NCBI RefSeq assembly: GCF_017464355.1
Contig: NZ_JAFUAG010000041.1
Coordinates: 248,001 to 312,000, forward strand
Direction: 5' to 3'
Source: Ruminococcus sp.
Lineage (GTDB): Bacteria; Bacillota; Clostridia; Oscillospirales; Ruminococcaceae
Length of the DNA: 64,000 nucleotides
The notes below the pieces were generated by a model that saw only the letters and a program-made list of their open reading frames with translations, was not told where the DNA came from and searched no databases. Each line of letters begins with the position of its first letter. The stretch's first letter is position 1. Below, piece after piece: positions 1 to 64,000 of this stretch. Made by a program: the position numbers and the translations under genes.

Positions 1-2902
1 CAATTACGGCTGACTCAAGTCTTGTGCATCCCTCGAACGCAAGATCGCCTATGTTTATAACGCTGTTTGATATCGTTATTGATGTAAGACCTGTGCAGAT
101 AAAGAACGCATAATTGCCGATAGAAGTAATGCCGTTTTCGAACTCAACAGAGGTAATATTGTCCTTATAGGCAAACCACGGTGAATTTACAGTTTCGGTA
201 GCATTATCATATTCATAAACATCCATATTCCCTGTGCCCGAGATCGTCAGCTTGCCTGAGTCAAGTAGCCAGTATGCGTTTTCACCGCACTGCCCATGCG
301 GGGCATCCGTGTCGAATGTGACGTTTACAGGGGTTTCACTTTCAGCACCGAACTTCTTAACATATCCCAGATAATACTTCGCAGGTACATGGCAGACGGT
401 CGAGCCGTCTTCCTTGAAATCATCACAGTAGTATTCGTCCCATGTTAGGTTTGCAGGGTCTGCATAGCAGTAAACATCTTTGATATTTGTGCAGTCAAAG
501 AACGCATTAGCACCTATGTTTGTCACGCTGTCAGGTATCTCTATTGATGTAAGGCTTGTGCAGCTTGCGAACGCAAAATCGCCTATGCTTGTAACTTTTT
601 CAGGTATTGTGATCGATGTAAGGCTTTCGCAGCCCATGAACGCACTATTGCCGATAGAAGTGATACCTTTTTCAATCTCAACAGAGATGATATTGTTTTG
701 ATAGGTATACCACGGCTGAGTGCCATATTCATAATCATACATATCCCCCGTGCCTGAGATAGTCAGCTTGCCTGAGTCAAACAGCCAGTATGCGTTTTCT
801 CCGCACTTGCCCATTTTCTCCGCCTGGAATGTAACATTCACGCGGCTGCCGAAATATGAATTATAATAACCAATATGCTCCTCAGGAACGTGGCAGATAG
901 TTTCTTTGCCCGGCTTGAAATCATCACAGCCGCCATCGTCCCATGTCAAGTTTTTAGGGACTGCATAGCAGTAAACATCTGTGATACTTTCGCAGTTACG
1001 GAACGCATCCCTACCTATGCTTGTAACGCTGTCGGGTATCGTTATTGATTCAAGGCTTGTGTATCCCTCGAACGCATAATCGCCTATGCTTGTAACACCG
1101 TATTCGATTTCAACAGAGGTGATATTGTCCCTACACTTGTACCACGGCTGATCGTTACTACTGTAATGATACATCGCCCCTGTGCCGCTGATCGTCAGCT
1201 TGCCGGTGTCGGAGTCAAACAGCCAGTATGCGCTTTCACCGCACTGCCCATGAGGAGCCTCCGTGTAGAATGTGACGTTTACAGGGTTTTCACTTTCAGC
1301 ACCGAACTTCTTAACATATTCCAGATAATACTTCGCAGGAACATAGCAGACGGTGGTATAGTGAACATCGGAAGCATTTTCTTCGTCATAGATGAAATCG
1401 TTACAGCCGTACTCGTCCCATGTCAAGTTTTTAGGGTCTGCATCGCAGTAAACATAATTGATATTTGTGCAGTCATAGAACGCATCAGCACCTATGTTTG
1501 TCACGCTGTCAGGTATCTCTATTGATGTAAGACCTTCGCAGAATGCGAACGCACTATTGCCTATGCTTTCAACGCTGTTACCAATTACGGCTGACTCAAG
1601 TCTTGCGCATTCCTGGAACGCCTGAACGCCTATGCTTTTAACGCTGTCAGGTATTGTTATTGATGTAAGACCTGTGCAGCCATAGAACGCAAAAACGCCT
1701 ATGCTTTTAACACTGTCAGGTATCGAAACTGATGGCAGATTTGCACAACTATCAAACGCACTATCGCCGATAGAAGTGATACCGCTTTCTATCTCAACAG
1801 AGGTGATATTGTCCCTATAGGCAAACCACGGTGAATTTACAGTGTCGGTATCATCATCATATTCATAATCGTACATAGCCCCCTCGCCTGAGATAGTCAG
1901 CTTGCCTGAGTCAAGTTCAAGCTCCCATGTTGCATTCTCTCCGCACTGCCCATGAAGGGCCTCCGTGTCGAATGTGACGTTTACAGGGTTTCCACTTACA
2001 GCACCGAACTTCTTTACATACTGCCAGTAATACTTCCCAGGAACGTGGCAGACAGTCGAGCCGTCAAGCTTGAAATCGTCACATTCGCCATCGTCCCATG
2101 TCAGCTTTTCAGGGTCTGCATCGCAGTAAACATCAGTGATATTTGTGCAGTCATAGAACGCATTAGCACCTATGCTTTCAACGCTGTCGGGTATCTCTAT
2201 TGATGTAAGACCTGCGCAGAATGCGAACGCACCCTCACCTATGCCTGTAACGCTGTCAGGTATCGTTACTGTTTCAAGGCTTTCGCAGCCAGCGAACGTC
2301 TGTAAGCCTATGCTTGTAACGCTGTCGGGTATTGTGACCGATTTCAGGCTTGTGCAGGAATAGAACGCATAATCGCCTATGCTTGTAACACCGTCGGGTA
2401 TCGTTATTGATGTAAGACCTGTGCAGCCCCTGAACGCTTCATCACCTATGCTTTTAACACTGTCAGGTATCGTTATTGATGTAAGACCTGAGCAGATAAA
2501 GAACGCATTATCGCCTATGCGTTCAACGCTGTCTGGTATCGTGATCGATGTCAGATATGCACAACTATCAAACGCACTATTGCCGATAGAAGTAATGCCG
2601 TTTTCGAACTCAACAGAGGTAATATTGTCCTTATAGGCAAACCACGGCGAATTTACAGTTTCGGTATCATCATCATATTCATAATCGTACATAGCCCCTG
2701 TGCCTGAGATAGTCAGCTTGCCTGAGTCAAGCAGCCAGTATGCGTTATCTCCGCACTGACCGGACGTTTCTGATCCCTCAGCGCTTGCCGTGATAGCCGT
2801 ACCGCCGAACAGGTCAGCAACAGGCCTTATCGGCACATTCCCCGACACTACCAGCAGAGCCAGCGCCGCCGCCAGTGCCTTTCTCCATAATCTTCCTTTC
2901 AT
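1..2902 (-). CDS. BspA-like leucine-rich-repeat secreted surface protein, 3'-truncated by window edge
   Basis: The reading frame stays open from the ATG at 2902 to base 1, giving about 967 visible residues, and the C-terminus lies outside the window. It begins with a signal peptide ([19 protein letters not shown], probable cleavage after TASA near residue 42). The rest consists of LRR_5-type (BspA/TpLRR) repeats with the recurring core [17 protein letters not shown]. These are grouped into modules, each opened by a [22 protein letters not shown]-like segment (coding near 2760, 1960, 1260, 840 and 300) and joined by a VKKFGAE...VNVTFDT linker. Such proteins sit on the cell surface and bind host, diet or partner molecules; no enzymatic domain is visible. 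A strong Shine-Dalgarno, AAAGGAGG, lies 6 nt before the ATG. The modules are near-identical at DNA level, which suggests recent internal duplication. Family call is firm; ligand is unknown. Confidence 0.88.
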
Positions 2903-3021
2903 AAAAAACCTCCTTTACGCACAAAAGCGCACCCCACGGGACGCATTTATCCCACAGAGTACGCTTCCATTTCCGTATAAAAATGTGAAAAGGGCGCAGT
3001 TATGACGGTAGCTTTTTTACA

Positions 3022-3052
3022 TAGATAGAAATACCTCAACATAGTCCGTCAA
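3022..3052 (-). promoter_or_regulatory. Possible promoter of the LRR protein gene
   Basis: On the minus strand TTGACG (3047-3052) is followed after 19 nt by TATCTA (3022-3027), or after 16 nt by TTCTAT. Spacing and -10 match are only fair. It lies about 120 nt upstream of the LRR start. Confidence 0.3.
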
Positions 3053-3188
3053 CCCCTTTTGAGAGATCAATTGTAAATTTTTGGTAAGCAAAACCCTACA
3101 ACCTTTTCCAATATTTTACCATATCGCAGTGGAAAAGTCAATAGAAGTTGCGTGAAAGGTATAAAAATTGCGTAAGCGGTCTTGGGGG

Positions 3189-3216
3189 AACTGTTTCAAG
3201 GTGTAACAGTTTTTTT
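3189..3216 (+). terminator. Hairpin plus T-tract, plus-strand terminator-like, orphan
   Basis: AACTGTT (3189-3195) pairs with AACAGTT (3205-3211) around a 9-nt loop and is followed by seven T. It has the form of an intrinsic terminator for plus-strand transcription, yet no plus-strand gene lies upstream. Within 2903-3275 I see otherwise only the possible LRR promoter and an imperfect inverted repeat at 3223-3258 (GGATATGC...GCATATCC) without a T-tract. Confidence 0.4.
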
Positions 3217-3275
3217 CGGTCAGGATATGCCTTCCGTTTTGCTTCGGAGAGCATATCCCTGTTTGACTTATCGTA

Positions 3276-3446
3276 TTACTCCTGAACCTCTCGCATCATC
3301 ACCACGCCGTCGAGGAGCTTGTGGAAGGTAGTGAGCCGGGCTTCGGTCAGCGACTCCTCGAACGGAATACAGAGAGCATTAAACTCGTCCAAGAACTCGG
3401 CGGAGTGAATAGCGCCCTGGCGGTAGTTGTAAAGTGCATCGATCAT
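3276..3446 (-). CDS. Small protein of unknown function (56 aa)
   Basis: I do not recognise this protein. It is acidic-to-neutral, has no membrane segment, and ends LLDGVVMMREVQE. I chose the ATG at 3446 (MIDALYNYRQ) because GAAAGGAAA lies about 8 nt upstream; a 71-residue version starting at 3491 lacks such a site. A consensus promoter at 3668-3696 reads into it, leaving a leader of about 210 nt that contains the perfect palindrome AACAGCGCTGTT and a repeated ACTGAGT element. The long leader suggests post-transcriptional control, or that the transcript itself is the functional product. Coding status is moderately likely. Confidence 0.5.
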   Translation of the reverse strand: MIDALYNYRQGAIHSAEFLDEFNALCIPFEESLTEARLTTFHKLLDGVVMMREVQE

Positions 3447-3667
3447 CGTACTATTTCCTTTCAAATACAGTTCTATCGGAAAAGACTGCATTGAAATCTT
3501 CGATAATTGGTGCTTAAAAAGTTTCTACCAAAAACTTCAAAATGCTTGAATTTTCAGAACAGCGCTGTTACGCTGTTTTTGAGCTTTCTAACATCAAAAA
3601 GCCCCGTTGGATATGATTTTTTGTGTGACTCAGTGTTGCTCGGTGGTACTCAGTGTGAAATTGAATT

Positions 3668-3696
3668 ATAATATCATATACTCTTTGCCTTGTCAA
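3668..3696 (-). promoter_or_regulatory. Promoter of the 56-aa gene
   Basis: On the minus strand TTGACA (3691-3696) and TATTAT (3668-3673) are separated by exactly 17 nt. This is a near-perfect housekeeping sigma promoter. Confidence 0.75.
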
Positions 3697-3697
3697 T

Positions 3698-3741
3698 AAA
3701 AACGCCATTGTACTTCCGACGTAAATCGGAGATACTATGGC
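3698..3741 (-). terminator. Imperfect inverted repeat with minus-strand T-tract
   Basis: GCCATtGTA..TCCGA pairs imperfectly with TCGGA..TAC.ATGGC (3704-3741). On the minus strand it is followed by GTTTTT, immediately upstream of the TTGACA box. It could terminate antisense transcription coming from the recJ side and so insulate the small gene's promoter. The rest of 3447-3903 is that gene's leader plus the recJ promoter. Confidence 0.35.
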
Positions 3742-3840
3742 ATAAGATTTCTATATTAGTACCGCTACTGACGTGGGAGGGCTTTGTCTATGTTATATAA
3801 AAATTTCGTTATAAGAACAAATATATTAACGATTTGCCCC

Positions 3841-3869
3841 TTGTAAAAAAAGTGTGTAAGTGGTATAAT
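3841..3869 (+). promoter_or_regulatory. Promoter of the recJ operon
   Basis: TTGTAA (3841-3846), a 17-nt spacer and TATAAT (3864-3869), about 30 nt upstream of the recJ ATG. Confidence 0.8.
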
Positions 3870-3903
3870 ATAAAGAAAATCATTTTAAAATGGGGGTAGT
3901 ATA

Positions 3904-5940
3904 ATGATACGGTGGAGGATCGGCAAAGCCGACAGCGAAAAGGTCGCTGAGTTTCAGCAGAGGACCGACCTTAACAGGCTGACCCTTGAAGTGCTTTCAG
4001 CCCGCGGCTATAATGATCTTGACAGGATAGTTGAGTTTTTTACCGAGCAGGAGCTGGAAGATCCCTTTGCTATCAAGGATATGGATAAGGCAGCAGCAGC
4101 TATTACAGCTGCGGTAGATGCCTACGAACTTATCTGCGTTTACGGTGACTATGACTGCGACGGTATCACATCTACCTCGATACTTTTCAATTATCTGGAG
4201 AGCATGGGCGCCAACGTTATGTATTATATCCCTGAACGTGACGAGGGATACGGCATGAACATAAAGGCTGTTGAGAACCTTGCCGAGAAAGGTGTCAAGC
4301 TGATAGTTACGGTGGATAACGGTATATCTGCCGTAGAAGAAGCCAAGCGCTGTAAGGAACTGGATATCAAGCTGGTCATCACCGACCACCACCAACCGGG
4401 AGAAGTCCTTCCCGAAGCAGCTGCTGTAGTTGACCCCCACCAGGCTGACTGTCCCTCGAAATTCAAGGACCTCTGCGGTGCAGGGGTGGCGCTGAAGCTT
4501 TGCGCAGCCCTTGATGACGGTAATTACGAAGCTGTCATAGAGCAGTATTCCGACCTCTGTGCTATCGGTACAGTGGCAGATATAGTCCCCCTTAACGGTG
4601 AGAACAGAACACTGGTAAAAACAGGTTTCAGATATCTCCCAAATACCGAGATACTGGGACTTGACCTTATTCTTGATAAACTTAAGATAGACAGGAGCAA
4701 TATAGTTTCCGACCATGTGGGCTTCAGGATCGGCCCCGTTATAAATGCTTCAGGCAGATTTGGCTCACCTATAACAGCGGTAAAGGCCATAACCTGCGAA
4801 GACCCCGATGATGCTGAAAGCTATGTCGATACCATGGTAACTCTAAACTCCATGCGTAAAAAAAGCGAGCAGGAGATACTCAAGGATATCGACGCTTACA
4901 TAAATGAAAATCCCTCGGTGCTTGACCACAGGGTCATCGTGCTGGCAGGCAAGGGCTGGCACCATGGTATAATCGGTATCGTTGCCTCGAAGATACTCGA
5001 CAGATACAGCAAGCCTTCGATCATCATCACTATAGAAGAAAACGGCGAGGCCAGAGGTTCGGCGCGTTCGGTAAAGGGGCTGAATATACATTCCTGCCTT
5101 ACCTACTGCGGCGACCTGCTGACCAAATTCGGCGGACATGAGTGCGCAGGCGGTTTCTCGCTCAAAGAAGAAGATATTGAAAAATTTGTACAGCGAGTAT
5201 ATGAGTATTCTGCAACTATCGAAAAGCCCGCTGTAAAAACACTGTATGCCGATAAGGTGCTTATGCCCGCTGATATCAGCGTTGAGATGGTAAAGGGTCT
5301 CAGCGTACTTGAACCCACTGGCGAGGGCAACCCCAAGCCATTGTTCGCTATACTTGGCGCCAGGGTAACGGATATTATCGGCCTGAAGGAAAATGCTCAT
5401 ACCAAGATAACTTTTACTTACGGAAATGTCAGGGCGCAGGCGCTGATGTTCGGCCATGACCCCACAAAGCTTTGCTTCGGCAAGGGCGATGCCATTGATA
5501 TGCTGGTGGCGCTGGAGATAAATGTGTTCAACGGAAAGGAATCCGTTTCGATAAGAGTTGAAGACCACAGGCTTAGCGGTGTCAAGCAGGAAAGATACTT
5601 TGCTGCAAAGGATACCTACGAAAAGCTTATAAACGGCGAAGAACTTCCCGTTAACTTTATAAAGAAGGTAATACCTGAGAGAAATGAACTCGTTGCAGTT
5701 TATAAATATCTGAATGCTGTCCGTGAAACGACAATGGACGGTCTGTTCATGCGGCTTTCAAGCGACACCATGAATTATTGCAAACTCAGGATAATAACCG
5801 ATATTTTCAGGGATAAGGAGCTTATCTCCATTGAGGGTGCTACCTCAAGGATAACCCTTCTGCCTGTTACTAAAAAGGTGGATCTGGAAGAATCAGACAC
5901 GCTGGTGAAATTAAGATCAATGATTGGAAAGGTGGAATAA
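3904..5940 (+). CDS. recJ: Single-stranded-DNA-specific exonuclease RecJ
   Basis: RecJ degrades single-stranded DNA 5' to 3' in recombination and mismatch or base-excision repair. The 678 residues carry the DHH phosphoesterase motifs in order: YGDYDCDG (residues 80-87), VDNG (137-140) and DHH (161-163), which bind two metal ions. A DHHA1 region follows, with GWHHGIIGIVASKI and FGGHECAGG, then an OB-like domain and a C-terminal extension. It is longer than the E. coli enzyme and shorter than that of Bacillus subtilis, whose extra C-terminal part it seems to share in reduced form. It has its own promoter, a G-rich ribosome site (TGGGGGTAG) before the ATG, and lies 5 nt upstream of rel, so the two are probably co-transcribed, a common Firmicutes order. 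Confidence 0.93.
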   Translation: MIRWRIGKADSEKVAEFQQRTDLNRLTLEVLSARGYNDLDRIVEFFTEQELEDPFAIKDMDKAAAAITAAVDAYELICVYGDYDCDGITSTSILFNYLESMGANVMYYIPERDEGYGMNIKAVENLAEKGVKLIVTVDNGISAVEEAKRCKELDIKLVITDHHQPGEVLPEAAAVVDPHQADCPSKFKDLCGAGVALKLCAALDDGNYEAVIEQYSDLCAIGTVADIVPLNGENRTLVKTGFRYLPNTEILGLDLILDKLKIDRSNIVSDHVGFRIGPVINASGRFGSPITAVKAITCEDPDDAESYVDTMVTLNSMRKKSEQEILKDIDAYINENPSVLDHRVIVLAGKGWHHGIIGIVASKILDRYSKPSIIITIEENGEARGSARSVKGLNIHSCLTYCGDLLTKFGGHECAGGFSLKEEDIEKFVQRVYEYSATIEKPAVKTLYADKVLMPADISVEMVKGLSVLEPTGEGNPKPLFAILGARVTDIIGLKENAHTKITFTYGNVRAQALMFGHDPTKLCFGKGDAIDMLVALEINVFNGKESVSIRVEDHRLSGVKQERYFAAKDTYEKLINGEELPVNFIKKVIPERNELVAVYKYLNAVRETTMDGLFMRLSSDTMNYCKLRIITDIFRDKELISIEGATSRITLLPVTKKVDLEESDTLVKLRSMIGKVE

Positions 5941-5945
5941 TAGTT

Positions 5946-8237
5946 ATGTCAGAAAACATTCGATCCAATAGTGATGAGGTACCGAGAAAAAGCACCTATG
6001 AGACCGCAGAGGGCAGCCTGCCCATACCTGCGTATATCCTCAAGGCGAGCAAACAGGTATACACCATTGATATGATAATACAGAAGGTCATAGACAGCGA
6101 AAAGCAGTATGATCTTTCAAAGATAGTTTCAGCCTATGAACTGGCTGAAAAGTATCATCATGACCAGCGCCGTGAGTCTGGGGAGCCTTATATCTCCCAC
6201 CCTATAGCGGTAGCCTATATCCTGCTGGAGCTTGGCATGGATACCGATACCATTTGCGCAGCACTTCTCCATGATGTGGTAGAGGATACCGACTGTACCC
6301 TTGAACAGCTGCACAAGATGTTCGGCATAGATGTTACTATGCTGGTAAACGGTGTAACAAAACTGGGTGAGGTAGAGATATTCACCAAGGACGAGCAGAA
6401 GGCTGAGAATATCAGAAAGATACTCCTTGCCATGAGTGAGGATATCAGAGTAATAATCATAAAGCTGGCAGACAGGCTTCACAATATGCGTACCCTCAAT
6501 TACTGCAGGGACGACAAGCGCAGAACTATCGCCAGAGAAACAATGAATATCTATGCACCTATCGCTCACAGGCTTGGCATACGTTCTATCAAGGACGAGC
6601 TGGAAGACCTGTCCTTCTTCTATCTTGACCCCTTTGCCCATGAGGAGATAGAGCAGCTCATGGCCATGCGCCGTGACAGCCGTGAGGCTCTGGTAGAGAG
6701 CATAAAGGATAAGATAGCAGACAGGCTCGCCAAGGAATTTGAGCCTGCGCCCACGGTCTCGGGCAGAGTAAAGAGCAACTACGGTATTTATAAGAAAGTC
6801 TACCGCGACGGCAAGGACATAGATGAGATCTATGACCGCTATGCTGTAAGGGTAATAGTAAATACCGTCAACGAATGCTATAACGTGCTGGGGATTATCC
6901 ACGATATGTTCAAACCCATACCTAATCGCTTCAAGGACTATATATCTACACCTAAGGCGAATATGTATCAGTCACTGCACACAACTGTTATCGGCAGGGA
7001 AGGCATTCCCTTTGAGGTGCAGATAAGGACCTGGGATATGCACCGCCTGGCAGAATACGGTATCGCAGCCCACTGGAAGTACAAGGAGGGCGTAAAGAGC
7101 AATGCCAAGGACGATAAGCGCCTTGCATGGATAAGACAGATAATCGAGAACCAGAAGGAATCCAACGACGTCGAGGAGATAGTAAGGGCTATCAAGAGCG
7201 ACCTTTCTCCCGAAGACGTATTTGCATTCACACCTAAGGGCGATATGATAACCCTGCCCGTAGGCGCTACTGTCATAGACTTTGCCTATGCGATACACAC
7301 CGAAGTCGGCCACAGAATGAGCGGTGCTAAGGTCAATGAGAAAATGGTTTCCTACGACCACGTTATTAGCACAGGCGAGATAATCGAGATACTTACATCG
7401 AACGTTCCCGGCCACGGCCCCAGCAGATCCTGGCTGAACATGGCCAAGACCAACGAGGCTAAGTCCAAGATACGTTCATGGTTCAAAAAGGAAAGACGTG
7501 AAGAAAACATCTTCGAGGGAAGAACTGCCCTTGAAAGAGAATTCAGAAAGCACATGATACGCGTGCCTGAGGAAGAACTGGAAGACTTCCTTAAGCTGGA
7601 TATGAAACGCCACAACTGCGATACCCTGGACGATTTCTTTGCGGCCATAGGCTACGGCGGTGTTCAGCTTTCAAAGCTCATGCAGCGCCTTAAGGACTCC
7701 TATAACAAAAAGTACGGCGATAAGGGCGACGACCTTGATGAGCAGGCCTTGATAAAGCCTGTGAAATCCTCTTCGGGTGTGGTAGTAGACGGTATCAACG
7801 ACTGTGTCATCAAGTTCGCACAGTGCTGTAACCCTCTCCCCGGGGACGATATCATCGGCTTCATAACCAGGGGTCATGGTGTTTCGGTACATAAGAAGGA
7901 CTGTGCAAACTACCTCAACCAGATGGAGAAAGGCGAGAATACCGACCGCTGGGTAAATGTAAACTGGGAAAAGACCAGCGGCACCAATAATACCACCTAT
8001 TTCAAGACTACCCTTGACATCGTGGCGGTAGACAGAATAGGTCTTCTGGCTGATGTTTCTTCTGCACTGGCCATGATAAACGTGTTCATTTACGAGTCAA
8101 CTTCAAGAGAACTGAAAAACGGCAACGCACTTATGTCCATCACTGTCAGCATAGCAGGCATGGAACAGTTGAAAACTGTAATGAGCAAGCTGCAGAAGAT
8201 AAAGAATGTGATCTCTGTAGAGAGAAGCGGAAAGTAG
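5946..8237 (+). CDS. rel: Bifunctional (p)ppGpp synthetase/hydrolase (RelA/SpoT family)
   Basis: This enzyme makes and breaks the alarmone (p)ppGpp in the stringent response. The 763 residues show a hydrolase HD domain (SGEPYISHP, then LLHDVVEDT with the HD pair at 109-110), a synthetase domain (RVKSNYGIYKK, YQSLHTTVIG, FEVQIRTWDMHRLAEYGIAAHW), a TGS domain (EDVFAFTPKGD), a conserved-cysteine region (FAQCCNPLPGDDIIGF) and a C-terminal ACT domain. The intact HD and synthetase motifs indicate a bifunctional Rel. The first 45 residues are an extra, non-conserved N-terminus. AGGTGG precedes the ATG. It lies between recJ and an MBL-fold gene in the same operon. Confidence 0.94.
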   Translation: MSENIRSNSDEVPRKSTYETAEGSLPIPAYILKASKQVYTIDMIIQKVIDSEKQYDLSKIVSAYELAEKYHHDQRRESGEPYISHPIAVAYILLELGMDTDTICAALLHDVVEDTDCTLEQLHKMFGIDVTMLVNGVTKLGEVEIFTKDEQKAENIRKILLAMSEDIRVIIIKLADRLHNMRTLNYCRDDKRRTIARETMNIYAPIAHRLGIRSIKDELEDLSFFYLDPFAHEEIEQLMAMRRDSREALVESIKDKIADRLAKEFEPAPTVSGRVKSNYGIYKKVYRDGKDIDEIYDRYAVRVIVNTVNECYNVLGIIHDMFKPIPNRFKDYISTPKANMYQSLHTTVIGREGIPFEVQIRTWDMHRLAEYGIAAHWKYKEGVKSNAKDDKRLAWIRQIIENQKESNDVEEIVRAIKSDLSPEDVFAFTPKGDMITLPVGATVIDFAYAIHTEVGHRMSGAKVNEKMVSYDHVISTGEIIEILTSNVPGHGPSRSWLNMAKTNEAKSKIRSWFKKERREENIFEGRTALEREFRKHMIRVPEEELEDFLKLDMKRHNCDTLDDFFAAIGYGGVQLSKLMQRLKDSYNKKYGDKGDDLDEQALIKPVKSSSGVVVDGINDCVIKFAQCCNPLPGDDIIGFITRGHGVSVHKKDCANYLNQMEKGENTDRWVNVNWEKTSGTNNTTYFKTTLDIVAVDRIGLLADVSSALAMINVFIYESTSRELKNGNALMSITVSIAGMEQLKTVMSKLQKIKNVISVERSGK

Positions 8238-8243
8238 GTCAAC

Positions 8244-8888
8244 ATGAGAGTAATCAAGCTTAAACCCCTGAGCATATGTGAAACTAACAGTTATCTTGTC
8301 ATAAGTTCACAGGATAATGCGGTGCTGATAGATGCCCCTGCTGATGCTGAGTATATCCTCAGGGAAGTGAAGAACGCAGGCTGTACCCTTAAGAAAATTT
8401 TCCTGACCCACGGGCATTTTGACCATATAGGTGCAGTGGCTGACCTGGTGGAAGCCACTGGCTGTGAGGTCTATATCCATCCCATGGACGAGAAGCTCCT
8501 TCGCAACGGCGATGAGATGCTGGCTGTGCATTTCAGGTCACGGGGATATAAGAGTTATAACGGCGAGGTCAAGCTGTTTACAGAAAATGACATTTTGAAG
8601 CTCGATGAGCTGGAATTTGATATTCTGGAAACTCCCGGCCATACTCCCGGATCTGTGTGCTATATCTGCGGTGAAACTATGTTCTCGGGGGATACGCTGT
8701 TCTGCCGTTCCATTGGCAGAACTGATCTTGAAGGCGGTGACTTTGAGCAGATGAAGAGATCACTTGCCAAAATAGCTGACCTTGGGGGAAACCTTACCAT
8801 TTACCCCGGGCATATGGGTCAGACGACCCTTGATGCAGAGCGCCGAAGCAATCCTTATCTCAGAGAACATACGGGCGGTGGCTTCTGA
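8244..8888 (+). CDS. MBL-fold metallohydrolase (glyoxalase II-like)
   Basis: This is a 214-residue metallo-beta-lactamase-fold hydrolase. The metal motif HGHFDH sits at 56-61, followed by further ligands in TPGHTPGS, FSGDTLF and YPGHM. That pattern fits the hydroxyacylglutathione-hydrolase-like subgroup, which hydrolyses thioesters, but the true substrate is unknown. It starts 6 nt after rel, and its stop overlaps the next start by one base (TGATG), so translation of hemZ is probably coupled to it. Confidence 0.85.
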   Translation: MRVIKLKPLSICETNSYLVISSQDNAVLIDAPADAEYILREVKNAGCTLKKIFLTHGHFDHIGAVADLVEATGCEVYIHPMDEKLLRNGDEMLAVHFRSRGYKSYNGEVKLFTENDILKLDELEFDILETPGHTPGSVCYICGETMFSGDTLFCRSIGRTDLEGGDFEQMKRSLAKIADLGGNLTIYPGHMGQTTLDAERRSNPYLREHTGGGF

Positions 8889-10354
8889 TGACCCTTATCC
8901 TCAGTGGCAACGATTATAAATATGAACTTGAGGGCGTGCTTAAATTATTTATCCCAGCCACTCAGTTTACCCATATGTACTCAGATAAGATCGAGTGCGA
9001 TGACGACTATGTTTTCGCCAGGGTAAAAGAAACTAAGAATACTGTACTTCTTTACATAATATGCAGATACAACGGAGACTACAGACGACAAGGTGAGATA
9101 CTTGATAAAAATGGAAGTACTCAAAAATACGACAAGGAACTTTACTTGTCACGCGTTTTATACAAAGTTCTGGCTGAGATTACAGGCATAGTGCCTAAAT
9201 GGGGGGTGCTGACAGGGATACGTCCCGTGAAGCGTGTAAATACCTGGCTGAATGAAGGCTGTAACAAGGATGAAGTTTACAGCCGTTTGCAGAACGAGTA
9301 TCTATGCAGCAAGGAAAAATGTGATATAGCCTTTGCAACAGCCATGACCCAGAAACAGGTCCTGGACGCTCTGGACAGGAAGTCTTTCAGCCTGTACATA
9401 TCCATACCGTTCTGCCCCACAAGATGCTCATATTGTTCATTTATTTCCCAGACGCTGGACAGCGGGCGCAAGCTTATCCCTGAGTATATCGACAAGATGT
9501 GCCGAGAGATAAGGCAGACCGCCCTGATAACCAAGCGGCTGGGACTTAAGCTGGATACAGTGTATTTTGGCGGCGGCACACCGACTTCATTTGAAGCGGA
9601 GCAGCTTGGAACGATAATGAAAACTATCGAGCATAGCTTTGATATGTCTTCTGTCAGAGAATACACTGTTGAGGCAGGACGTCCCGATACTATCACAGAA
9701 GATAAGCTCAGGACTGTCAAGGAAAATGGTTGTACACGTATTTCTATCAATCCCCAGAGCCTTAACCCCTCCGTGCTGGAAGCTATCGGCCGTTCACATA
9801 CAGTTGAGCAGTTCTATGACAGTTACGAATTAGCCCGAAAAATAGGCTTTTCCTGCATAAACACAGATATCATTGCGGGTTTGCCCAATGACACTATAGA
9901 AAGCTTCAAAAATACTGTTGACAAGTTGGTGGACTTGTCACCGGAAAATTATACTGTACACACGCTTTCTATAAAGCGGGCCGCTGTTCTGAATCGTGGC
10001 GATAAGGCGGTCCTGAAAAATCCCACCGATGAAATGGTAGAATATGCCACCAATGCTCTGTTCAAGAACGATTATCTGCCATATTACCTGTACAGGCAAA
10101 AGAATATGGTGGGTAATCTGGAAAACATTGGTTGGTCTAAAACGGGTCACGAAAGCTTGTACAATATCTACATTATGGAGGAAGTCCAGACTATCTTGGC
10201 CATGGGCGCAGGTGCTTCGACCAAGCTTGTTGACCACCCGAAAAGGCTGGAACGTGTTTTCAACTACAAATTCCCGCTGGAATACAACAAGCATTTTGAC
10301 CTTATGATCGAAAGGAAAAAGCAGATCATCGATTTCTACGAACAAAATGTTTGA
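8888..10354 (+). CDS. hemZ: Coproporphyrinogen dehydrogenase HemZ-like radical SAM protein
   Basis: This 488-residue radical SAM protein has the cluster motif CPTRCSYC within IPFCPTRCSYCSF (about residues 173-184) and downstream YFGGGTP and TVEAGRP segments typical of the HemN/HemZ family. HemZ-type members carry an extra N-terminal region of roughly 150 residues, present here. Members convert coproporphyrinogen III to protoporphyrinogen IX without oxygen, though activity of HemZ-type proteins in anaerobes lacking haem synthesis is uncertain. The MBL-HemZ adjacency is common in Clostridia. No other haem gene is seen in the window. Confidence 0.82.
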   Translation: MTLILSGNDYKYELEGVLKLFIPATQFTHMYSDKIECDDDYVFARVKETKNTVLLYIICRYNGDYRRQGEILDKNGSTQKYDKELYLSRVLYKVLAEITGIVPKWGVLTGIRPVKRVNTWLNEGCNKDEVYSRLQNEYLCSKEKCDIAFATAMTQKQVLDALDRKSFSLYISIPFCPTRCSYCSFISQTLDSGRKLIPEYIDKMCREIRQTALITKRLGLKLDTVYFGGGTPTSFEAEQLGTIMKTIEHSFDMSSVREYTVEAGRPDTITEDKLRTVKENGCTRISINPQSLNPSVLEAIGRSHTVEQFYDSYELARKIGFSCINTDIIAGLPNDTIESFKNTVDKLVDLSPENYTVHTLSIKRAAVLNRGDKAVLKNPTDEMVEYATNALFKNDYLPYYLYRQKNMVGNLENIGWSKTGHESLYNIYIMEEVQTILAMGAGASTKLVDHPKRLERVFNYKFPLEYNKHFDLMIERKKQIIDFYEQNV

Positions 10355-10403
10355 TGGCTGTATTGACACTGTAATTCTGAATTGAAGTTTTAAGAGGAAA
10401 TAT

Positions 10404-11780
10404 ATGGAAGTATTAAAGAAGAACGATATCATTCCCCTGGAGATAGTTGACGTGACTAATGAAGGCAATGGTGTGGGCAGATATAACGGCGTTGCCATTT
10501 TTGTACCTGCTGTTGCTGTTGGGGACGTTATATCTTGCAGGATCGTAAAGGTGAAAAGCTCTTATTGTTATGGCAAGGTTGAAAGCTTTACACATATGGC
10601 GGGTTGCCGTATAGAGACGGACTGCCCTGTGAGCAAGTATTGCGGCGGCTGTTCTTTCAGACATATCACCTATGAGGAGGAGTGCAGGCTAAAAGAAAGC
10701 TTTATTCGCAGCTCCTTTGAACGCATTGGCAAGCTTGAGCCTGAATATCTGCCTTTTGTTGGGTGTAAAGATATCGACCTTTACAGGAATAAAGCTCAGT
10801 ATCCTGTGGCTGATGAAAACGGCGCGGCTGTCTGCGGTTTTTATGCCAGGCGTTCTCACCGCGTTGTGAAGTACACAGGCTGTAAGTTGCAGCCTGCTGT
10901 TTTTTCTGAGATAGTCGATACTATCATTTCTTACGTTAATAGTAAGCATATTCCTGCCTATAATGAGATCGCGTTAACGGGACTTCTCAGACATATTTAT
11001 CTGAGGCGGGGTGCCCACTCAGGGGAGATAATGGTCTGTCTTGTTATCACTGACCTAAAAAAAGCTGATGTTTTTGGTGATCTTGTTCCGCTGCTTTTGG
11101 AAAAATTCAAGGACATAAGAACGGTCCTACTCAATGAAAATCCCAGGAACACCAATGTTATCCTGGGTAGTAAGATGAAGTTCCTTTATGGTGACGGTAC
11201 TATCACTGATATTATGTGCGGTAATAAGATATCTATATCCCCGCTGTCTTTCTATCAGGTGAACACCATTCAAGCAGAATTACTTTATAGCAAAGCTGCC
11301 GAATTTGCTCAGCTTACGGCGGATACTGAACTTCTTGATCTATACTGCGGCACGGGAACTATCGGTCTCTCAATGGCTCGACAAGTAAAAAAACTTTTCG
11401 GCGTAGAGATAATTCAGCCCGCCATTGATAATGCTGTGCTCAATGCTCAGAATAACGGTATTGATAACGCTGAGTTTATTTGCGGAGATGCAGGCAAAGT
11501 TGCAAAAATACTATATGACCGCGGCGAACGCCCCAACGTCATTATAGCTGACCCTGCACGAAAAGGCTGCGACAGGGACTCCCTTGAGTACATGGCCAAG
11601 ATGTCTCCCGACAGGATAGTCATGATCTCCTGCAATCACACTACTGCCGCCAGGGATTGCGCTATCCTCGGTGAGCTTGGCTACAGCTGTGATAAAGTGG
11701 TGGGTGTTGATCTTTTTCCAAGGACTACTCATGTGGAGTGCGTTATACTCCTTTCCAACTTCCGGAGTAACGATCAGTAA
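10404..11780 (+). CDS. rlmD: 23S rRNA (uracil-5-)-methyltransferase, RlmD/RlmCD type
   Basis: The 458-residue protein methylates uridine C5 in 23S rRNA using S-adenosylmethionine. It has an N-terminal TRAM domain (residues 8-60), an iron-sulfur motif CPVSKYCGGCSF with a further upstream cysteine, a SAM-binding motif LLDLYCGTGTIGLSMA, and the catalytic region ADPARKGCDRD...MISCNHTT, where the cysteine in SCN is the nucleophile. The usual TrmA-family order is complete. It lies 50 nt after hemZ and is probably the last gene of the recJ operon, although no clear terminator follows. Which uridine or uridines it modifies cannot be told from sequence alone. Confidence 0.9.
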   Translation: MEVLKKNDIIPLEIVDVTNEGNGVGRYNGVAIFVPAVAVGDVISCRIVKVKSSYCYGKVESFTHMAGCRIETDCPVSKYCGGCSFRHITYEEECRLKESFIRSSFERIGKLEPEYLPFVGCKDIDLYRNKAQYPVADENGAAVCGFYARRSHRVVKYTGCKLQPAVFSEIVDTIISYVNSKHIPAYNEIALTGLLRHIYLRRGAHSGEIMVCLVITDLKKADVFGDLVPLLLEKFKDIRTVLLNENPRNTNVILGSKMKFLYGDGTITDIMCGNKISISPLSFYQVNTIQAELLYSKAAEFAQLTADTELLDLYCGTGTIGLSMARQVKKLFGVEIIQPAIDNAVLNAQNNGIDNAEFICGDAGKVAKILYDRGERPNVIIADPARKGCDRDSLEYMAKMSPDRIVMISCNHTTAARDCAILGELGYSCDKVVGVDLFPRTTHVECVILLSNFRSNDQ

Positions 11781-11835
11781 ACTAATGATCTTGTATTTGT
11801 TACTTAAAATTAATCTTTGCTATGGAGGGTAATAT

Positions 11836-12467
11836 ATGAGTATCATAGGATCATCTGATAAGAGGCTGGATAATTATTTTTAAAGACTTGATAAATTTAA
11901 CGACTCTGCTAAAAGCAAGTCTGAGGGTGATGAACACAAATATCTGGAATATTTTCTTTATTTCTGGAATTTTTTTAATTGTTCCGAGGAAGATTTTTTA
12001 GACCCTTGTGCTGAGGAACTGAAAAATACCTTGATATGAAAGACTATCCCTCAATTCAGGCTATTATGAATTTTGTTAATAAGTCTGACTTGCTATGGAA
12101 CAGTAATAATGGCTGCGATCATTCTTATATGGCTTATCATATTGTGAAATATCTTTCGTGTGCGGGATATTCTGATATATACAGAGCATTTCCCGAAGGT
12201 CTTCCGCCTGCGGCTGACTGGCATACCATGAATGTACACGCTGCCGATCTCATACTTTGTATCTTATATAAAGATGCTTATGATACCGAGCCTTTCGAGG
12301 TATTGAATATTGCTATGTCAGCACCCATTTCCAAAACAGTTTTTCATCAGCCTGATCTTAACGAGAATGTTCCTGCAAGGCAAAAGAAGCAGTTTTTTAT
12401 GGACTGACCCGGTATGAACGAAGAGCTGATCGCTTATGTGATGAATAATGGCAGCAAAGCTGTCTGA
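11836..12467 (+). pseudogene. Decayed gene of unknown function (two stops and one frameshift)
   Basis: An ATG at 11836 with a good ribosome site (GGAGGG, 6 nt away) opens a frame that hits TAA at codon 16 (11881) but then continues as protein-like sequence (RLDKFNDSAKSKSEGD, YLEYFLYFWNFFNCSEEDF). Near 12020 the coherent frame shifts, at an A-run (GAAAAATACC): joining CAEELK to KYLDMKDYPSIQ restores a natural-looking protein through QKKQFFMD. A TGA at 12405 interrupts it, and the same frame goes on as PGMNEELIAYVMNNGSKAV before a final stop at 12465. The intact original would be about 210 residues, with no recognised domain. Part of it, 12036-12407, could still be translated as 123 residues. 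Confidence 0.6.
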
Positions 12468-12522
12468 GTGTGTGTCATGAAAATTATCTTTTTGACACGA
12501 CCTGAACTTTCATTCTTGACAA

Positions 12523-12551
12523 TTGACAAAAGCCGTTTGTTTAGCTATAAT
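12523..12551 (+). promoter_or_regulatory. Promoter of the lipoprotein gene
   Basis: TTGACA (12523-12528), 17 nt, TATAAT (12546-12551): a perfect consensus. A second overlapping TTGACA lies at 12516-12521. The position of this promoter argues against any start codon upstream of 12580. Confidence 0.85.
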
Positions 12552-12594
12552 ATTGGTATTGAACTTCTATATCGTTATCATGAAAGGAAATAAA

Positions 12595-13314
12595 ATGAAA
12601 AGATTTATCACGGTTATCATGGCAGTTTCTCTGCTGTGTCTGGCTTCATGCAGTTCAGACAAAAATACGAAAAAGGATAAGAATTCATCGGGCGACACTG
12701 ATGTGCAGCAGGAAGCTTGCGTTGTAAAAGGTACAAAAGACGATGTTAGCGACTTTATGGCTGACCTGGATAAGGTCAAGGACGATCTTGATGTCAAGGA
12801 AGAATTTGACGAGAAGAACTGTTATAATCTGACATCTGATCTCATGTATGAAGAAACAGGTATCAGGATATTCAAGTTCAGCGATTCGTGTGCATCATTT
12901 GCCTATGCCAATGGGGGAATCCATCCAATATGTAATTATGTTGGAGGCTCGGGTTTTATCAACGCTGTCCCCTGGGACTATGATGAGGACGGAAATGAAG
13001 ACCTGCTGGTTGCATCTTCCTGCGGTTCGGGAGTATCTCGTTCAGAGATATCTCTGTATAATGTTAGCACCGGCGGTTATAGTGTTATCGTGTCATCACA
13101 GGATATCGAGGGCTTAGATGATAGTTCTGTGCTGATAGTTGCTTTGCGGAACACTTTCCTGAAAGGTTCTCCCGAGGCGGTAGATATCTACAATGTCTAT
13201 GAGGCAAAGCTGGAACAGGATACCAGCGGTGTTGATATTAGCTTTGAGCCTGTGAAAGTTGTCGGGAATATCGTTTGTGAAGACGGCATGGTAAAATTTG
13301 AACCAAAGAAATAA
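12595..13314 (+). CDS. Predicted lipoprotein of unknown function
   Basis: This 239-residue secreted lipoprotein begins MKRFITVIMAVSLLCLASC, with the lipobox LASC placing the lipidated cysteine at residue 19, followed by a Ser/Asp/Lys-rich linker. The mature part has no domain I can name. It contains a WDYDEDGNEDLLVASS segment reminiscent of FG-GAP or calcium-binding DxDxNxD loops. I chose the ATG at 12595 because AAAGGAA lies about 7 nt upstream and the consensus promoter excludes longer versions. It is monocistronic, bounded by that promoter and a strong terminator. Confidence 0.78.
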   Translation: MKRFITVIMAVSLLCLASCSSDKNTKKDKNSSGDTDVQQEACVVKGTKDDVSDFMADLDKVKDDLDVKEEFDEKNCYNLTSDLMYEETGIRIFKFSDSCASFAYANGGIHPICNYVGGSGFINAVPWDYDEDGNEDLLVASSCGSGVSRSEISLYNVSTGGYSVIVSSQDIEGLDDSSVLIVALRNTFLKGSPEAVDIYNVYEAKLEQDTSGVDISFEPVKVVGNIVCEDGMVKFEPKK

Positions 13315-13317
13315 TTG

Positions 13318-13351
13318 AAAAAACGTTTCTGCTTTTGGCAGAAACGTTTTT
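13318..13351. terminator. Bidirectional intrinsic terminator
   Basis: AAAAACGTTTCTGC and GCAGAAACGTTTTT form a perfect stem around TTTTG, with A/T tracts on both sides. It serves the lipoprotein gene on plus and the HD hydrolase operon on minus. Confidence 0.9.
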
Positions 13352-13909
13352 CTATTCACCAAGTTTTTCAAGGGTCTCATCAAGAATTGCTTTTCTCAGT
13401 TCTGTCAGCCATTCGGAATAACTTACTGTGTCAAAGGCATAGGTCTTGTTCAGTTCAGATTCATTCTCAGACCATGTATCAAGGGGAGATTCATTGTGCT
13501 GTATCAGTGCCTCCAGCTTGTCCAGTGATTTGAAAAGGCGTGCCTCTTTGGTTTCCTGCTTTTCCATTTCTTCGCAGAGGGATATCATGTCAGCAGAAAT
13601 ATCTTCGGGCAGGGAAGTGAGCCATTCCCGCAAAAGGTCATCTTCGGTTTTGCGGTCATCATCTGTTTTGCTAAAAGTAGGTATATCACCTGTAAAGCAT
13701 TCGCCAAGGTCGTGTATAACGCACATATCCATTACTCGGCCTATGTCAATATCCTTGAACTCATGCTTCAGCAGAAATGCCATCAGCGTTAACCGCCAAC
13801 TGTGCTCAGCTACGCTTTCTGTTCTGCCCTTTGAAGTCGTGCAGTGACGCATAGTGTCCTTGAGCCTTTCGGCTGTATGCAGTATTCTCAGGTATTCCTC
13901 TGCGTTCAT
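13352..13909 (-). CDS. HD-domain hydrolase, YfbR/HDDC2-like (putative 5'-nucleotidase)
   Basis: This 185-residue all-helical HD phosphohydrolase has metal-binding motifs AEHSWR (residues 35-40), VIHDLGE (HD pair near 68-69) and KSLDKLEALIQ (final Asp). The combination fits the YfbR/HDDC2 group, whose characterised members dephosphorylate deoxyribonucleoside 5'-monophosphates, so a nucleotide clean-up role is likely. Its ribosome site GAGGAAG overlaps the stop codon of the upstream GH114-like gene, so it is the last gene of a three-gene minus-strand operon. Substrate is not proven. Confidence 0.83.
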   Translation of the reverse strand: MNAEEYLRILHTAERLKDTMRHCTTSKGRTESVAEHSWRLTLMAFLLKHEFKDIDIGRVMDMCVIHDLGECFTGDIPTFSKTDDDRKTEDDLLREWLTSLPEDISADMISLCEEMEKQETKEARLFKSLDKLEALIQHNESPLDTWSENESELNKTYAFDTVSYSEWLTELRKAILDETLEKLGE

Positions 13910-13920
13910 ATCATCTTCCT

Positions 13921-14754
13921 CTATTCTTTTACGACAAGCAGTTCCAGTGTTTTTGAAGCGTAGTATTCGTATCCGTTGTCTTTGCAGAACTTGTCTATCT
14001 TTTCTATCAGGTCCTCGTCTGTGGTGTATTCCAGCGGATAAACGTCCTTGCCGTTGTCGCTTACCATTTTGACGTAATCCTGAAAATATTCCCGTTCGGA
14101 GCTTTCGTTGTCAGAGAAAGTCCCGTCGTCCCAGTTTATCTTGCTGAATATGGTCTCCTGATTAACAGCGTCCATAACTCCGTCAAGGTTGCCGTTTCGC
14201 TGCTGATATTCAGTGACATATGCATCGCCGCCGTTTATGACCACATAAGTATCCAGCGCCTTGAAGCCCTTGAGTATCGCAGTTACACCCTCGAACATCT
14301 CGTCAGTAGGGTAGTGGTAGTAGACATCAGTGTTGTCCACAAAAAGGCCGTCCACACCCTTGGCAAGTATGGAGACAGCCAGTTCATCGACCACAAAGGT
14401 CTGCCATTCCTCCTGGGAAACATCTACCCACTTTTCTTCTTCCCAGTTCTCGTAAACATCAAGGGTGAATTTCTCATAGTCATCATAGTAGGGTCTGAAA
14501 TTTTCCACCGAGCCAAGGTCGATATAGCTGTAGACCGTATGTCCTGCTTTTTTCAGTTCGGTTATCTCGTCAGCCGTAAAATACTGTGCATCAATTACTA
14601 TCTTGTCATAGTTTTCCATATAAGCAGCGTCCTTGGGTGAAGCTCCGATAAAAACACCGTAGCTGTGCTTTTGTGTGCCATTGCCGCAGGCGGTCAGGGT
14701 CATCATGCCAAGGGTTGCGCATAGTGTCATGCTGATAACTGCTGTTGTTCTCAA
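13921..14754 (-). CDS. GH114-like (endo-alpha-1,4-polygalactosaminidase-type) lipoprotein
   Basis: The 277-residue protein starts at a TTG (14754) that overlaps the upstream stop as TTGA. It has a signal peptide with lipobox LTAC (cysteine at about residue 23). The mature part is a TM1410/GH114-type TIM barrel: FIGASPKDAAYMENYDKIVID, VYSYIDLGSVENFRPYY, GVDGLFVDNTDVYYHYP (probable acidic catalytic region) and VVINGGDAYV. Characterised family members cut polygalactosaminoglycan, so a cell-surface glycan is a plausible target. No ATG gives a complete signal peptide, which supports the TTG start. Confidence 0.78.
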   Translation of the reverse strand: MRTTAVISMTLCATLGMMTLTACGNGTQKHSYGVFIGASPKDAAYMENYDKIVIDAQYFTADEITELKKAGHTVYSYIDLGSVENFRPYYDDYEKFTLDVYENWEEEKWVDVSQEEWQTFVVDELAVSILAKGVDGLFVDNTDVYYHYPTDEMFEGVTAILKGFKALDTYVVINGGDAYVTEYQQRNGNLDGVMDAVNQETIFSKINWDDGTFSDNESSEREYFQDYVKMVSDNGKDVYPLEYTTDEDLIEKIDKFCKDNGYEYYASKTLELLVVKE

Positions 14755-15053
14755 TATCCCAGTTCCTTTCTTATCTCTTTGAAATGTTCAAATTCCTTGG
14801 TCAGGTCAGCTATGCAGGCTTCCAGTCCCTCAGCGGAATAAGCCTCGGTGTACTGTGCCACTAACTCATCTGCCATATCAAAGCATTTTGTACCATACCA
14901 GACAGCCAGCTTCAGAGCGCTTTCCTCATCGCTGTCTTTTTTAGCCTTTTTGGGGACTATACGGTAGTTGAAATTTGTATACAGACTTCCTGCCCAGATG
15001 TTGCCTTCTTCAAAAAAGTAGAAGGTCGGCAGGTCAAAATATCCGTGAAGCAT
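14751..15053 (-). CDS. Small protein of unknown function (100 aa)
   Basis: I do not recognise this protein. It begins MLHGYFDLPTFYFFEEG and has a lysine-rich middle (VPKKAKKDSDEES) and an acidic helical C-terminus, without a signal peptide or membrane span. I chose the ATG at 15053 because AGGAGAA lies 6 nt upstream; an in-frame start 14 codons earlier lacks a site. It is first in the operon with the GH114-like lipoprotein (4-nt overlap) and HD hydrolase, behind a consensus promoter. Confidence 0.65.
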   Translation of the reverse strand: MLHGYFDLPTFYFFEEGNIWAGSLYTNFNYRIVPKKAKKDSDEESALKLAVWYGTKCFDMADELVAQYTEAYSAEGLEACIADLTKEFEHFKEIRKELGY

Positions 15054-15105
15054 ATGCTTTTCTCCTTTAGCTATATGTTTAGTTTGTAAGTTCATTTACT
15101 GATTA

Positions 15106-15134
15106 ATTATAACATATCCTATGCATGATTTCAA
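15106..15134 (-). promoter_or_regulatory. Promoter of the 100-aa/GH114/HD operon
   Basis: Minus strand TTGAAA (15129-15134), 17 nt, TATAAT (15106-15111). Confidence 0.78.
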
Positions 15135-15187
15135 GTGCATAGTCTAATAATATAAAAAACAACAGTTAAATTTGTTTGAAATGTATA

Positions 15188-15216
15188 TTGGACAATTTGA
15201 CTAAATATGGTATAAT
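15188..15216 (+). promoter_or_regulatory. Promoter of the lacI-family gene
   Basis: TTGGAC (15188-15193), 17 nt, TATAAT (15211-15216). It is divergent from the promoter at 15106-15134, so the regulator could act on both; no clear LacI-type palindrome was found between them. Confidence 0.75.
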
Positions 15217-15261
15217 AGAATGGGAATGGAATGACGTTTTTTGTTGCGGAAGGAGTATGTT

Positions 15262-16257
15262 ATGAGCGTAACAATAAAAGATGTTGCCAGAGAAGCGGGT
15301 GTATCTGTGGCAACAGTTTCAAGAGTCCTCAACGGGAGCTGCAATGTTTCCGAGGATTCGGCATCGCGTGTTAACGATGCTATCAAAAGGCTGAATTATT
15401 CGCCGAATTTTCTTGGCAGAAACCTGAGAAAGTGTGAGACCAACGTTATACTGTGCATAATGCCCTCCTCAGAGCATTCGCTTTACTCGAAGATAGTTGC
15501 AGGTATGCAGCGATATGCTTCAAGGATAGGCTATGATATCATCACTGCTGTTTCAGACGGTGTTTCCACTGCTGAGGCAAGGCAGATGAATATGCTTTTC
15601 AACCGTACAGTTGACGGTGTAGTGCTGCTGGGAACTCTATTTGATGCAGAGTCTTTGAACAGGCTGGCTGAGAATTATGACATAGCGCTGTGCTGTGAGG
15701 GTGTACAGGGTGCTAATGTTCTTACTGTAGCAGTAGATGATGAGGGTGCTGCCATTGATGCGGTGAAGGCACTCATCAAGAAGGGCCACAAGGATATCGG
15801 CTTTATCGGCACGACCTCGGAGGCTATATCTTCGACTGCCCGTGAGAATGGCTATAAGATCGCCCTGAAAGAAGCGGGCATACCTTTCCGCGAGGAACTG
15901 GTCTACAAGGACAGCTACGATTATACCTGCGGTGCTGATGCCATGAACTATTTTGATGGCCTCAAGAAAAAGCCCACGGCGATATTTGCAGTTTCCGACC
16001 TGCTGGCTATTGCGGCTATACACCGTGCCTCGGAGCTGGGTTATGCTATCGGCAAGGATATCTCTATAATGGGCTTTGATAACATTTTTATGTGTGACCT
16101 CATGCTGCCTACGGTATCGACTGTTGAGCAGCCCTGCGAGAAAATGGGTGAAATTGTTATCGCAAAGCTTCTGGAGAATATACATTCTTCCACCAAAGAC
16201 AACAAGTATTATACCGTTGAACATAAAGTCATACTTCGCCAGTCTACAGGCGACTGA
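15262..16257 (+). CDS. LacI-family transcriptional regulator
   Basis: The 331-residue protein has the LacI helix-turn-helix and hinge at its N-terminus (VTIKDVAREAGVSVATVSRV, residues 3-22, then NGSCNVSED) and a periplasmic-binding-protein-like sensor domain (YSKIVAGMQRYASRIGYD, GFIGTTSE, ISIMGFDN). Such proteins usually control sugar use. The effector is unknown and no sugar genes lie next to it. The ATG at 15262 has GGAAGGAG upstream; a start 7 codons earlier would overlap that site. It is transcribed alone and ends at a terminator. The divergent GH114-like operon is a possible target. Confidence 0.9.
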   Translation: MSVTIKDVAREAGVSVATVSRVLNGSCNVSEDSASRVNDAIKRLNYSPNFLGRNLRKCETNVILCIMPSSEHSLYSKIVAGMQRYASRIGYDIITAVSDGVSTAEARQMNMLFNRTVDGVVLLGTLFDAESLNRLAENYDIALCCEGVQGANVLTVAVDDEGAAIDAVKALIKKGHKDIGFIGTTSEAISSTARENGYKIALKEAGIPFREELVYKDSYDYTCGADAMNYFDGLKKKPTAIFAVSDLLAIAAIHRASELGYAIGKDISIMGFDNIFMCDLMLPTVSTVEQPCEKMGEIVIAKLLENIHSSTKDNKYYTVEHKVILRQSTGD

Positions 16258-16275
16258 TAACTGTGAGGGCTCAGA

Positions 16276-16307
16276 GCAGGTGTTCAGAACAGGGCACCTG
16301 CTTTTTT
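16276..16307 (+). terminator. Terminator of the lacI-family gene
   Basis: GCAGGTG and CACCTGC pair around a 12-nt loop and are followed by six T. Confidence 0.85.
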
Positions 16308-16315
16308 ATATCAGA

Positions 16316-16357
16316 TAAAAAACGCACCTTGATGAGAGTAACCATCAGGTGCGTTTT
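16316..16357 (-). terminator. Terminator of the NUDIX-murT-gatD operon
   Basis: ACGCACCTTGATG and CATCAGGTGCGT form a stem with one bulge. On the minus strand a T-tract follows. It directly abuts the stop of the last gene. Confidence 0.82.
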
Positions 16358-16358
16358 C

Positions 16359-16742
16359 TTATTTATCCTGTTTTTCTTCATGCAGCTTTTTCAGGTCTAT
16401 CATTATGCCGACCTTTGCCAGCGCCTTGACAGCAGTTTCCGTGTCAACAGGGAAAAGCTCACTTTTGCCCGTCCGCTTTTCGCTCTCAAAATGCAGCAGC
16501 TGTATATAATTATCGGAGAAGTCTTCCTCTGAATAAAGCATACCCATTATATAGCTGTTCTTGATAGCATAGTAATTCACAGGCTTTAGCCGCAGGAGGG
16601 CTTTGCGATCTGTCTTCATATCCCTGCACAGGCCGTCGTAATCATCGTCCACAAAATTTATCTTGCGGCACTTCATGGTCTGCACCCGCTTGTTAAGGGG
16701 CGGCTCGGTTTCAGCGGATCTTTTCTTGAAAAAAGGGAACAT
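16359..16742 (-). CDS. Small protein of unknown function (127 aa)
   Basis: I do not recognise this cytoplasmic protein. It has a basic N-terminus (MFPFFKKRSAE), a central KINFVDDDYDGLCRDMKTDR segment and a helical C-terminal part rich in Lys and Glu. There is no membrane span or signal peptide. A strong ribosome site (AAGGAGGA) lies 5 nt from the ATG. It is 10 nt downstream of gatD and is the last gene of the operon, which suggests, but does not show, a link to peptidoglycan amidation. Confidence 0.7.
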   Translation of the reverse strand: MFPFFKKRSAETEPPLNKRVQTMKCRKINFVDDDYDGLCRDMKTDRKALLRLKPVNYYAIKNSYIMGMLYSEEDFSDNYIQLLHFESEKRTGKSELFPVDTETAVKALAKVGIMIDLKKLHEEKQDK

Positions 16743-16752
16743 AGCGTCCTCC

Positions 16753-17496
16753 TTACTTTTTCAGCAGCCTTTCAAAAAGCTGCTTGCGGCAGTCAGCTTC
16801 AAGCTTGTCATTGATAGGCTTGGGAACATAGTTCTCGCCTGTCTTTCTGGTCATGCAGTAGGAGATAATGTGGTCTGCCAGCCTGGGGTTCTTTGAAAGC
16901 AGAGGTCCGTGAAGATAGGTGGCTGTAACGTTCTTCTCGGTGTAGCCCTCAACAGAACTTGCAAACTCATTACCTTTTCCTGCAAGGACCTTTCCGAAAG
17001 GTGACTTTACATTGGTGGTCTGTCCGCCGTGGTTCTCAAAGCCGATGACTTTGTATTTCTTGTCGCCCAGTGTAGTTTCGACCACTATGTTGCCTATGCA
17101 GCGCTCGCGCTTGTTGGTGGAAGCTACTGTGTAGTAATCAAACAGCCCCAGGCCCGGTATCTTCTTGCCGTTGGAGTCCTTGTAATACTGCCCCATAAGC
17201 TGATATCCGCCGCATATCATCAGGAAGTACACGCCCTGTTCATAAGCGGCTTTTATCTTATCCCTGAGGGCAAGCAGGTCATCAGCCAACAGCTGCTGTT
17301 CAAAGTCAGCGCCGCCGCCCAGGTATACGATGTCTACCCCGGAAAAATCAGTGTCCTTGTCACCAAGGTCGTGTTTTATAACTTCTGTTTCGATGCTCCG
17401 CATCCTGCAGCGATAGGAAAGTATCTCCACATTTCCGCTGTCGCCGTAAAGGTCCAGCATGGCAGGGTACATATGAAGAATTTTAAGCTTATCCAT
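16753..17496 (-). CDS. gatD: Lipid II isoglutaminyl synthase, glutaminase subunit GatD
   Basis: GatD releases ammonia from glutamine for MurT, which amidates the D-glutamate of lipid II. The 247-residue class I amidotransferase has the nucleophile motif MICGGYQL with Cys95 and the catalytic His196 in YLHGPLL. The N-terminal LHMYPAMLDLYGDSGN is typical of CobB/CobQ-like GatD. It overlaps murT by 8 nt, as expected for subunits of one complex, and acts at the inner face of the membrane. No catalytic residue appears to be missing. Confidence 0.93.
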   Translation of the reverse strand: MDKLKILHMYPAMLDLYGDSGNVEILSYRCRMRSIETEVIKHDLGDKDTDFSGVDIVYLGGGADFEQQLLADDLLALRDKIKAAYEQGVYFLMICGGYQLMGQYYKDSNGKKIPGLGLFDYYTVASTNKRERCIGNIVVETTLGDKKYKVIGFENHGGQTTNVKSPFGKVLAGKGNEFASSVEGYTEKNVTATYLHGPLLSKNPRLADHIISYCMTRKTGENYVPKPINDKLEADCRKQLFERLLKK

Positions 17497-18841
17497 TTTC
17501 CCTGCCCTCCTTTACTTTTGCCTTGTAACGCTTTATGGCAGCTCGTGTGGGCTGTATGGCGGTGTAATTTGCAATGGCATACTTGCTGCCCTTGTTCTTG
17601 AAGAATTCCACCATAGCGTCATCAAGGTCGGGCTTTACCACTATCTTTTCGGGGTCGTAGCCCGAGCATTTTATCCTTATGGCGATATCATATGCTCTCG
17701 TGCCGCTGGTGACAACTCTTGTCACATCATTGAATATGGAGAAATTGATATCCCATATCCAGGAAACATCGTGGCCGTCCGCCAGATTATCGTTAAGCAC
17801 GAAAAGCAGTTCCTTCTCGCCCTTGTGTTCGTTCATTACACGCAGGGTCATATTGGCGCCTACGGGGTTCTTTGCCAGATTTACCAGCAGCTCGCTGCCG
17901 TCTACCCTGAACTTTTCAAGTCTGCCGTTGTTTACCTCGAATTTCTCGAAAGTTTCATGCAGCACCTTTTTGTCAAAATTATACAGACTTGCTACAGTGT
18001 ACACCGCTGAGAGGTTATACACATAGTAAATGCTGTTGTGGCTTATCTTGTATTCCTCGCCCTCAAACTCAATGGAGGGTACATCAAGTCTGACGTTCTT
18101 TGCGGTGACATAGGGCTTTACGTTGCCAAAGTCGCATTTGGGACAACGGAACCTGCCCACATGGGAATACTGGTAGTAATCATACTTAAGTTCCTCGCCG
18201 CACCGCGGGCAGAACTTGCCTTCGCCGACTTCGTAGGGCTTGTCCGTGGCACCTGCGTAGCGGTCAACGCTGAAATAGAAGATATTCTTGTTTTGGGGAT
18301 TAGCGAGCCCCAGCCTTGAAACGTTGGGGTCATCGGCATTCAGCACCACATTGCCCTCAAAGGTCTCCAGAAATTTCTTGACCTTGAGTATCAGTGTCTC
18401 CACTTCGCCGTTTCGGTCAAGCTGGTCGCGGAAGAAATTGAGCAGCACCAGAGTTTCCAGCTTCATCTTGGAGAATATTACGGGCACATGGCTCTCGTCT
18501 ATCTCCAGCACCAGATAATCTGCCTTTACCCTGCCTTTCATATCGCAGTTCTGAAGCAGCAGGGAAGTTATGCCAGTGTCCAGATTATTACCCTGTTTAT
18601 TGGTGATTATCTTCTTGCCTGTGCTTTCAAATATGTGGTTGAGGTAGTTGGTAACGGATGTCTTTCCGTTGGTGCCTGTTACTGCTATTATTGGGCAGTC
18701 CACCTTGAAAGCCTTAAGGCAGTCCTTGTTTAGCTCCCAGAGTATCAGCCCCGGGGCATTGCCTGCGTCCCTGCCCAGCAGGTGCAGTGCTTTTACCATG
18801 AATTTGCCGAACCATATGGTCAGCGTGTTTTTTATGTTCAT
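17489..18841 (-). CDS. murT: Lipid II isoglutaminyl synthase, MurT subunit
   Basis: This 450-residue Mur-ligase-like enzyme activates the second peptide residue of lipid II and amidates it with GatD-derived ammonia. It shows the ATP-binding motif VTGTNGKTSV (residues 54-63), the Mur acid motif LEIDESHVP, a four-cysteine zinc ribbon (C211, C214, C233, C236) characteristic of MurT, and the C-terminal DUF1727 domain (RVDGSELLVNLAKNPVGANM). It lies 17 nt downstream of the SUKH gene and overlaps gatD. The pair implies amidated peptidoglycan in this organism. Confidence 0.93.
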   Translation of the reverse strand: MNIKNTLTIWFGKFMVKALHLLGRDAGNAPGLILWELNKDCLKAFKVDCPIIAVTGTNGKTSVTNYLNHIFESTGKKIITNKQGNNLDTGITSLLLQNCDMKGRVKADYLVLEIDESHVPVIFSKMKLETLVLLNFFRDQLDRNGEVETLILKVKKFLETFEGNVVLNADDPNVSRLGLANPQNKNIFYFSVDRYAGATDKPYEVGEGKFCPRCGEELKYDYYQYSHVGRFRCPKCDFGNVKPYVTAKNVRLDVPSIEFEGEEYKISHNSIYYVYNLSAVYTVASLYNFDKKVLHETFEKFEVNNGRLEKFRVDGSELLVNLAKNPVGANMTLRVMNEHKGEKELLFVLNDNLADGHDVSWIWDINFSIFNDVTRVVTSGTRAYDIAIRIKCSGYDPEKIVVKPDLDDAMVEFFKNKGSKYAIANYTAIQPTRAAIKRYKAKVKEGRENG

Positions 18842-18858
18842 ATCAGATCTCCGAAAAA

Positions 18859-19473
18859 TTAAAAATATTCTTTGTCTATGAATTTCATGCCGTTATTTAC
18901 CAGCATATCCAGAAACTCATCAAAGCTGTCTGCAATGACAGCTATCTGGTCAGGGTCGTGCAGAAATCTCACTATCTGCCCTACCTTGCCTTTTTCTGAG
19001 GGCGTAAAGTCCACAAAAAGAGAAGATGTACCCCCATTGTTCATGCAGTCCGAAAAGCAGAGCCACTTGATGTTCTCAGTATCGCTTGTGAGCCTGTCAT
19101 CGACATAAAGGGCTTTCTCCTCGGGACAGCCGTAATAGTCATACAGCATATCAGAAAGATTTTGAGCGTTATCCTTATCTCTCATAATATCTTCAAAGGA
19201 ATGAAGATGATAGGGATATTCGCCGTTGTCCACATCGGAACCGAAGAAATAATCTGTGGACTCATAGTCACCGTATTCACGGTAATAAGTGCCGTCTATC
19301 CTTTCAAGGATATCCATGAGAGTCTTTGGAAAAAGCGGAAAGACCGCGTAAAGCTCACGCTTCTGTTCCGCGGAAATGCCTGTGGCAACGCTCATAAGCT
19401 CGTCCCACTCTTCGCCGAGGTCATTATCGTGATAGGCTTTGCCAAGTGCTTTTATATATTCATCTGCATTCAT
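18859..19473 (-). CDS. SMI1/KNR4 (SUKH) family protein
   Basis: This 204-residue acidic protein resembles the SUKH superfamily: an N-terminal helical part with ELYAVFPLFPKTLMDILERIDGTY, then NIKWLCFSDCMNNGGTSSLFVDFTPSEKGKVGQIV and a C-terminal FDEFLDMLVNNG helix. SUKH proteins are often immunity proteins for contact-dependent toxins but also occur as general scaffolds. No toxin gene is nearby, and it sits 15 nt after the NUDIX gene and 17 nt before murT. Here it may be an orphan immunity protein carried in a housekeeping operon. Confidence 0.72.
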   Translation of the reverse strand: MNADEYIKALGKAYHDNDLGEEWDELMSVATGISAEQKRELYAVFPLFPKTLMDILERIDGTYYREYGDYESTDYFFGSDVDNGEYPYHLHSFEDIMRDKDNAQNLSDMLYDYYGCPEEKALYVDDRLTSDTENIKWLCFSDCMNNGGTSSLFVDFTPSEKGKVGQIVRFLHDPDQIAVIADSFDEFLDMLVNNGMKFIDKEYF

Positions 19474-19488
19474 CGTAGCTTTCCTTTC

Positions 19489-19950
19489 CTATCTGCCGAA
19501 GACCTCAAAATAACGCTTAAAAACAGGTCTTATGGGCGGAGATATCATTTCGATGTCGATTTCCTCGGGGCTGAAAAATCTCAGCTCCTCTATCTCCTCG
19601 GGCTGTGCCTTAAGTTCACCGTGGTAGTTTCGGCAGATGTAAATTATCTCCACATTCGATACCTCATCGCCGTTAGGGTAAACATAGTGAGCTTCCTTGC
19701 CTGAGTTCACATAGAAAAATTCCAGCTCGTCGGATATTATGCCTGTTTCCTCAAAAAGCTCTCTTGCAGCGCAATCTTCGATCTTTTCATCTATCTCCAC
19801 TGAGCCGCCTGCATATCCCCAGAGGTGGTTGTCGGTTCTTCTGCCAAGGAGAAGTCTGCCCTCGCTGTCAACGCATATCACACTTCCTGCGCACTGTATC
19901 AGGGTCTTGTGACCGACCAGTTTCCTCATATCGGAAATATAACCACTCAT
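19489..19950 (-). CDS. NUDIX hydrolase
   Basis: The 153-residue protein carries a complete NUDIX box, GGSVEIDEKIEDCAARELFEETGI (G-x5-E-x7-REx2EExG form), within CVDSEGRLLLGRRTDNHLWGYAGG. It hydrolyses a nucleoside-diphosphate-linked substrate, identity unknown. The ATG has AGGGAGGT 8 nt upstream. It is the first gene of the operon NUDIX-SUKH-murT-gatD-unknown and is preceded by a roughly 130-nt leader predicted to fold. Confidence 0.88.
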   Translation of the reverse strand: MSGYISDMRKLVGHKTLIQCAGSVICVDSEGRLLLGRRTDNHLWGYAGGSVEIDEKIEDCAARELFEETGIISDELEFFYVNSGKEAHYVYPNGDEVSNVEIIYICRNYHGELKAQPEEIEELRFFSPEEIDIEMISPPIRPVFKRYFEVFGR

Positions 19951-20081
19951 AACGCAGACCTCCCTAGCTTAGTACGGCGGCAGGGTTCGGTACCTGCATT
20001 ACTGTCACCCTCGTACAGCTGAAAGCTACGCCGTCTTTGACCGCTGCTGAAGCAAGGCTGTACACTCAGCGACAGCAGACC
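19951..20081 (-). ncRNA. Structured 5' leader of the NUDIX-murT-gatD operon, possible cis-regulatory RNA
   Basis: The transcript predicted from the promoter at 20088-20116 starts near 20081 and reads about 130 nt to the NUDIX ATG. It contains GUACAGC pairing with GCUGUAC, ACGGCG pairing with CGCCGU, and a GCAGG/CCUGC hairpin. The order of the first two helices (1-2-1'-2') implies a pseudoknot. The octamer AGGTCTGC occurs at the 5' end and again just after the Shine-Dalgarno. I do not recognise it as a known riboswitch, T-box or SRP RNA. Pairings are exact in sequence; function is inference. Confidence 0.45.
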
Positions 20082-20087
20082 TATTCT

Positions 20088-20116
20088 ATAATATAACAAA
20101 TCCTTCAAAATGTCAA
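20088..20116 (-). promoter_or_regulatory. Promoter of the NUDIX-murT-gatD operon
   Basis: Minus strand TTGACA (20111-20116), 17 nt, TATTAT (20088-20093). Confidence 0.78.
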
Positions 20117-20172
20117 TAGCGAACATGACAGAAGTTATGCTTTGCGATGAAGCTTATTCTCATTTCGTATGC

Positions 20173-20203
20173 TTGTCATTTTTATTATTCGGCTGCATAG
20201 TAT
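20173..20203 (+). promoter_or_regulatory. Possible promoter of the P-type ATPase gene
   Basis: TTGTCA (20173-20178) and TAGTAT (20198-20203) are 19 nt apart, a weak match, 38 nt before the start codon. Confidence 0.3.
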
Positions 20204-20240
20204 TAGATATACAACTTGTCTTACGGAAAGGAATGATGAT

Positions 20241-22895
20241 ATGTCAGGGATACTGGATATAGCCCTTGATGCTTCACAAGCTCATGAGCCACCGAGAGAA
20301 ACAAGAGGGCTTACTTCTGCAGAGGCTGAACACAGGAGGAGGACTCAGGGTGCAAATACTCTGGGCGGACGGAAGAAGAAAGGTGCTTTGAAAATATTTG
20401 CAGGTCAGTTCCATGATGTCATGGTCATGATACTGCTCGGTGCAACGGTGGTGTCTGTTCTGCTGGGGCAGTACCGTGATGCAATACCCATGGTAGCAGT
20501 GGTAATTATAAATGCATTTCTCGGGTTCATACAGGAGTACCGCTGCGAAAAGACCCTTGAAAAACTGGAAGAGATGACAGCGCCCTCAGCCCGCGTATAC
20601 CGTGACGGCAGACTTGTAAAGCTGCCCGCAGAAAGGCTTGTTTGCGGAGATGTGTACACCGTTGAAGCAGGGGACAGGATACCTGCGGACGGCTACATAA
20701 TCGAATGCCGGGGCTTTTGCTGTGATGAGTCTATCCTCACGGGAGAAGCCGAGCCCGCTGTAAAGCGCCCCCGCCGCGATGAGGTCGACTTTTCCTCACT
20801 GAATAAAGATCATATGGCATATATGGGAACTGTTGTCACAAAAGGCACAGCTGTCATAAATACCACAGCTATCGGCAAAAGCACACAAATGGGGCGGGTA
20901 TCTGTTATGCTGAACAGTATTGATGAGGAACTTACCCCTCTACAGAAAAAACTGGCTGAGCTTGGAAGAACACTGGCTGTTATATGCATAGTCATCTGCT
21001 TTATTGTTTTTATTGCAGGACTTCTGCAGGGTGAACCTTTGCTTGATATGGCCATGACAGGCATAACCATAGCTATCGCTGCTATCCCCGAGGGTCTGCC
21101 TGCGGCTGTTACCATAGCGCTTTCTCTGGCCGTGAGAAAAATGCTAAAGCGAAATGCCCTGGTGCATAGGCTTCATTCCGTTGAAACTCTTGGGTGTGCA
21201 TCTGTCATATGCACGGATAAAACGGGCACTATCACGCAGAATAAAATGAAAGTCACCGCAATTGCAGACAGCACGGGCAAGACATATGATATATCTTCAA
21301 TGGCTGGTGCAAGTTCTGAAAACATGAAAGAGCTGCTGACCTGCGGTGTGCTGTGCTGCAATGCTGTGCTTGAAGAAGTTCCGCCCTCACTTCTGAAAGC
21401 CAAAAACAGCCCCGAACGCTTTACCGCCCAGGGCGATCCCACCGAATGCGCCATAGCCGTAGCGGCAGCAGAACTTGGCATCAGGGCGGAGGATACAGTC
21501 TTCACACGCACCGATGAGATACCCTTTGACAGCGAGAGCCGTTCCATGACAGTGGTATGCCGTGATCCTTCGGGAAATGTTGTTTCCTTCAGAAAGGGAA
21601 GCGCTGATGTGATAATCAATGAATGTTCCCTAGCATTAACAGATAACGGAACAGTCAGCTTCGGCAGCGCCGAAAAGATGTCACTGCTGAGGGCGGGTGA
21701 CAGGCTTGCTGCTGAGGGACTGAGAGTTCTTGCTTTCAGCGAGGTAAGGGCAGGCAAAGCTGTTTTCCTCGGATTAATGGGAATGCAGGACCCTCTGCGG
21801 CCCGAGGCAGCAGCAGCTGTCCGCCAATGTGAGAGGGCAGGCATACGCACCGTGATGATAACAGGTGATCACAAGCTTACCGCCTCAGCCATAGCAAGAG
21901 AGGCAGGCATAATGAAGCAGGGAAGTCTTATACTGACAGGCAGCGAACTTGATGCCATATCAGATGAAAAGCTTGCAGACATCATAGATAACTGCTCTGT
22001 GTTCGCCCGTGTCACACCTGCCCATAAGCTTCGCATAGTCAGGGCTTTCAAGGCTAAGGGACATATATGTGCCATGACTGGTGACGGTGTCAACGATGCA
22101 CCTGCTGTCAAGGAAGCTGACATAGGTGTTTCCATGGGCATACAGGGAACGGAGGTAACAAAGCAGGCCGCAGATATTATCCTGCTCGATGATGATTTTG
22201 CCACCCTCGTAAGTGCCGTTGAGGACGGCAGAACTATCTATTCAAATATAAGGAAATTCGTGCGTTACATGATATCCAGCAACATAGGAGAAGTTGTAAC
22301 CATGTTCGGCGGGATACTCATGGGTCTGCCCATGGTCATGCTGCCTGCTCAGATACTTCTGGTCAACCTTGTGACGGACAGCCTGCCCGCTGTAGCCCTG
22401 GGTCTTGAACCTGCCGAAAAGACCATTATGGAACGGCGCCCCAGAAAGGAGAACGACAGCTTTTTCAGCGGCGGACTTTTGTGGCGTATGCTGCTGAGGG
22501 GGCTGCTCATAGGTATATGCACACTGGGGACTTTCTCAATGCTGCTGAAAGGGGACAGCTCTTTACAGACTGCCCGCACAGGGGCGCTTATAACCCTTGT
22601 GCTGAGCCAGCTTATCCATGTGTTTGAGTGCAAATCTGAGGAAAAGACTCTGTTCTCGGTGCCCTACTTTAACAACGGTTTCCTGCTGTTTGCGGTGATA
22701 ACATCGGCAGCTGCTTTGTTCGCAGGGATATATGTTCCTCTCCTCGGCAGACTGTTCAGCACGGCAGTTCCCGACCTGCGCTGTCTTTTAGTTTCTGTCG
22801 GCTCGGCTTTTCTGGTGCCTGTTCTTTCAGGTCTTGCAAATTCAGCAAAAAAGCTGCGCAGAAATGATACTTTTGAAATACCCGCCAGAGGATAA
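20241..22895 (+). CDS. Calcium-type P-type (P2) cation-transporting ATPase
   Basis: This 884-residue membrane pump has the P2-ATPase layout: an N-terminal cation-ATPase domain (LTSAEAEHRRRTQGANTL), the actuator motif CDESILTGEAEP, M4 motif AAIPEGLPAAVTIAL, phosphorylation site CTDKTGTITQ (Asp near residue 326), nucleotide-binding FDSESRSM, hinge MTGDGVNDAPAVKEAD, and a C-terminal group of membrane helices. The PEGLP motif fits SERCA-like calcium export, though manganese or Na/K-type transport cannot be excluded. The ATG at 20241 has AAAGGAA 8 nt upstream; a start 24 codons earlier would run through the possible promoter and lacks a site. It is monocistronic and divergent from the NUDIX operon. 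Confidence 0.9.
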   Translation: MSGILDIALDASQAHEPPRETRGLTSAEAEHRRRTQGANTLGGRKKKGALKIFAGQFHDVMVMILLGATVVSVLLGQYRDAIPMVAVVIINAFLGFIQEYRCEKTLEKLEEMTAPSARVYRDGRLVKLPAERLVCGDVYTVEAGDRIPADGYIIECRGFCCDESILTGEAEPAVKRPRRDEVDFSSLNKDHMAYMGTVVTKGTAVINTTAIGKSTQMGRVSVMLNSIDEELTPLQKKLAELGRTLAVICIVICFIVFIAGLLQGEPLLDMAMTGITIAIAAIPEGLPAAVTIALSLAVRKMLKRNALVHRLHSVETLGCASVICTDKTGTITQNKMKVTAIADSTGKTYDISSMAGASSENMKELLTCGVLCCNAVLEEVPPSLLKAKNSPERFTAQGDPTECAIAVAAAELGIRAEDTVFTRTDEIPFDSESRSMTVVCRDPSGNVVSFRKGSADVIINECSLALTDNGTVSFGSAEKMSLLRAGDRLAAEGLRVLAFSEVRAGKAVFLGLMGMQDPLRPEAAAAVRQCERAGIRTVMITGDHKLTASAIAREAGIMKQGSLILTGSELDAISDEKLADIIDNCSVFARVTPAHKLRIVRAFKAKGHICAMTGDGVNDAPAVKEADIGVSMGIQGTEVTKQAADIILLDDDFATLVSAVEDGRTIYSNIRKFVRYMISSNIGEVVTMFGGILMGLPMVMLPAQILLVNLVTDSLPAVALGLEPAEKTIMERRPRKENDSFFSGGLLWRMLLRGLLIGICTLGTFSMLLKGDSSLQTARTGALITLVLSQLIHVFECKSEEKTLFSVPYFNNGFLLFAVITSAAALFAGIYVPLLGRLFSTAVPDLRCLLVSVGSAFLVPVLSGLANSAKKLRRNDTFEIPARG

Positions 22896-22927
22896 AAACA
22901 GCTGACCCTGTCTATCAGGGTCAGCTG
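22894..22927 (-). terminator. Terminator of pyk (also closes the ATPase gene)
   Basis: CAGCTGACCCTG and CAGGGTCAGCTG form a perfect 12-bp stem with a TCTAT loop. The minus strand continues with TTTTT; the plus side has only TGTGTTTG. Confidence 0.85.
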
Positions 22928-22962
22928 TGTGTTTGTATGGAAAATATCAGCTGATCTGCAGC

Positions 22963-24381
22963 TTATGCTCTCTCTACCTTCATCAGGTTGGTGGTGCCGC
23001 TAATGCCAAGAGGTACACCTGCGGTGATAACGACCAGGTCGCCCTCCTTGAGGTAGCCCTTTTCCAGTGCGACTTCGATAGCTCTTGAAATAAGCTTATC
23101 GGTGTTGTCCATTTCCTCTACCAGGCCGGGGAGAACGCCCCAGGACATATTCATCTGGTGGCAGGTGACAGGGTCTGTGGTAAGACCGATAATAGGGCAG
23201 TCAGGTCTGTACTTGGAAAGGATACGGGCAGTTGCGCCACTCTTGGTAACTGTCAGTACAGCAGCTGCCTTAAGGTCGTGGGCGGTGGTAACAGTTGCAT
23301 GGCAGATAGCGTCGGTTATGCTGGGGTGGTCGATGTCGTCACGCTTCTGGAAACGGCGTACATAGTCTATGTCACCCTCAGTGGTCTCAGCTATAAGGCT
23401 CATGGTCTTTACGACGTCAACGGGGTATTTTCCTGCTGCGGTCTCGCCCGAGAGCATTATAGCAGAAGTACCGTCGTAGATAGCATTGGCAACGTCGGTT
23501 ATCTCTGCTCTGGTAGGGCGGGGATTTGTTATCATCGACTCCAGCATCTGTGTGGCGGTTATTACCTGCTTGCCTGCGTTGTAGGCCTTGTGGATCAGTT
23601 CTTTCTGGATAGCGGGTATCTTCTCAAAGGGTATCTCAACACCCATGTCACCGCGGGCAACCATTATGCCGTCAGCGGCTTCAAGTATCTCATCGATGTT
23701 CTCAACGCCCTCGGCATTTTCTATCTTGGCGATTATCCTGGGGTTGAACCAGCCCAGGCTCTGGGTGAACTTTCTCAGGTAGGTGACATCAGCGCCTGTT
23801 CTTACGAAAGAAGCTGCGATAAAGTCAAAGCCCATTTTAGCGCCGAAAGCCAGATCGGCCATGTCAGCATCTGAGATATAGGGCATGGAAAGCTTAACAC
23901 CGGGAACATTGATACCCTTGTGGTCGGAAACGACACCGCCGTGTATGACCTCGCACTGGATATCGGTCGAATCTATCTTTACAGCCTTCAGCTCGATAAC
24001 ACCGTCATTTATAAGTATCCTGGTACCTGTGGAAATGTCCTTGGGAAGTCTGGGGAAGGTTATGGAGCAGATAGTTTCATCGCCTTCAACATCTCTTGCT
24101 GTCAGGGTGAACGTATCACCGTCCTTGATAGTGACAGGCTTGTGATCCTTGAAATTTTTCAGCCTTATCTCAGGACCCTTGGTGTCCATGAGAGTTGCGA
24201 TGTTGAGCCCCATCTCATCTCTCAGACGGGTTATGGTCTCGAAACGCTGCTTGTGAACTTCATGGTCTGAATGTGAGAAATTGAAACGTGCCACGTCCAT
24301 ACCATTTTTCATCATATCTCTGAGTACGTTCTCATCGTCCGTTGCAGGACCGATAGTACATACTATTTTAGTTTTGCGCAT
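22963..24381 (-). CDS. pyk: Pyruvate kinase
   Basis: It converts phosphoenolpyruvate and ADP to pyruvate and ATP, the last step of glycolysis. The 472 residues begin RKTKIVCTIGPAT, contain RFNFSHSDHE, the catalytic signature IIAKIENAEGVENIDEI, DGIMVARGDMGVEIP and ATQMLESMI, and close with a C-terminal allosteric domain (GATARILSKYRPDCPIIGLT). It is the short type, without the extra PEP-utiliser domain found in many Bacilli. It is monocistronic with a consensus promoter and its own terminator. Confidence 0.95.
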   Translation of the reverse strand: MRKTKIVCTIGPATDDENVLRDMMKNGMDVARFNFSHSDHEVHKQRFETITRLRDEMGLNIATLMDTKGPEIRLKNFKDHKPVTIKDGDTFTLTARDVEGDETICSITFPRLPKDISTGTRILINDGVIELKAVKIDSTDIQCEVIHGGVVSDHKGINVPGVKLSMPYISDADMADLAFGAKMGFDFIAASFVRTGADVTYLRKFTQSLGWFNPRIIAKIENAEGVENIDEILEAADGIMVARGDMGVEIPFEKIPAIQKELIHKAYNAGKQVITATQMLESMITNPRPTRAEITDVANAIYDGTSAIMLSGETAAGKYPVDVVKTMSLIAETTEGDIDYVRRFQKRDDIDHPSITDAICHATVTTAHDLKAAAVLTVTKSGATARILSKYRPDCPIIGLTTDPVTCHQMNMSWGVLPGLVEEMDNTDKLISRAIEVALEKGYLKEGDLVVITAGVPLGISGTTNLMKVERA

Positions 24382-24417
24382 TACATAACATCTCCCGAAA
24401 AATTCAAATTTGTTTTT

Positions 24418-24446
24418 ATTATACTACTTTGCTAAAAATTTGTCAA
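24418..24446 (-). promoter_or_regulatory. Promoter of pyk
   Basis: Minus strand TTGACA (24441-24446), 17 nt, TATAAT (24418-24423), perfect consensus. Confidence 0.87.
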
Positions 24447-24519
24447 GCAATGTTTTGGTCAAAGAGCATGACAATTCAGTACAGTATTTGTAAAAAATCA
24501 ACGAAATGAGGAAATGGGC

Positions 24520-24548
24520 TTGACAAGTCTGCTAAAAAATGACATAAT
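24520..24548 (+). promoter_or_regulatory. Promoter of the 155-aa membrane protein gene
   Basis: TTGACA (24520-24525), 17 nt, CATAAT (24543-24548). Confidence 0.75.
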
Positions 24549-24620
24549 TAACTATACAGATATATACATCTTTTGGGTTGGGAGAAAAGATAGTTCCATA
24601 AGCGTTACAGGGGGCGGAAT

Positions 24621-25088
24621 ATGAATATGAAAAAGATAGGACTTGGTATGAGCATAATGATGGGTGTTACCCTCAGCCTTACCTTGTCTTTTGTCGGTAC
24701 GTTCACATCGGGCAGGTTCACACTGGTAGGATTTTTGCTGAGCTTTCTTGAAAGTCTGGTCATCAGCTTTGTGATAGGTTTCTTTGTACCGATGAAAAAG
24801 GTCGGCGATGCGGCCTGTGGGAAGCTGGGCATCATGGACAGACCACTTGCCTGCCGCTGTGTTGAGAGCCTGGTTTCAGACCTTATATATACACCGATAA
24901 TAACATTTGTAATGGTGTTCATGGCTTACAAGCAGGCCACTTCTCATGGTGTGCCACTGCGGTTCGGATCTATGCTGGGTGAGTCAATGGTCATCAGCCT
25001 GGTGGTAGCTTATCTCATTATTTTCCTGGTGACACCTAATTACATGAAGTTCCTGATGAAAAAGTACGGGAACGGCGAAAAAAAGTAG
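24621..25088 (+). CDS. Multi-pass membrane protein of unknown function
   Basis: This 155-residue protein has about four hydrophobic segments: GLGMSIMMGVTLSLTLSFVG, a second around residues 35-55 (LVGFLLSFLESLVISFVIGF), a third around 93-105 (YTPIITFVMVFMAY) and a fourth around 120-140 (MVISLVVAYLIIFLV). It ends in a basic tail (KFLMKKYGNGEKK). The repeated ES(L/M)VIS motif in helices two and four suggests an internal duplication. It may belong to the DUF2798-like group, but I am not sure. It is monocistronic, with a consensus promoter and a UUCG-loop terminator. Confidence 0.72.
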   Translation: MNMKKIGLGMSIMMGVTLSLTLSFVGTFTSGRFTLVGFLLSFLESLVISFVIGFFVPMKKVGDAACGKLGIMDRPLACRCVESLVSDLIYTPIITFVMVFMAYKQATSHGVPLRFGSMLGESMVISLVVAYLIIFLVTPNYMKFLMKKYGNGEKK

Positions 25089-25096
25089 CTTTTTCG

Positions 25097-25126
25097 GGAG
25101 CTGTGACTTCGGGTCACAGCTCCTTT
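25097..25126 (+). terminator. Terminator with UUCG loop
   Basis: GGAGCTGTGAC and GTCACAGCTCC pair around TTCGG and are followed by TTTT. Confidence 0.88.
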
Positions 25127-25194
25127 TGTATTGTTTGCACAATTTATCCTTGAAATAAAATGGAAGTTTGGAGAAAAAAATCGAGCCAAAGGTC

Positions 25195-25223
25195 TTGACA
25201 AAAAGTGAAAAAAGGTATAAACT
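25195..25223 (+). promoter_or_regulatory. Promoter of the heat-shock operon
   Basis: TTGACA (25195-25200), 17 nt, TAAACT (25218-25223). An alternative -10, TATAAA, lies at 25216-25221 with 15 nt spacing. It is immediately upstream of CIRCE. Confidence 0.6.
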
Positions 25224-25227
25224 ATAC

Positions 25228-25254
25228 TTAGCACTCGGGAAGAATGAGTGCTAA
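25228..25254. promoter_or_regulatory. CIRCE element (HrcA operator)
   Basis: TTAGCACTC, a 9-nt spacer and GAGTGCTAA match the CIRCE consensus exactly. HrcA binds it to repress the chaperone operon until heat stress. An additional half-site, GAGTGCTAA, occurs in direct orientation at 25269-25277, 14 nt further downstream. Confidence 0.97.
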
Positions 25255-25311
25255 CACCCGAAAGCTAAGAGTGCTAAACTGTAAGGCTTCAGGAAGCAGG
25301 ACGGTGATAGA

Positions 25312-26334
25312 ATGGATGATAGAAAACTCAAGATATTATCTGCTGTAGTAGATGAATATATAATCACAGGTGAGCCTGTGGGTTCAAAGGCTATAATGAA
25401 CCATATCAAGGCCTCATCAGCGACTATACGCAACGAGATGGCCGAGCTTGAAAAGCAGGGCTATCTTGAACAGCCTCACACTTCGGCAGGACGTGTGCCA
25501 ACCTACAAGGGCTACAGGCTCTATGTGGATAAGCTTATGGAGCAGGACCCTCTCACTGAGGAGGAGAAAAAACAGCTTGACTCCATGCTACCCGATGACT
25601 TTGTCACCGAAAAGGACCTTGTGGAAAGCGCTTCGCTGGCGCTGGCCGACCTGACAAAGTGCGCAACTGTGGTGGCAAATTCAACACCTAAGTTCTCGCT
25701 GATATCAAAGGTAGAGGTAATACCTACGGGAAAGCGTATGTATGTCATTCTCATGATAACCTCTAACGGTGAGATAAAGAACAAGGTGTGCAGACTTGAA
25801 TTTGACCTTACTCATGAACAGCTGGAGTTCTTTGATAATTTTGTAAAGCAGAATCTCAACGGTGTTCCGCTGAGTGAGCTGACAGATGCAAATATCGAGA
25901 AGCTGACCGAGGCTATGGGCGCATATATGATGACCCTTTCGCCGTTGGTTAGCGAACTGCTGAAAATGTCCAAGGAGCTTGACCGCAGTGTAGTGGTCAA
26001 GGGGCAGAAAAATCTGCTGACCTGCAAGGACTTCGACCAGACTGAGATAATCTCTTTCCTTGACAATGAGAAGGAACTAATGGATTTTATAGACAGTACC
26101 TTCTCGGGTCTGAATGTAAAGTTCTCCCCTGAAGCTGAGGGATTCGTGATACACAATTCTTCGATAATAACTGCACCTTTTTCAAAGGGCGGCAAAACTG
26201 CAGGTACGCTGGGGCTCATAGGTCCCATGAGGATAGATTACGCAAAATTCATACCATATCTTGAATACTTCACTTCCCGTATATCTGATATGATAGACGC
26301 AAGAGATGAAAATATTGACGATGAAAATAACTGA
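25312..26334 (+). CDS. hrcA: Heat-inducible transcription repressor HrcA
   Basis: The 340-residue repressor binds CIRCE and controls its own operon. The N-terminal winged helix contains RKLKILSAVVDEYI, GEPVGSKAI and ATIRNEMAELEKQGYLEQPH, followed by HTSAGRVPTYKGYRLYVD-type sequence characteristic of HrcA, a GAF-like middle domain and a C-terminal SIITAPFSKGGKTAGTLGLI dimerisation segment. It lies 57 nt after CIRCE and is the first gene of hrcA-grpE-dnaK-dnaJ, as in most Gram-positives. Confidence 0.96.
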   Translation: MDDRKLKILSAVVDEYIITGEPVGSKAIMNHIKASSATIRNEMAELEKQGYLEQPHTSAGRVPTYKGYRLYVDKLMEQDPLTEEEKKQLDSMLPDDFVTEKDLVESASLALADLTKCATVVANSTPKFSLISKVEVIPTGKRMYVILMITSNGEIKNKVCRLEFDLTHEQLEFFDNFVKQNLNGVPLSELTDANIEKLTEAMGAYMMTLSPLVSELLKMSKELDRSVVVKGQKNLLTCKDFDQTEIISFLDNEKELMDFIDSTFSGLNVKFSPEAEGFVIHNSSIITAPFSKGGKTAGTLGLIGPMRIDYAKFIPYLEYFTSRISDMIDARDENIDDENN

Positions 26335-26354
26335 AAGAAAGGCAGGCGCATAAA

Positions 26355-26921
26355 ATGGCTTTTGAGGAAAAGGACATGGAAGAGCTTGAAGATGAGGTAG
26401 AGACCTTCGAGAATACGGAGGACACCGAGGAGAAAGAGGAAAATTCAGAGGAGAGCGCCGAAGAGCCTGACGAAGAGCAGAGCGAGGAAGACAAGCTGAA
26501 AGCTGAACTGGCTGAAAGCAAGGACAAGTACCTCAGGCTTATGGCTGAGTACGATAACTTCCGCAAGCGTTCTGCAAAGGAAAGGCTGGAGCTTTCCGCT
26601 TCGGTAAAGGGAGATACGGTTGCTGACATACTTCCCGTCATCGACAATTTCGAGAGGGCGCTCAATACCGAAACAGAAGACGAGGCTTACAAGCAGGGCA
26701 TCGAGATGATATTCAAGCAGTTCAATGATGCACTGACTAAGCTGGGCATAGAAGCTATCGACCCTGTGGGCGAAACTTTTGATCCCAATATAGCAAATGC
26801 AGTTAACCAGATAGAAGACCCCGAGCTCGGCGAAAATGTGGTAGCGCAGGTCTTCCAGAAAGGTTACAGGATAGGCGACAAGGTCATCAGATATGCGATG
26901 GTCGTTGTGGCAAATCCGTAG
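26355..26921 (+). CDS. grpE: Nucleotide exchange factor GrpE
   Basis: GrpE releases ADP from DnaK. The 188 residues start with a long, very acidic disordered/coiled region (residues 5-50, mostly Glu), continue with the dimerisation helix (LAESKDKYLRLMAEYDNFRKR) and end with the beta-rich GrpE signature near VVAQVFQKGYRIGDKVIRYAMV. It lies 20 nt after hrcA in the CIRCE-controlled operon. The strongly acidic N-terminus is longer than in E. coli. Confidence 0.95.
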   Translation: MAFEEKDMEELEDEVETFENTEDTEEKEENSEESAEEPDEEQSEEDKLKAELAESKDKYLRLMAEYDNFRKRSAKERLELSASVKGDTVADILPVIDNFERALNTETEDEAYKQGIEMIFKQFNDALTKLGIEAIDPVGETFDPNIANAVNQIEDPELGENVVAQVFQKGYRIGDKVIRYAMVVVANP

Positions 26922-27012
26922 TAAACAAAGTATATAGAACGCGGCAGATACCGCATTGTATATGATCACCTGAACCAATTAAAAAGAGAAAAAATCGAAA
27001 GGATGATATTTT

Positions 27013-28872
27013 ATGGCAAAGATCATAGGTATAGACCTTGGTACAACAAACTCCTGCGTAGCAGTTATGGAAGGCGGCGAGGCAGTAGTTATCCCCAACA
27101 GCGAGGGTGCGAGAACAACTCCTTCTGTTGTAGGACTTTCCAAGACAGGCGACAGACTTGTAGGTCAGGTCGCTAAAAGACAGGCAGTTACAAACTACGA
27201 GAACACTGTTATCTCCATAAAGAGACACATGGGTTCTGACTATAAGGCGTCTATGGGCGGCAAGGAGTATACTCCTCAGGAGATCTCCGCTATGATACTC
27301 CAGAAGCTGAAGGCTGATGCTGAGGCTTATCTGGGTGAAAAGGTAACTGAGGCTGTTATCACAGTTCCCGCTTACTTCACCGATGCCCAGAGGCAGGCAA
27401 CCAAGGACGCAGGACAGATCGCCGGTCTGACAGTTAAGAGAATAATCAACGAGCCTACTGCTGCCGCACTTTCTTACGGTATCGATAAGGAAGAAGACCA
27501 GAAGGTAATGGTTTATGACCTGGGCGGCGGTACATTCGATGTATCTATCATCGAAATGGGCGACGGTGTTACCGAAGTTCTGGCTACCGCAGGCAACAAC
27601 AAGCTGGGCGGCGATGACTTCGACCAGAGGATCATCGACTGGATGGTAAGCGAGTTCAAGACTGCCGAGGGCGTTGACCTGACAGCTGACAAGCTGGCTA
27701 TGCAGAGACTTAAGGAAGCTGCTGAGAAGGCTAAGATAGAGCTGTCCAGCACACCTTCTTCCACTATCTCACTGCCTTTCATCACAGCTGATTCCACAGG
27801 CCCCAAGCACCTGGAGATGACACTGACACAGGCTAAGTTCAATGAGATGACAGCTGACCTGGTAGAGTCCACCATGGGCCCCGTAAGACAGGCACTGAGC
27901 GACTCGGGTCTTTCCGCAGGCGACCTGCAGAAGGTACTGATGGTCGGCGGTTCTTCCAGAATACCTGCTGTTCAGGAAGCTGTAAAGAGATTTATCGGCA
28001 AGGATCCTTTCAAGGGTATCAACCCTGATGAGTGCGTAGCTCTTGGTGCTGCATACCAGGGCGGTGTTCTCGGCGGCGACGTTAAGGACGGCCTGCTGCT
28101 GCTGGACGTTACTCCTCTGTCTCTCGGTCTGGAGACCATGGGCGGCGTATGCACCAAGATCATTGAGAGAAACACCACTATCCCTACCAAGAAGAGCCAG
28201 ATATTCTCCACCGCTGCTGATAACCAGAGCGCTGTTGACATCAACGTTCTGCAGGGCGAAAGAGAATTTGCAAAAGATAACAAGCAGCTGGGTATGTTCA
28301 GGCTGGACGGTATCGCTCCTGCTCCCAGAGGTATCCCTCAGATCGAAGTTACCTTCGATATCGACGCTAACGGTATAGTTCATGTTTCTGCTAAGGATCT
28401 GGGCACAGGCAAGGAGCAGAACATCACTATCACTTCTTCTACCAATATGTCCAAGGAAGACATCGACAAGGCTGTAAAGGAAGCTGAGGCTTTCGCTGCA
28501 GAAGATGCCAAGAAGAAGGAAGAGGTAGACACCAGAAACAATGCCGATCAGCTGGCATTCCAGGCTGAAAAGGCACTGAAGGACTTCGGTGACAAGGTAG
28601 ATGCTGCTGACAAGGCTTCCTGCGAGAGCAAGATAGAAGCCCTGAAGGAAGCTCTCAAGGGCACTGATATAGAGGCTATCAAGGCTAAGCACAAGGATCT
28701 GGAGGAGACCTTCCAGCAGGTAGCTACAAAGGTTTACCAGCAGGCAGGCGGTCAGGGCGGTGCGCAGGGCTTTGACCCCAACAACATGAACATGGGCGGC
28801 GGCGCAGCTGCTGCTGATGACAACAAGGGCGGCGATGACGTTATCGACGCTGAGTTCACTGACGCAGATTAA
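27013..28872 (+). CDS. dnaK: Chaperone protein DnaK (Hsp70)
   Basis: The 619-residue ATP-dependent chaperone has the Hsp70 signatures [14 protein letters not shown] (residues 4-17), [13 protein letters not shown], and [14 protein letters not shown] in the ATPase domain, the substrate-binding domain with [12 protein letters not shown], and a helical lid. The C-terminus is Gly/Asn/Met-rich and ends with [12 protein letters not shown], a typical DnaK tail. It lacks the 24-residue insertion of Gram-negative DnaK, consistent with Firmicutes. It lies about 90 nt after grpE with AAAGGATG as ribosome site. Confidence 0.97.
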
Positions 28873-28942
28873 TATGAGATAATGCAGGTTGCCTCCGTTC
28901 CGTTTTACGGAATGGGGGTATACCCCTTTAGGAGCGATATAT

Positions 28943-30097
28943 ATGGCAGAGAAAAGAGATTACTATGAAGTGCTCGGTGTCCAGAAGGGGGCTTCTGACG
29001 ACGAGCTGAAAAAGGCTTTCCGTAAGCTTGCCAAGCAGTATCACCCCGATCTTCACCCGGGAGATAAGGAAGCAGAAGAAAAATTCAAGGAAGTCAATGA
29101 AGCTTATGAGGTGCTTTCCGACCCTGAAAAGCGTTCGAGATATGACCAGTTCGGCCATGCAGGTGTTGACCCCAACTATGGCGGCGGCGCAGGCGCAGGT
29201 GCGGGTGGCTTCGGCGGATTTGGCGACATGGGCGATATTTTCGATTCTATCTTCGGCGGCTTTGGCTTTGGCGGCGGAAGGTCGGCTAACCCTAATGCAC
29301 CCAGACGGGGCGGGGATATCCGTGCAAATCTTACCATTGATTTTATGGAAGCCTGCACAGGCAAAAAGGTCAAGATGAAGTATGCAAGGAATGAGACCTG
29401 TCCCGATTGTAACGGCTCAGGTGCCGCAGCAGGCACTTCTCCCAAGACCTGTCCCGATTGCCACGGCACAGGTTCTGTAAGGATAAGCCAGCGTACACCT
29501 TTTGGTAATATCTCCCAGACTACTACCTGCTCACGATGCGGCGGTAAGGGCAGAGTTGTTGATACTCCCTGCCGTTCATGTTCAGGCCAGGGCATGATAA
29601 AGAAAACCGTTGAACGTGATATCGACATTCCTGCAGGTATTGATGACGGCCAGACTCTCCGCGTTGCAGGGGAGGGTCACAGAGGTACTAACGGCGGCCC
29701 CAGCGGCGACCTGCACATCAATATAAGCGTAAAGGCAGATCCTATTTTTGAACGTGACGGTTATGATGTATGGACAGATATCCCGATAACCTATGCACAG
29801 GCTACTCTTGGCGATGAGATAACTGTTCCTACTGTTGGCGGCAAGGTGAAATATACTGTTCCCGAGGGCACACAGAACAACACTGTCTTCCGCCTGAAAG
29901 GCAAGGGTATCAAGCGCCTGAACAGGTCTGATTACGGCGACCATTATGTGCGCATAAATGTTGAAGTTCCCCGCAACCTCAACCGTGACCAGAAAGAAAA
30001 GCTCCGTGAATTCGAGCGTTCACTGAACGAGAAGAATTATGCGAAGAAAAATTCTTTCAAGGAAAAGCTTGATAAGCTTAAAGACATATTTAAGTAA
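28943..30097 (+). CDS. dnaJ: Chaperone protein DnaJ (Hsp40)
   Basis: DnaJ delivers substrates to DnaK and stimulates its ATPase. The 384 residues comprise a J domain ([20 protein letters not shown] with HPD in [10 protein letters not shown]), a Gly/Phe-rich linker (residues 75-115), four CxxCxGxG zinc motifs ([32 protein letters not shown]) and a C-terminal substrate domain. I chose the ATG at 28943 because AGGAGCG lies just upstream; a start 18 codons earlier would encode unrelated residues. Between dnaK and dnaJ lies the perfect palindrome GGGGTATACCCC (28915-28926). Confidence 0.96.
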
Positions 30098-30101
30098 TAC
30101 T

Positions 30102-30131
30102 GAACGCCTTGTACTTTTGTGCAAGGCGTTC
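30102..30131 (+). terminator. Likely terminator of the heat-shock operon
   Basis: GAACGCCTTG and CAAGGCGTTC form a perfect 10-bp stem with a 10-nt loop. The following sequence (TCTCGGTT) is a poor T-tract. Confidence 0.6.
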
Positions 30132-30168
30132 TCTCGGTTCAGTTGATAAGATCTCATCAAATGAGTGT

Positions 30169-30196
30169 TTGACCTTTCATGAAAATATGCTATAAT
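30169..30196 (+). promoter_or_regulatory. Promoter of the XRE regulator gene
   Basis: TTGACC (30169-30174), 16 nt, TATAAT (30191-30196). Just upstream lies the small palindrome CTCATCAAATGAG, a possible autoregulatory operator. Confidence 0.7.
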
Positions 30197-30254
30197 GTAT
30201 ACAACGACGTCGGAAACAACAAAAACACCATATAGACAAACGGAGGTAACACTT

Positions 30255-31400
30255 ATGAACATAAATTTCAGTGAGGTCTTCAAGAAACTGAGAAAAGAAA
30301 AGGAACTTACACAGGAACAGGCAGCAGAAGTTTTCTGCGTTTCGCCTCAGGCCGTCAGCCGCTGGGAATGCGGGCAGACCACACCTGATATCACTCTGCT
30401 GCCTGTGATAGCAGAATACTTCGGCGTAAGCCTGGAAGTTCTGCTGGGGGTGGAAAATGAGCGCCGCAAGGCTCAGCATGATAAGTATATGGCGGATTTT
30501 GACAGCGCTATAAGAGAAGGCAGCGTAAATGACTGTATCGAGATATCCCGTGCGGGCCTGAAAGATTTCCCACGGAGCTACGAGCTTATGAATGCGCTTA
30601 TGTATGCGCTTTTCATAGCAGGCGATGAAACAGGCAATATCCCAGACTGGAAAGAAAATCAGGCAAAGTACAGTCATGAGATCATCGACCTCGGCGAGCG
30701 CATAATCGCAGGCTGTACTGATGATAATATCCGCCTTGAAGCTAAGGCAAGGCTGGGCTTCCATTACTGCGATGACCTGGGCGACCTTGAAAAGGGCAGA
30801 AAGATCTTTGAGTCGCTCCCCGAGGAGGGGCTTTGCAGAGAAAACTACATCTACTTGGCGCTGCGGGGCGATGAAAGGCTTGACCATATCGGCAGACGTG
30901 TATGCAGCAGTGCAGGAGATCTTCAGTGGAACATCTGGGAAATGATTTGCTCGGGTAATACGTGGGAAACTGAGAAAAAGGCTGTTGAAAAGGAAGTATT
31001 CACAGCTGAGGAACGCATAAAGTATATGCAGGTGATAGAGGATATCGAAGCACTCATCTTTAATGATGACGACCACGGTTCGTTTTATCGTACACTTCCA
31101 AGAGAGTATTTCAGAATGATAATCCCCGACCTTATCTCCCTTGGCAGGAAAGAAGAGGCTCTGGCCTACAGCGAGAAGGCCTGCAGCTATATGGAAAAGT
31201 TTTTTGCACTTCCCGAAAAGTACACTTACACTTCGCCGCTGGTAAGGGGTTCTGTATGCAGCAAGAAATGGGAGACCGCAGATGACCGTCCCGAAGCAAG
31301 GATAGTATACGAGAACTATATCTGCCGTGAATGTTACGACGCAATAAAGGACGAGCCAAGATTTAAAGCTGTCATCGACAGGATAAAGAAACTCTTCTGA
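30255..31400 (+). CDS. XRE-family transcriptional regulator with helical repeat C-terminus
   Basis: The 381-residue protein begins with a Cro/CI helix-turn-helix (FKKLRKEKELTQEQAAEVFC, VSPQAVSRWECGQTTPDI), followed by the usual DITLLPVIAEYFGVSLEVLLGV stretch. The remaining 300 residues are predicted helical with TPR-like spacing (ARLGFHYCDDLGDLEKGRKI; LISLGRKEEALAYSEKACSY). Such proteins often sense a peptide or metabolite, but the ligand is unknown. GGAGG lies 8 nt before the ATG at 30255. It is monocistronic, with its own promoter and terminator. Confidence 0.85.
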   Translation: MNINFSEVFKKLRKEKELTQEQAAEVFCVSPQAVSRWECGQTTPDITLLPVIAEYFGVSLEVLLGVENERRKAQHDKYMADFDSAIREGSVNDCIEISRAGLKDFPRSYELMNALMYALFIAGDETGNIPDWKENQAKYSHEIIDLGERIIAGCTDDNIRLEAKARLGFHYCDDLGDLEKGRKIFESLPEEGLCRENYIYLALRGDERLDHIGRRVCSSAGDLQWNIWEMICSGNTWETEKKAVEKEVFTAEERIKYMQVIEDIEALIFNDDDHGSFYRTLPREYFRMIIPDLISLGRKEEALAYSEKACSYMEKFFALPEKYTYTSPLVRGSVCSKKWETADDRPEARIVYENYICRECYDAIKDEPRFKAVIDRIKKLF

Positions 31401-31402
31401 GC

Positions 31403-31432
31403 AAAAGAGGCATACCCGCAGGTATGCCTTTT
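31403..31432. terminator. Bidirectional terminator
   Basis: GGCATACC and GGTATGCC pair around a 4-nt loop, flanked by AAAAG on one side and TTTT on the other. It separates two convergent genes. Confidence 0.83.
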
Positions 31433-31433
31433 C

Positions 31434-32003
31434 TCATATTCTTCTTTTGGGCTTTTTGAATGGGTCCTGGTAGACCTTTATCAGCTTGAGCATGGAGATG
31501 CGGTAAACTGTGATGTGTATAACACAGCCTATGGCCAGAGCTATCTTCTCGGCCAGCAGCCTGCTGTCATGAATATCCGTCAGCTGACCGGATAGCTTTT
31601 TGAAATAACTTTCTTCATACCGGTAAATGTAAACACCGTTTATGGCTTCTCTTAAGGCCTCTGCATAAAAGGGAAGTGAGTAGTGGTAGATATAGAACGC
31701 ATATGCAATGGGTATCAGTGAGTAGAAGATAAAATATACGGTGTAGAACTTATACTCGCTCTTCGGGAAATGGTATATTGAGGAACATCGCAGATCCCTT
31801 GTGAAAACAATGGCAAGCCACGCTATCACACCTGAAACTATCAATGCTGACAAAATGAAAGTCACATACACAGGTGAGTTTACAGTTTCAAATTTTATCC
31901 TTGCGCCTGTTATCGTCATCTTGACAATGACATCATTGAGTATGTACAGAATTGCCGAAAATATGCCCATACGCTTGATAAACCGCTTGGTGAACAGTGT
32001 CAT
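31434..32003 (-). CDS. Membrane protein of unknown function (189 aa)
   Basis: I do not recognise this protein. It has about four membrane segments: residues 12-28 (MGIFSAILYILNDVIV), 46-67 (YVTFILSALIVSGVIAWLAI), 86-104 (FYTVYFIFYSLIPIAYAFYI) and 150-168 (KIALAIGCVIHITVYRI). Both ends are basic (KRFIKR and KKPKRRI). AAAGAGG precedes the ATG by 7 nt. It is transcribed alone from a perfect promoter; the surroundings give no hint to function. Confidence 0.72.
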   Translation of the reverse strand: MTLFTKRFIKRMGIFSAILYILNDVIVKMTITGARIKFETVNSPVYVTFILSALIVSGVIAWLAIVFTRDLRCSSIYHFPKSEYKFYTVYFIFYSLIPIAYAFYIYHYSLPFYAEALREAINGVYIYRYEESYFKKLSGQLTDIHDSRLLAEKIALAIGCVIHITVYRISMLKLIKVYQDPFKKPKRRI

Positions 32004-32047
32004 TGAAAGACCTCTTTTCCTCAGATAGTTCTTCTGTGTTTCGGTTA

Positions 32048-32076
32048 ATTATATCATATACTTTTATGTTTGTCAA
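32048..32076 (-). promoter_or_regulatory. Promoter of the 189-aa membrane protein gene
   Basis: Minus strand TTGACA (32071-32076), 17 nt, TATAAT (32048-32053), perfect consensus. Confidence 0.86.
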
Positions 32077-32111
32077 TCAGTATCAAAAAAGTAAAATAAT
32101 AGTAAAAATGC

Positions 32112-32140
32112 TTGTATTCTCGTTTGTGATGTGTTATAAT
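32112..32140 (+). promoter_or_regulatory. Promoter of the split methionine synthase operon
   Basis: TTGTAT (32112-32117), 17 nt, TATAAT (32135-32140). Only about 25 nt separate the predicted transcript start from the first codon, so there is no room for a SAM or cobalamin riboswitch. Confidence 0.75.
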
Positions 32141-32171
32141 ATGACATAGCTGACTTTGGGAGGGACGCAGA

Positions 32172-32861
32172 TTGAACGGATATTTGCAGGTCGAGCTTGA
32201 TAGTCTTAACAAAAGTGAAGCTCTGCGGTATATGGGTTACGGCAGCACTGCTCCCGATGAGAAGATCATGTCTATGATGAACGAGGTCGAGAAAACGCTG
32301 CTGCAGGTCATAAAGCCCTGCTGTATCTACCATGTGTTCGATATCGAAGCAAGGGAAAACAGCGTGGCGGTCTGCGGTACGGCGCTGGTGCTTGAAGGTA
32401 AAGCTATAACCGAACACCTGGCAGGCTGCACAAAATGTGTGCTTATGGCAGCGACCCTTTCAGCCCATGCTGACAGGGTGATACGACGATATGAAGCTAC
32501 CGATATGACTTATGCGGTAATGGCAGATTTTCTTGCCAGCGCAGCAGTGGAACAGGTCTGTGACAGGGCAGATGAACAGGTCAGGAAAGAGTTCGGTGAA
32601 TTTTACCAGACCTGGCGGTTCTCTCCCGGCTACGGGGATCTGCCGCTGGATATACAGGGCAGCTTTTTAGATGTTCTTCAGGCGCAGAAACGCATAGGCC
32701 TCAACGCCACGGAGAACAATATACTCACCCCGAGAAAATCCGTCACGGCGGTCATCGGGCTGAGCGACCATGAGATACCAAAGGGCAGGCAGGGATGTAC
32801 TGCCTGCAATATGAAAGACGTATGCCAATTCAGGAAACGAGGAGATCATTGTGGGATTTAG
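32172..32861 (+). CDS. Methionine synthase activation-domain protein (stand-alone)
   Basis: This 229-residue protein corresponds to the reactivation domain that in E. coli is the C-terminal part of MetH; it lets reductive methylation repair the cobalamin cofactor with S-adenosylmethionine. The matching region includes EALRYMGYGSTAPDE, LAGCTKCVLMAATLSAHAD, and RFSPGYGDLPLDIQ, where the RxxPGYG motif binds SAM. A C-terminal cysteine set (CTACNMKDVCQFRKRGDHC) could hold an iron-sulfur cluster as reductant. It starts at TTG with GGGAGGG 7 nt upstream and overlaps metH by 11 nt, fitting a split enzyme. Confidence 0.85.
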   Translation: MNGYLQVELDSLNKSEALRYMGYGSTAPDEKIMSMMNEVEKTLLQVIKPCCIYHVFDIEARENSVAVCGTALVLEGKAITEHLAGCTKCVLMAATLSAHADRVIRRYEATDMTYAVMADFLASAAVEQVCDRADEQVRKEFGEFYQTWRFSPGYGDLPLDIQGSFLDVLQAQKRIGLNATENNILTPRKSVTAVIGLSDHEIPKGRQGCTACNMKDVCQFRKRGDHCGI

Positions 32862-35217
32862 AGAACTTCTGAAAGAAAAGGAATTTATCATACTTGACGG
32901 CGCCATGGGTACCATGCTGCAGGCCAAGGGTCTGAAAATGGGCGAGACCCCCGAGGCTATGAATATCGAGAAGCCCGAGTGGCTCCTTGATATTCACAGA
33001 CGGTACGTTGAAGCGGGCTCTGATGTGATATATGCCAACACCTTCGGCGCCAACCGTCACAAACTGGCCAAGTGCGGCTACTCGGTGGATAAAATAATAG
33101 GCGAGGGCATAAAGCTTGCCCGTCAGGCGACTGAGGGCACAGATACCCTTGTGGCGCTGGATATAGGTTCTATCGGCCAGATGCTTGAACCGACGGGGAC
33201 TTTGGCTTTTGAGGAAGCCTATGACATTTTCAAGGAAATGGTCATTGCAGGAAAAGAAGCCGATGTGGTCGTTTTTGAGACCATGACAGACCTCTATGAA
33301 CTCAAGGCTGCCATACTTGCAGCTAAGGAGAACAGCGACCTGCCTATAATGTGTACCATGACCTTTGAGCAGAATATGCGTACTTTCACAGGTGTTGATA
33401 TAAGCGCTATGTGCCTGACGGCAGAGGGCCTGGGCGTTGACGCTGTGGGTGTAAACTGCTCTCTGGGACCCAAGGAGCTTTATCCTGTTGTTGAGAAGAT
33501 ATGTCAGTGGACAAATCTGCCTGTGGTCGTTAAGCCAAATGCAGGTTTGCCCGACCCTGTTACCAATGAGTATAACTGCTCGGCAGAAGAATTTGCAGAG
33601 CTGGCAAAGGATCTTATCCCCCTGGGTATCAAGATAATAGGCGGCTGCTGCGGTACCGACCCCAAGTACATCGCCTGCTTGAAAGAAATGCTTGCAGATA
33701 AAAAAGCTGTACAAAGAAATGTACATATACCCGCTGTGTGCTGTTCAGCCACAGATGTTGTGGTCATAGACCAGCCCCGTATCATCGGCGAGCGCATAAA
33801 TCCCACAGGCAAAAAGCGCTTCAAGCAGGCTCTGCTTGACGGCGATATAGATTATATCCTCGGCCAGGCGATAGAGCAGATAAATGCAGGGGCAGATATA
33901 CTTGATGTCAACGTAGGTTTGCCTGCTATAGATGAAAAAGCTATGATGGTAAGGGCGGTCAAAGCCCTGCAGGGTGTGGTGGATGTTCCGCTGCAGCTTG
34001 ATTCGACTATTCCTGAGGTCATGGAGACTGCCCTGCGTGTATACAACGGCAAGCCCATAGTCAACTCGGTAAATGCAGAGGAAAAGTCACTGAACACAGT
34101 CCTGCCGCTGGTAAAGAAATACGGTGCTGCCGTAGTCGGCCTTACCCTTGATGAGAACGGCATACCCAAGACCGCTGATGAGCGCTTCAAGCTGGCTAAG
34201 AAGATACTTGACCGTGCCATGGCCATAGGTATCCGCCGTGAAGATGTTTATATCGACTGCCTTACGCTTACAGCTTCGGCTGAACAGGAAAACGTTATGC
34301 AGACAGTAAATGCTGTCCGCCGTGTCAAGGAAGAACTTGGGCTCAGGACAGTGCTTGGTGTTTCAAATATCAGCTTTGGCCTGCCGAGCCGTGAGATAGT
34401 CAACCACAATTTCCTGATGATGTGCCTGACCAGCGGCCTTGACCTGCCTATCATGAACCCCAATATCGATTCCATGACAGCAACTGTCAGGGCGTATAAG
34501 CTGCTGACAAATATTGACAAGAACTCGGTGGACTTTATAGCTCACTATGGTGCAGATACATCTTCCCCGACACCTAAGGCTGAGAAAAAGTCAGAGATGG
34601 ATCTGCCCTATGCCATAGAGAACGGCCTTAAGGGCGAGGGCGCCGAGATAACCGCAAAGCTCCTTGAAACCACTGATGCTATGGTCATAATCAATGAAAT
34701 GCTGGTGCCTGCTCTTGATAAAGCAGGTGAACAGTTCGAGAAGGGCAAAATATTCCTGCCCCAGCTTATTCAGACCGCAGGTGTGGCACAGGCTTGCTTT
34801 GAGGTCATAAAGCAGAAAATGCTGGCTGAGGGCGGCAACAGCGTATCAAAGGGGAAGATAATCCTGGCTACGGTAAAGGGCGATATCCATGATATCGGCA
34901 AGAACATCGTCAAGGTACTGCTGGAGAATTACGGCTATGATGTCATCGACCTGGGCAAGGACGTTGATTACCAGACGGTGGTCGATGCTGCCATTGAAAA
35001 CGATGTTCATCTGGTAGGTCTTTCGGCGCTGATGACCACCACCCTTGTCAGCATGGAGGAAACTATCAAGCTGCTCCGCGCCAATAATGTTGACTGCAAG
35101 ATAATGGTTGGAGGTGCAGTCGTCACCCCTGATTATGCTGAACAGATAGGTGCGGATTTCTACTCAAAGGACGCAAAGCAGTCTGTAGATATCGCAAGAC
35201 AAGTTTTCGGCAACTGA
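32851..35217 (+). CDS. metH: Cobalamin-dependent methionine synthase MetH, lacking activation domain
   Basis: It transfers a methyl group from 5-methyltetrahydrofolate to homocysteine through cobalamin. The 788 residues contain, in order, a homocysteine-binding barrel with zinc cysteines in GVNCSLGP and GGCCGTDP, a pterin-binding barrel (IGERINPTGKKRFK, ADILDVNVGLP), the four-helix cap and a cobalamin-binding Rossmann domain with the DxHxxG motif (VKGDIHDIGKNIV). The C-terminal reactivation domain of long MetH is absent and is supplied by the upstream gene. GTG start with AGGAG upstream; translation is probably coupled. Confidence 0.93.
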   Translation: MGFRELLKEKEFIILDGAMGTMLQAKGLKMGETPEAMNIEKPEWLLDIHRRYVEAGSDVIYANTFGANRHKLAKCGYSVDKIIGEGIKLARQATEGTDTLVALDIGSIGQMLEPTGTLAFEEAYDIFKEMVIAGKEADVVVFETMTDLYELKAAILAAKENSDLPIMCTMTFEQNMRTFTGVDISAMCLTAEGLGVDAVGVNCSLGPKELYPVVEKICQWTNLPVVVKPNAGLPDPVTNEYNCSAEEFAELAKDLIPLGIKIIGGCCGTDPKYIACLKEMLADKKAVQRNVHIPAVCCSATDVVVIDQPRIIGERINPTGKKRFKQALLDGDIDYILGQAIEQINAGADILDVNVGLPAIDEKAMMVRAVKALQGVVDVPLQLDSTIPEVMETALRVYNGKPIVNSVNAEEKSLNTVLPLVKKYGAAVVGLTLDENGIPKTADERFKLAKKILDRAMAIGIRREDVYIDCLTLTASAEQENVMQTVNAVRRVKEELGLRTVLGVSNISFGLPSREIVNHNFLMMCLTSGLDLPIMNPNIDSMTATVRAYKLLTNIDKNSVDFIAHYGADTSSPTPKAEKKSEMDLPYAIENGLKGEGAEITAKLLETTDAMVIINEMLVPALDKAGEQFEKGKIFLPQLIQTAGVAQACFEVIKQKMLAEGGNSVSKGKIILATVKGDIHDIGKNIVKVLLENYGYDVIDLGKDVDYQTVVDAAIENDVHLVGLSALMTTTLVSMEETIKLLRANNVDCKIMVGGAVVTPDYAEQIGADFYSKDAKQSVDIARQVFGN

Positions 35218-35230
35218 ATAATTCTTTAAG

Positions 35231-35278
35231 ACGTTCCCATAATCAGTATGTAATTACTTTTTATGGGAGCGTGTTTTT
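35231..35278 (+). terminator. Terminator of metH that overlaps the next ribosome site
   Basis: CGTTCCCATAA (35232-35242) pairs with TTATGGGAGCG (35261-35271), followed by TGTTTTT. The 3' arm contains GGGAG, the likely ribosome site of the ORF starting at 35279. Confidence 0.72.
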
Positions 35279-35503
35279 ATGTCAGCAACAGCAAAATTCA
35301 GACTTAGTATCATCATGGCATTTGTGTTTTCGTTCTTCTCTGCGGGAGCGGGCAATGCTGTAAAGCCCCAGGCTTTCTTTCCCTCTCAGGCTGTTAGCTT
35401 AAAGGAGGAAAAGGTGAGCGAGGGCGGTATCACTGTTATCAAGGGCGATGATATAGAGTTTTCATTCTTTATCGCCGAACTTATAGGGAAATGTTTTAAA
35501 TAG
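35279..35503 (+). CDS. Small secreted protein of unknown function (74 aa)
   Basis: The product has an N-terminal signal-like segment (KFRLSIIMAFVFSFFSAGAG, residues 6-25) and a short acidic mature region. I do not recognise it. The only ribosome site, GGGAG, is inside the terminator stem of metH, so the hairpin may both stop transcription and hide the start. No separate promoter is clear. It could be a genuine small secreted peptide or a remnant; composition and the signal peptide favour a real gene. Confidence 0.5.
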   Translation: MSATAKFRLSIIMAFVFSFFSAGAGNAVKPQAFFPSQAVSLKEEKVSEGGITVIKGDDIEFSFFIAELIGKCFK

Positions 35504-35526
35504 TCCGATAATATGTACACTTGGAT

Positions 35527-35555
35527 TTGACAAATCTCCCTCGGGGTGTTATACT
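35527..35555 (+). promoter_or_regulatory. Promoter of addB-addA
   Basis: TTGACA (35527-35532), 17 nt, TATACT (35550-35555). Confidence 0.8.
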
Positions 35556-35589
35556 GTAGATAATCAAGATCATCATGGAGGTCTGCTGT

Positions 35590-38500
35590 ATGGTAGAGAT
35601 CATCACAGGCGGCGAGAGAAGCAGCCGTGAAAAGCTTTTTATAGATAGGATATGCGCTGCTGCCTCATCGGGGGGCAGGGTGCTTGTTATCGTGCCCGAC
35701 CAGTATTCGTTTGAGTATGATAAAACTCTGTACGAACATCTGGGGGCAAAACGCTTCAACAGTATTGAAACTACAGGCTTCAACCGTCTGGCCGAGGATA
35801 TAGTGAATAATTACGGCAGCAAGGCGAAGGACATCGCCAATGACAATGCCCAGATGATACTTATGTACCGTGCTGTGAAAAAGTTCAGTAAAGAGGGTGC
35901 TGTCAGGTATTACAAGAACAGCCTTTCAAAGGCCGCTTTCATCGGTGAACTGACAGGGCTGCTGCCCCAGCTGAGGCAAAGCGGTGTTACCCCTGAGATG
36001 CTTCAGCTTGCAGGTGAAAGGCTGGAGGGCTCTGTTTCGCTGAAACTGCTGGATCTCTCGCAGATCTTCAAAAACTATATGGCAGAACTGGAAGCTGCTG
36101 ATATGAACGATTCACTGTCTGTCATGGAAGAGGCCGTTCAGCTCACATCAGGGAATAAGGTCTTTGAGGGGAAAGAAGTCTTCGTTTCTGCATTTACCGA
36201 TTTTTCCTACGATGAAAGAAAGATACTTGATATCTGCATAAGGCAGAGCAGCAGCCTGACAGTTTCACTGCTGCTTGATGATGCCTTTGCAGCCCGCTGC
36301 CGCACCCACCCCTTTGATGTCACTGTAAAGACCCGTCAGCAGCTGGCTGATATGGCAAGGGCACATAGCAGGGAAGTACGCTTTACCCGTGCTGAGGATA
36401 TCGAGTCTGATTCTCTTGAACTTATGCAGCTTTCAGAAAGGCTCTTTGATTATTCGAGAATGAGATTTACTGCCCATAGCGACAGCGTTCAGGTGCTTGC
36501 GGCAGACGATATGTACGAAGAAGCAGACTATATCTGCGCCGAGATATGCCGTCTTGTCAGAGAAAAGGGCTATTCTTACAATGATATAGCCGTCACTGTC
36601 CGCGGGCTGGAAAGCTTTGGCTCTGTCATAGAAAGCGCCATGGAAAAATATGATATACCTTTCTTCCTTGATAAGCGTGACAGCGTTGATGCCTCTGCTA
36701 TAGTACACTACATAAATACAATTTTCAAGACCGTCCTCACCCGTGAGTTCAGGACGGATAATATCATGAAGCTGATAAAGTCCCCCTTGTTCGGTCTGCT
36801 GAACTATGAGATATGCGACCTGGAAGACTATTGTATCCGCTGGGGCGTTGACAGGGATATGTGGTTGGAGGATTTTACTGCCAAGCCTGAAAACGGCATG
36901 AGCCTTGAAAGGATAAACTATCTGCGCAGCCAGGTGATCACCCCCCTTGCAAAATTCAAGGCCGCCTGCCGTGATGCTTCCGCAGAGGAGATATCACGGG
37001 CATTCTATGAGCTGCTGGGAGAACTGCATTTATCCGAAAAGACCTATTCTCTGGTAAAGCGCATCAGCACTTCCGACAACGACACCGAGATAGAAATGTC
37101 CAGGGGCTTGAAGCAGCTGTGGTCCATGAGTTTGTCTGCGGTCAAGTCTATCTATGAGATACTGGGCAGTGACAAGATATCACTCAGGTCTTATTACGAA
37201 CTTTACAGCCTTATGCTTTCAAGAATGAAAGTATCTGTCCCTCCCCAGAAGCTTGACTGCGTGCGTGTTATTGATGCTGCCCATTCAAGGATAGGTTCTG
37301 TTAAGGCGGTATTTGCCGCTGAGGTCAACGACGGTATTTTCCCTGCGGCTGTAAAGAGCAGGGGACTTATGACCGAGCATGAGAAAGAACTGCTCAGGGT
37401 AAAAGAAGATATCAACATAGATGCCAATGCTATCAATGACCTTATGCACGAAAGACTTGCTGCGTATTCAGCACTTTGTGCGCCCTCTGAAAGGCTTTAT
37501 GTCATCTATTCAAGAGCCGACCTGCTGGGCAATGAAAAGCGTCCATCAGTGCTGGTAAAGGAAGTCTGTGAGGTACTGGGCATAAAGGCTAAAAACATCA
37601 ACACACTTCCCGTGGACTTTTTCTGCACTTCCTACAAGACAGCGTATATCAAGTACATAGAGCATTCCCGTGACAATAGCGTGTCTGTTAGCAGTATAAG
37701 GGATTCGCTTATAGCTTCGCCGTATTATTATGAAAAGCTTTCTGCTCTCAGGCAGGCAAATTCCGATGCGCCCTACAAGCTTTCAAAAAAGTCCGCAGAG
37801 GAAACATTTTTTGCAGGAGATCGTGCTGAGGTATCGCCCACAAAGCTTGATAATTATTTCAAGTGTCCCTTCATGTATTTCTGCAATTACGGACTTCACC
37901 TGAGCCGTTCGCAGAAAATGGATATGGACGGCATGAACAAGGGTCTTATCATTCATTCGGTACTGGAGAAGGCAATTGATACAGCAAGCGGCGACCCCAA
38001 GGAGAACCGCAGACGTTTTCTTGAAATGAACGATGAGCAGATAAACGAACTTATCGAAAACTGCTTTGATGAGTATTACAACGATGTTTTCTGCGGAGAT
38101 TTCGGCAAGAGCAAAACTTTCCGCTACCGCTTTGAGCAGATGAAGCACCAGGCCTTCAACATAGTAAGGTATGTGCAGAAAGAACTTGCTCACGGTGAAT
38201 TTTCGCCTGTTGTAACAGAGTACAAACTGACAGGCGACGGTGAAGAAAAGCACCTTGACCTTACCCTTGACGACGGCAGGCATATAGTGCTCATAGGCAC
38301 TATCGACCGTGCCGATATCTACGAAGATGAGAACGGCAGGCAGTATGTTCGCATAGTTGACTATAAATTCCGCAAGCACGCAAATTTCGACCTTGCCAGA
38401 CTTTACTGCGGCCTTGACCTGCAGATGCTCATATATCTTTCCATTCTGCTGGAAACAGGGGCTGCTGTGGGAGAGGATATTCAGCTGCAGCAGGCGGGTG

Positions 38501-38934
38501 TTTTCTACCTGAAGCTTATAGGTGACGGCAATTCTCTTTCAGCAGACAGTGAACTTAGCGAAGAAAAGCTGTACAGCGCCGCCTGTGAATCTGCCATAAA
38601 TTCATTTTCACGCAAGGGGCGCATATCGGATATCTCTGAGGTGAACACCAAGCTCGACAGCGAGATAGGAAAGACCGCCCTTACAAATATGACTATGAGC
38701 GACCCCATGTTCACAGCTATGCGCATATTTGCCGAGCGAAAGGTCATCGAATACGGCAACAGACTTTCAGAGGGTGATATAGATGCAGACCCTCTGGAGG
38801 ATATCTGCGGCTACTGCCAGTATGCAGGCATTTGCGGCAGAGCATTTCCCGAAGAGCCGAAAAAGGGTTCAAAGGAACAGATGAAAGAAGTTCTTGAAGA
38901 GATAATGAAAGAAAGCGAGGAGGGTGCAGAGTGA
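35590..38934 (+). CDS. addB: ATP-dependent helicase/deoxyribonuclease subunit B (AddB)
   Basis: AddB partners AddA in processing double-strand breaks. The 1114-residue product has the AddB layout: N-terminal inactivated helicase-like part, nuclease core (VRIVDYKFRKHANF, GTIDRADIYED), and iron-sulfur cysteines in KCPFMYFC (near residue 760) and ICGYCQYAGIC (near 1075). The start is ATG at 35590, since GGAGGT would lie inside a version beginning 5 codons earlier. The N-terminus, where many AddB proteins have a GxxGxGKT Walker A motif, reads ITGGERSSREKLFID and has no P-loop lysine in place. Its stop overlaps addA by 4 nt. Confidence 0.9.
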   Translation: MVEIITGGERSSREKLFIDRICAAASSGGRVLVIVPDQYSFEYDKTLYEHLGAKRFNSIETTGFNRLAEDIVNNYGSKAKDIANDNAQMILMYRAVKKFSKEGAVRYYKNSLSKAAFIGELTGLLPQLRQSGVTPEMLQLAGERLEGSVSLKLLDLSQIFKNYMAELEAADMNDSLSVMEEAVQLTSGNKVFEGKEVFVSAFTDFSYDERKILDICIRQSSSLTVSLLLDDAFAARCRTHPFDVTVKTRQQLADMARAHSREVRFTRAEDIESDSLELMQLSERLFDYSRMRFTAHSDSVQVLAADDMYEEADYICAEICRLVREKGYSYNDIAVTVRGLESFGSVIESAMEKYDIPFFLDKRDSVDASAIVHYINTIFKTVLTREFRTDNIMKLIKSPLFGLLNYEICDLEDYCIRWGVDRDMWLEDFTAKPENGMSLERINYLRSQVITPLAKFKAACRDASAEEISRAFYELLGELHLSEKTYSLVKRISTSDNDTEIEMSRGLKQLWSMSLSAVKSIYEILGSDKISLRSYYELYSLMLSRMKVSVPPQKLDCVRVIDAAHSRIGSVKAVFAAEVNDGIFPAAVKSRGLMTEHEKELLRVKEDINIDANAINDLMHERLAAYSALCAPSERLYVIYSRADLLGNEKRPSVLVKEVCEVLGIKAKNINTLPVDFFCTSYKTAYIKYIEHSRDNSVSVSSIRDSLIASPYYYEKLSALRQANSDAPYKLSKKSAEETFFAGDRAEVSPTKLDNYFKCPFMYFCNYGLHLSRSQKMDMDGMNKGLIIHSVLEKAIDTASGDPKENRRRFLEMNDEQINELIENCFDEYYNDVFCGDFGKSKTFRYRFEQMKHQAFNIVRYVQKELAHGEFSPVVTEYKLTGDGEEKHLDLTLDDGRHIVLIGTIDRADIYEDENGRQYVRIVDYKFRKHANFDLARLYCGLDLQMLIYLSILLETGAAVGEDIQLQQAGVFYLKLIGDGNSLSADSELSEEKLYSAACESAINSFSRKGRISDISEVNTKLDSEIGKTALTNMTMSDPMFTAMRIFAERKVIEYGNRLSEGDIDADPLEDICGYCQYAGICGRAFPEEPKKGSKEQMKEVLEEIMKESEEGAE

Positions 38935-41900
38935 GCGTCAGCTGGACTAAAGATCAGGAAAAAGCCATTGAGTCCTTTGGCAGAGGAGTTACAGTTTCTG
39001 CTGCAGCAGGCAGCGGAAAGACTGCTGTCCTTATCGAAAGGATAATCCGTCTGCTTACGGACAAGAAGAAAAAGATACCCGCCGACAGACTGCTGGCTGT
39101 TACCTTTACCATTGATGCAGCCGCCCAGATGCGCGACAAGCTGAATGCTGCCTTCGAGAAAAAGCTGCGTGAGGATCCCGAAGATGCCTGGGTGCTGCAG
39201 CAGCAGGACCTGGTGCAGCTGGCTCGTATCTCTACCATAGATTCTTTCTGCTTTGATATGGTCAAAGAAAATCTTGACAGGTTCGATTTTTCGGGCGGGC
39301 TTAAAATTCTTGGCGATGCCGAGCGTGAGATAGTGTTTGATACAGCCTTTGAACAGGCCGCAGAAGAACTCTGTGAAAGCGACCCTGATGAATATGCATT
39401 GCTGGATAACTTTTTCCCGATTGAACGCGGCGAGCTGAAACAGGCTGTCAAAGCCCTTTACGAACATCTGCAGTCGATCTGTCACACTGACAGATGGATA
39501 AGTGAGACCTCCGAGAACTATCGCAGCGAGGAGTTTTTCGAGAAACTGTATGACAGTGCTTTCAGCCGTTTTGAAACTCAGCTGAAGGCTGCCAACAGGC
39601 TGCTGGAGGACGCCCGCTTCTGCTTCAACTATACTATCTCCGCAGGGGATAAGTCTTTTGCTTTTAGGGATCATGTAAAGACGGCTGAGGATAACATGGC
39701 GCTCTGCGAGGCCGTATACAGCGGCTATGAACTTGCTGCCCGACACCGTGACGGAGAAAGCTTTCGTAAGATAGAGATCGAAAAGTACAAAGCCATGCGG
39801 CTGTCGGGTAAACTTCCCGAAGATGTCAAGGCCATATTCACCGATGTTAAGGAACGTTTCAAGCAGGATATAAACGACATGGTAAGTCTGCTTAAGGAAG
39901 CTTCTGCGGGGCTTGATCTTTCAAAAAAACATCTGCGGGATAATCTGCTTGAAGCGGATAAAGTCTTCTGCGCCATGTGCAGGCTTGAGAGGCGTGTGGA
40001 GGAAGTAAGCTATGATATCAAGCTGGAAAAGAATGCGGTAGATTTCAGCGATATCGAGCTTATGACTAAAAATCTGCTGGTAAGGGAGACCGACTACGGT
40101 TTTGAGCGCACCGAGCTTGCCGAGGAGATACGCTCGGGCGGCTTTTATCAGATAATAATGATAGACGAATATCAGGACGTCAATGATATACAGGAAATAA
40201 TCTTCAAGGCTGTATCAGACACCGATGACCTTGAATACATGGGCAGCAATACTTTTATCGTTGGTGACATGAAGCAGGCCATTTACGGTTTTCGCAAGAC
40301 TAATCCCGAATTGTTCAAAAACTGCATAGACCTTGCCAGAAATTACGGAGGTAAGAAAAAGCTTGAACACATAAGTCTGCAGAAGAACTTCCGCAGCCGC
40401 AGGGAAGTCATCGGTCTCTCAAATTTTATTTTTGAAACACTGATGACCGAGGGCTGCGGACAGGTGGACTATGATGATAATGAACGTCTGGAAGTGGGTG
40501 CTTCTTACACAGAAAGAGAATGCCCCGCCGAGGTAATGCTCATAGATGTTCCCGAGGATAAGAGCGGAGGCCTTCCCGCTGAGTTTACAGAGAGCGCAAA
40601 GCGAATAAGAGAAATGATAGACAAAGGCTATCCAGTCTGTGACAGCGGTGAAGACAGGCCTTGCCGTCAGTCGGATTTCTGTATACTTGTAAATACCAAT
40701 GATAACATACGTCAGGCTACAGAGGCTTTGTCAGCTGTAGGGCTCAGGGCTTTCTGTGAGGACACAGACGGTTACATAAAGTCCCGTGAGATATCCCTGA
40801 CCCTTGATATACTGCGCACTGTGGATAATCCTATGAACGATATCGCTCTTGCAGCAGTGATGATGTCACCCATAATGGGCTTTACTGCCGATGAGATGAC
40901 AGCTGTGCGAATTAAAAGCAAGGTAAAGGAATTAAAGCGCTACAATCATATCTATCAGGTGCTGAGCGGTGCTGCTAAGACAGCTGATGGCAGTGCCGAG
41001 GACGATAATAAGTCTTCAAAGTATATCGACATGGGCAATGCTGTTTTGCAGGAAAAATGCCGCACTGCCTTTGAACTCATAGAAAACCTGCGCTGCTGTG
41101 CCATGAGCATGAGCCTTGAAAAACTCATCAGGCGCATATTCGATGTCACCGACTTGATGGGCATTACCTCGCTGTACCTTGATTCAGCGAAAAAGCGCGC
41201 TAACCTGCGTCTGCTGCAGCAGTATGCAGGCGACTATGAGCGCAGCGGCAATGAGGGCGTTACAGGTTTTCTGCGCTTTATCGACTCGGTATCGGGCAAC
41301 GACAAGGCTTTCAAGAATGCGACCTCTGTTACCGCGGGGGGAGATTCTGTCAATGTCAAGACCTACCATAAGTCAAAAGGGCTGGAGTACCCCTTTGTTT
41401 TCCTGTGTACCCTCTCAAAAAAGCTTATCCGTGACGACGCTAGAGGTGACAGCTTCAAGCTGCATAAATCACTGGGCTGTGCTTTTCAGATAAAGGATAC
41501 CAGGCTGAACGTCAGAAGGGTAAATCTCTATTACGACTACCTGAACGAAGTTCTCGAAAGAGAGCAGAAAAGCGAGAAGATGAGGCTTTTCTATGTGGGC
41601 TGCACCCGTGCCAAAGAGAAGCTCATCCTGGTCTGCTCAAATGAGAAAACAGGCCATGTCACCCGTGATAAGCAGCTGGCTGCTCTCAGGGACGCTGTAA
41701 AGCTTTCAGCGCAGTATGAGAAAGTTCCCGCTGATATAACAGCCGAACAGGACAGTATGCTGGCCTGGTCGGTCATGGCGCTGGCCAAGCTGGAAAACTG
41801 CAATGCTCTCGAAGAATGGCTGGGCATGGCGTTGGATACAGTGCCAAAGGTCAAGCCGAGAGAAGCTTTCGGTGTGGAATGGTACAGCTGTTCACCTGAC

Positions 41901-42647
41901 GATGAAGCTGCCGCTGATACTGCTGATGACAAGGCAGAGACCACGCTGCCTGCTGACCCCTCGGTAGTATTGAAACTGAGGGAGAAATTCCGATTTAAAT
42001 ATGACAGACCCGAGAATTATCTTGCTGCCAAGCTGACAGTTACCGAGATAGTAAGTGCTGAAAAAGCCAAGGCCTACGGTGACAAGAACCCCGAGTTCTT
42101 CCCAAATTTCCCGAAGCTTACAGAACAGCTCGACGACCTGACCGCTGCTGAAAGGGGCACTTTCACCCACAAGTTCATGGAACTGGCAGATTACAGCAAG
42201 GCTGAGATCAGCGTGCGTGATGAACTCAACAGGCTGAAAAGCAAGGGCCTGTTCACCGAACGTGAGGCTAAGGGCGTGTACGTTGACAAGCTGACTAAGT
42301 TCGTGCATTCTGATTTCTTCAAGAGAATGTGCAGTTCCGAAGACCTGCGCCGTGAGCAGAAGTTTTTAGCTTCCGTAAAAGACCTTGAGCTTTCCGATAA
42401 ACTGAAAGATCATACCACCGCTGACGGCTATATTCAGGGTATAGCAGACTGTATCTTCAAAGAACCCGACGGCTGGGTGCTGGTGGATTACAAGACAGAC
42501 AATTTCAAAAGCCCCGAGGAAATGAAAAAGTACGGTACACAGCTCATGCTATATAAAGCCGCCTTTGAACTCCTGCTGGGCGAAAGGGTCAAGAGCAGCT
42601 ACATATATTCTTTCAAACTGGGCGAAGGCCTGGAATTTGACCTTTGA
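38931..42647 (+). CDS. addA: ATP-dependent helicase/nuclease subunit A (AddA)
   Basis: AddA is the motor and one of two nucleases of the AddAB recombination complex. The 1238-residue UvrD-like helicase has Walker A SAAAGSGKTAV (Lys30), helicase motifs MIDEYQDVNDIQ, GDMKQAIYGFR, LQKNFRSR, TYHKSKGLEYPFVF and YVGCTRAKEKL, and a C-terminal RecB-type nuclease motif GWVLVDYKTDNF near residue 1185. It starts at GTG overlapping addB by four bases (GTGA). It closes the operon, followed by a terminator. Confidence 0.95.
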   Translation: MSVSWTKDQEKAIESFGRGVTVSAAAGSGKTAVLIERIIRLLTDKKKKIPADRLLAVTFTIDAAAQMRDKLNAAFEKKLREDPEDAWVLQQQDLVQLARISTIDSFCFDMVKENLDRFDFSGGLKILGDAEREIVFDTAFEQAAEELCESDPDEYALLDNFFPIERGELKQAVKALYEHLQSICHTDRWISETSENYRSEEFFEKLYDSAFSRFETQLKAANRLLEDARFCFNYTISAGDKSFAFRDHVKTAEDNMALCEAVYSGYELAARHRDGESFRKIEIEKYKAMRLSGKLPEDVKAIFTDVKERFKQDINDMVSLLKEASAGLDLSKKHLRDNLLEADKVFCAMCRLERRVEEVSYDIKLEKNAVDFSDIELMTKNLLVRETDYGFERTELAEEIRSGGFYQIIMIDEYQDVNDIQEIIFKAVSDTDDLEYMGSNTFIVGDMKQAIYGFRKTNPELFKNCIDLARNYGGKKKLEHISLQKNFRSRREVIGLSNFIFETLMTEGCGQVDYDDNERLEVGASYTERECPAEVMLIDVPEDKSGGLPAEFTESAKRIREMIDKGYPVCDSGEDRPCRQSDFCILVNTNDNIRQATEALSAVGLRAFCEDTDGYIKSREISLTLDILRTVDNPMNDIALAAVMMSPIMGFTADEMTAVRIKSKVKELKRYNHIYQVLSGAAKTADGSAEDDNKSSKYIDMGNAVLQEKCRTAFELIENLRCCAMSMSLEKLIRRIFDVTDLMGITSLYLDSAKKRANLRLLQQYAGDYERSGNEGVTGFLRFIDSVSGNDKAFKNATSVTAGGDSVNVKTYHKSKGLEYPFVFLCTLSKKLIRDDARGDSFKLHKSLGCAFQIKDTRLNVRRVNLYYDYLNEVLEREQKSEKMRLFYVGCTRAKEKLILVCSNEKTGHVTRDKQLAALRDAVKLSAQYEKVPADITAEQDSMLAWSVMALAKLENCNALEEWLGMALDTVPKVKPREAFGVEWYSCSPDDEAAADTADDKAETTLPADPSVVLKLREKFRFKYDRPENYLAAKLTVTEIVSAEKAKAYGDKNPEFFPNFPKLTEQLDDLTAAERGTFTHKFMELADYSKAEISVRDELNRLKSKGLFTEREAKGVYVDKLTKFVHSDFFKRMCSSEDLRREQKFLASVKDLELSDKLKDHTTADGYIQGIADCIFKEPDGWVLVDYKTDNFKSPEEMKKYGTQLMLYKAAFELLLGERVKSSYIYSFKLGEGLEFDL

Positions 42648-42651
42648 TATT

Positions 42652-42685
42652 TTTCCGATGTCCTTTTGGGCATCGGAAATTTTTT
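42652..42685 (+). terminator. Terminator of addA
   Basis: TTTCCGATG and CATCGGAAA pair around a 10-nt loop and are followed by TTTTTT. Confidence 0.85.
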
Positions 42686-42686
42686 G

Positions 42687-42715
42687 TTGATTTTTGCAGA
42701 GGGTCATGTTATAAT
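42687..42715 (+). promoter_or_regulatory. Promoter of the 42737 gene and radical SAM operon
   Basis: TTGATT (42687-42692), 17 nt, TATAAT (42710-42715). Confidence 0.65.
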
Positions 42716-42736
42716 ATAACATAAGGAGGTGTGACC

Positions 42737-43114
42737 ATGGCTATACGCACAAAAAACCGTCGCCGCATAACTGTTGACGGCAAAGAGTACATCTGGTATG
42801 TTATGCCCGAAAAGGAAGGCGGCTGGCATATACTCCATATCTGCGACCATGATAAGGATATGCGGATAAGGGCGCCGCTGAGTCCTGATAAGAGTTACGG
42901 GAAGATAGAAAGACCTTTCTGTTTTGTGTCCTTCAATGATGATAAGAAGAGTCAAGGTGATTTCCTGCTGCCCTTTGAGGTGCCTGCTGCTGTTACGCCC
43001 TCTGTGGTAAAAGCCATAATTAACGGACTTCGTGACAACACCTTTGAAAGAACGTCATACAGTGAGCTTAAGGCGCTCAACCACGATCTATGGCTTTTCG
43101 ATATGCTTTTTTAA
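42737..43114 (+). CDS. Protein of unknown function (125 aa)
   Basis: I do not recognise this protein. It starts MAIRTKNRRRITVDGKEYIWYVM, continues beta-rich (GGWHILHICDHDKDMRIRAPL, RPFCFVSFNDDKK) and ends helical (VVKAIINGLRD; LKALNHDLWLFDMLF). No signal or membrane segment. AGGAGGT lies 6 nt before the ATG at 42737. It lies 12 nt upstream of the radical SAM gene, so is probably co-transcribed with it, but a functional link is speculative. Confidence 0.72.
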   Translation: MAIRTKNRRRITVDGKEYIWYVMPEKEGGWHILHICDHDKDMRIRAPLSPDKSYGKIERPFCFVSFNDDKKSQGDFLLPFEVPAAVTPSVVKAIINGLRDNTFERTSYSELKALNHDLWLFDMLF

Positions 43115-43126
43115 CGGAGAACTGAT

Positions 43127-44992
43127 ATGGAAGAGATAAAGAACAAACTGGATAAGATACTCCTCAAGGCCACCAAGCCCGCCCGCTATATCGGCGGAGA
43201 GATAGGCAGTGTGGTAAAGGACAGAGATAAAGTGGACGTGCGCTTTGCTTTCTGTTTTCCCGATACATACGATGTGGGGATGTCGCACCTGGGTATGAAG
43301 ATACTCTACGGCTTGAAAAATCAGGTGCCCAACTGGTGGTGTGAACGAGTGTTCATGCCTGAAATGGATTTTGAAAAGCTTATGCGTGAAAATGATATCC
43401 CACTCTACGGACTTGAAAGCCTTGACCCTATAAAAGATTTTGATTTCATCGGGTTTACACTGCAGTATGAGCTTTCCTACAACAATGTCCTGCAGATGCT
43501 TGACCTGGCAGGCCTGCCTGTGCTGGCCAGGGAGCGCACCTCACTGACACCCCTTGTGGTCGGCGGAGGACCCTGTGTCTGCAACCCTGAGCCTATGTCG
43601 GATTTCTTTGATCTGTTTATTCTGGGTGAGGGCGAGGAAGTCAACCTTGAACTGCTGAGGCTCTACGAAAAGATGAAGCCCGAGAACCCCACCAAGGAAG
43701 AATTCCTCCGTGAGGCCGCGAAGATAGAGGGCATATATGTACCGTCATTCTATGATGTTGACTATAACGATGACGGCACTGTAAAGAGCATAACCCCCAA
43801 TGTTCCCGAAGCACCTGCCCGTATCAGGAAGCGCATTATCGCTGATTTTGACAAGGTCTATTACCCCGACAGCTTTGTGGTGCCTTTCAGTGAGATAGTA
43901 CATGACCGTTCAGTAGTGGAAGTCCTCCGCGGCTGCATAAGGGGCTGTAGGTTCTGTCAGGCGGGATTTATCTACAGACCTTTCCGTGAGAAGAATATAG
44001 ATACCATTAAAAACGAAACAAAGTCTCTGTGCGAGCAGACAGGCTATGAGGAAGTTTCGCTGTCGTCACTGTCTACCAGCGACCACACAAAGATAAATGA
44101 ACTCCTGCTGAGCCTTTCGGAGTATACCGACGGTGAGAACGTTAACCTTTCGCTGCCTTCGCTGAGGCTTGACAGCTTCAACGAAGAATTGCTCGAAAGG
44201 ATACAAGCTGTCCGAAAAAGCGGACTGACTTTCGCCCCCGAGGCAGGCACCCAGCGCCTGCGTGATGTCATCAACAAAAACATCACAGAAGACGAGATAA
44301 TGAGCACCTGCAAGCTTGCCTTTGAATGGGGCTATACCACGGTAAAGCTGTATTTCATGATGGGGCAGCCCACTGAAACAGATGATGATATCCGCGGCAT
44401 AGCTGAACTTTCTGACAGAATACTTCAGCTTTATTATGACACCACGAAGGAAAAGCGGGGGCGCTCTATTCAGATAGCGGTTTCAACGGCGACCTTTGTG
44501 CCTAAGCCCTTTACTCCCTTTGAGTTTGAACCCCAGGCTACTGAAGAAGAGATACACCATAAGCAGGACGTTCTGAAATCTGCTGTGCGCAGCAGGAAGA
44601 TAAGGCTATCGCTCCACTACTCAAACACATCTGTTCTTGAAGCAGTGCTTGCCCGTGGTGACAGACGTGTGGGCAAAGCCATATATGCCGCCTGGAAGAA
44701 AGGCTGTTATATGGATAGCTGGGACGAGCATTTCCAGTATGACAAGTGGCTGGAGGCCTTTGAAGAAACGGGCATAGATACCACTTTCTATGCTAACCGC
44801 ACCCGCAGCTATGATGAGGTGGCGCCCTGGTCACACCTTGATTATCTTGTATCCCATGAGTTCCTTGTCCGTGAGAACAAAAAGGCTCACCTTGCCCAGA
44901 CTACCCGAAACTGCAAAGAAGGCTGCTCGGGCTGTGGCATAAAACCTGAATGCGGAGGTGTCTACTGTGGCGGAAAAAAGACTTCAACCTAA
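43127..44992 (+). CDS. B12-binding-domain radical SAM protein, TIGR03960 type
   Basis: The 621-residue protein has an N-terminal B12-binding-like region (RFAFCFPDTYDVGMSHLGMK), a radical SAM domain with cluster motif CIRGCRFC (in EVLRGCIRGCRFCQAGF) and a C-terminal cysteine-rich tail (CKEGCSGCGIKPEC). This is the TIGR03960 family, which is nearly always followed by a TIGR03936/DUF2344 protein, as here (26-nt overlap), and often sits near ribosomal-protein genes. The substrate has not been established to my knowledge; a tRNA or ribosome modification role is often suspected. Confidence 0.88.
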   Translation: MEEIKNKLDKILLKATKPARYIGGEIGSVVKDRDKVDVRFAFCFPDTYDVGMSHLGMKILYGLKNQVPNWWCERVFMPEMDFEKLMRENDIPLYGLESLDPIKDFDFIGFTLQYELSYNNVLQMLDLAGLPVLARERTSLTPLVVGGGPCVCNPEPMSDFFDLFILGEGEEVNLELLRLYEKMKPENPTKEEFLREAAKIEGIYVPSFYDVDYNDDGTVKSITPNVPEAPARIRKRIIADFDKVYYPDSFVVPFSEIVHDRSVVEVLRGCIRGCRFCQAGFIYRPFREKNIDTIKNETKSLCEQTGYEEVSLSSLSTSDHTKINELLLSLSEYTDGENVNLSLPSLRLDSFNEELLERIQAVRKSGLTFAPEAGTQRLRDVINKNITEDEIMSTCKLAFEWGYTTVKLYFMMGQPTETDDDIRGIAELSDRILQLYYDTTKEKRGRSIQIAVSTATFVPKPFTPFEFEPQATEEEIHHKQDVLKSAVRSRKIRLSLHYSNTSVLEAVLARGDRRVGKAIYAAWKKGCYMDSWDEHFQYDKWLEAFEETGIDTTFYANRTRSYDEVAPWSHLDYLVSHEFLVRENKKAHLAQTTRNCKEGCSGCGIKPECGGVYCGGKKTST

Positions 44993-45674
44993 AAATGTAG
45001 ACCTCCGCCCTGATAAGTATGACAGGCGGATAGTCTACGAAAAATGCGGCAGGGCAAAGTATATATCCCACCTGGATCTCATGCGGGCCATGCAGCGTGC
45101 TATCAAGCGATCAAAGCTGCCTATCTGGTACACCCAGGGATTTAATCCTCACATCTATCTCATGTTTCCTCTGACCCTTTCGCTGGGATTTGAGAGCAAG
45201 GTGGAGGTCATGGATATCTCTCTGCTTGAAGATATGGACAACGATGAGGTCGTCAGGGCACTTGATGCCCAGATGCCCGAGGGCATGAGGATAGTCAGCT
45301 GCAATGCACCTGTTCACAGCCATACTGAGATAACCTATGCCGAATACAGAGTATCTATTTCAACAGATAAAACAGCAAGGGAGACGGAAACGCTGTTCCG
45401 TGACTTTCTTGCAAAGGAAAAGATAGAGATCGAAAAGCGCAGCAAGAAGAAGACAGTGAACATCGTGGATATCAGGCCGTCCATAAACGTGACGGATATC
45501 ATTACTGAGGGCGAGAACCTTAAGCTGACCATGGTACTTCCCGCAGGAGGGAATTTCAACCTTAATGCCAGCGTCGTTATCGAGACTTTTCTCGGTATGT
45601 ATGGGCTTTCGGCGGATAAGCTTTGTATAGAACGCACAAAAATACTTCTGGAAAACGGCGAAGATTTTTGCTGA
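44967..45674 (+). CDS. TIGR03936/DUF2344 radical SAM-associated protein
   Basis: This 235-residue protein (VYEKCGRAKYISHLDLMRAM, QGFNPHIYLMFPLTLSLGFES) belongs to the DUF2344 family, the partner of the upstream TIGR03960 protein; in some bacteria the two are fused. The start is GTG at 44967, with GGAGGTG 6 nt upstream, inside the end of the preceding gene, so translation is likely coupled. The conserved His-Leu-Asp and aromatic motifs suggest nucleic-acid or cofactor binding, but function is not established. Confidence 0.87.
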   Translation: MAEKRLQPKNVDLRPDKYDRRIVYEKCGRAKYISHLDLMRAMQRAIKRSKLPIWYTQGFNPHIYLMFPLTLSLGFESKVEVMDISLLEDMDNDEVVRALDAQMPEGMRIVSCNAPVHSHTEITYAEYRVSISTDKTARETETLFRDFLAKEKIEIEKRSKKKTVNIVDIRPSINVTDIITEGENLKLTMVLPAGGNFNLNASVVIETFLGMYGLSADKLCIERTKILLENGEDFC

Positions 45675-45681
45675 CAGGCAC

Positions 45682-45710
45682 TTGAAATGCTTGCTGCAAT
45701 ATGGTATAAT
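45682..45710 (+). promoter_or_regulatory. Promoter of rplS
   Basis: TTGAAA (45682-45687), 17 nt, TATAAT (45705-45710). Confidence 0.82.
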
Positions 45711-45716
45711 ATTTAA

Positions 45717-45851
45717 GCATTTGAATGACCGTCGGTATCCCCGACGAGAGTTAATGCCGTGCCGCTAAGGGCAAGACATTGAAGCGGACGGTCCTCTGAC
45801 TGCATTTAAGGGCAGTGTATGAACGTCTGAAAATTAAAGGAGGATTTTAAA
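45717..45851 (+). ncRNA. rplS 5' leader (L19-type autoregulatory RNA candidate)
   Basis: A leader of about 135 nt precedes rplS. GACCGTC (45727-45733) pairs exactly with GACGGTC near 45788, enclosing a hairpin with GTCGG/CCGAC and a second with GCCG..CGGC-type pairing. Firmicutes rplS genes are known to carry an L19 leader bound by the protein product to repress its own synthesis. The position and the closing helix fit that family; the match was not tested by covariance model. Confidence 0.6.
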
Positions 45852-46196
45852 GTGGACGCTTTAAAGCAGATCGCACAGGCAAGCATGAAGGCAGACGCAC
45901 CCGTTGTCAACGTTGGTGACACAGTAAAGGTGCACGTTCTTATCACCGAAGGTGACAAGTCCAGAATACAGGTATTCGAGGGCACTGTTATCGCTAAGAA
46001 ACACGGTGGTATCAGCGAGACTTTCACTGTCAGAAGAGTTGCACACGGCTGTGGTATCGAGAGAGTATTCCCCGTACATTCACCTGCTGTTGCTAAGGTA
46101 GAGGTAGTTAGAAACGGTAAGGTTCGCAGAGCTAAGCTGTACTATCTCCGTGACAGAGTTGGTAAGGCTGCCAAGGTCAAGGAAGCAATCAGATAA
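45852..46196 (+). CDS. rplS: 50S ribosomal protein L19
   Basis: The 114-residue protein lies at the 30S/50S interface. It matches L19 throughout: [54 protein letters not shown] and [22 protein letters not shown] start with AAAGGAGGA 7 nt upstream, length normal for the family. It is monocistronic, with leader and terminator, which departs from the common rpsP-rimM-trmD-rplS order. Confidence 0.97.
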
Positions 46197-46211
46197 TTCT
46201 TCTGAAATAAG

Positions 46212-46238
46212 AGAGTCGGCATATGTCGGCTCTTTTTA
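46212..46238 (+). terminator. Terminator of rplS
   Basis: AGAGTCGGC and GTCGGCTCT pair (including G-T pairs) around ATAT, followed by TTTTTATTTTT. Confidence 0.82.
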
Positions 46239-46294
46239 TTTTTGTGAAATAGTTAAAAATATAAGTACAAAAATCACTTTTTTTGCAAAAACCC

Positions 46295-46323
46295 TTGTAA
46301 TTTCCGAATGTTTTTGCTATAAT
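46295..46323 (+). promoter_or_regulatory. Promoter of the signal peptidase-rbgA-rnhB run
   Basis: TTGTAA (46295-46300), 17 nt, TATAAT (46318-46323). Confidence 0.75.
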
Positions 46324-46372
46324 ATATTGTATATGAATATTTTTGTGTTATCAGGAAAAGAGGTAACGTGAT

Positions 46373-47020
46373 ATGAGCGACAACAAAGAAATGAATAATA
46401 TAGATAATGTCACTGAAGAGGCTATAGAGGCTGTCAAAGAAGCCGAGCCTGATGATATAAAGGCAAAAGAACCTCTTGACATAAAGAATGAGATACTCGA
46501 ATGGCTGGAATCCTTTGTTTTTGCAATGCTTATCGTACAGCTGGTATTCATCTTTGTTTTCAGGATAGTTATGGTGGATGGCAGCTCCATGAGCAATACC
46601 CTTATCAACGGAGACAGGGTCATCATGACTCATGTTAACTATACTCCCGAAAGAGATGATGTAGTCGTTATAGACAGTGAAGCTGCCAATAAGATACTTA
46701 TAAAGCGTGTTATCGGTGTTGAGGGCGACAAGGTCGTGATAGACTACAATAATAACCATGTTTTTGTAAATGACGTTCAGATATCCAACGAGCATATCAA
46801 GGAGATCATGAGAGACAACACCATGTATTTCGATGCCACATTCAGGACAGGGGACGGTGTATATGAATATGATGTTCCTGAGGACTGCGTATTTGTTATG
46901 GGTGATAACAGGAACGATTCCAAGGACAGCAGAAGCATAGGCTTTGTGCCTGTCGAGTCCCTCATGGGCAAGGCTGTGTTCAGGATATATCCCTTCAACA
47001 GCATAGGTTCTTTTGATTGA
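46373..47020 (+). CDS. lepB: Signal peptidase I (Ser-Lys type), first of a tandem pair
   Basis: It cleaves signal peptides of exported proteins at the outer membrane face. The 215 residues have an acidic N-terminal cytoplasmic part, one membrane helix (about 48-67) and the S26 motifs DGSSMSNTL (nucleophile Ser72), KRVIGVEGD (general base Lys111) and GDNRNDSKDSRS. It is a standard bacterial-type enzyme. Its stop lies 1 nt before the ATG of a second signal peptidase gene, suggesting duplication and co-expression. Confidence 0.93.
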   Translation: MSDNKEMNNIDNVTEEAIEAVKEAEPDDIKAKEPLDIKNEILEWLESFVFAMLIVQLVFIFVFRIVMVDGSSMSNTLINGDRVIMTHVNYTPERDDVVVIDSEAANKILIKRVIGVEGDKVVIDYNNNHVFVNDVQISNEHIKEIMRDNTMYFDATFRTGDGVYEYDVPEDCVFVMGDNRNDSKDSRSIGFVPVESLMGKAVFRIYPFNSIGSFD

Positions 47021-47021
47021 T

Positions 47022-47594
47022 ATGACAAAAAGAAAACGCAGGAACAAGTATCTGTATGAGGTGCTTGACTGGGCTGAGGTCATTGTCGGCTCAGCGCTGG
47101 CCATACTGCTCTTGTTCACATTTGTGTTCAACCGCCTGAGGGTCAAGGGCAATTCCATGGAGGATACCTTGTTCGACGGCGACAGGATAATCATAAGGTC
47201 ATTGTTCTACGAACCTGCTGCGGGAGATATAGTCGTGTGCAGGAGCGAGCTGCTTGGTGAACTGATAGTCAAGCGTGTCATAGCCCTGGGCGGCCAGACA
47301 GTTACTATAGATTATGCCGCAGGTACTGTTTCGGTGGACGGAAAAGTCCTCGACGAGCCTTATCTGAAATATCATGCCCTTGATGATATGGGCAGCTATG
47401 ATATGACTTATTATGATCCTGAAAGGGAAGTGTTTGAATATAATGTGCCCGCAGGAAGTGTCTTCCTGTTGGGCGATAACCGTGACCGTTCCAATGACAG
47501 CAGAGCTTTCGGCTGTGTCAGCGAAGATGATATCATCGGCAAAGCGATATTCCGTTTTCGCTCGGACAGGGCACGGATAGGAAAGATAGTTTAG
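47022..47594 (+). CDS. lepB: Signal peptidase I (Ser-Lys type), second of a tandem pair
   Basis: This 190-residue paralogue has a basic N-terminus (MTKRKRRNKY), one membrane helix (about 18-37), catalytic Ser45 in GNSMEDTLFDG, Lys84 in VKRVIALGGQ and GDNRDRSNDSRAFG. I chose the ATG at 47022 instead of TTG at 47013, because the latter lies inside the preceding gene without a better ribosome site. It differs from the upstream copy in its N-terminus and surface loops, so the two may prefer different substrates. Confidence 0.92.
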   Translation: MTKRKRRNKYLYEVLDWAEVIVGSALAILLLFTFVFNRLRVKGNSMEDTLFDGDRIIIRSLFYEPAAGDIVVCRSELLGELIVKRVIALGGQTVTIDYAAGTVSVDGKVLDEPYLKYHALDDMGSYDMTYYDPEREVFEYNVPAGSVFLLGDNRDRSNDSRAFGCVSEDDIIGKAIFRFRSDRARIGKIV

Positions 47595-47612
47595 TGAAAG
47601 GAGGCGGCTGAA

Positions 47613-48506
47613 ATGAGCGAAGCTGCAAAAGTGCAGTGGTTTCCCGGACATATGGCAAAGACCCGGCGTATAATGGCATCTAACCTTAAGCTTGTTGATG
47701 CGGTGGTAGAGATCACCGATGCGAGGATACCATATTCCAGCCGTAACCCCGAGATAAAGAAGATATGCGGCTCAAAACCCAGAATGGTGCTGCTGAACAA
47801 GGCGGATTCCGCCGACCGGAACGTTACCTCCATGTGGATAGAATACTATAAAAAGCAGGGCATATCCGCCCTTGCCACCGACTGCCGCAGCGGCAGGAAC
47901 GTCAATAAATTCTACCCCATGCTGAAAGAGATACTGGCTGACCAGATAACCAAGTGGGAGACCCGCGGAATGACGGGCAGACCTATCAGGATAATGATAG
48001 TCGGTATACCGAACGTCGGCAAGTCCTCGTTTATAAACAGGCTTGCAGGGGCTAAAATGGCAAAGGTCGAGGACAGACCGGGTGTCACCCGAGGTAAACA
48101 GTGGGTAGCCCTTGAAGACGGTTTTGAACTGCTGGATATGCCCGGTGTGCTTTGGCCTAAGTTCGATGATAAGCTGGTGGGCGAAAGGCTGGCATTCACA
48201 GGGGCGGTAAAGGATGTTATCCTTGATACCGAATACCTGGCCTGCAGATTGCTGGAATTTCTCTGCGATGATTACCCGCAGCTGCTTACCGAACGCTACG
48301 GTATATCCCTTGATGAACTGCCTGAACCTATGGACGAGATGCAGGGTTGCGTTGTCGGCTATGAACTGCTGGAGCGTGTGGGCAGAAAGCGTGGCTTCCT
48401 GGTCTCAGGGGGAGAGATAAATACCGAGCGTGCAGCCAACACCGTTCTTGATGAGTTCCGCGGCGGCAAGCTTGGCAGACTTTCCCTTGAAAAGCCAAAG
48501 GGGTGA
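47613..48506 (+). CDS. rbgA: Ribosome biogenesis GTPase YlqF/RbgA
   Basis: RbgA is required for late assembly of the 50S subunit. The 297-residue protein is a circularly permuted GTPase: VQWFPGHMAKTRR at the N-terminus, G4 motif LLNKADSAD before G1 GIPNVGKSSFINRL, then G3 DMPGVLWPKF, and a C-terminal RNA-binding helical domain. Ribosome site AAAGGAGG. It is followed after 4 nt by rnhB, the usual Firmicutes order (rplS-lepB-rbgA-rnhB). Confidence 0.95.
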   Translation: MSEAAKVQWFPGHMAKTRRIMASNLKLVDAVVEITDARIPYSSRNPEIKKICGSKPRMVLLNKADSADRNVTSMWIEYYKKQGISALATDCRSGRNVNKFYPMLKEILADQITKWETRGMTGRPIRIMIVGIPNVGKSSFINRLAGAKMAKVEDRPGVTRGKQWVALEDGFELLDMPGVLWPKFDDKLVGERLAFTGAVKDVILDTEYLACRLLEFLCDDYPQLLTERYGISLDELPEPMDEMQGCVVGYELLERVGRKRGFLVSGGEINTERAANTVLDEFRGGKLGRLSLEKPKG

Positions 48507-48510
48507 TACA

Positions 48511-49125
48511 GTGACACTAAGTGAATTTGATGATACCTACAGAGAAAAGTATGACTTAGTCTGCGGCTGTGATGAAGCAGGAAGAGGTCCTCTGGCAGGA
48601 GATGTTTTTGCGGCGGCGGTCATCTTTGATAAGTACACTGTCATCGAGGGCGTCAACGACAGCAAGAAGCTTACCGCTAAAAAGCGTGAAGAACTTTTTG
48701 ATGAGATAGTAGATAAGGCACTGGATTTTTCCATACAGTGTGCAACTGTTGAGGAGATAGAGAAGTTCAATATCCTCAACTGTGCCATGCTCGCCATGAA
48801 GCGGGCTGTGGAGGCCATGAAGACCAGGCCTGATATCTGCCTGATAGACGGCAATAAGACCCCCGACCTTGAGTGTGAGACGGTGGCTGTTGTCAAGGGC
48901 GATGCCAAGTCCCAGGCCGTTGCGGCGGCTTCTATACTGGCAAAGGTCGCCCGTGACAGATATATGCTGGAAATGGCAAAGCAGTATCCGCAGTATCAGT
49001 TTGAAAAGCATAAGGGCTACGGGACGAAGCTGCATTACCAGATGCTGGATATGTACGGCGAAAGCCCCATACACCGCCCCAGCTTTCTGAAAAAGTATTA
49101 TGCTAAAAGATCAGACAAGCCGTAG
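48511..49125 (+). CDS. rnhB: Ribonuclease HII
   Basis: It removes ribonucleotides and RNA primers from RNA-DNA hybrids. The 204 residues contain the signature CGCDEAGRGPLAGDVFAAAV with the catalytic Asp-Glu, further acidic residues in GVNDSKKL and LIDGNK, and KGDAKSQAVAAASILAKVARD. I chose GTG at 48511, with AAAGGGG upstream and 4 nt after rbgA, over a start inside rbgA. It overlaps yraN by 26 nt. Confidence 0.94.
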   Translation: MTLSEFDDTYREKYDLVCGCDEAGRGPLAGDVFAAAVIFDKYTVIEGVNDSKKLTAKKREELFDEIVDKALDFSIQCATVEEIEKFNILNCAMLAMKRAVEAMKTRPDICLIDGNKTPDLECETVAVVKGDAKSQAVAAASILAKVARDRYMLEMAKQYPQYQFEKHKGYGTKLHYQMLDMYGESPIHRPSFLKKYYAKRSDKP

Positions 49126-49477
49126 TATCGGCAACATAGGTGAGGATTATGTCTGCGAATATCTCAGGCAGAACGGTTATGAGATAGTCAGCCGCAACTT
49201 TACCATAAGGGGCGGTGAGGTGGATATAATCGCTTCACAAGGAAACAAACTGGCCTTCGTCGAAGTCAAGACCCGCAAAGTCGGTGCGCTGACGGGCGGC
49301 GAAGCAGCCATAACTTATACAAAGAAGCAAAGGCTGATAAAGACGGCTAAAGCCTATCTTGCCAAAACAAAGGTGAAGGCTTTCTGTCGTTTCGATGTGG
49401 CTGTTGTTCAGCATGAAAACGGCAGGGTAGTGTACTTTAAGTATTATCGCTCGGCCTTTGATGCAAGCACAAAGTAA
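49100..49477 (+). CDS. YraN/UPF0102 family endonuclease-like protein
   Basis: This 125-residue protein has the UPF0102 pattern: GNIGEDYVCEYLRQNGYEIV, then the PD-(D/E)xK-like core RGGEVDIIASQGNKLAFVEV with KTRK following. The family resembles Holliday-junction resolvases and is usually next to rnhB, as here. Its role is not settled. The start lies within rnhB and has a weak ribosome site, so translation is probably coupled. Confidence 0.88.
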   Translation: MLKDQTSRSIGNIGEDYVCEYLRQNGYEIVSRNFTIRGGEVDIIASQGNKLAFVEVKTRKVGALTGGEAAITYTKKQRLIKTAKAYLAKTKVKAFCRFDVAVVQHENGRVVYFKYYRSAFDASTK

Positions 49478-49518
49478 ATCTTACCCGTAAGGGAATAAAA
49501 TAGAAGGGTTGTTGTTTT

Positions 49519-51012
49519 ATGTTTTACAGAAGTACAAGAAACAGCGGTGTAAATGTTACATCGGCACAGGCTATCGCACAGGGCATTTCCGAGGACGGCG
49601 GTCTGTTCGTTCCCTCTGAGATACCTGCTGTATCTATGGAGGATATAAAGAAGCTGGGCGAGATGACCTACGCTGAGAGAGCACTTTTCGTGTTCTCAAA
49701 GTTCCTCACTGACTACACTGAGGCTGAGATACGCTACTGTGTTGAGGGCGCATACAATACCAAGAATTTTGATACTGAAAATATCGCAGAGCTGGCTCAC
49801 CTGTTCGACGGCACTTATATGCTGGAACTGTGGCACGGCCCCACCTGCGCATTCAAGGATATGGCTCTCCAGATACTTCCTTACCTGCTGACAACAGCTA
49901 CCAAGAAGATAAACCTTGATAAGAAGGTAGTTATCCTCGTTGCTACTTCGGGCGATACGGGCAAGGCTGCGCTGGAAGGCTTCAAGGACGTCCCCGGTAC
50001 TGAGATACTGGTGTTCTATCCCGATAATGGCGTATCTGCAATGCAGAAGAAGCAGATGACCACTCAGGAAGGCGAGAACGTTGGCGTATGCGCTATCAAG
50101 GGCAATTTCGATGACGCACAGAATGGTGTCAAGGCTATCTTCACCAATAAGGAGATAGGCGACAAGCTGGCTGAGAACGGCATGATGTTCTCCTCTGCAA
50201 ACTCCATCAACTGGGGCAGACTCGCACCTCAGATAATCTACTATGTTTCCAGCTACGCTCAGCTCCTCAAGGACGGCGAGATAGCTGAGGGCGAGAAGAT
50301 CAATATAGTTGTTCCCACAGGCAACTTCGGCAACATTCTTGCAGGCTACTATGCCAAGAAGATGGGTGTGCCCGTTAACAAGCTTATCTGCGCTTCCAAC
50401 GCTAACAATGTTCTTACCGATTTCCTGAAGACAGGTGTTTATGACAGGAACAGACAGTTCTATGCAACTATCTCACCTTCCATGGATATACTGATATCTT
50501 CCAATCTGGAAAGACTGCTCTATCACCTCTGCGGTGAGAACGATGCCCAGATCAGAGAGTGGTTCGGCAAGCTGGCAAGCGAAGGCAGGTATGAAGTTAC
50601 CGAAGATGTCAAGAAGATTCTGGCTGAGGAGTTCTATGCAGGCTGCTGCGACGATGAGAAGACCAAGGCTACTATCAAGGAGTACTATGATAAGTATTCC
50701 TACACCTGCGATACCCATACAGCAGTTGCTGTTTCGGTTTACGAGGAGTATGTAAAGGCTACAGGCGACAAGACAAAGACTGTTATTGCTTCAACTGCAA
50801 GCCCCTATAAGTTCTCAGGTTCCGTACTTAGCGCACTGGGCAAGGATACAGGCAGCGATGAGTTCACACTGGTAGAAGAACTGGGCGAGGCATCAGGTAT
50901 GCCTGTACCTGCATCACTGGCTTCCCTCAAGAATAAGGATATCAGATTCTCTGAGGTAATAGCTAAGGACGAGATGAAGGACTTCGTGTTCAGAGCACTG
51001 AACGTAAAGTAA
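49519..51012 (+). CDS. thrC: Threonine synthase
   Basis: It converts O-phosphohomoserine to threonine with pyridoxal phosphate. The 497-residue protein has the long-type N-terminus (YRSTRNSGVNVTSAQAIAQG), the PLP-lysine motif WHGPTCAFKDMALQILP, the phosphate-binding VATSGDTGKAALEGF and VVPTGNFGNILAGYYAK. It resembles the longer fungal/E. coli-like group. AAGGG precedes the ATG. It may have its own transcript, since 41 nt separate it from yraN and no terminator is visible there. Confidence 0.94.
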   Translation: MFYRSTRNSGVNVTSAQAIAQGISEDGGLFVPSEIPAVSMEDIKKLGEMTYAERALFVFSKFLTDYTEAEIRYCVEGAYNTKNFDTENIAELAHLFDGTYMLELWHGPTCAFKDMALQILPYLLTTATKKINLDKKVVILVATSGDTGKAALEGFKDVPGTEILVFYPDNGVSAMQKKQMTTQEGENVGVCAIKGNFDDAQNGVKAIFTNKEIGDKLAENGMMFSSANSINWGRLAPQIIYYVSSYAQLLKDGEIAEGEKINIVVPTGNFGNILAGYYAKKMGVPVNKLICASNANNVLTDFLKTGVYDRNRQFYATISPSMDILISSNLERLLYHLCGENDAQIREWFGKLASEGRYEVTEDVKKILAEEFYAGCCDDEKTKATIKEYYDKYSYTCDTHTAVAVSVYEEYVKATGDKTKTVIASTASPYKFSGSVLSALGKDTGSDEFTLVEELGEASGMPVPASLASLKNKDIRFSEVIAKDEMKDFVFRALNVK

Positions 51013-51029
51013 TATAGAAATGATTATGT

Positions 51030-51045
51030 ACCGCCCGCAGGCGGT
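51030..51045. terminator. Short GC hairpin between convergent genes
   Basis: ACCGCC and GGCGGT pair around CGCA between thrC and the DUF1540 gene. There is no T-tract, so terminator function is doubtful. Confidence 0.3.
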
Positions 51046-51050
51046 GAATG

Positions 51051-51230
51051 TCAGTGACAGCTGTCGCAATTGCAGGGCTTGAATGTCCTGCAGACAGTTT
51101 CGTCACAGCACTCAGGGTCTGAGCAGGTGCTGCATACCTGTATCTTGCCTGCGGTGCACTCACGGCCGTTGTGGTTGTGAACGCAGTTTTCCACATCGCA
51201 CTGTATTCCGCTGATCTTGTTTCTTTCCAT
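51051..51230 (-). CDS. DUF1540 cysteine-rich protein (59 aa)
   Basis: The minus strand encodes 59 residues starting MERNKISGIQCDVENCVHNH and containing CTAGKIQVCSTCSDPECC and ending CNCDSCH. The spacing of cysteines and the CxAxxIxV element match DUF1540, small proteins common in Clostridia and presumed to bind metal, probably zinc. AAGGAGTG lies about 8 nt before the ATG. It is monocistronic and divergent from the phosphoesterase gene, with a possible -10 TATAAT at 51283-51288. Confidence 0.82.
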   Translation of the reverse strand: MERNKISGIQCDVENCVHNHNGRECTAGKIQVCSTCSDPECCDETVCRTFKPCNCDSCH

Positions 51231-51324
51231 TGCCGATCACTCCTTTTCTTCAGATAATGCTAGTGTGTGCTGAATTTGTCTTATTATAGCTAGAAATAAT
51301 TACCATATAGATAAGGAGCAATTT

Positions 51325-52035
51325 ATGAAACTGTTTACGATAGCCGACCTGCACCTCTCCTTCGGGGTGGATAAGCCGATGAATATCTTCGGCGGCTGGG
51401 ACGACCACGTTGCAAGGATAGAACATAACTGGCAGAGTAAGGTCGGCAAGGAAGATATAGTCGTGCTCCCCGGGGATCTTTCCTGGGGTATGAATTTTGA
51501 GCAGACGGAAAAAGATCTGGAATTTCTGAATGGCCTGAACGGTACCAAGATAATTTCCAAAGGCAATCACGATTACTGGTGGAACACGAATTCCAAAATG
51601 CAGAGGTTTTTTGACGAAAAAGGCTTTGATACGCTGCATATACTCCACAATAATCACTATGCTTTCGGTGATGTGGGTATCTGCGGAACAAGGGGCTGGG
51701 TCAACGATAACAGCGAACCCGCCAGCGCCAAGGTCATCGCAAGAGAAGCTATAAGGCTGGAGCTTTCTATTCAGTCGGCCGTAAAGGCAGGGCTGAAGCC
51801 TGTGGTGTTTTTGCATTATCCCCCTGTGTTTGCCGAGAGCAGAAATCTTGACATACTGGACGTGCTTTATAAGTATCATATAAAGTGGGTGTTCTACGGA
51901 CATCTCCATGGCAAAGCCCATAATTATGCCATAAACGGTGTCTATGACGGTATCAATTACAGGCTTATTTCAAGTGATTTTTTGCATTTTGACCCAATGG
52001 ATATCACCAGAATTGTGCAAAGTGACAATTTGTAA
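51325..52035 (+). CDS. Calcineurin-like metallophosphoesterase
   Basis: This 236-residue protein carries all metallophosphoesterase motifs: IADLHL (Asp-x-His), GDLSW, GNHDYWW, FLHYPP and GHLHG, which together bind two metal ions. The family includes phosphatases and nucleases; the compact size and the GNHDYWWNTNS motif fit the YkuE/UPF-type cytosolic Clostridial group of unknown substrate. AAGGAGCA precedes the ATG by about 7 nt. It lies upstream of tig, which has its own promoter. Confidence 0.88.
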   Translation: MKLFTIADLHLSFGVDKPMNIFGGWDDHVARIEHNWQSKVGKEDIVVLPGDLSWGMNFEQTEKDLEFLNGLNGTKIISKGNHDYWWNTNSKMQRFFDEKGFDTLHILHNNHYAFGDVGICGTRGWVNDNSEPASAKVIAREAIRLELSIQSAVKAGLKPVVFLHYPPVFAESRNLDILDVLYKYHIKWVFYGHLHGKAHNYAINGVYDGINYRLISSDFLHFDPMDITRIVQSDNL

Positions 52036-52043
52036 AAAAGTAC

Positions 52044-52072
52044 TGGAAATAATGGCAAAAGTATGCTATAAT
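52044..52072 (+). promoter_or_regulatory. Likely promoter of tig-clpP-clpX
   Basis: A clear TATAAT (52067-52072) with TGGAAA 17 nt upstream (52044-52049), a weak -35. Confidence 0.5.
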
Positions 52073-52107
52073 ATATAAGATATATTTTAATTTGGAGGAA
52101 TTCTAAA

Positions 52108-53388
52108 ATGAGTTTAAAAGCTACAAATAACGTTGGAACAAACAGCTACGAGCTGGAGATCGAGATCCCCGCAAAGGATTTTGAAGAGGCTCTGGAAAAG
52201 GCATACCTCAAGGCAAGAAAGAACATCTCTCTGCCCGGCTTCCGTAAGGGCAAGGCTCCCCGTAAGCTGATCGAGAAGAACTACGGCGAAGAGGTTTTCT
52301 ATGAGGATGCTGTTAATCTGCTGTATGCTCCCGTTGTAAACGGTGCTATCGATGAGTCAGGTCTTGACCTTGTATGTCAGCCTGAGGTAGAAGTTACCGA
52401 GATCAGCAAGGAGAACGGCGTTAAGCTGAAGGCAACCTGCACCACTAAGCCTGAAGTTGAAGTTAAGGACTACAAGGGTATAGAGGTTGAAAAAGTTGTC
52501 AATGATGTAACTGATGAGGATATCCAGAAGAAGCTGGACGAGTTGAGAGAGAAGAATGTCAGGATCGTAACTGTTGACGACAGAGCAGCAGAGAACGGCG
52601 ATACTGTTAAGATCGACTTCGAGGGCTTCAAAGACGGCGTTGCATTTGACGGCGGCAAGGCTGAGGACTTCGATCTGGAGCTTGGCAGCGGCCAGTTCAT
52701 TCCCGGTTTTGAGGATCAGATCGTTGGTCACAGCACCGGTGAGCAGTTCGACATCAACGTTACTTTCCCTGAGGAGTATCAGGTAAAGGACCTGGCAGGC
52801 GCTGCAGCTATATTCAAGATCAACCTCAAGAGCATTTCAAAGAAGGAACTGCCTGAGCTTGACGATGATATGGTCAAGGACAGCACTGACTTCGATACAG
52901 TTGATGAGTATAAGGCTGATGTAAAGGCTAAGCTGGAAGAGTCTGCTCAGAAGGCTGCTGATACTAAGGTAGAGGGTGACCTCTTCGATAAGGTCATCGA
53001 GAACATGACAGCTGAGATACCCCCTGTAATGTTTGACAACAGAGTAAATGAAATGGTAGCTGAGCTGGAGCAGAGAATGGCTCCTCAGGGCATTTCTCTG
53101 GATATGTATATGCAGTTCACAGGCCAGAACCTTGATACTATCAAGAAGGGCTATGCTGAGCAGGCTGAAAAGCAGGTCAAGCTCAGACTTGCTCTGGAGA
53201 AGGTAGCTGAGGTAGAGAACGTTCAGGTTACAGATGAGGAGCTGGAGGACGAGTTCAAGAAGCTGGCAGATACCTACAAGATGGAAGTTGAGCAGGTCAA
53301 GAGCCTGATCCGTGCTGAGGATCTTAGAAAGGATCTCTCTGTTGGCAAGGCTGTTGATATCATCAAGGAGTCTGCTGTTATCAAGTAA
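52108..53388 (+). CDS. tig: Trigger factor
   Basis: Trigger factor is the ribosome-bound chaperone and prolyl isomerase. The 426 residues include the ribosome-binding signature [16 protein letters not shown] (about 43-58), an FKBP-type isomerase domain (about 150-235: [31 protein letters not shown]) and a long helical C-terminal chaperone domain. TTGGAGGAA is the ribosome site. It heads a tig-clpP-clpX group, the usual order in Firmicutes. Confidence 0.96.
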
Positions 53389-53395
53389 GAAATAT

Positions 53396-53443
53396 TTCGC
53401 CTGCATTTGCTGTCGATGAATGTCGGCAGTGCTTGCGGGCGAA
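53396..53443 (+). other. Stem-loop between tig and clpP
   Basis: TTCGCC (53396-53401) pairs with GGCGAA (53438-53443); inner GCA/TGC and TGCTG/CGGCA pairing extends the stem. No T-tract follows, so it more likely affects mRNA processing or stability than terminates. Confidence 0.4.
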
Positions 53444-53474
53444 TACTTATATCTATAGTTTAGGAGGCATTAAT

Positions 53475-54065
53475 ATGGCACTTGTACCTTATGTAGTAGA
53501 ACAGACCAGCAGGGGAGAGAGGAGTTACGATATCTTTTCCCGTCTGCTGAACGACAGGATAATCATGCTCTGTGAGCCCATAGATGATCATGTTGCCAGT
53601 CTCGTTATCGCACAGCTGCTCTATCTTGAGAGCCAGGATCCCGAGAAGGATATAGACATTTATATAAACAGCCCCGGAGGTTCTGTTACCGCAGGCATGG
53701 CTATCTACGATACTATCCAGTATATCAGATGTGACGTTAATACCATATGCATCGGTATGGCCGCTTCAATGGGCGCATTCCTGCTTTCCAGCGGTACCAA
53801 GGGCAAGAGGTTCTCTCTGCCTAACAGTGAGATAATGATACACCAGCCCCTCATCGGCGGCGGCGGTATCTCAGGCCAGTGTACCGACGTCAAGATACAC
53901 TCCGACCACCTGGTTGCTACCAGAGAAAAGCTCAACAAGATACTTGCCGAGAACACAGGCAAGAGCATTGAGCAGATCGCCATCGATACCGAGCGTGATA
54001 ATTATCTCACCGCGCAGGAGGCTATGGAGTACGGTCTTGTTGACAAGGTAATTTCTAAAAGATAG
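53475..54065 (+). CDS. clpP: ATP-dependent Clp protease proteolytic subunit ClpP
   Basis: ClpP forms the tetradecameric protease chamber used with ClpX. The 196 residues include the catalytic serine in [14 protein letters not shown], the histidine in [11 protein letters not shown] and the aspartate near [10 protein letters not shown]; the N-terminus [19 protein letters not shown] is typical. I chose the ATG at 53475 because AGGAGGC lies just upstream; a start 14 codons earlier has no site. It is followed after 12 nt by clpX. Confidence 0.97.
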
Positions 54066-54077
54066 GTAGTGATCTAA

Positions 54078-55364
54078 ATGGCAAATGATACACTGAAAAG
54101 GTGCCTTTTCTGCGGAAAGACCGAGAATAAGGTCAGAAATATGTTTTCTGCGGGAAACAATCATATATGCGATGAATGTGTACTGTTCTGCTATGACATT
54201 CTCGAAGACCAGGGTTCTGTAGGCCCCCGTGCTAAGGTGGCTGAGAAGATCCCTAAGAGATCAAAGGTCAATGAGTCTGACGGTATCACTCTGAAAAAGC
54301 CCGCTGAGATCAAGGCAGTCCTTGATGAGTATGTCATCGGTCAGGACGAAGCCAAGATAGCGCTTTCTGTGGCTGTATACAACCACTATAAGCGTATCCT
54401 CACCCTTGATGAGGACACTGATGATGTTGAGATCCAGAAGAGCAACGTGCTGCTTCTAGGCCCAACAGGTACAGGCAAGACCCTTCTTGCCCAGACCCTT
54501 GCAAGACTGCTGAACGTTCCCTTTGCTATCGCAGATGCTACTACTCTTACCGAGGCAGGTTATGTCGGCGATGATGTTGAGAACGTGCTGACAAGGCTTA
54601 TTCAGGCCGCTAACTACAATGTTGAGGAAGCATCTCACGGTATAATCTATATCGATGAGATAGATAAGATCGCCAGAAAGTCCGAGAACACCTCTATTAC
54701 CAGAGATGTCAGCGGTGAGGGCGTACAGCAGGCACTGCTGAAGATCGTTGAAGGCACTGTCTCCAACGTTCCTCCCCAGGGCGGCAGAAAGCACCCTCAT
54801 CAGGAGTTTATACAGATAGACACCAAGAATATCCTGTTCATCTGCGGTGGTGCATTTGACGGCCTTGAAGCTGTCATAAAAAAGCGTACCGATTCTTCCT
54901 CCATGGGCTTTGGCGGAACTGTCAAGAACAAGTCTTCTGATTTCAATATACTGAAAAAGGTCGAGCCTCATGATCTGGTGAAGTTTGGTATAGTGCCTGA
55001 ACTGGTAGGTCGTCTGCCTGTTATCACGGTGCTTGATGAACTGGATGAAGCTGCGCTCTGCAGGATACTGACCGAGCCTAAGAATTCTCTTATCAAGCAG
55101 TACACCAAGCTGTTTGACCTGGATAATATCGAATTTGAGGTAACACCCGATGCTCTCACAGAGATAGCCAAGGTCACTATCGATCAGAAGACAGGTGCAA
55201 GAGGTCTTCGCTCTGTGGTTGAAAGGATACTCACCAAGCTGATGTTTGATGCACCTTCCGACAGCACTATAAAGGGCATAAAGATCACTGCTGAATGTGT
55301 CCGTGACGGCGCCGACCCTGAGATAATCAGGCGCGAAGCTGAAGAGGACAAGGACGCAGTTTAA
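54078..55364 (+). CDS. clpX: ATP-dependent Clp protease ATP-binding subunit ClpX
   Basis: ClpX unfolds substrates and feeds them to ClpP. The 428 residues show the N-terminal zinc finger ([11 protein letters not shown] ... CDECVLFC), Walker [15 protein letters not shown], Walker [11 protein letters not shown], the [20 protein letters not shown] segment and the [10 protein letters not shown] sensor-2 region. The IGF-type loop for ClpP docking appears as [10 protein letters not shown]. It is complete and of normal length, ending at a strong terminator. Confidence 0.97.
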
Positions 55365-55390
55365 GTACGTTATTTCCCGATAAATAAATC

Positions 55391-55428
55391 AGTACCCGTT
55401 AGCTTTGCAGCTTTTGGGTACTTTTTTT
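55391..55428 (+). terminator. Terminator of clpX
   Basis: AGTACCC and GGGTACT pair, with an inner AGC/GCT pairing, followed by seven T. Confidence 0.88.
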
Positions 55429-55435
55429 ATGCAAC

Positions 55436-55470
55436 AAAAGCGCCACAGCACATTTTGTGCCATGGCGCCG
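55436..55470 (-). terminator. Terminator of the alpha/beta hydrolase gene
   Basis: On the minus strand GGCGCCATGGCAC pairs with GTGCTGTGGCGC, followed by TTTTG. Confidence 0.72.
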
Positions 55471-55497
55471 ACTTCTATAACATCACAGAAAACTTCA

Positions 55498-56292
55498 TTA
55501 CTCGTCGTCATTGTTCCTGTTGCAGATAGCCCTGATGACCTTGAGATAATCATCGGTCTTTCTTACAGAATAAGTCAGGTGTCCCTCGCCCCTCAGAGTC
55601 TTGAAATTAGCTGAGGGATAAGCATCTATCAGATGCTTGAAGCACGACTTGAAATTCTTCTCGTCTGATGCGTAAACGAAGAAGATGTTCTCCTGAACTT
55701 CATCAGGCAGGGGAGGGAAGTTGAAGGTATATCTAGCTTCTGTTTCGTTCTTGATACTGCCCTCTGTCAGTACAGGTGCTGTCTTTACCATTGACTCGAT
55801 AACAGGACGCATGGTCTCGGTATCGTCATTCTTGAACATATCGACGTTCTTCCAGTTGACTACCTCGTCAACGCTCTGGTTCTTCATCTTGTTCATCATA
55901 GACTTGTGCTTGAAGCCCATGATAGCCTTGTACAGCTTAGGCTGCTTCAGGAAAGTACCGCCGTCAAAGAAGGCAGATTCAACACTAATGCGCTGCCTCA
56001 GCGACTGAGAGATAAGCTCCATACCTATCTCAGCGCCCATAGCCTGACCGTATATCAGACAGACATCTGAGATACCGTTCTCTTTGAGAAAACCGACTAT
56101 CTCCTTAGCCTCTTTATGAGCCGTAGTGAAATCTTCGCTGCCCTCATAATGTCCGTTATATTCAGGGACGATAATGTAGTATTCGTTAGTAAGCTCCTCA
56201 TAGAGATAAGAAAGGGACTCAGCTGAACAGAAAGAACTGGTAAGCATGATTATTATGGGATTTTGCCTGTTACCGTAAGTATTAAATCGCAT
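55498..56292 (-). CDS. Alpha/beta-hydrolase-fold protein lacking the nucleophilic serine
   Basis: The 264-residue protein has an alpha/beta-hydrolase layout: PIIIMLTSSFCSAESLSYL, IIVPEYNGHYEG, the nucleophile elbow VCLIYGQAMGAEIGM and a late histidine in LRGEGHLTYS. In the elbow the expected GxSxG is GQAMG, with alanine instead of serine, so normal ester hydrolysis is unlikely. It may be a pseudo-enzyme or binding protein. I chose the ATG at 56292 because AAGGAG is 7 nt away; the ATG at 56298 is too close to that site. It is monocistronic with a consensus promoter. Confidence 0.75.
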   Translation of the reverse strand: MRFNTYGNRQNPIIIMLTSSFCSAESLSYLYEELTNEYYIIVPEYNGHYEGSEDFTTAHKEAKEIVGFLKENGISDVCLIYGQAMGAEIGMELISQSLRQRISVESAFFDGGTFLKQPKLYKAIMGFKHKSMMNKMKNQSVDEVVNWKNVDMFKNDDTETMRPVIESMVKTAPVLTEGSIKNETEARYTFNFPPLPDEVQENIFFVYASDEKNFKSCFKHLIDAYPSANFKTLRGEGHLTYSVRKTDDYLKVIRAICNRNNDDE

Positions 56293-56380
56293 ATACATTC
56301 TCCTTCATAAAATAGTATAATGATTTAGCTTATTTATATGTAATAAAATTCTAATAGTTTAACTTAAATATGTTGTATAT

Positions 56381-56409
56381 ATTATACCATAAAAATGCGG
56401 ATTAGTCAA
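56381..56409 (-). promoter_or_regulatory. Promoter of the alpha/beta-hydrolase-fold gene
   Basis: Minus strand TTGACT (56404-56409), 17 nt, TATAAT (56381-56386). Confidence 0.82.
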
Positions 56410-56464
56410 TCTTTAAAAGCAAATTTATCGTTTTGTACAAAATTTTCTGTTATATGTTTTCAAT

Positions 56465-56486
56465 TTGACAAATCTCAGGCTGAGAT
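56465..56486 (+). promoter_or_regulatory. TTGACA box followed by a small palindrome (weak)
   Basis: TTGACA (56465-56470) is followed by ATCTCA-GGC-TGAGAT (56472-56486), an operator-like palindrome. No good -10 follows and no plus-strand gene lies downstream before the terminator at 56528-56564. Confidence 0.2.
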
Positions 56487-56527
56487 ATTTCTAAGCAATA
56501 TATTTTCAGCGGAAGGCAGCATATGTG

Positions 56528-56564
56528 CAAAATAAACGACCGCGGAAGTCCCGCGGCCGTTTTC
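56528..56564 (-). terminator. Terminator of the McrBC-like/SipW cluster
   Basis: ACGACCGCGG and CCGCGGCCGT form a GC-rich stem. On the minus strand GTTTATTTT follows. It lies just after the last gene of the cluster. Confidence 0.8.
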
Positions 56565-56569
56565 ATGTT

Positions 56570-56794
56570 TTAAAGCGAATTCAGCTTTTTCTGCAGTTCG
56601 ATCATGTGGTTGCGGCAGGCAGTTATCTCGCCTGTGTACTTGTTGAACCACTCAACGTCGTTCTCGTTAGGCTCTTCCTGCAGAAGCACCGCCTGTACCA
56701 GTGCCGACTGTGATCTTGAACGCTTGCGCTCGATCTCTTCGATAGTCTGTCTGCATATCTTGATCTCGCGTTTAAGCTTTCTCTTTTCATTCAT
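56570..56794 (-). CDS. Small charged coiled-coil protein (74 aa), last gene of the cluster
   Basis: I do not recognise this protein. It is highly charged and helical (NEKRKLKREIKICRQTIEEI, SQSALVQAVLLQEEP, MIELQKKLNSL), without signal peptide, so a cytoplasmic coiled-coil adaptor or subunit is likely. AGGTGAGA lies just before the ATG. It is 14 nt from the upstream membrane protein gene and is followed by the operon terminator, so it belongs to the McrBC-like/SipW cluster. Confidence 0.7.
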   Translation of the reverse strand: MNEKRKLKREIKICRQTIEEIERKRSRSQSALVQAVLLQEEPNENDVEWFNKYTGEITACRNHMIELQKKLNSL

Positions 56795-56808
56795 TTTATC
56801 TCACCTCA

Positions 56809-57261
56809 TCAATAACCTTTTTTATCTACCGAATCGACTATAGCCTGCGCCTCATCGTAGCCCTTATCCAGGTCTGAACTGATATCGTCCAGCGCTGTTT
56901 TCAGGTCTTCCAGCTTAGCTGTCATCTGCTCGGGGTATTTTATCATGCAGGTCGTAACTTCGTTTATGATGACCTGGTCATTTCCCATATCCTCTATGAG
57001 GAACGAGTAAGAGTTCGCGCAGGTAACATAGCTTGTTATCCTGCGGTATCTCAAGTCAACATCGCCGCTGTTTTTGAGATACAGTTCTATCTCTTTACTT
57101 GCGTGTGAAAGCTCAGTCTTGTACTGCTTTTTGTAGGTCTCCTGCACCCTGTGGGTCTCGTCGATATATAGCGCTATGAAGACCAGAAGTGTTATCAGTG
57201 TAACTATCCAGAGTATGATCGCAGTTATCATTCTGCGTTTCATTATTTTCTCTTGATTCAA
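56809..57261 (-). CDS. Single-pass membrane protein of unknown function (150 aa)
   Basis: The protein has one N-terminal membrane helix (about residues 11-33, ITAIILWIVTLITLLVFIAL) and a roughly 115-residue helical extracytoplasmic part with two cysteines (YVTCANSY, VTTCMIKYP) that could form a disulfide. No known domain is seen. It begins at TTG overlapping the upstream stop as TTGA, with GGAGG 9 nt away; an ATG at 57243 is an alternative. The overlap indicates coupled synthesis with the 1007-residue protein. Confidence 0.72.
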   Translation of the reverse strand: MNQEKIMKRRMITAIILWIVTLITLLVFIALYIDETHRVQETYKKQYKTELSHASKEIELYLKNSGDVDLRYRRITSYVTCANSYSFLIEDMGNDQVIINEVTTCMIKYPEQMTAKLEDLKTALDDISSDLDKGYDEAQAIVDSVDKKGY

Positions 57262-60200
57262 CCGATCTCACCTCCGTCTTCTCCTGTATCGCTGCTGTTA
57301 TCCTCAGGGGGCTCAGATGCAGCGCTTTTGACCTCCTCCGCCTGATAACCTATCTCTGCCAGCCGCTGCTTTTCCTTTTCGATGGCAGCCCGCATAAGTT
57401 CCTGTTTGTGTTCTTCAGCAGATATCTTTTTGTTCTCACTGACTTCCTTGCTTATCTTTGCCAGAGATCTTAGTTCAAGGATAAATATAGCAGCTACAGG
57501 GATGATCACGCATATCATCAGTATCTTCCTGGGACTTGCAAAGCTGTTCACCCATATGAAGAACCTGGCTTTGCCTGTGTATTTGCCCACTATCTTGTCG
57601 GGTTTTACCGCCACTCTGTCGCTGATGTCATTGGCGTCGCCCTTTGTGATGAACGTGCCGTCTTCACAGACCTTAGCTATCCTGTGGGTCACAAGCAGCC
57701 CGTAGATATCCGTCTGCTCTGAGTAGAAAGAGATTATATCTCCCTGTTTAAGCGTCGAAGGATCTGTTTTCTCCACCACGATGTACTCATCAACGTGTAT
57801 AGAAGGCTCCATGCTTCCCGTAACGACTCTGAGAATGCTCTTTCCGAAAACATCGACTACCTTGTTGCGTGCTGCACAGATCATAACATAGGCCGTGAAT
57901 ATGACAGCTGCAATGAGTATCACGGTTGTGATGACATTTGCTATCCTGCGAACGGTGCTATCCTCATTATCAGGACTGCTGTGTTCAGTGCTTTCGCCGT
58001 TCTGTATCTTATGAAGAAGTGCCTGCTCCTGCTCCTTGCGCTTATTTCTGTGGCTATCATCAAAGGCTCTGCGCTGTTCTTCGATATGTCGGCGTACCTT
58101 CTCGATAGCACTGACATGATATTCCTTGTACAGCCGCTTCATCTCTGTATTGATAGCCTGCTGCTCCTCGGGAGTTCTCTTGGGCGGGTTGTATACAGGT
58201 TTTGGCTTGCCCTTCATCTGGGCTTTCTTGCGCTTCTTGAACTTGTAGTCGTCTATGCTCCTCAGCAAGCGGTACTTGAAGGTCTTTGCATACTTCTTGT
58301 AGTAGACCTCCATAGCATTGCGCTTTTCCAGTTCTTCCTGCTTTTGGCGCTTCTTCTCTTCCTTTTCCGCAAGCATACGCTTGTAGTCGGGATTGTCTGT
58401 GTCCTTCGGTATGATACCGAAGAGTATGACCAGCAGGTGCCTTATCAGCCTTGGTATAGCATATATAGGGTTCTTTGAGTATTCCTTGTATATAGTCCTG
58501 AACGGCTTGTTCTGGAAATACTCTCTATCCGCTTTGAGTCTTGCTGCACGCTCGGCCTCTCTGCGTTCCTTTTCCTTGCGCTGCTGCTCCATCTTGAGCC
58601 TTGCGGCCACAGCTCTGGGGTCCTCGAACTCGGCTTCCTGTTCTTCCTCTGCCATTTCCTCAATAGCAGCCTTAGCCTGCTCGATCTCTTCCTCGGTGAC
58701 CTGCTCGTAAGCTTCCTTTTCAAGCTCTTCTTCCGTAGGCTCGTTGTTTATCTCATCGCTGTCAAGACCCTCGGCCTCACCCAGCTCGCTTCGCATTTTG
58801 CTTTTGTTCAGGCTTATGCGCTCACGTTCAGCAGCTGCACGTTCTTCTTCCTCACGGCGCTTGCGTTCTTCTTCCTCACGCCGCCGCATATCTTCCAGAC
58901 GTGCTTGACGTTCCGCCTCTTCCGCAGCAAGCCGACGCTCTTCTTCTTCCTGCTCTCTGCGCTTCTGTTCGAGCATTTCCTGGAGCCTGCGTTCTTCCTC
59001 TTCTTTGCGCTTACGGATACGTTCCAGTTCTTCCTGTCTTGCTTCTTCGATACGGCGCTGTTCTTCCTGCCGTTTCTCTTCTTCAAGACGCAGCTGTTCG
59101 GCCTTCTGCCGTTCAGCTTCTTTCTGCGCTATGAATTCCCGTTCGATATCTATTACGGTATTTACTTCATCGAAAACCTGTCTGATATCCTGGGGAAGAT
59201 TTTTGCGTATCTTGAAGTCACCTTCAGTTGCCACATAACCTGCCACACCCTCAGCGATGATCCCGTAATCACCCGAAAGCTCACCACTGAAGTGTTTAAC
59301 TACCTTAGGTGCAGTCTTCTTGAACTTCTGGGTCTTTAATTCCGTGAGCCCCTTGGCCTTGCCCTTGTCATCGGTGTATGACCTGAACAGCAGCAAATTG
59401 AGGATAACAAGCTTATAGAAATCCTCAATATAGTTTTCCTGAGGTTTTAAAGCTGTGTCTTCAACGTTTATCTCATAGCCTACCTTCTCGTAGCTTTCGA
59501 TATACTGCCACAGGGTCAGGCAGGCTTTCAGGTCAACGTTTTTCATGATAGCGTTGGTACGCATGATAGGAGGGCGCACATAAGTGTTTCCCAGCTTCTG
59601 GCATAGTTCGGAACCCTTGTAGCCCTCAATGGCCTTTTTCAGCTTCTCAACTCTCTGCCATACAGTGTACCCGCTTTTATTGTAGCTGTCAAGGCTTGAA
59701 GTTGACTCCAGCTTGACTTCTATTTTCAGTTTTCCGCCTGCACCATCGTCCACCGTGGTATCGTAACCCAGCGAGAAGACTTCCTCGTCCCTGGCGACCT
59801 GTGCCAGCTTTTCGTATCTTGTGCTTATGAAGATATACAGCCTGTCAACCAGTGTGTTGACAAACTTGTTCTCGTAGGTCATAAGGCTTTCTTCCTTATG
59901 AACGTTAAGCACCTTTGACGGCGTTATCTTGCCTGTTTTTTTATCATAGCTCTGTATGAGGTCTGTATGCTGTGCCAGATGCTTAACCGATTCAACGGTG
60001 ATCTTTCTTGAAAGCGCGATCGGAACTATCTCCTCAACGTCTTCAATGGTCCGCCTCGGATTTCTCAGCACGTTGTCAAGATGTATCAGCCCGTTCTCAA
60101 TAGCTTCTACCCAGCTTACGTCTATGGCCTTCGCCATAAGCTTCTTGTTCATGGCGAAAGTATTCTTGCTCGAATGCAGCAGGGTATCCAGCGACTCAAA

Positions 60201-60281
60201 CAGCTCATCGTCTTCAAACAGACCTGTTGATTCCTTAAAATCCTCATACCACTTGCCGTACAAGCTATCCAATCGCCTCAC
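57258..60281 (-). CDS. Composite protein: DUF2357/McrC-like region, charged coiled coil and SipW-type signal peptidase domain
   Basis: This 1007-residue protein is unusual. Residues 1-390 resemble the DUF2357 family that accompanies McrB-like ATPases (ESLMTYENKFVNTLVDRLYI, GYEINVEDTALKPQ, NYIEDFYKLVILNLLLFRSY). Residues 385-600 are an extreme Glu/Arg/Lys coiled coil. A hydrophobic stretch (IPRLIRHLLVILFGIIP) is followed by a basic region and then, from 777, a signal peptidase I domain of the eukaryote/SipW type: membrane helix 780-803, VVTGSMEPSI with Ser823, VTHRI with His866, TKGDANDISD with Asp882, second helix 917-936. I did not see the PD-(D/E)xK nuclease motif of McrC-like proteins. GTG start at 60281; TTG at 60272 has a better-spaced ribosome site (AGGTG). 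Confidence 0.72.
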   Translation of the reverse strand: MRRLDSLYGKWYEDFKESTGLFEDDELFESLDTLLHSSKNTFAMNKKLMAKAIDVSWVEAIENGLIHLDNVLRNPRRTIEDVEEIVPIALSRKITVESVKHLAQHTDLIQSYDKKTGKITPSKVLNVHKEESLMTYENKFVNTLVDRLYIFISTRYEKLAQVARDEEVFSLGYDTTVDDGAGGKLKIEVKLESTSSLDSYNKSGYTVWQRVEKLKKAIEGYKGSELCQKLGNTYVRPPIMRTNAIMKNVDLKACLTLWQYIESYEKVGYEINVEDTALKPQENYIEDFYKLVILNLLLFRSYTDDKGKAKGLTELKTQKFKKTAPKVVKHFSGELSGDYGIIAEGVAGYVATEGDFKIRKNLPQDIRQVFDEVNTVIDIEREFIAQKEAERQKAEQLRLEEEKRQEEQRRIEEARQEELERIRKRKEEEERRLQEMLEQKRREQEEEERRLAAEEAERQARLEDMRRREEEERKRREEEERAAAERERISLNKSKMRSELGEAEGLDSDEINNEPTEEELEKEAYEQVTEEEIEQAKAAIEEMAEEEQEAEFEDPRAVAARLKMEQQRKEKERREAERAARLKADREYFQNKPFRTIYKEYSKNPIYAIPRLIRHLLVILFGIIPKDTDNPDYKRMLAEKEEKKRQKQEELEKRNAMEVYYKKYAKTFKYRLLRSIDDYKFKKRKKAQMKGKPKPVYNPPKRTPEEQQAINTEMKRLYKEYHVSAIEKVRRHIEEQRRAFDDSHRNKRKEQEQALLHKIQNGESTEHSSPDNEDSTVRRIANVITTVILIAAVIFTAYVMICAARNKVVDVFGKSILRVVTGSMEPSIHVDEYIVVEKTDPSTLKQGDIISFYSEQTDIYGLLVTHRIAKVCEDGTFITKGDANDISDRVAVKPDKIVGKYTGKARFFIWVNSFASPRKILMICVIIPVAAIFILELRSLAKISKEVSENKKISAEEHKQELMRAAIEKEKQRLAEIGYQAEEVKSAASEPPEDNSSDTGEDGGEIG

Positions 60282-60362
60282 CTGCCTTTATCCGAATTAT
60301 AAAGCAATAACACTTGACATCGTAGATATATCAAGTCAAGCGTATTGCCTTGTCACAGAATA

Positions 60363-61946
60363 TCAGAACAGCTTTTGCAGTCTTTCCAGATATTCTATAG
60401 ACTCTTTCATCTTGTTTTTGCCAAAGGATTTGTTCATGTAAACTACCAGCTCCCTCAGTTCATCTCTGAGCATAGCCAGGTTCAGCGACTCAAACTTTCT
60501 GAATATCTTGGTAGCAAGTACGTAGTCGATACCTTCCAGCTCCTCACCGCCGCAAGCCACATAAACGGGTACGAACAGACCCATCTGCTTGAGTATACGG
60601 TTACCGAAAGCCACACGCAGCTTTTCTATTACCCAGAGGTCGAGCTGCTGTATCTTCTTGAGGTTTTCCTGAGATATGGGATATTTGTCAAAAGCTTCTT
60701 TGAAAAGCTGATCCAGGTGGTCGAAGCCCAGATTGATAGGACCTGTATCAGGTGCATCGAAGGCGATACCCTTAGCGTCCAGATTGATAGGCTGGGCACG
60801 GTCGTATACCTTATCGGAGATAGCGTAGGTCGAGTCATCGTTGTTCGCTGTACCTATGTACCAAACGTTCTGGGGAATGCGCAGCTTGCCTCGGTTGAGG
60901 TTGACAGGGTCAGTGCTCCATACATTGGGCACTATGTCAAGCTCCCACTCATCAGCATTGGGCATTTCCAGTATGGACAGCATCTCTGCGAAGTAATACT
61001 CAACTCTCGCGATATTCATCTCATCGAGAAGTATAAGGTTTACATCGTTGTTGTAGCTTGAAGAATATATCCTCTTGAGAACTTCAGTTTCATTGAAGTT
61101 CTTAGTGAATTCATTGAAGTAGCCGAACAGCTCGGTACGGTCACGCCAGGAAGGCTGTACCGAAGCAATGGTAGTATCGTTCTGCAGGAACTTACCAAAG
61201 GAGTAGGGAAGTGAAGTTTTACCGGTACCTGAGATACCCTGCAGTATAATAAGCTTTGTTGAAGCCATGCCCGCTATGAACAGACGAATGGTCTTGGGTT
61301 CATAGAACAGGTGCATACGGGAGCAGGCAAAGTTTCTGTAGGTATCGCAAAGACCCTCCAGCGTGATGCCGTTGTCATACTCAGGCGGGGTATAGCTGCG
61401 GTAGAAGCTGTCCACTTCCATAAGTCTGGAAAATCTTCTGTCCGCTGTCTGTATAACACCGTCTTCGGCAACTTCGCCTTCAACCACAGGTGCGCCGTTC
61501 TCACTGACTTCACCAATAGCAGCCCCGGCACCGCCTCCTGCAAGAGAAAGTGCCCCCGAAGAAGGTATGCCCATCTGTGCGACTTTCATAGCCATGATCT
61601 CGTCTTTTTCCTTGGTCATCTTAAGTACCTGTCTTTGCAGGTCAGCGATCTCTTCCAGCAGATCCTCGTTGCTTACGATAGAATGCCTGAACCTGACATA
61701 TTTCCTGAAAGCCAGCACGATCATAAGCCCTATCAGCACGAACACTGCGATAACAAGGATTATGGCCAGTATGGAAAGCACCCAGCCCAGCGCTCCGAAG
61801 TCAGTAGAATAGGTCTTGAAAATATTTATGTAATTTTTGATATTAAATATCTGTTTCAGCCCCTGCCAGAGCCCGCTGAATATGGTAGCAAAGCCTTTCA
61901 GCAGCTCGGAGATGAAAACAAAAAACCATTTAAGAAATCCGGTCAT
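60363..61946 (-). CDS. Membrane-anchored McrB-like AAA+ ATPase
   Basis: The 527-residue protein has amphipathic/hydrophobic N-terminal segments (residues 4-35) and a strong membrane helix (about 54-80), a short coiled coil (92-120), a Gly/Ala-rich linker and an AAA+ domain from about 195. The domain carries Walker A LQGISGTGKTSLP (Lys243), Walker B NLILLDEMNIARVEYYFAEM (Asp308, Glu309), sensor region WYIGTANNDDST and an arginine in KVYDRAQPINL. The TANNDDS segment resembles the MNTADRS motif of McrB. Known McrB proteins are soluble motors of McrBC restriction; a membrane anchor is unusual. AAGGAGAA is 5 nt before the ATG. Confidence 0.82.
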   Translation of the reverse strand: MTGFLKWFFVFISELLKGFATIFSGLWQGLKQIFNIKNYINIFKTYSTDFGALGWVLSILAIILVIAVFVLIGLMIVLAFRKYVRFRHSIVSNEDLLEEIADLQRQVLKMTKEKDEIMAMKVAQMGIPSSGALSLAGGGAGAAIGEVSENGAPVVEGEVAEDGVIQTADRRFSRLMEVDSFYRSYTPPEYDNGITLEGLCDTYRNFACSRMHLFYEPKTIRLFIAGMASTKLIILQGISGTGKTSLPYSFGKFLQNDTTIASVQPSWRDRTELFGYFNEFTKNFNETEVLKRIYSSSYNNDVNLILLDEMNIARVEYYFAEMLSILEMPNADEWELDIVPNVWSTDPVNLNRGKLRIPQNVWYIGTANNDDSTYAISDKVYDRAQPINLDAKGIAFDAPDTGPINLGFDHLDQLFKEAFDKYPISQENLKKIQQLDLWVIEKLRVAFGNRILKQMGLFVPVYVACGGEELEGIDYVLATKIFRKFESLNLAMLRDELRELVVYMNKSFGKNKMKESIEYLERLQKLF

Positions 61947-61983
61947 AGCCTTCTCCTTATATTTCTATATCATCAATGAGCAT

Positions 61984-62631
61984 TTATCCCTCGGTATCTC
62001 CGCCGGCTTCCTGCTCCTTCTTCTGTGCTGCCAGGTATTCCTCAATAGCACGCTTCTTGATCTCTTCTTCGTCCTCTTCGGAAAGTGCAGGCTTTTTCAG
62101 TTCAATAAGTGTAACGATGAACTTGTAAAGCTCAACGAAGAAGAAGATAGCCATCGGTATAACTATGCAAACAAAGAAACCTGTCTTTGTCCTGAGAAAG
62201 CTCATGACCTTTCCGAAGCCCCCCAGCTTGAACCCTGTCCATTTGCCGATAATGTCACCTGTAAGTACAGGAACATCATCATCGAGGGAATTGTTGTCGC
62301 CTCGTGTAACGAAGCTCCTGCCGTTATCCAGGTCTGTTATCTCAACGATACGGTGGGTGTTCTTGACCTTCTGTCCCTGGATAATAGTCCAGAAGGTGAT
62401 GACATCGCCTTCCTTAAGCGAGTATACATCATCGACTTCCTTACACATTATCAGGTCGTCCTTGGCAAAAGTGGGTTTCATAGAGTCAGACTCAACGGTC
62501 ATCGGGATAAATCCCAGAAGATTTGATACACCGTTGTTTCTGCTTGAAGAGAAGACCATGATAGTCACCAGCAGTGCCAGTATAAGTATGATCCAGACCA
62601 GCACGTTCACAATTACTTTCAAAACTTTCAT
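61984..62631 (-). CDS. SipW-type (Ser-His) signal peptidase I
   Basis: The 215-residue protein has an N-terminal membrane helix (7-27), ESDSMKPTF with Ser50, the KVKNTHRIVEI motif with His93 in place of the bacterial lysine, TRGDNNSLDD with Asp112, and a second membrane helix (152-172), then a charged Glu/Lys tail. Ser-His catalysis and two flanking helices are typical of the archaeal/eukaryotic and Bacillus SipW class, which in Bacillus processes the biofilm fibre protein TasA. TTAGGAGA lies 8 nt before the ATG. It is 20 nt from the TasA-like gene and 37 nt from the AAA+ gene. Confidence 0.87.
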   Translation of the reverse strand: MKVLKVIVNVLVWIILILALLVTIMVFSSSRNNGVSNLLGFIPMTVESDSMKPTFAKDDLIMCKEVDDVYSLKEGDVITFWTIIQGQKVKNTHRIVEITDLDNGRSFVTRGDNNSLDDDVPVLTGDIIGKWTGFKLGGFGKVMSFLRTKTGFFVCIVIPMAIFFFVELYKFIVTLIELKKPALSEEDEEEIKKRAIEEYLAAQKKEQEAGGDTEG

Positions 62632-62651
62632 ATATTATATCTCCTAACATT

Positions 62652-63368
62652 TTATGTTGTTTCAACTATCTTGAAGTCCATGCCGAGCTTCAGCGTGCCG
62701 CCGATAAGCTCGTCTGTACAGTCAGGGTCATTGCCTTCGAGCCAGATAACAACAGTATATTTATCTTTGCCCTGGGGTTCAAACCCATTGTGGTCAGTAG
62801 TCATTACCACTGTTGATGAGGTAAACTCGCTGTCGCAGTCACCCTCTTTGCCGCCTCCGTTGGACTTTGTCTTACCGTAAACGGTTTTCTCACCGTTTTT
62901 GTAGACCGCCACACGTACAGCTTCATCGACATGGTTGGTGACATTCTCTATGGTCATCTCGCCCTCGTAGCTTATGGTGTCATCGCCTGCATTTATAAGG
63001 TAAAATGTATAAGCGATATAGCTTTCGCCGTTGTGACTGCCATTGATATTATCGATATTGTCAGGCAGGTCTTCACCGCTTATATTTGTCATGTCATAGA
63101 CGATGTTTGCATTCAGCACTGAGTTCGTTTTGTCAAATTCAGGAACTTCTGATAGGGTAAGGCCCTGTCGCATCATGTCATATTTATTGATCTTAACTGT
63201 AAAGCTGCCGTACTTGTCGTAGAAATACGATATTGCATAAGCTATTGCGATAACCGCGACCAGCAGTATGACAAGAAGCCCCAATATCCTCATTACAACA
63301 CTGTGTCGCTTGACTTCTTTGGCAGTACGCCGAAGCTCCAGCACATCAGTGATCTTTGTCTCTGCCAA
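62652..63368 (-). CDS. TasA/camelysin-like membrane-exported protein, probable SipW substrate
   Basis: The 238-residue protein has a basic cytoplasmic N-terminus, a hydrophobic segment (VVMRILGLLVILLVAVIAIA) ending in AYA, a possible cleavage site, and then SYFYDKYGSFTVKIN. The rest is beta-rich: YIAYTFYLINAGDDTISYEG, AVRVAVYKNGEKTVYG, and YTVVIWLEGNDPDCTDELIG before LKLGMDFKI. The last motif is characteristic of TasA/camelysin-type proteins processed by SipW. I chose TTG at 63368 because GAAGGGG is close upstream; an in-frame start at 63419 has no such site. It is the first gene of the tight cluster. Confidence 0.72.
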   Translation of the reverse strand: MAETKITDVLELRRTAKEVKRHSVVMRILGLLVILLVAVIAIAYAISYFYDKYGSFTVKINKYDMMRQGLTLSEVPEFDKTNSVLNANIVYDMTNISGEDLPDNIDNINGSHNGESYIAYTFYLINAGDDTISYEGEMTIENVTNHVDEAVRVAVYKNGEKTVYGKTKSNGGGKEGDCDSEFTSSTVVMTTDHNGFEPQGKDKYTVVIWLEGNDPDCTDELIGGTLKLGMDFKIVETT

Positions 63369-63440
63369 ATCGTTCACCCCTTCATAATATTCTATAATTC
63401 TATCATGCAGAAATGTCATGCAAAGTGATTTTACTTGTCA

Positions 63441-64000
63441 TTAATCCTCTGCGTTCTTCCTGCGGACATATCTTTCGGCCATATACTTGCCTGCAAGTGA
63501 ACCCGCACAGTACATACACTCAAAACTATAAAGTGTTTCTGCTTGATGCACATTTGAAATGCCGTCAGCGATGGGTTCTGCGCCCAGTCCCGATACAAAG
63601 TCTATCAGCGACTTCACTGCACTGTCAGAACGTTCATCTCTTCCCAGATACTGTGTTATCTCAGGGCTGAGCATGACGTAATCCACCTCGTACTCTGAAA
63701 GCTTCATTATCGGGCTGCTTATCCCGCCGAAATCAGTAAGCATAAAATGGAAGCCTCTGTTCCTCAGTTTTTTGATGTTCTCTGCAACGACCGTTTCGGT
63801 CTCTTCGAAAAGCTTTTCAGATAAAGTGAAGCAGACCTGCGAAGTGCGGACATTCAGCTTTTCGGTGATATCCATGAGCCTGTTTTCCGCGCCGATATCT
63901 CGCAGATACTTTGAAGGCATATACACCGACAGCCAGTTGAACAGCAGCTCACGCTGATTGAAAGTGTTCACGGCCTCCAGCGCCTGAATGACCTCCAGCT
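63441..64000 (-). CDS. Degenerate EAL-domain protein, 5'-truncated by window edge
   Basis: The frame is open to base 64000, so the N-terminus lies outside the window (186 residues visible). It matches the C-terminal two thirds of an EAL domain: QALEAVNTFNQ, VCFTLSEKLFEE, FHFMLTDFGGISSPIMKL, VDYVMLSPEI and PIADGISNVHQA. Active enzymes have DDFGxG, a KxD after the barrel strand and EGVE. Here these read TDFGGI, LSPE and DGIS, so key metal ligands and the lysine are gone. It may bind cyclic di-GMP or nothing. It is 70 nt upstream of the TasA-like gene on the same strand. Confidence 0.75.
   Translation of the reverse strand, partial: LEVIQALEAVNTFNQRELLFNWLSVYMPSKYLRDIGAENRLMDITEKLNVRTSQVCFTLSEKLFEETETVVAENIKKLRNRGFHFMLTDFGGISSPIMKLSEYEVDYVMLSPEITQYLGRDERSDSAVKSLIDFVSGLGAEPIADGISNVHQAETLYSFECMYCAGSLAGKYMAERYVRRKNAED

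Follow-up and report, generated by a model that had tools for sequence, protein, structure and literature searches.

The window, the whole 64,000-nt stretch of DNA that was analysed, carries close to its end six adjacent minus-strand open reading frames (ORFs), and their coordinates and intervening gaps of 14, -4, 81, 37 and 20 nt are confirmed from the ORF table as the earlier note gave them. R. albus is close to the host, itself a Ruminococcus. All six genes of the claimed operon are real, but the run comprises seven, with an EAL-like gene (63441-64208) crossing the window end. The features are:

56540..56556, minus strand: terminator-like stem, CCGCGG-gactt-CCGCGG, then the T-rich tcgtttattttg, just 3' of the final stop
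56570..56794, minus strand: cc74, 74-aa charged protein (ORF), without hydrophobic segment
56809..57261, minus strand: tm150, one-pass membrane protein (ORF), single hydrophobic segment at residues 15-33
57258..60281, minus strand: composite of DUF2357 of the McrC N-terminal type, a long charged helix and a SipW-type signal peptidase
60363..61946, minus strand: McrB-like AAA+ NTPase with a membrane anchor, Walker A GISGTGKTS, Walker B LLDEMN, TANNDDS, hydrophobic segment 59-77
61984..62631, minus strand: stand-alone SipW-type signal peptidase, S-H-D pattern intact
62652..63368, minus strand: TasA-like protein with N-terminal membrane anchor, start moved from 63419 to TTG 63368
63441..64000 in the window, up to 64208 outside it, minus strand: EAL-like protein (PF00563), EAL glutamate replaced by Q
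64265-64237, outside the window, minus strand: promoter
64664-64692, outside the window, plus strand: promoter
64782-64892, outside the window: leader-only pilin fragment
64890-64916, outside the window: left end of a mobile element
65027-66106, outside the window: pil1
66323-70443, outside the window: pil2-pil5
70433-80821, outside the window: 3462-aa giant surface protein
81152-83557, outside the window: element backbone genes

The promoter 5' of the EAL-like gene matches the sigma-70 consensus at 12/12. A single terminator had been claimed; a stem and T-rich stretch do follow the last stop, although the stem (56556-56540) is absent from the minus-strand output of the consensus scan. The TasA-like gene probably starts at TTG 63368, which is preceded by GAAGGGG and coincides with the point where relatives begin. 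The description of tm150 as a one-pass membrane protein agrees with its single hydrophobic segment. Neither Pfam nor NCBIfam nor PADLOC assigns cc74, tm150 or the TasA-like protein to a family above cut-off.

The AAA+ protein is McrB-like and membrane-anchored, as first described: besides its hydrophobic segment, its profile matches E. coli McrB structures (PDB 6hz4) at E=1e-4. The PADLOC family PDC-M26A also matches it, and no FtsB/DivIC model is among the 25 listed of the 26 families matched by 23 members. TANNDDST occurs in 133/135 matches, a count made with a regular expression built for this motif and including some genomes repeatedly. Its N-N-D-D can be read as NxD plus D, yet lines up, gap-free, with NxxD in E. 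coli McrB. The composite had been described as DUF2357, coiled coil and SipW; both outer parts exceed their cut-offs, with DUF2357 at 31.7 bits (cut-off 23.3) and Peptidase_S26 at 23.5 (cut-off 22.9) in Pfam, while the central part is probably a coiled coil; the low-confidence model shows one helix there (366-500) and does not separate a coiled coil from a lone charged helix. Pfam finds no nuclease family in the composite, including the PD-(D/E)xK of McrC. The low-confidence model (pTM 0.29) resembles known folds in its signal-peptidase part only, where LexA domains score equally high, which leaves the absence of a nuclease fold unproven; a fold search with it gives no match of DUF2357 to McrC.

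The archaeal-type signal peptidase I model TIGR02228 (NCBIfam cut-off 51.85) scores 83.2 against the composite and 90.5 against the small protein, upholding the SipW-type reading of the latter, and the Bacillus SipW model NF046067 scores 108.1 and 90.5, below its cut-off of 190. The Ser-His-Asp pattern (S-x-x-P / HR / GD) is kept in 80/80 first SipWs and 68/70 second SipWs, both exceptions being truncated at contig ends. Both proteins are accordingly assigned, on sequence, to the archaeal/ER-type signal peptidase I.

Beyond the window, and divergent to the operon, are the genes for five pilin-like proteins and for the 3462-aa protein. In pilins with the SipW signal, this has the form ..T/S-Y/F-AWFT. 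The profile of the 255-aa TasA-like protein matches that of the adjacent SipW-signal pilin with an hhalign probability of 96.3%, indicating that the two are homologous. The TasA likeness given in the earlier description escapes both Pfam and NCBIfam. Peptidase_M73, the Pfam TasA/camelysin family, has 0 matches in the host genome, with a positive B. subtilis control. The TasA-like and pilin profiles find nothing credible among sequences of solved structures. Foldseek with the TasA-like model gives no clear match, and a repeat fold search yields weak matches only, in which TasA, bundling pili and cannulae appear alongside integrins and other sandwich folds. When the window genome is compared with R. 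albus 7, identity is 25-32% for pil3-5 and the giant protein, 65% for pil2 and 90% for the AAA+ protein, the alignment of pil1 being limited to residues 3-58; this difference is in line with the divergence expected of an exposed filament.

The EAL-like protein matches PF00563 at E=2.1e-30. In alignment with Bd1971 the catalytic EAL glutamate corresponds to Q, and the first D of DDFG is T here and variable among relatives, so that both the catalytic glutamate and the DD motif required of a c-di-GMP phosphodiesterase appear to be missing. GGDEF has 32 matches in the host genome and occurs in all 29 genus genomes, including 4 without the AAA+ gene, while G056, a genome with AAA+, has none; being present both with and without AAA+ in the genus, it says nothing on a c-di-GMP linkage.

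Conservation of the neighbourhood was assessed in 80 loci kept out of 175 relatives. Gene order is identical in 54/54 evaluable loci, beyond what chance would give. The first refuting outcome named earlier, a lack of joint conservation in related genomes, is thereby contradicted. The EAL-like gene is found in 71/71 loci, the TasA-like gene in 74/74, cc74 in 59/59 evaluable loci and tm150 in 64/65, the sole exception (L052) lying at a contig edge. Six further loci from four other families were hand-picked among the order-level genomes with SipW beside AAA+ and are non-random; in 6/6, EAL-like, TasA-like, SipW-signal pilin, SipW, AAA+, DUF2357 and second SipW genes lie within ~21 kb. In these six, cc74 is found in 3 and tm150 in none, and in four (L176-L179) the operon itself includes the pilin gene, which separates the TasA-like gene from that for SipW. 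The physical fusion of DUF2357 to a signal peptidase, emphasised earlier, is real but dispensable: the two halves are separate adjacent genes in 35/69 typed loci and in 6/6 chosen loci, so the fusion is not needed.

The AAA+ gene is present in 25/29 same-genus genomes and, at E<=1e-100, in 28/61 genomes. A pilin besides the operon's own TasA-like protein occurs in 25/28 genomes with AAA+ and 2/33 others by hand count (Fisher 1.8e-11, uncorrected for relatedness). Pilin adjacency was 0/97 among control ORFs of window positions 1-56000, a rough yardstick whose unit is ORFs rather than loci, and fibre genes were not seen in the covered flanks of 44/80 loci. Within the order, 30/295 genomes have AAA+ matches; of the 29 other than the host, SipW lies beside AAA+ in 23, one is truncated at a contig end, and the remaining five have shorter or other McrB-like proteins. 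A phylum sample of 398 genomes gave 49 matches, which, except in the host's own genome, cover the AAA+ region only and leave the N-terminal anchor uncovered, and SipW was found within ~1.5 kb in 0/29 loci examined with profiles built from Ruminococcus; for these reasons spread beyond the order is not claimed. AAA+ identity follows trigger factor identity across 23 genomes (rho 0.87), the trigger factor family having been confirmed. This comparison leaves out the weak match of G033 and the matches of G017, G019, G025 and G055, which are split or partial, and keeps G018 and G020 despite partial AAA+ matches. By these sequence identities, the proposed assembly machine is probably vertically inherited, diverging in parallel with trigger factor.

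In R. albus 7, the fibre operon lies on a 35.57-kb element, assembled in two copies, with both ends exactly at TA and with annotated relaxase, MobC and serine recombinases. Its relaxase, recombinases and precise ends identify it, from sequence and annotation, as an integrative mobilizable element. One TA target lies in the codons of a pilin's SipW cleavage motif; as the element targets a pilin, the resident pilin predates the insertion. The left junction recurs in the window genome, together with ParM-like and NikA/MobC-like genes and a relaxase fragment, and the right end lies past the contig. Two flagged loci, L080 (a chance leader-like match) and L042 (pilin truncated at the contig start), were dropped.

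The association is not undescribed, as had been supposed. It was named CoCoPALM by Bell et al., eLife 2024 (PMC11090510), in a few lines that give no function as such, although pilus assembly is proposed, and that list an McrB-type GTPase with a membrane segment, an McrC homologue with a coiled coil, and signal peptidase genes. The present locus corresponds to it in its McrB-type NTPase with membrane segment, McrC-type DUF2357 partner and associated signal peptidase genes. The class is further characterised by an NxD signature in the GTPase and by an FtsB-like transmembrane segment plus coiled coil fused to it. Those lines report no gene content; found here are a pseudo-EAL protein, an anchored TasA-like protein, pilins and a giant protein, together with two SipWs, a composite either fused or split, and mobile fibre cargo. 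Among the literature matches listed, nothing besides the CoCoPALM lines concerns the operon or the element. SipW-type peptidases likewise stand beside TasA-family fibre proteins in tapA-sipW-tasA of B. subtilis and sipW-tasA/calY of B. cereus, and the word 'ATPase' has 0 matches in the available text on these Bacillus operons (PMC13082335). The BsaA/SipW matrix of Clostridium perfringens is likewise a clostridial SipW-linked matrix protein system (PMC7395162). The locus shares its AAA+ domain and DUF2357 partner with McrBC, the type IV restriction system to which E. coli McrB belongs; by contrast, the partner here matches no nuclease family and has a signal peptidase instead, and the system occurs in most genus genomes.

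Taken together, the operon is probably a CoCoPALM-type machine for a SipW-processed TasA-like fibre, the machine being inherited vertically and the fibre carried on an integrative element. Pilins with the SipW signal would leave via Sec and be cleaved by the stand-alone SipW-type peptidase and by the one tied to DUF2357; in both peptidases the active-site pattern is intact and activity is presumed. DUF2357 may stimulate the membrane-bound McrB-like AAA+ ring as McrC does McrB, and the ring would spend NTP on driving or ordering the release of subunits and their polymerisation. The anchored TasA-like protein may form the base of the fibre, and the EAL-like protein, lacking its catalytic glutamate, could gate the machine, perhaps by binding c-di-GMP. 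The five divergently encoded pilin-like proteins and the giant surface protein are the proposed substrates. The suggestion of AAA+-driven fibre processing or assembly, one of two offered originally, is borne out insofar as the genes stay together, genomes with AAA+ mostly have SipW-signal pilins, and the pilin gene lies inside the operon in four chosen loci.

The other original suggestion, membrane-linked anti-phage defence with McrB/DUF2357 as the sensor of infection and the signal peptidases or helical parts as its effector at the membrane, draws on the restriction role of McrB/DUF2357 proteins, the PDC-M26A match and the lines of Bell et al. (PMC11090510), which group the wider clade under Type IV restriction. 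It is improbable: the AAA+ gene is near-constant in the genus rather than sporadic, it tracks trigger factor, its neighbourhood is fixed, with SipW and often pilins, and the composite has no Pfam nuclease family. Quality control has somewhat more in its favour yet is still unlikely. Here plain SipW export would make the fibre and AAA+/DUF2357 would extract or clear uncleaved precursors or signal peptides, in keeping with the habits of AAA+ unfoldases and with a peptidase tethered to a DUF2357 protein. TasA fibres of B. subtilis do arise from the tapA-sipW-tasA operon (PMC13082335), but machine and pilins are mostly present or lost jointly in the genome sample, and an anchored TasA-like protein in every scored locus exceeds the needs of clearance. 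Least probable is a regulator, with the EAL-like and AAA+ proteins controlling SipW-dependent signalling and the fibre genes as incidental passengers; the pilin inside the operon at L176-L179 and the element's targeting of an earlier resident pilin contradict it, against the fibre genes' place on a mobile element, the 44 loci with no fibre genes in covered flanks and the plentiful GGDEF genes of the host.

Within the preferred reading of a fibre-assembly machine, the element would insert at the TA in the cleavage-motif codons, the join of leader and mature pilin, downstream of the resident promoter, and the fibre would therefore be replaceable. Somewhat less firmly, we favour a vertically inherited McrB-derived NTPase machine serving an exchanged fibre of pilins and giant adhesin on a mobilizable element, in which the newcomer captures the promoter, the old pilin is silenced leaderless, and some strains operate a shufflon-like switch at the same junctions. 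In Piv pilin inversion (Moraxella) and the R64 shufflon, leaderless silent pilin copies recombine at a 5' coding junction; in contrast, large serine recombinases and an entire fibre operon on an integrative element are involved here. If this is true, common gut and rumen bacteria have turned a restriction motor into a machine that builds fibres, CoCoPALM systems gain a testable substrate and role, and a whole surface fibre can be swapped through one two-base site while the assembly machine is retained. Ruminococcus albus and R. flavefaciens have a key role in degrading plant fibre, and the surface fibre may serve attachment to it.

The operon is best read, from its sequence, as a CoCoPALM-type, NTP-driven machine that would process and assemble a SipW-dependent fibre, and this fibre would itself be exchangeable. 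The class name, which covers an McrB-type GTPase, a McrC homologue and signal peptidase genes, and the suggestion of a pilus are those of Bell et al. (PMC11090510). What the present analysis adds is the set of genes, the link to pilins and the mobile cargo, none of which was found among the matches listed in literature searches.

The ORF table places six minus-strand genes, with the gaps described, where the earlier note had put them, encoding cc74, tm150, the DUF2357-SipW composite, the McrB-like AAA+ protein, a SipW-type peptidase and a TasA-like protein; a stem and a T-rich stretch come after the last gene, where the earlier note had put a terminator. The limit of the run at 63419 was not borne out, as an EAL-like gene, ending 21 nt upstream of it, or 72 nt if counted from the TasA-like gene's likelier TTG start, continues the run upstream:

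start 64208 (outside the window), minus strand, EAL-like gene, part of the run, 255 codons

Promoter scanning placed a consensus promoter (12/12 match) upstream of the EAL-like gene and a second one, pointing away from the operon, before the divergent gene set; weaker promoter-like sites mean little, since 50 were found against 37.8 expected. Most of the EAL-like protein can be aligned with EAL structures (best E=6.2e-22). Phosphodiesterase activity is unlikely because the EAL glutamate has become Q and DDFG has lost its first aspartate; a role as receptor or scaffold would be a guess.

By the earlier note, its reading would fail if the genes were not conserved together; in relatives the order is identical in all 54 loci spanning the whole run. 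Among the best 80 of 175 relatives, counting for each gene only loci long enough, the EAL-like gene is kept in 71/71, the TasA-like gene in 74/74, SipW in 77/77, the DUF2357 protein in 67/67, tm150 in 64/65 and cc74 in 59/59. The Ser/His/Asp pattern occurs in 80/80 first and 68/70 second signal peptidases, the two failures being cut by contig ends. Of 69 typed loci, that of the window among them, 34 have the composite as a single gene and 35 as an adjacent pair of genes, with five changes of state on a quick AAA+ tree, or two when only well-supported branches are counted. Because its parts are two genes in all six hand-picked loci of four other families, the fusion remarked on earlier probably arose later, when neighbouring genes were joined. 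Of these six loci, three show cc74, none shows tm150, and one (L172) has its EAL-like gene split in two pieces. Separately, tm150 (window 56809-57261) gives a weak archaeal flagellin match (21 bits against a cut-off of 29.5, E=4.6e-4), with perhaps the membrane helix alone behind it.

The AAA+ protein, which shares 93% identity with its R. albus 8 counterpart, is present in 29/61 related genomes (28 of these at E<=1e-100), including 25/29 of the same genus. An order sample gave matches in 30/295 genomes, and SipW adjoins the AAA+ in 23 of the 29 other than the window's own. A phylum sample gave 49/398; the own genome excepted, these matches are missing the anchor region, and no SipW was found near them in the 29 loci examined. 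Shorter McrB-like proteins of 421-446 aa without the anchor region were observed at L136-L139, with a DUF2357 partner at three of the four loci and no SipW match nearby; genomes G112 and G166 carry two copies.

Outside the window and divergent to the operon stands pil1, with the SipW-type signal STFAWFT, and beyond it lie four further pilin-like genes and a 3462-aa protein, for which no Pfam match was found. Profile comparison relates pil1 to the TasA-like protein of the operon, and the two window-genome proteins both end in WLEGxDxxC. An ORF with the SipW motif occurs in the available flanks of 36/80 loci. Four of the six loci picked from other families (L176-L179) have a pilin gene within the operon itself, flanked by the TasA-like and SipW genes; the remaining two have it on the same contig, at most about 16 kb from the AAA+. 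Pilins other than the operon's own were found in 25/28 genomes with the AAA+ versus 2/33 without. Of four same-genus genomes without it, three also have no pilins (two of these 99% complete); the fourth is G010 (70% complete), with a single weak pilin match. The window's own genome also holds a second pair of SipW matches and a pilin-like match at C31:245602-247065; its sole AAA+ match is on another contig.

In R. albus 7 the entire fibre operon is borne by a mobilizable element present in two copies of 99.994% identity (loci L174, L183, L185, L186, L188 and L191):

chromosome 2524077-2559642, 35.57-kb element block
pRUMAL02 261546-297111, second copy of the 35.57-kb block

RefSeq annotates three recombinases, an AAA ATPase, a primase, a relaxase, MobC, ParM and IS66 on it, and calls the giant and five pilin genes 'hypothetical'. 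At one end the element reads TA-ACAGGCTC. In the chromosomal copy a pilin leader precedes this end, and the opposite end abuts an ABC permease's second half; in the pRUMAL02 copy the permease's first half precedes it, and the opposite end abuts a leaderless pilin. That first half has a 227-codon open frame versus 439-469 codons in seven other genomes, and intact relatives (L193, L194) read ..GGACT-TA-TGTTTTC.. across the site. These flanks and the intact sequences indicate that the element entered two genes, at a TA in each, one being the pilin leader-mature junction. The crossing of flanks between replicons reflects either a genuine exchange or misassembly of the identical copies. The only trigger-factor match of R. 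albus 7 is on pRUMAL02 (G022:C2:71119-72396), so this 352-kb 'plasmid' may be a second chromosome.

The pilin profile search gave two oddities. Leader-only fragments (five in three genomes: one in the window genome, two each in R. albus 7 and G024) stop at ..ST-TAA, and leaderless pilins (eight in three genomes: four in R. albus 7, three in G024, one in G004) start at TAY-GCN-TGG, which encodes Y-A-W in the SipW motif. Among six expressed pilins compared, the junction dinucleotide is TA in four and TT in the window genome and R. albus 7. The expressed pil1 borne by the element (L111:13141, L174:13391) has TT, not TA; at a guess, TT would shield the newcomer pilin from the next insertion. The best half-site pair, with GATGACC and GGTCATC both at a distance of 18 nt from the central TA, combines halves from two different elements, and the second half of the 35.6-kb element itself has ATGTATC at that position. 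Attachment sites of large serine recombinases usually show this kind of symmetry.

G024 (L180:4852-13476) has a pair of large serine recombinases among its leaderless pilins, and the same pair lies between leaderless pilins on pRUMAL02 (L175:4120-11534), with 84.7% identity over 3.8 kb. In both modules the junctions are at AWF codons and some leaderless pilins stand tail to tail; in L180 the expressed pilin is paired in this way with a leaderless copy, the junctions being inverted. Both modules are shufflon-like and likely serve pilin switching; inversion is inferred from the gene layout alone.

The window genome shows a promoter, a leader-only fragment and the same left end as the R. albus 7 element, then pil1-5 and the giant protein, with backbone genes running to near the contig end. 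Between the two genomes the element backbone (ParM-like 97%, NikA/MobC-like 81%, relaxase fragment 71%) and the assembly machine (AAA+ 90%, TasA-like 85%, SipW 81%, EAL-like 78%) are closer than the fibre proteins (giant 25-30%, pil3-5 28-31%, pil2 65%), and pil1 is alike over residues 3-58 only. By eye, the left flanks of R. flavefaciens loci L055 and L083 have, next to the EAL gene, proteins similar to parts of the element backbone (ParM-, MobC- and relaxase-like in L083), and L055 has a serine recombinase.
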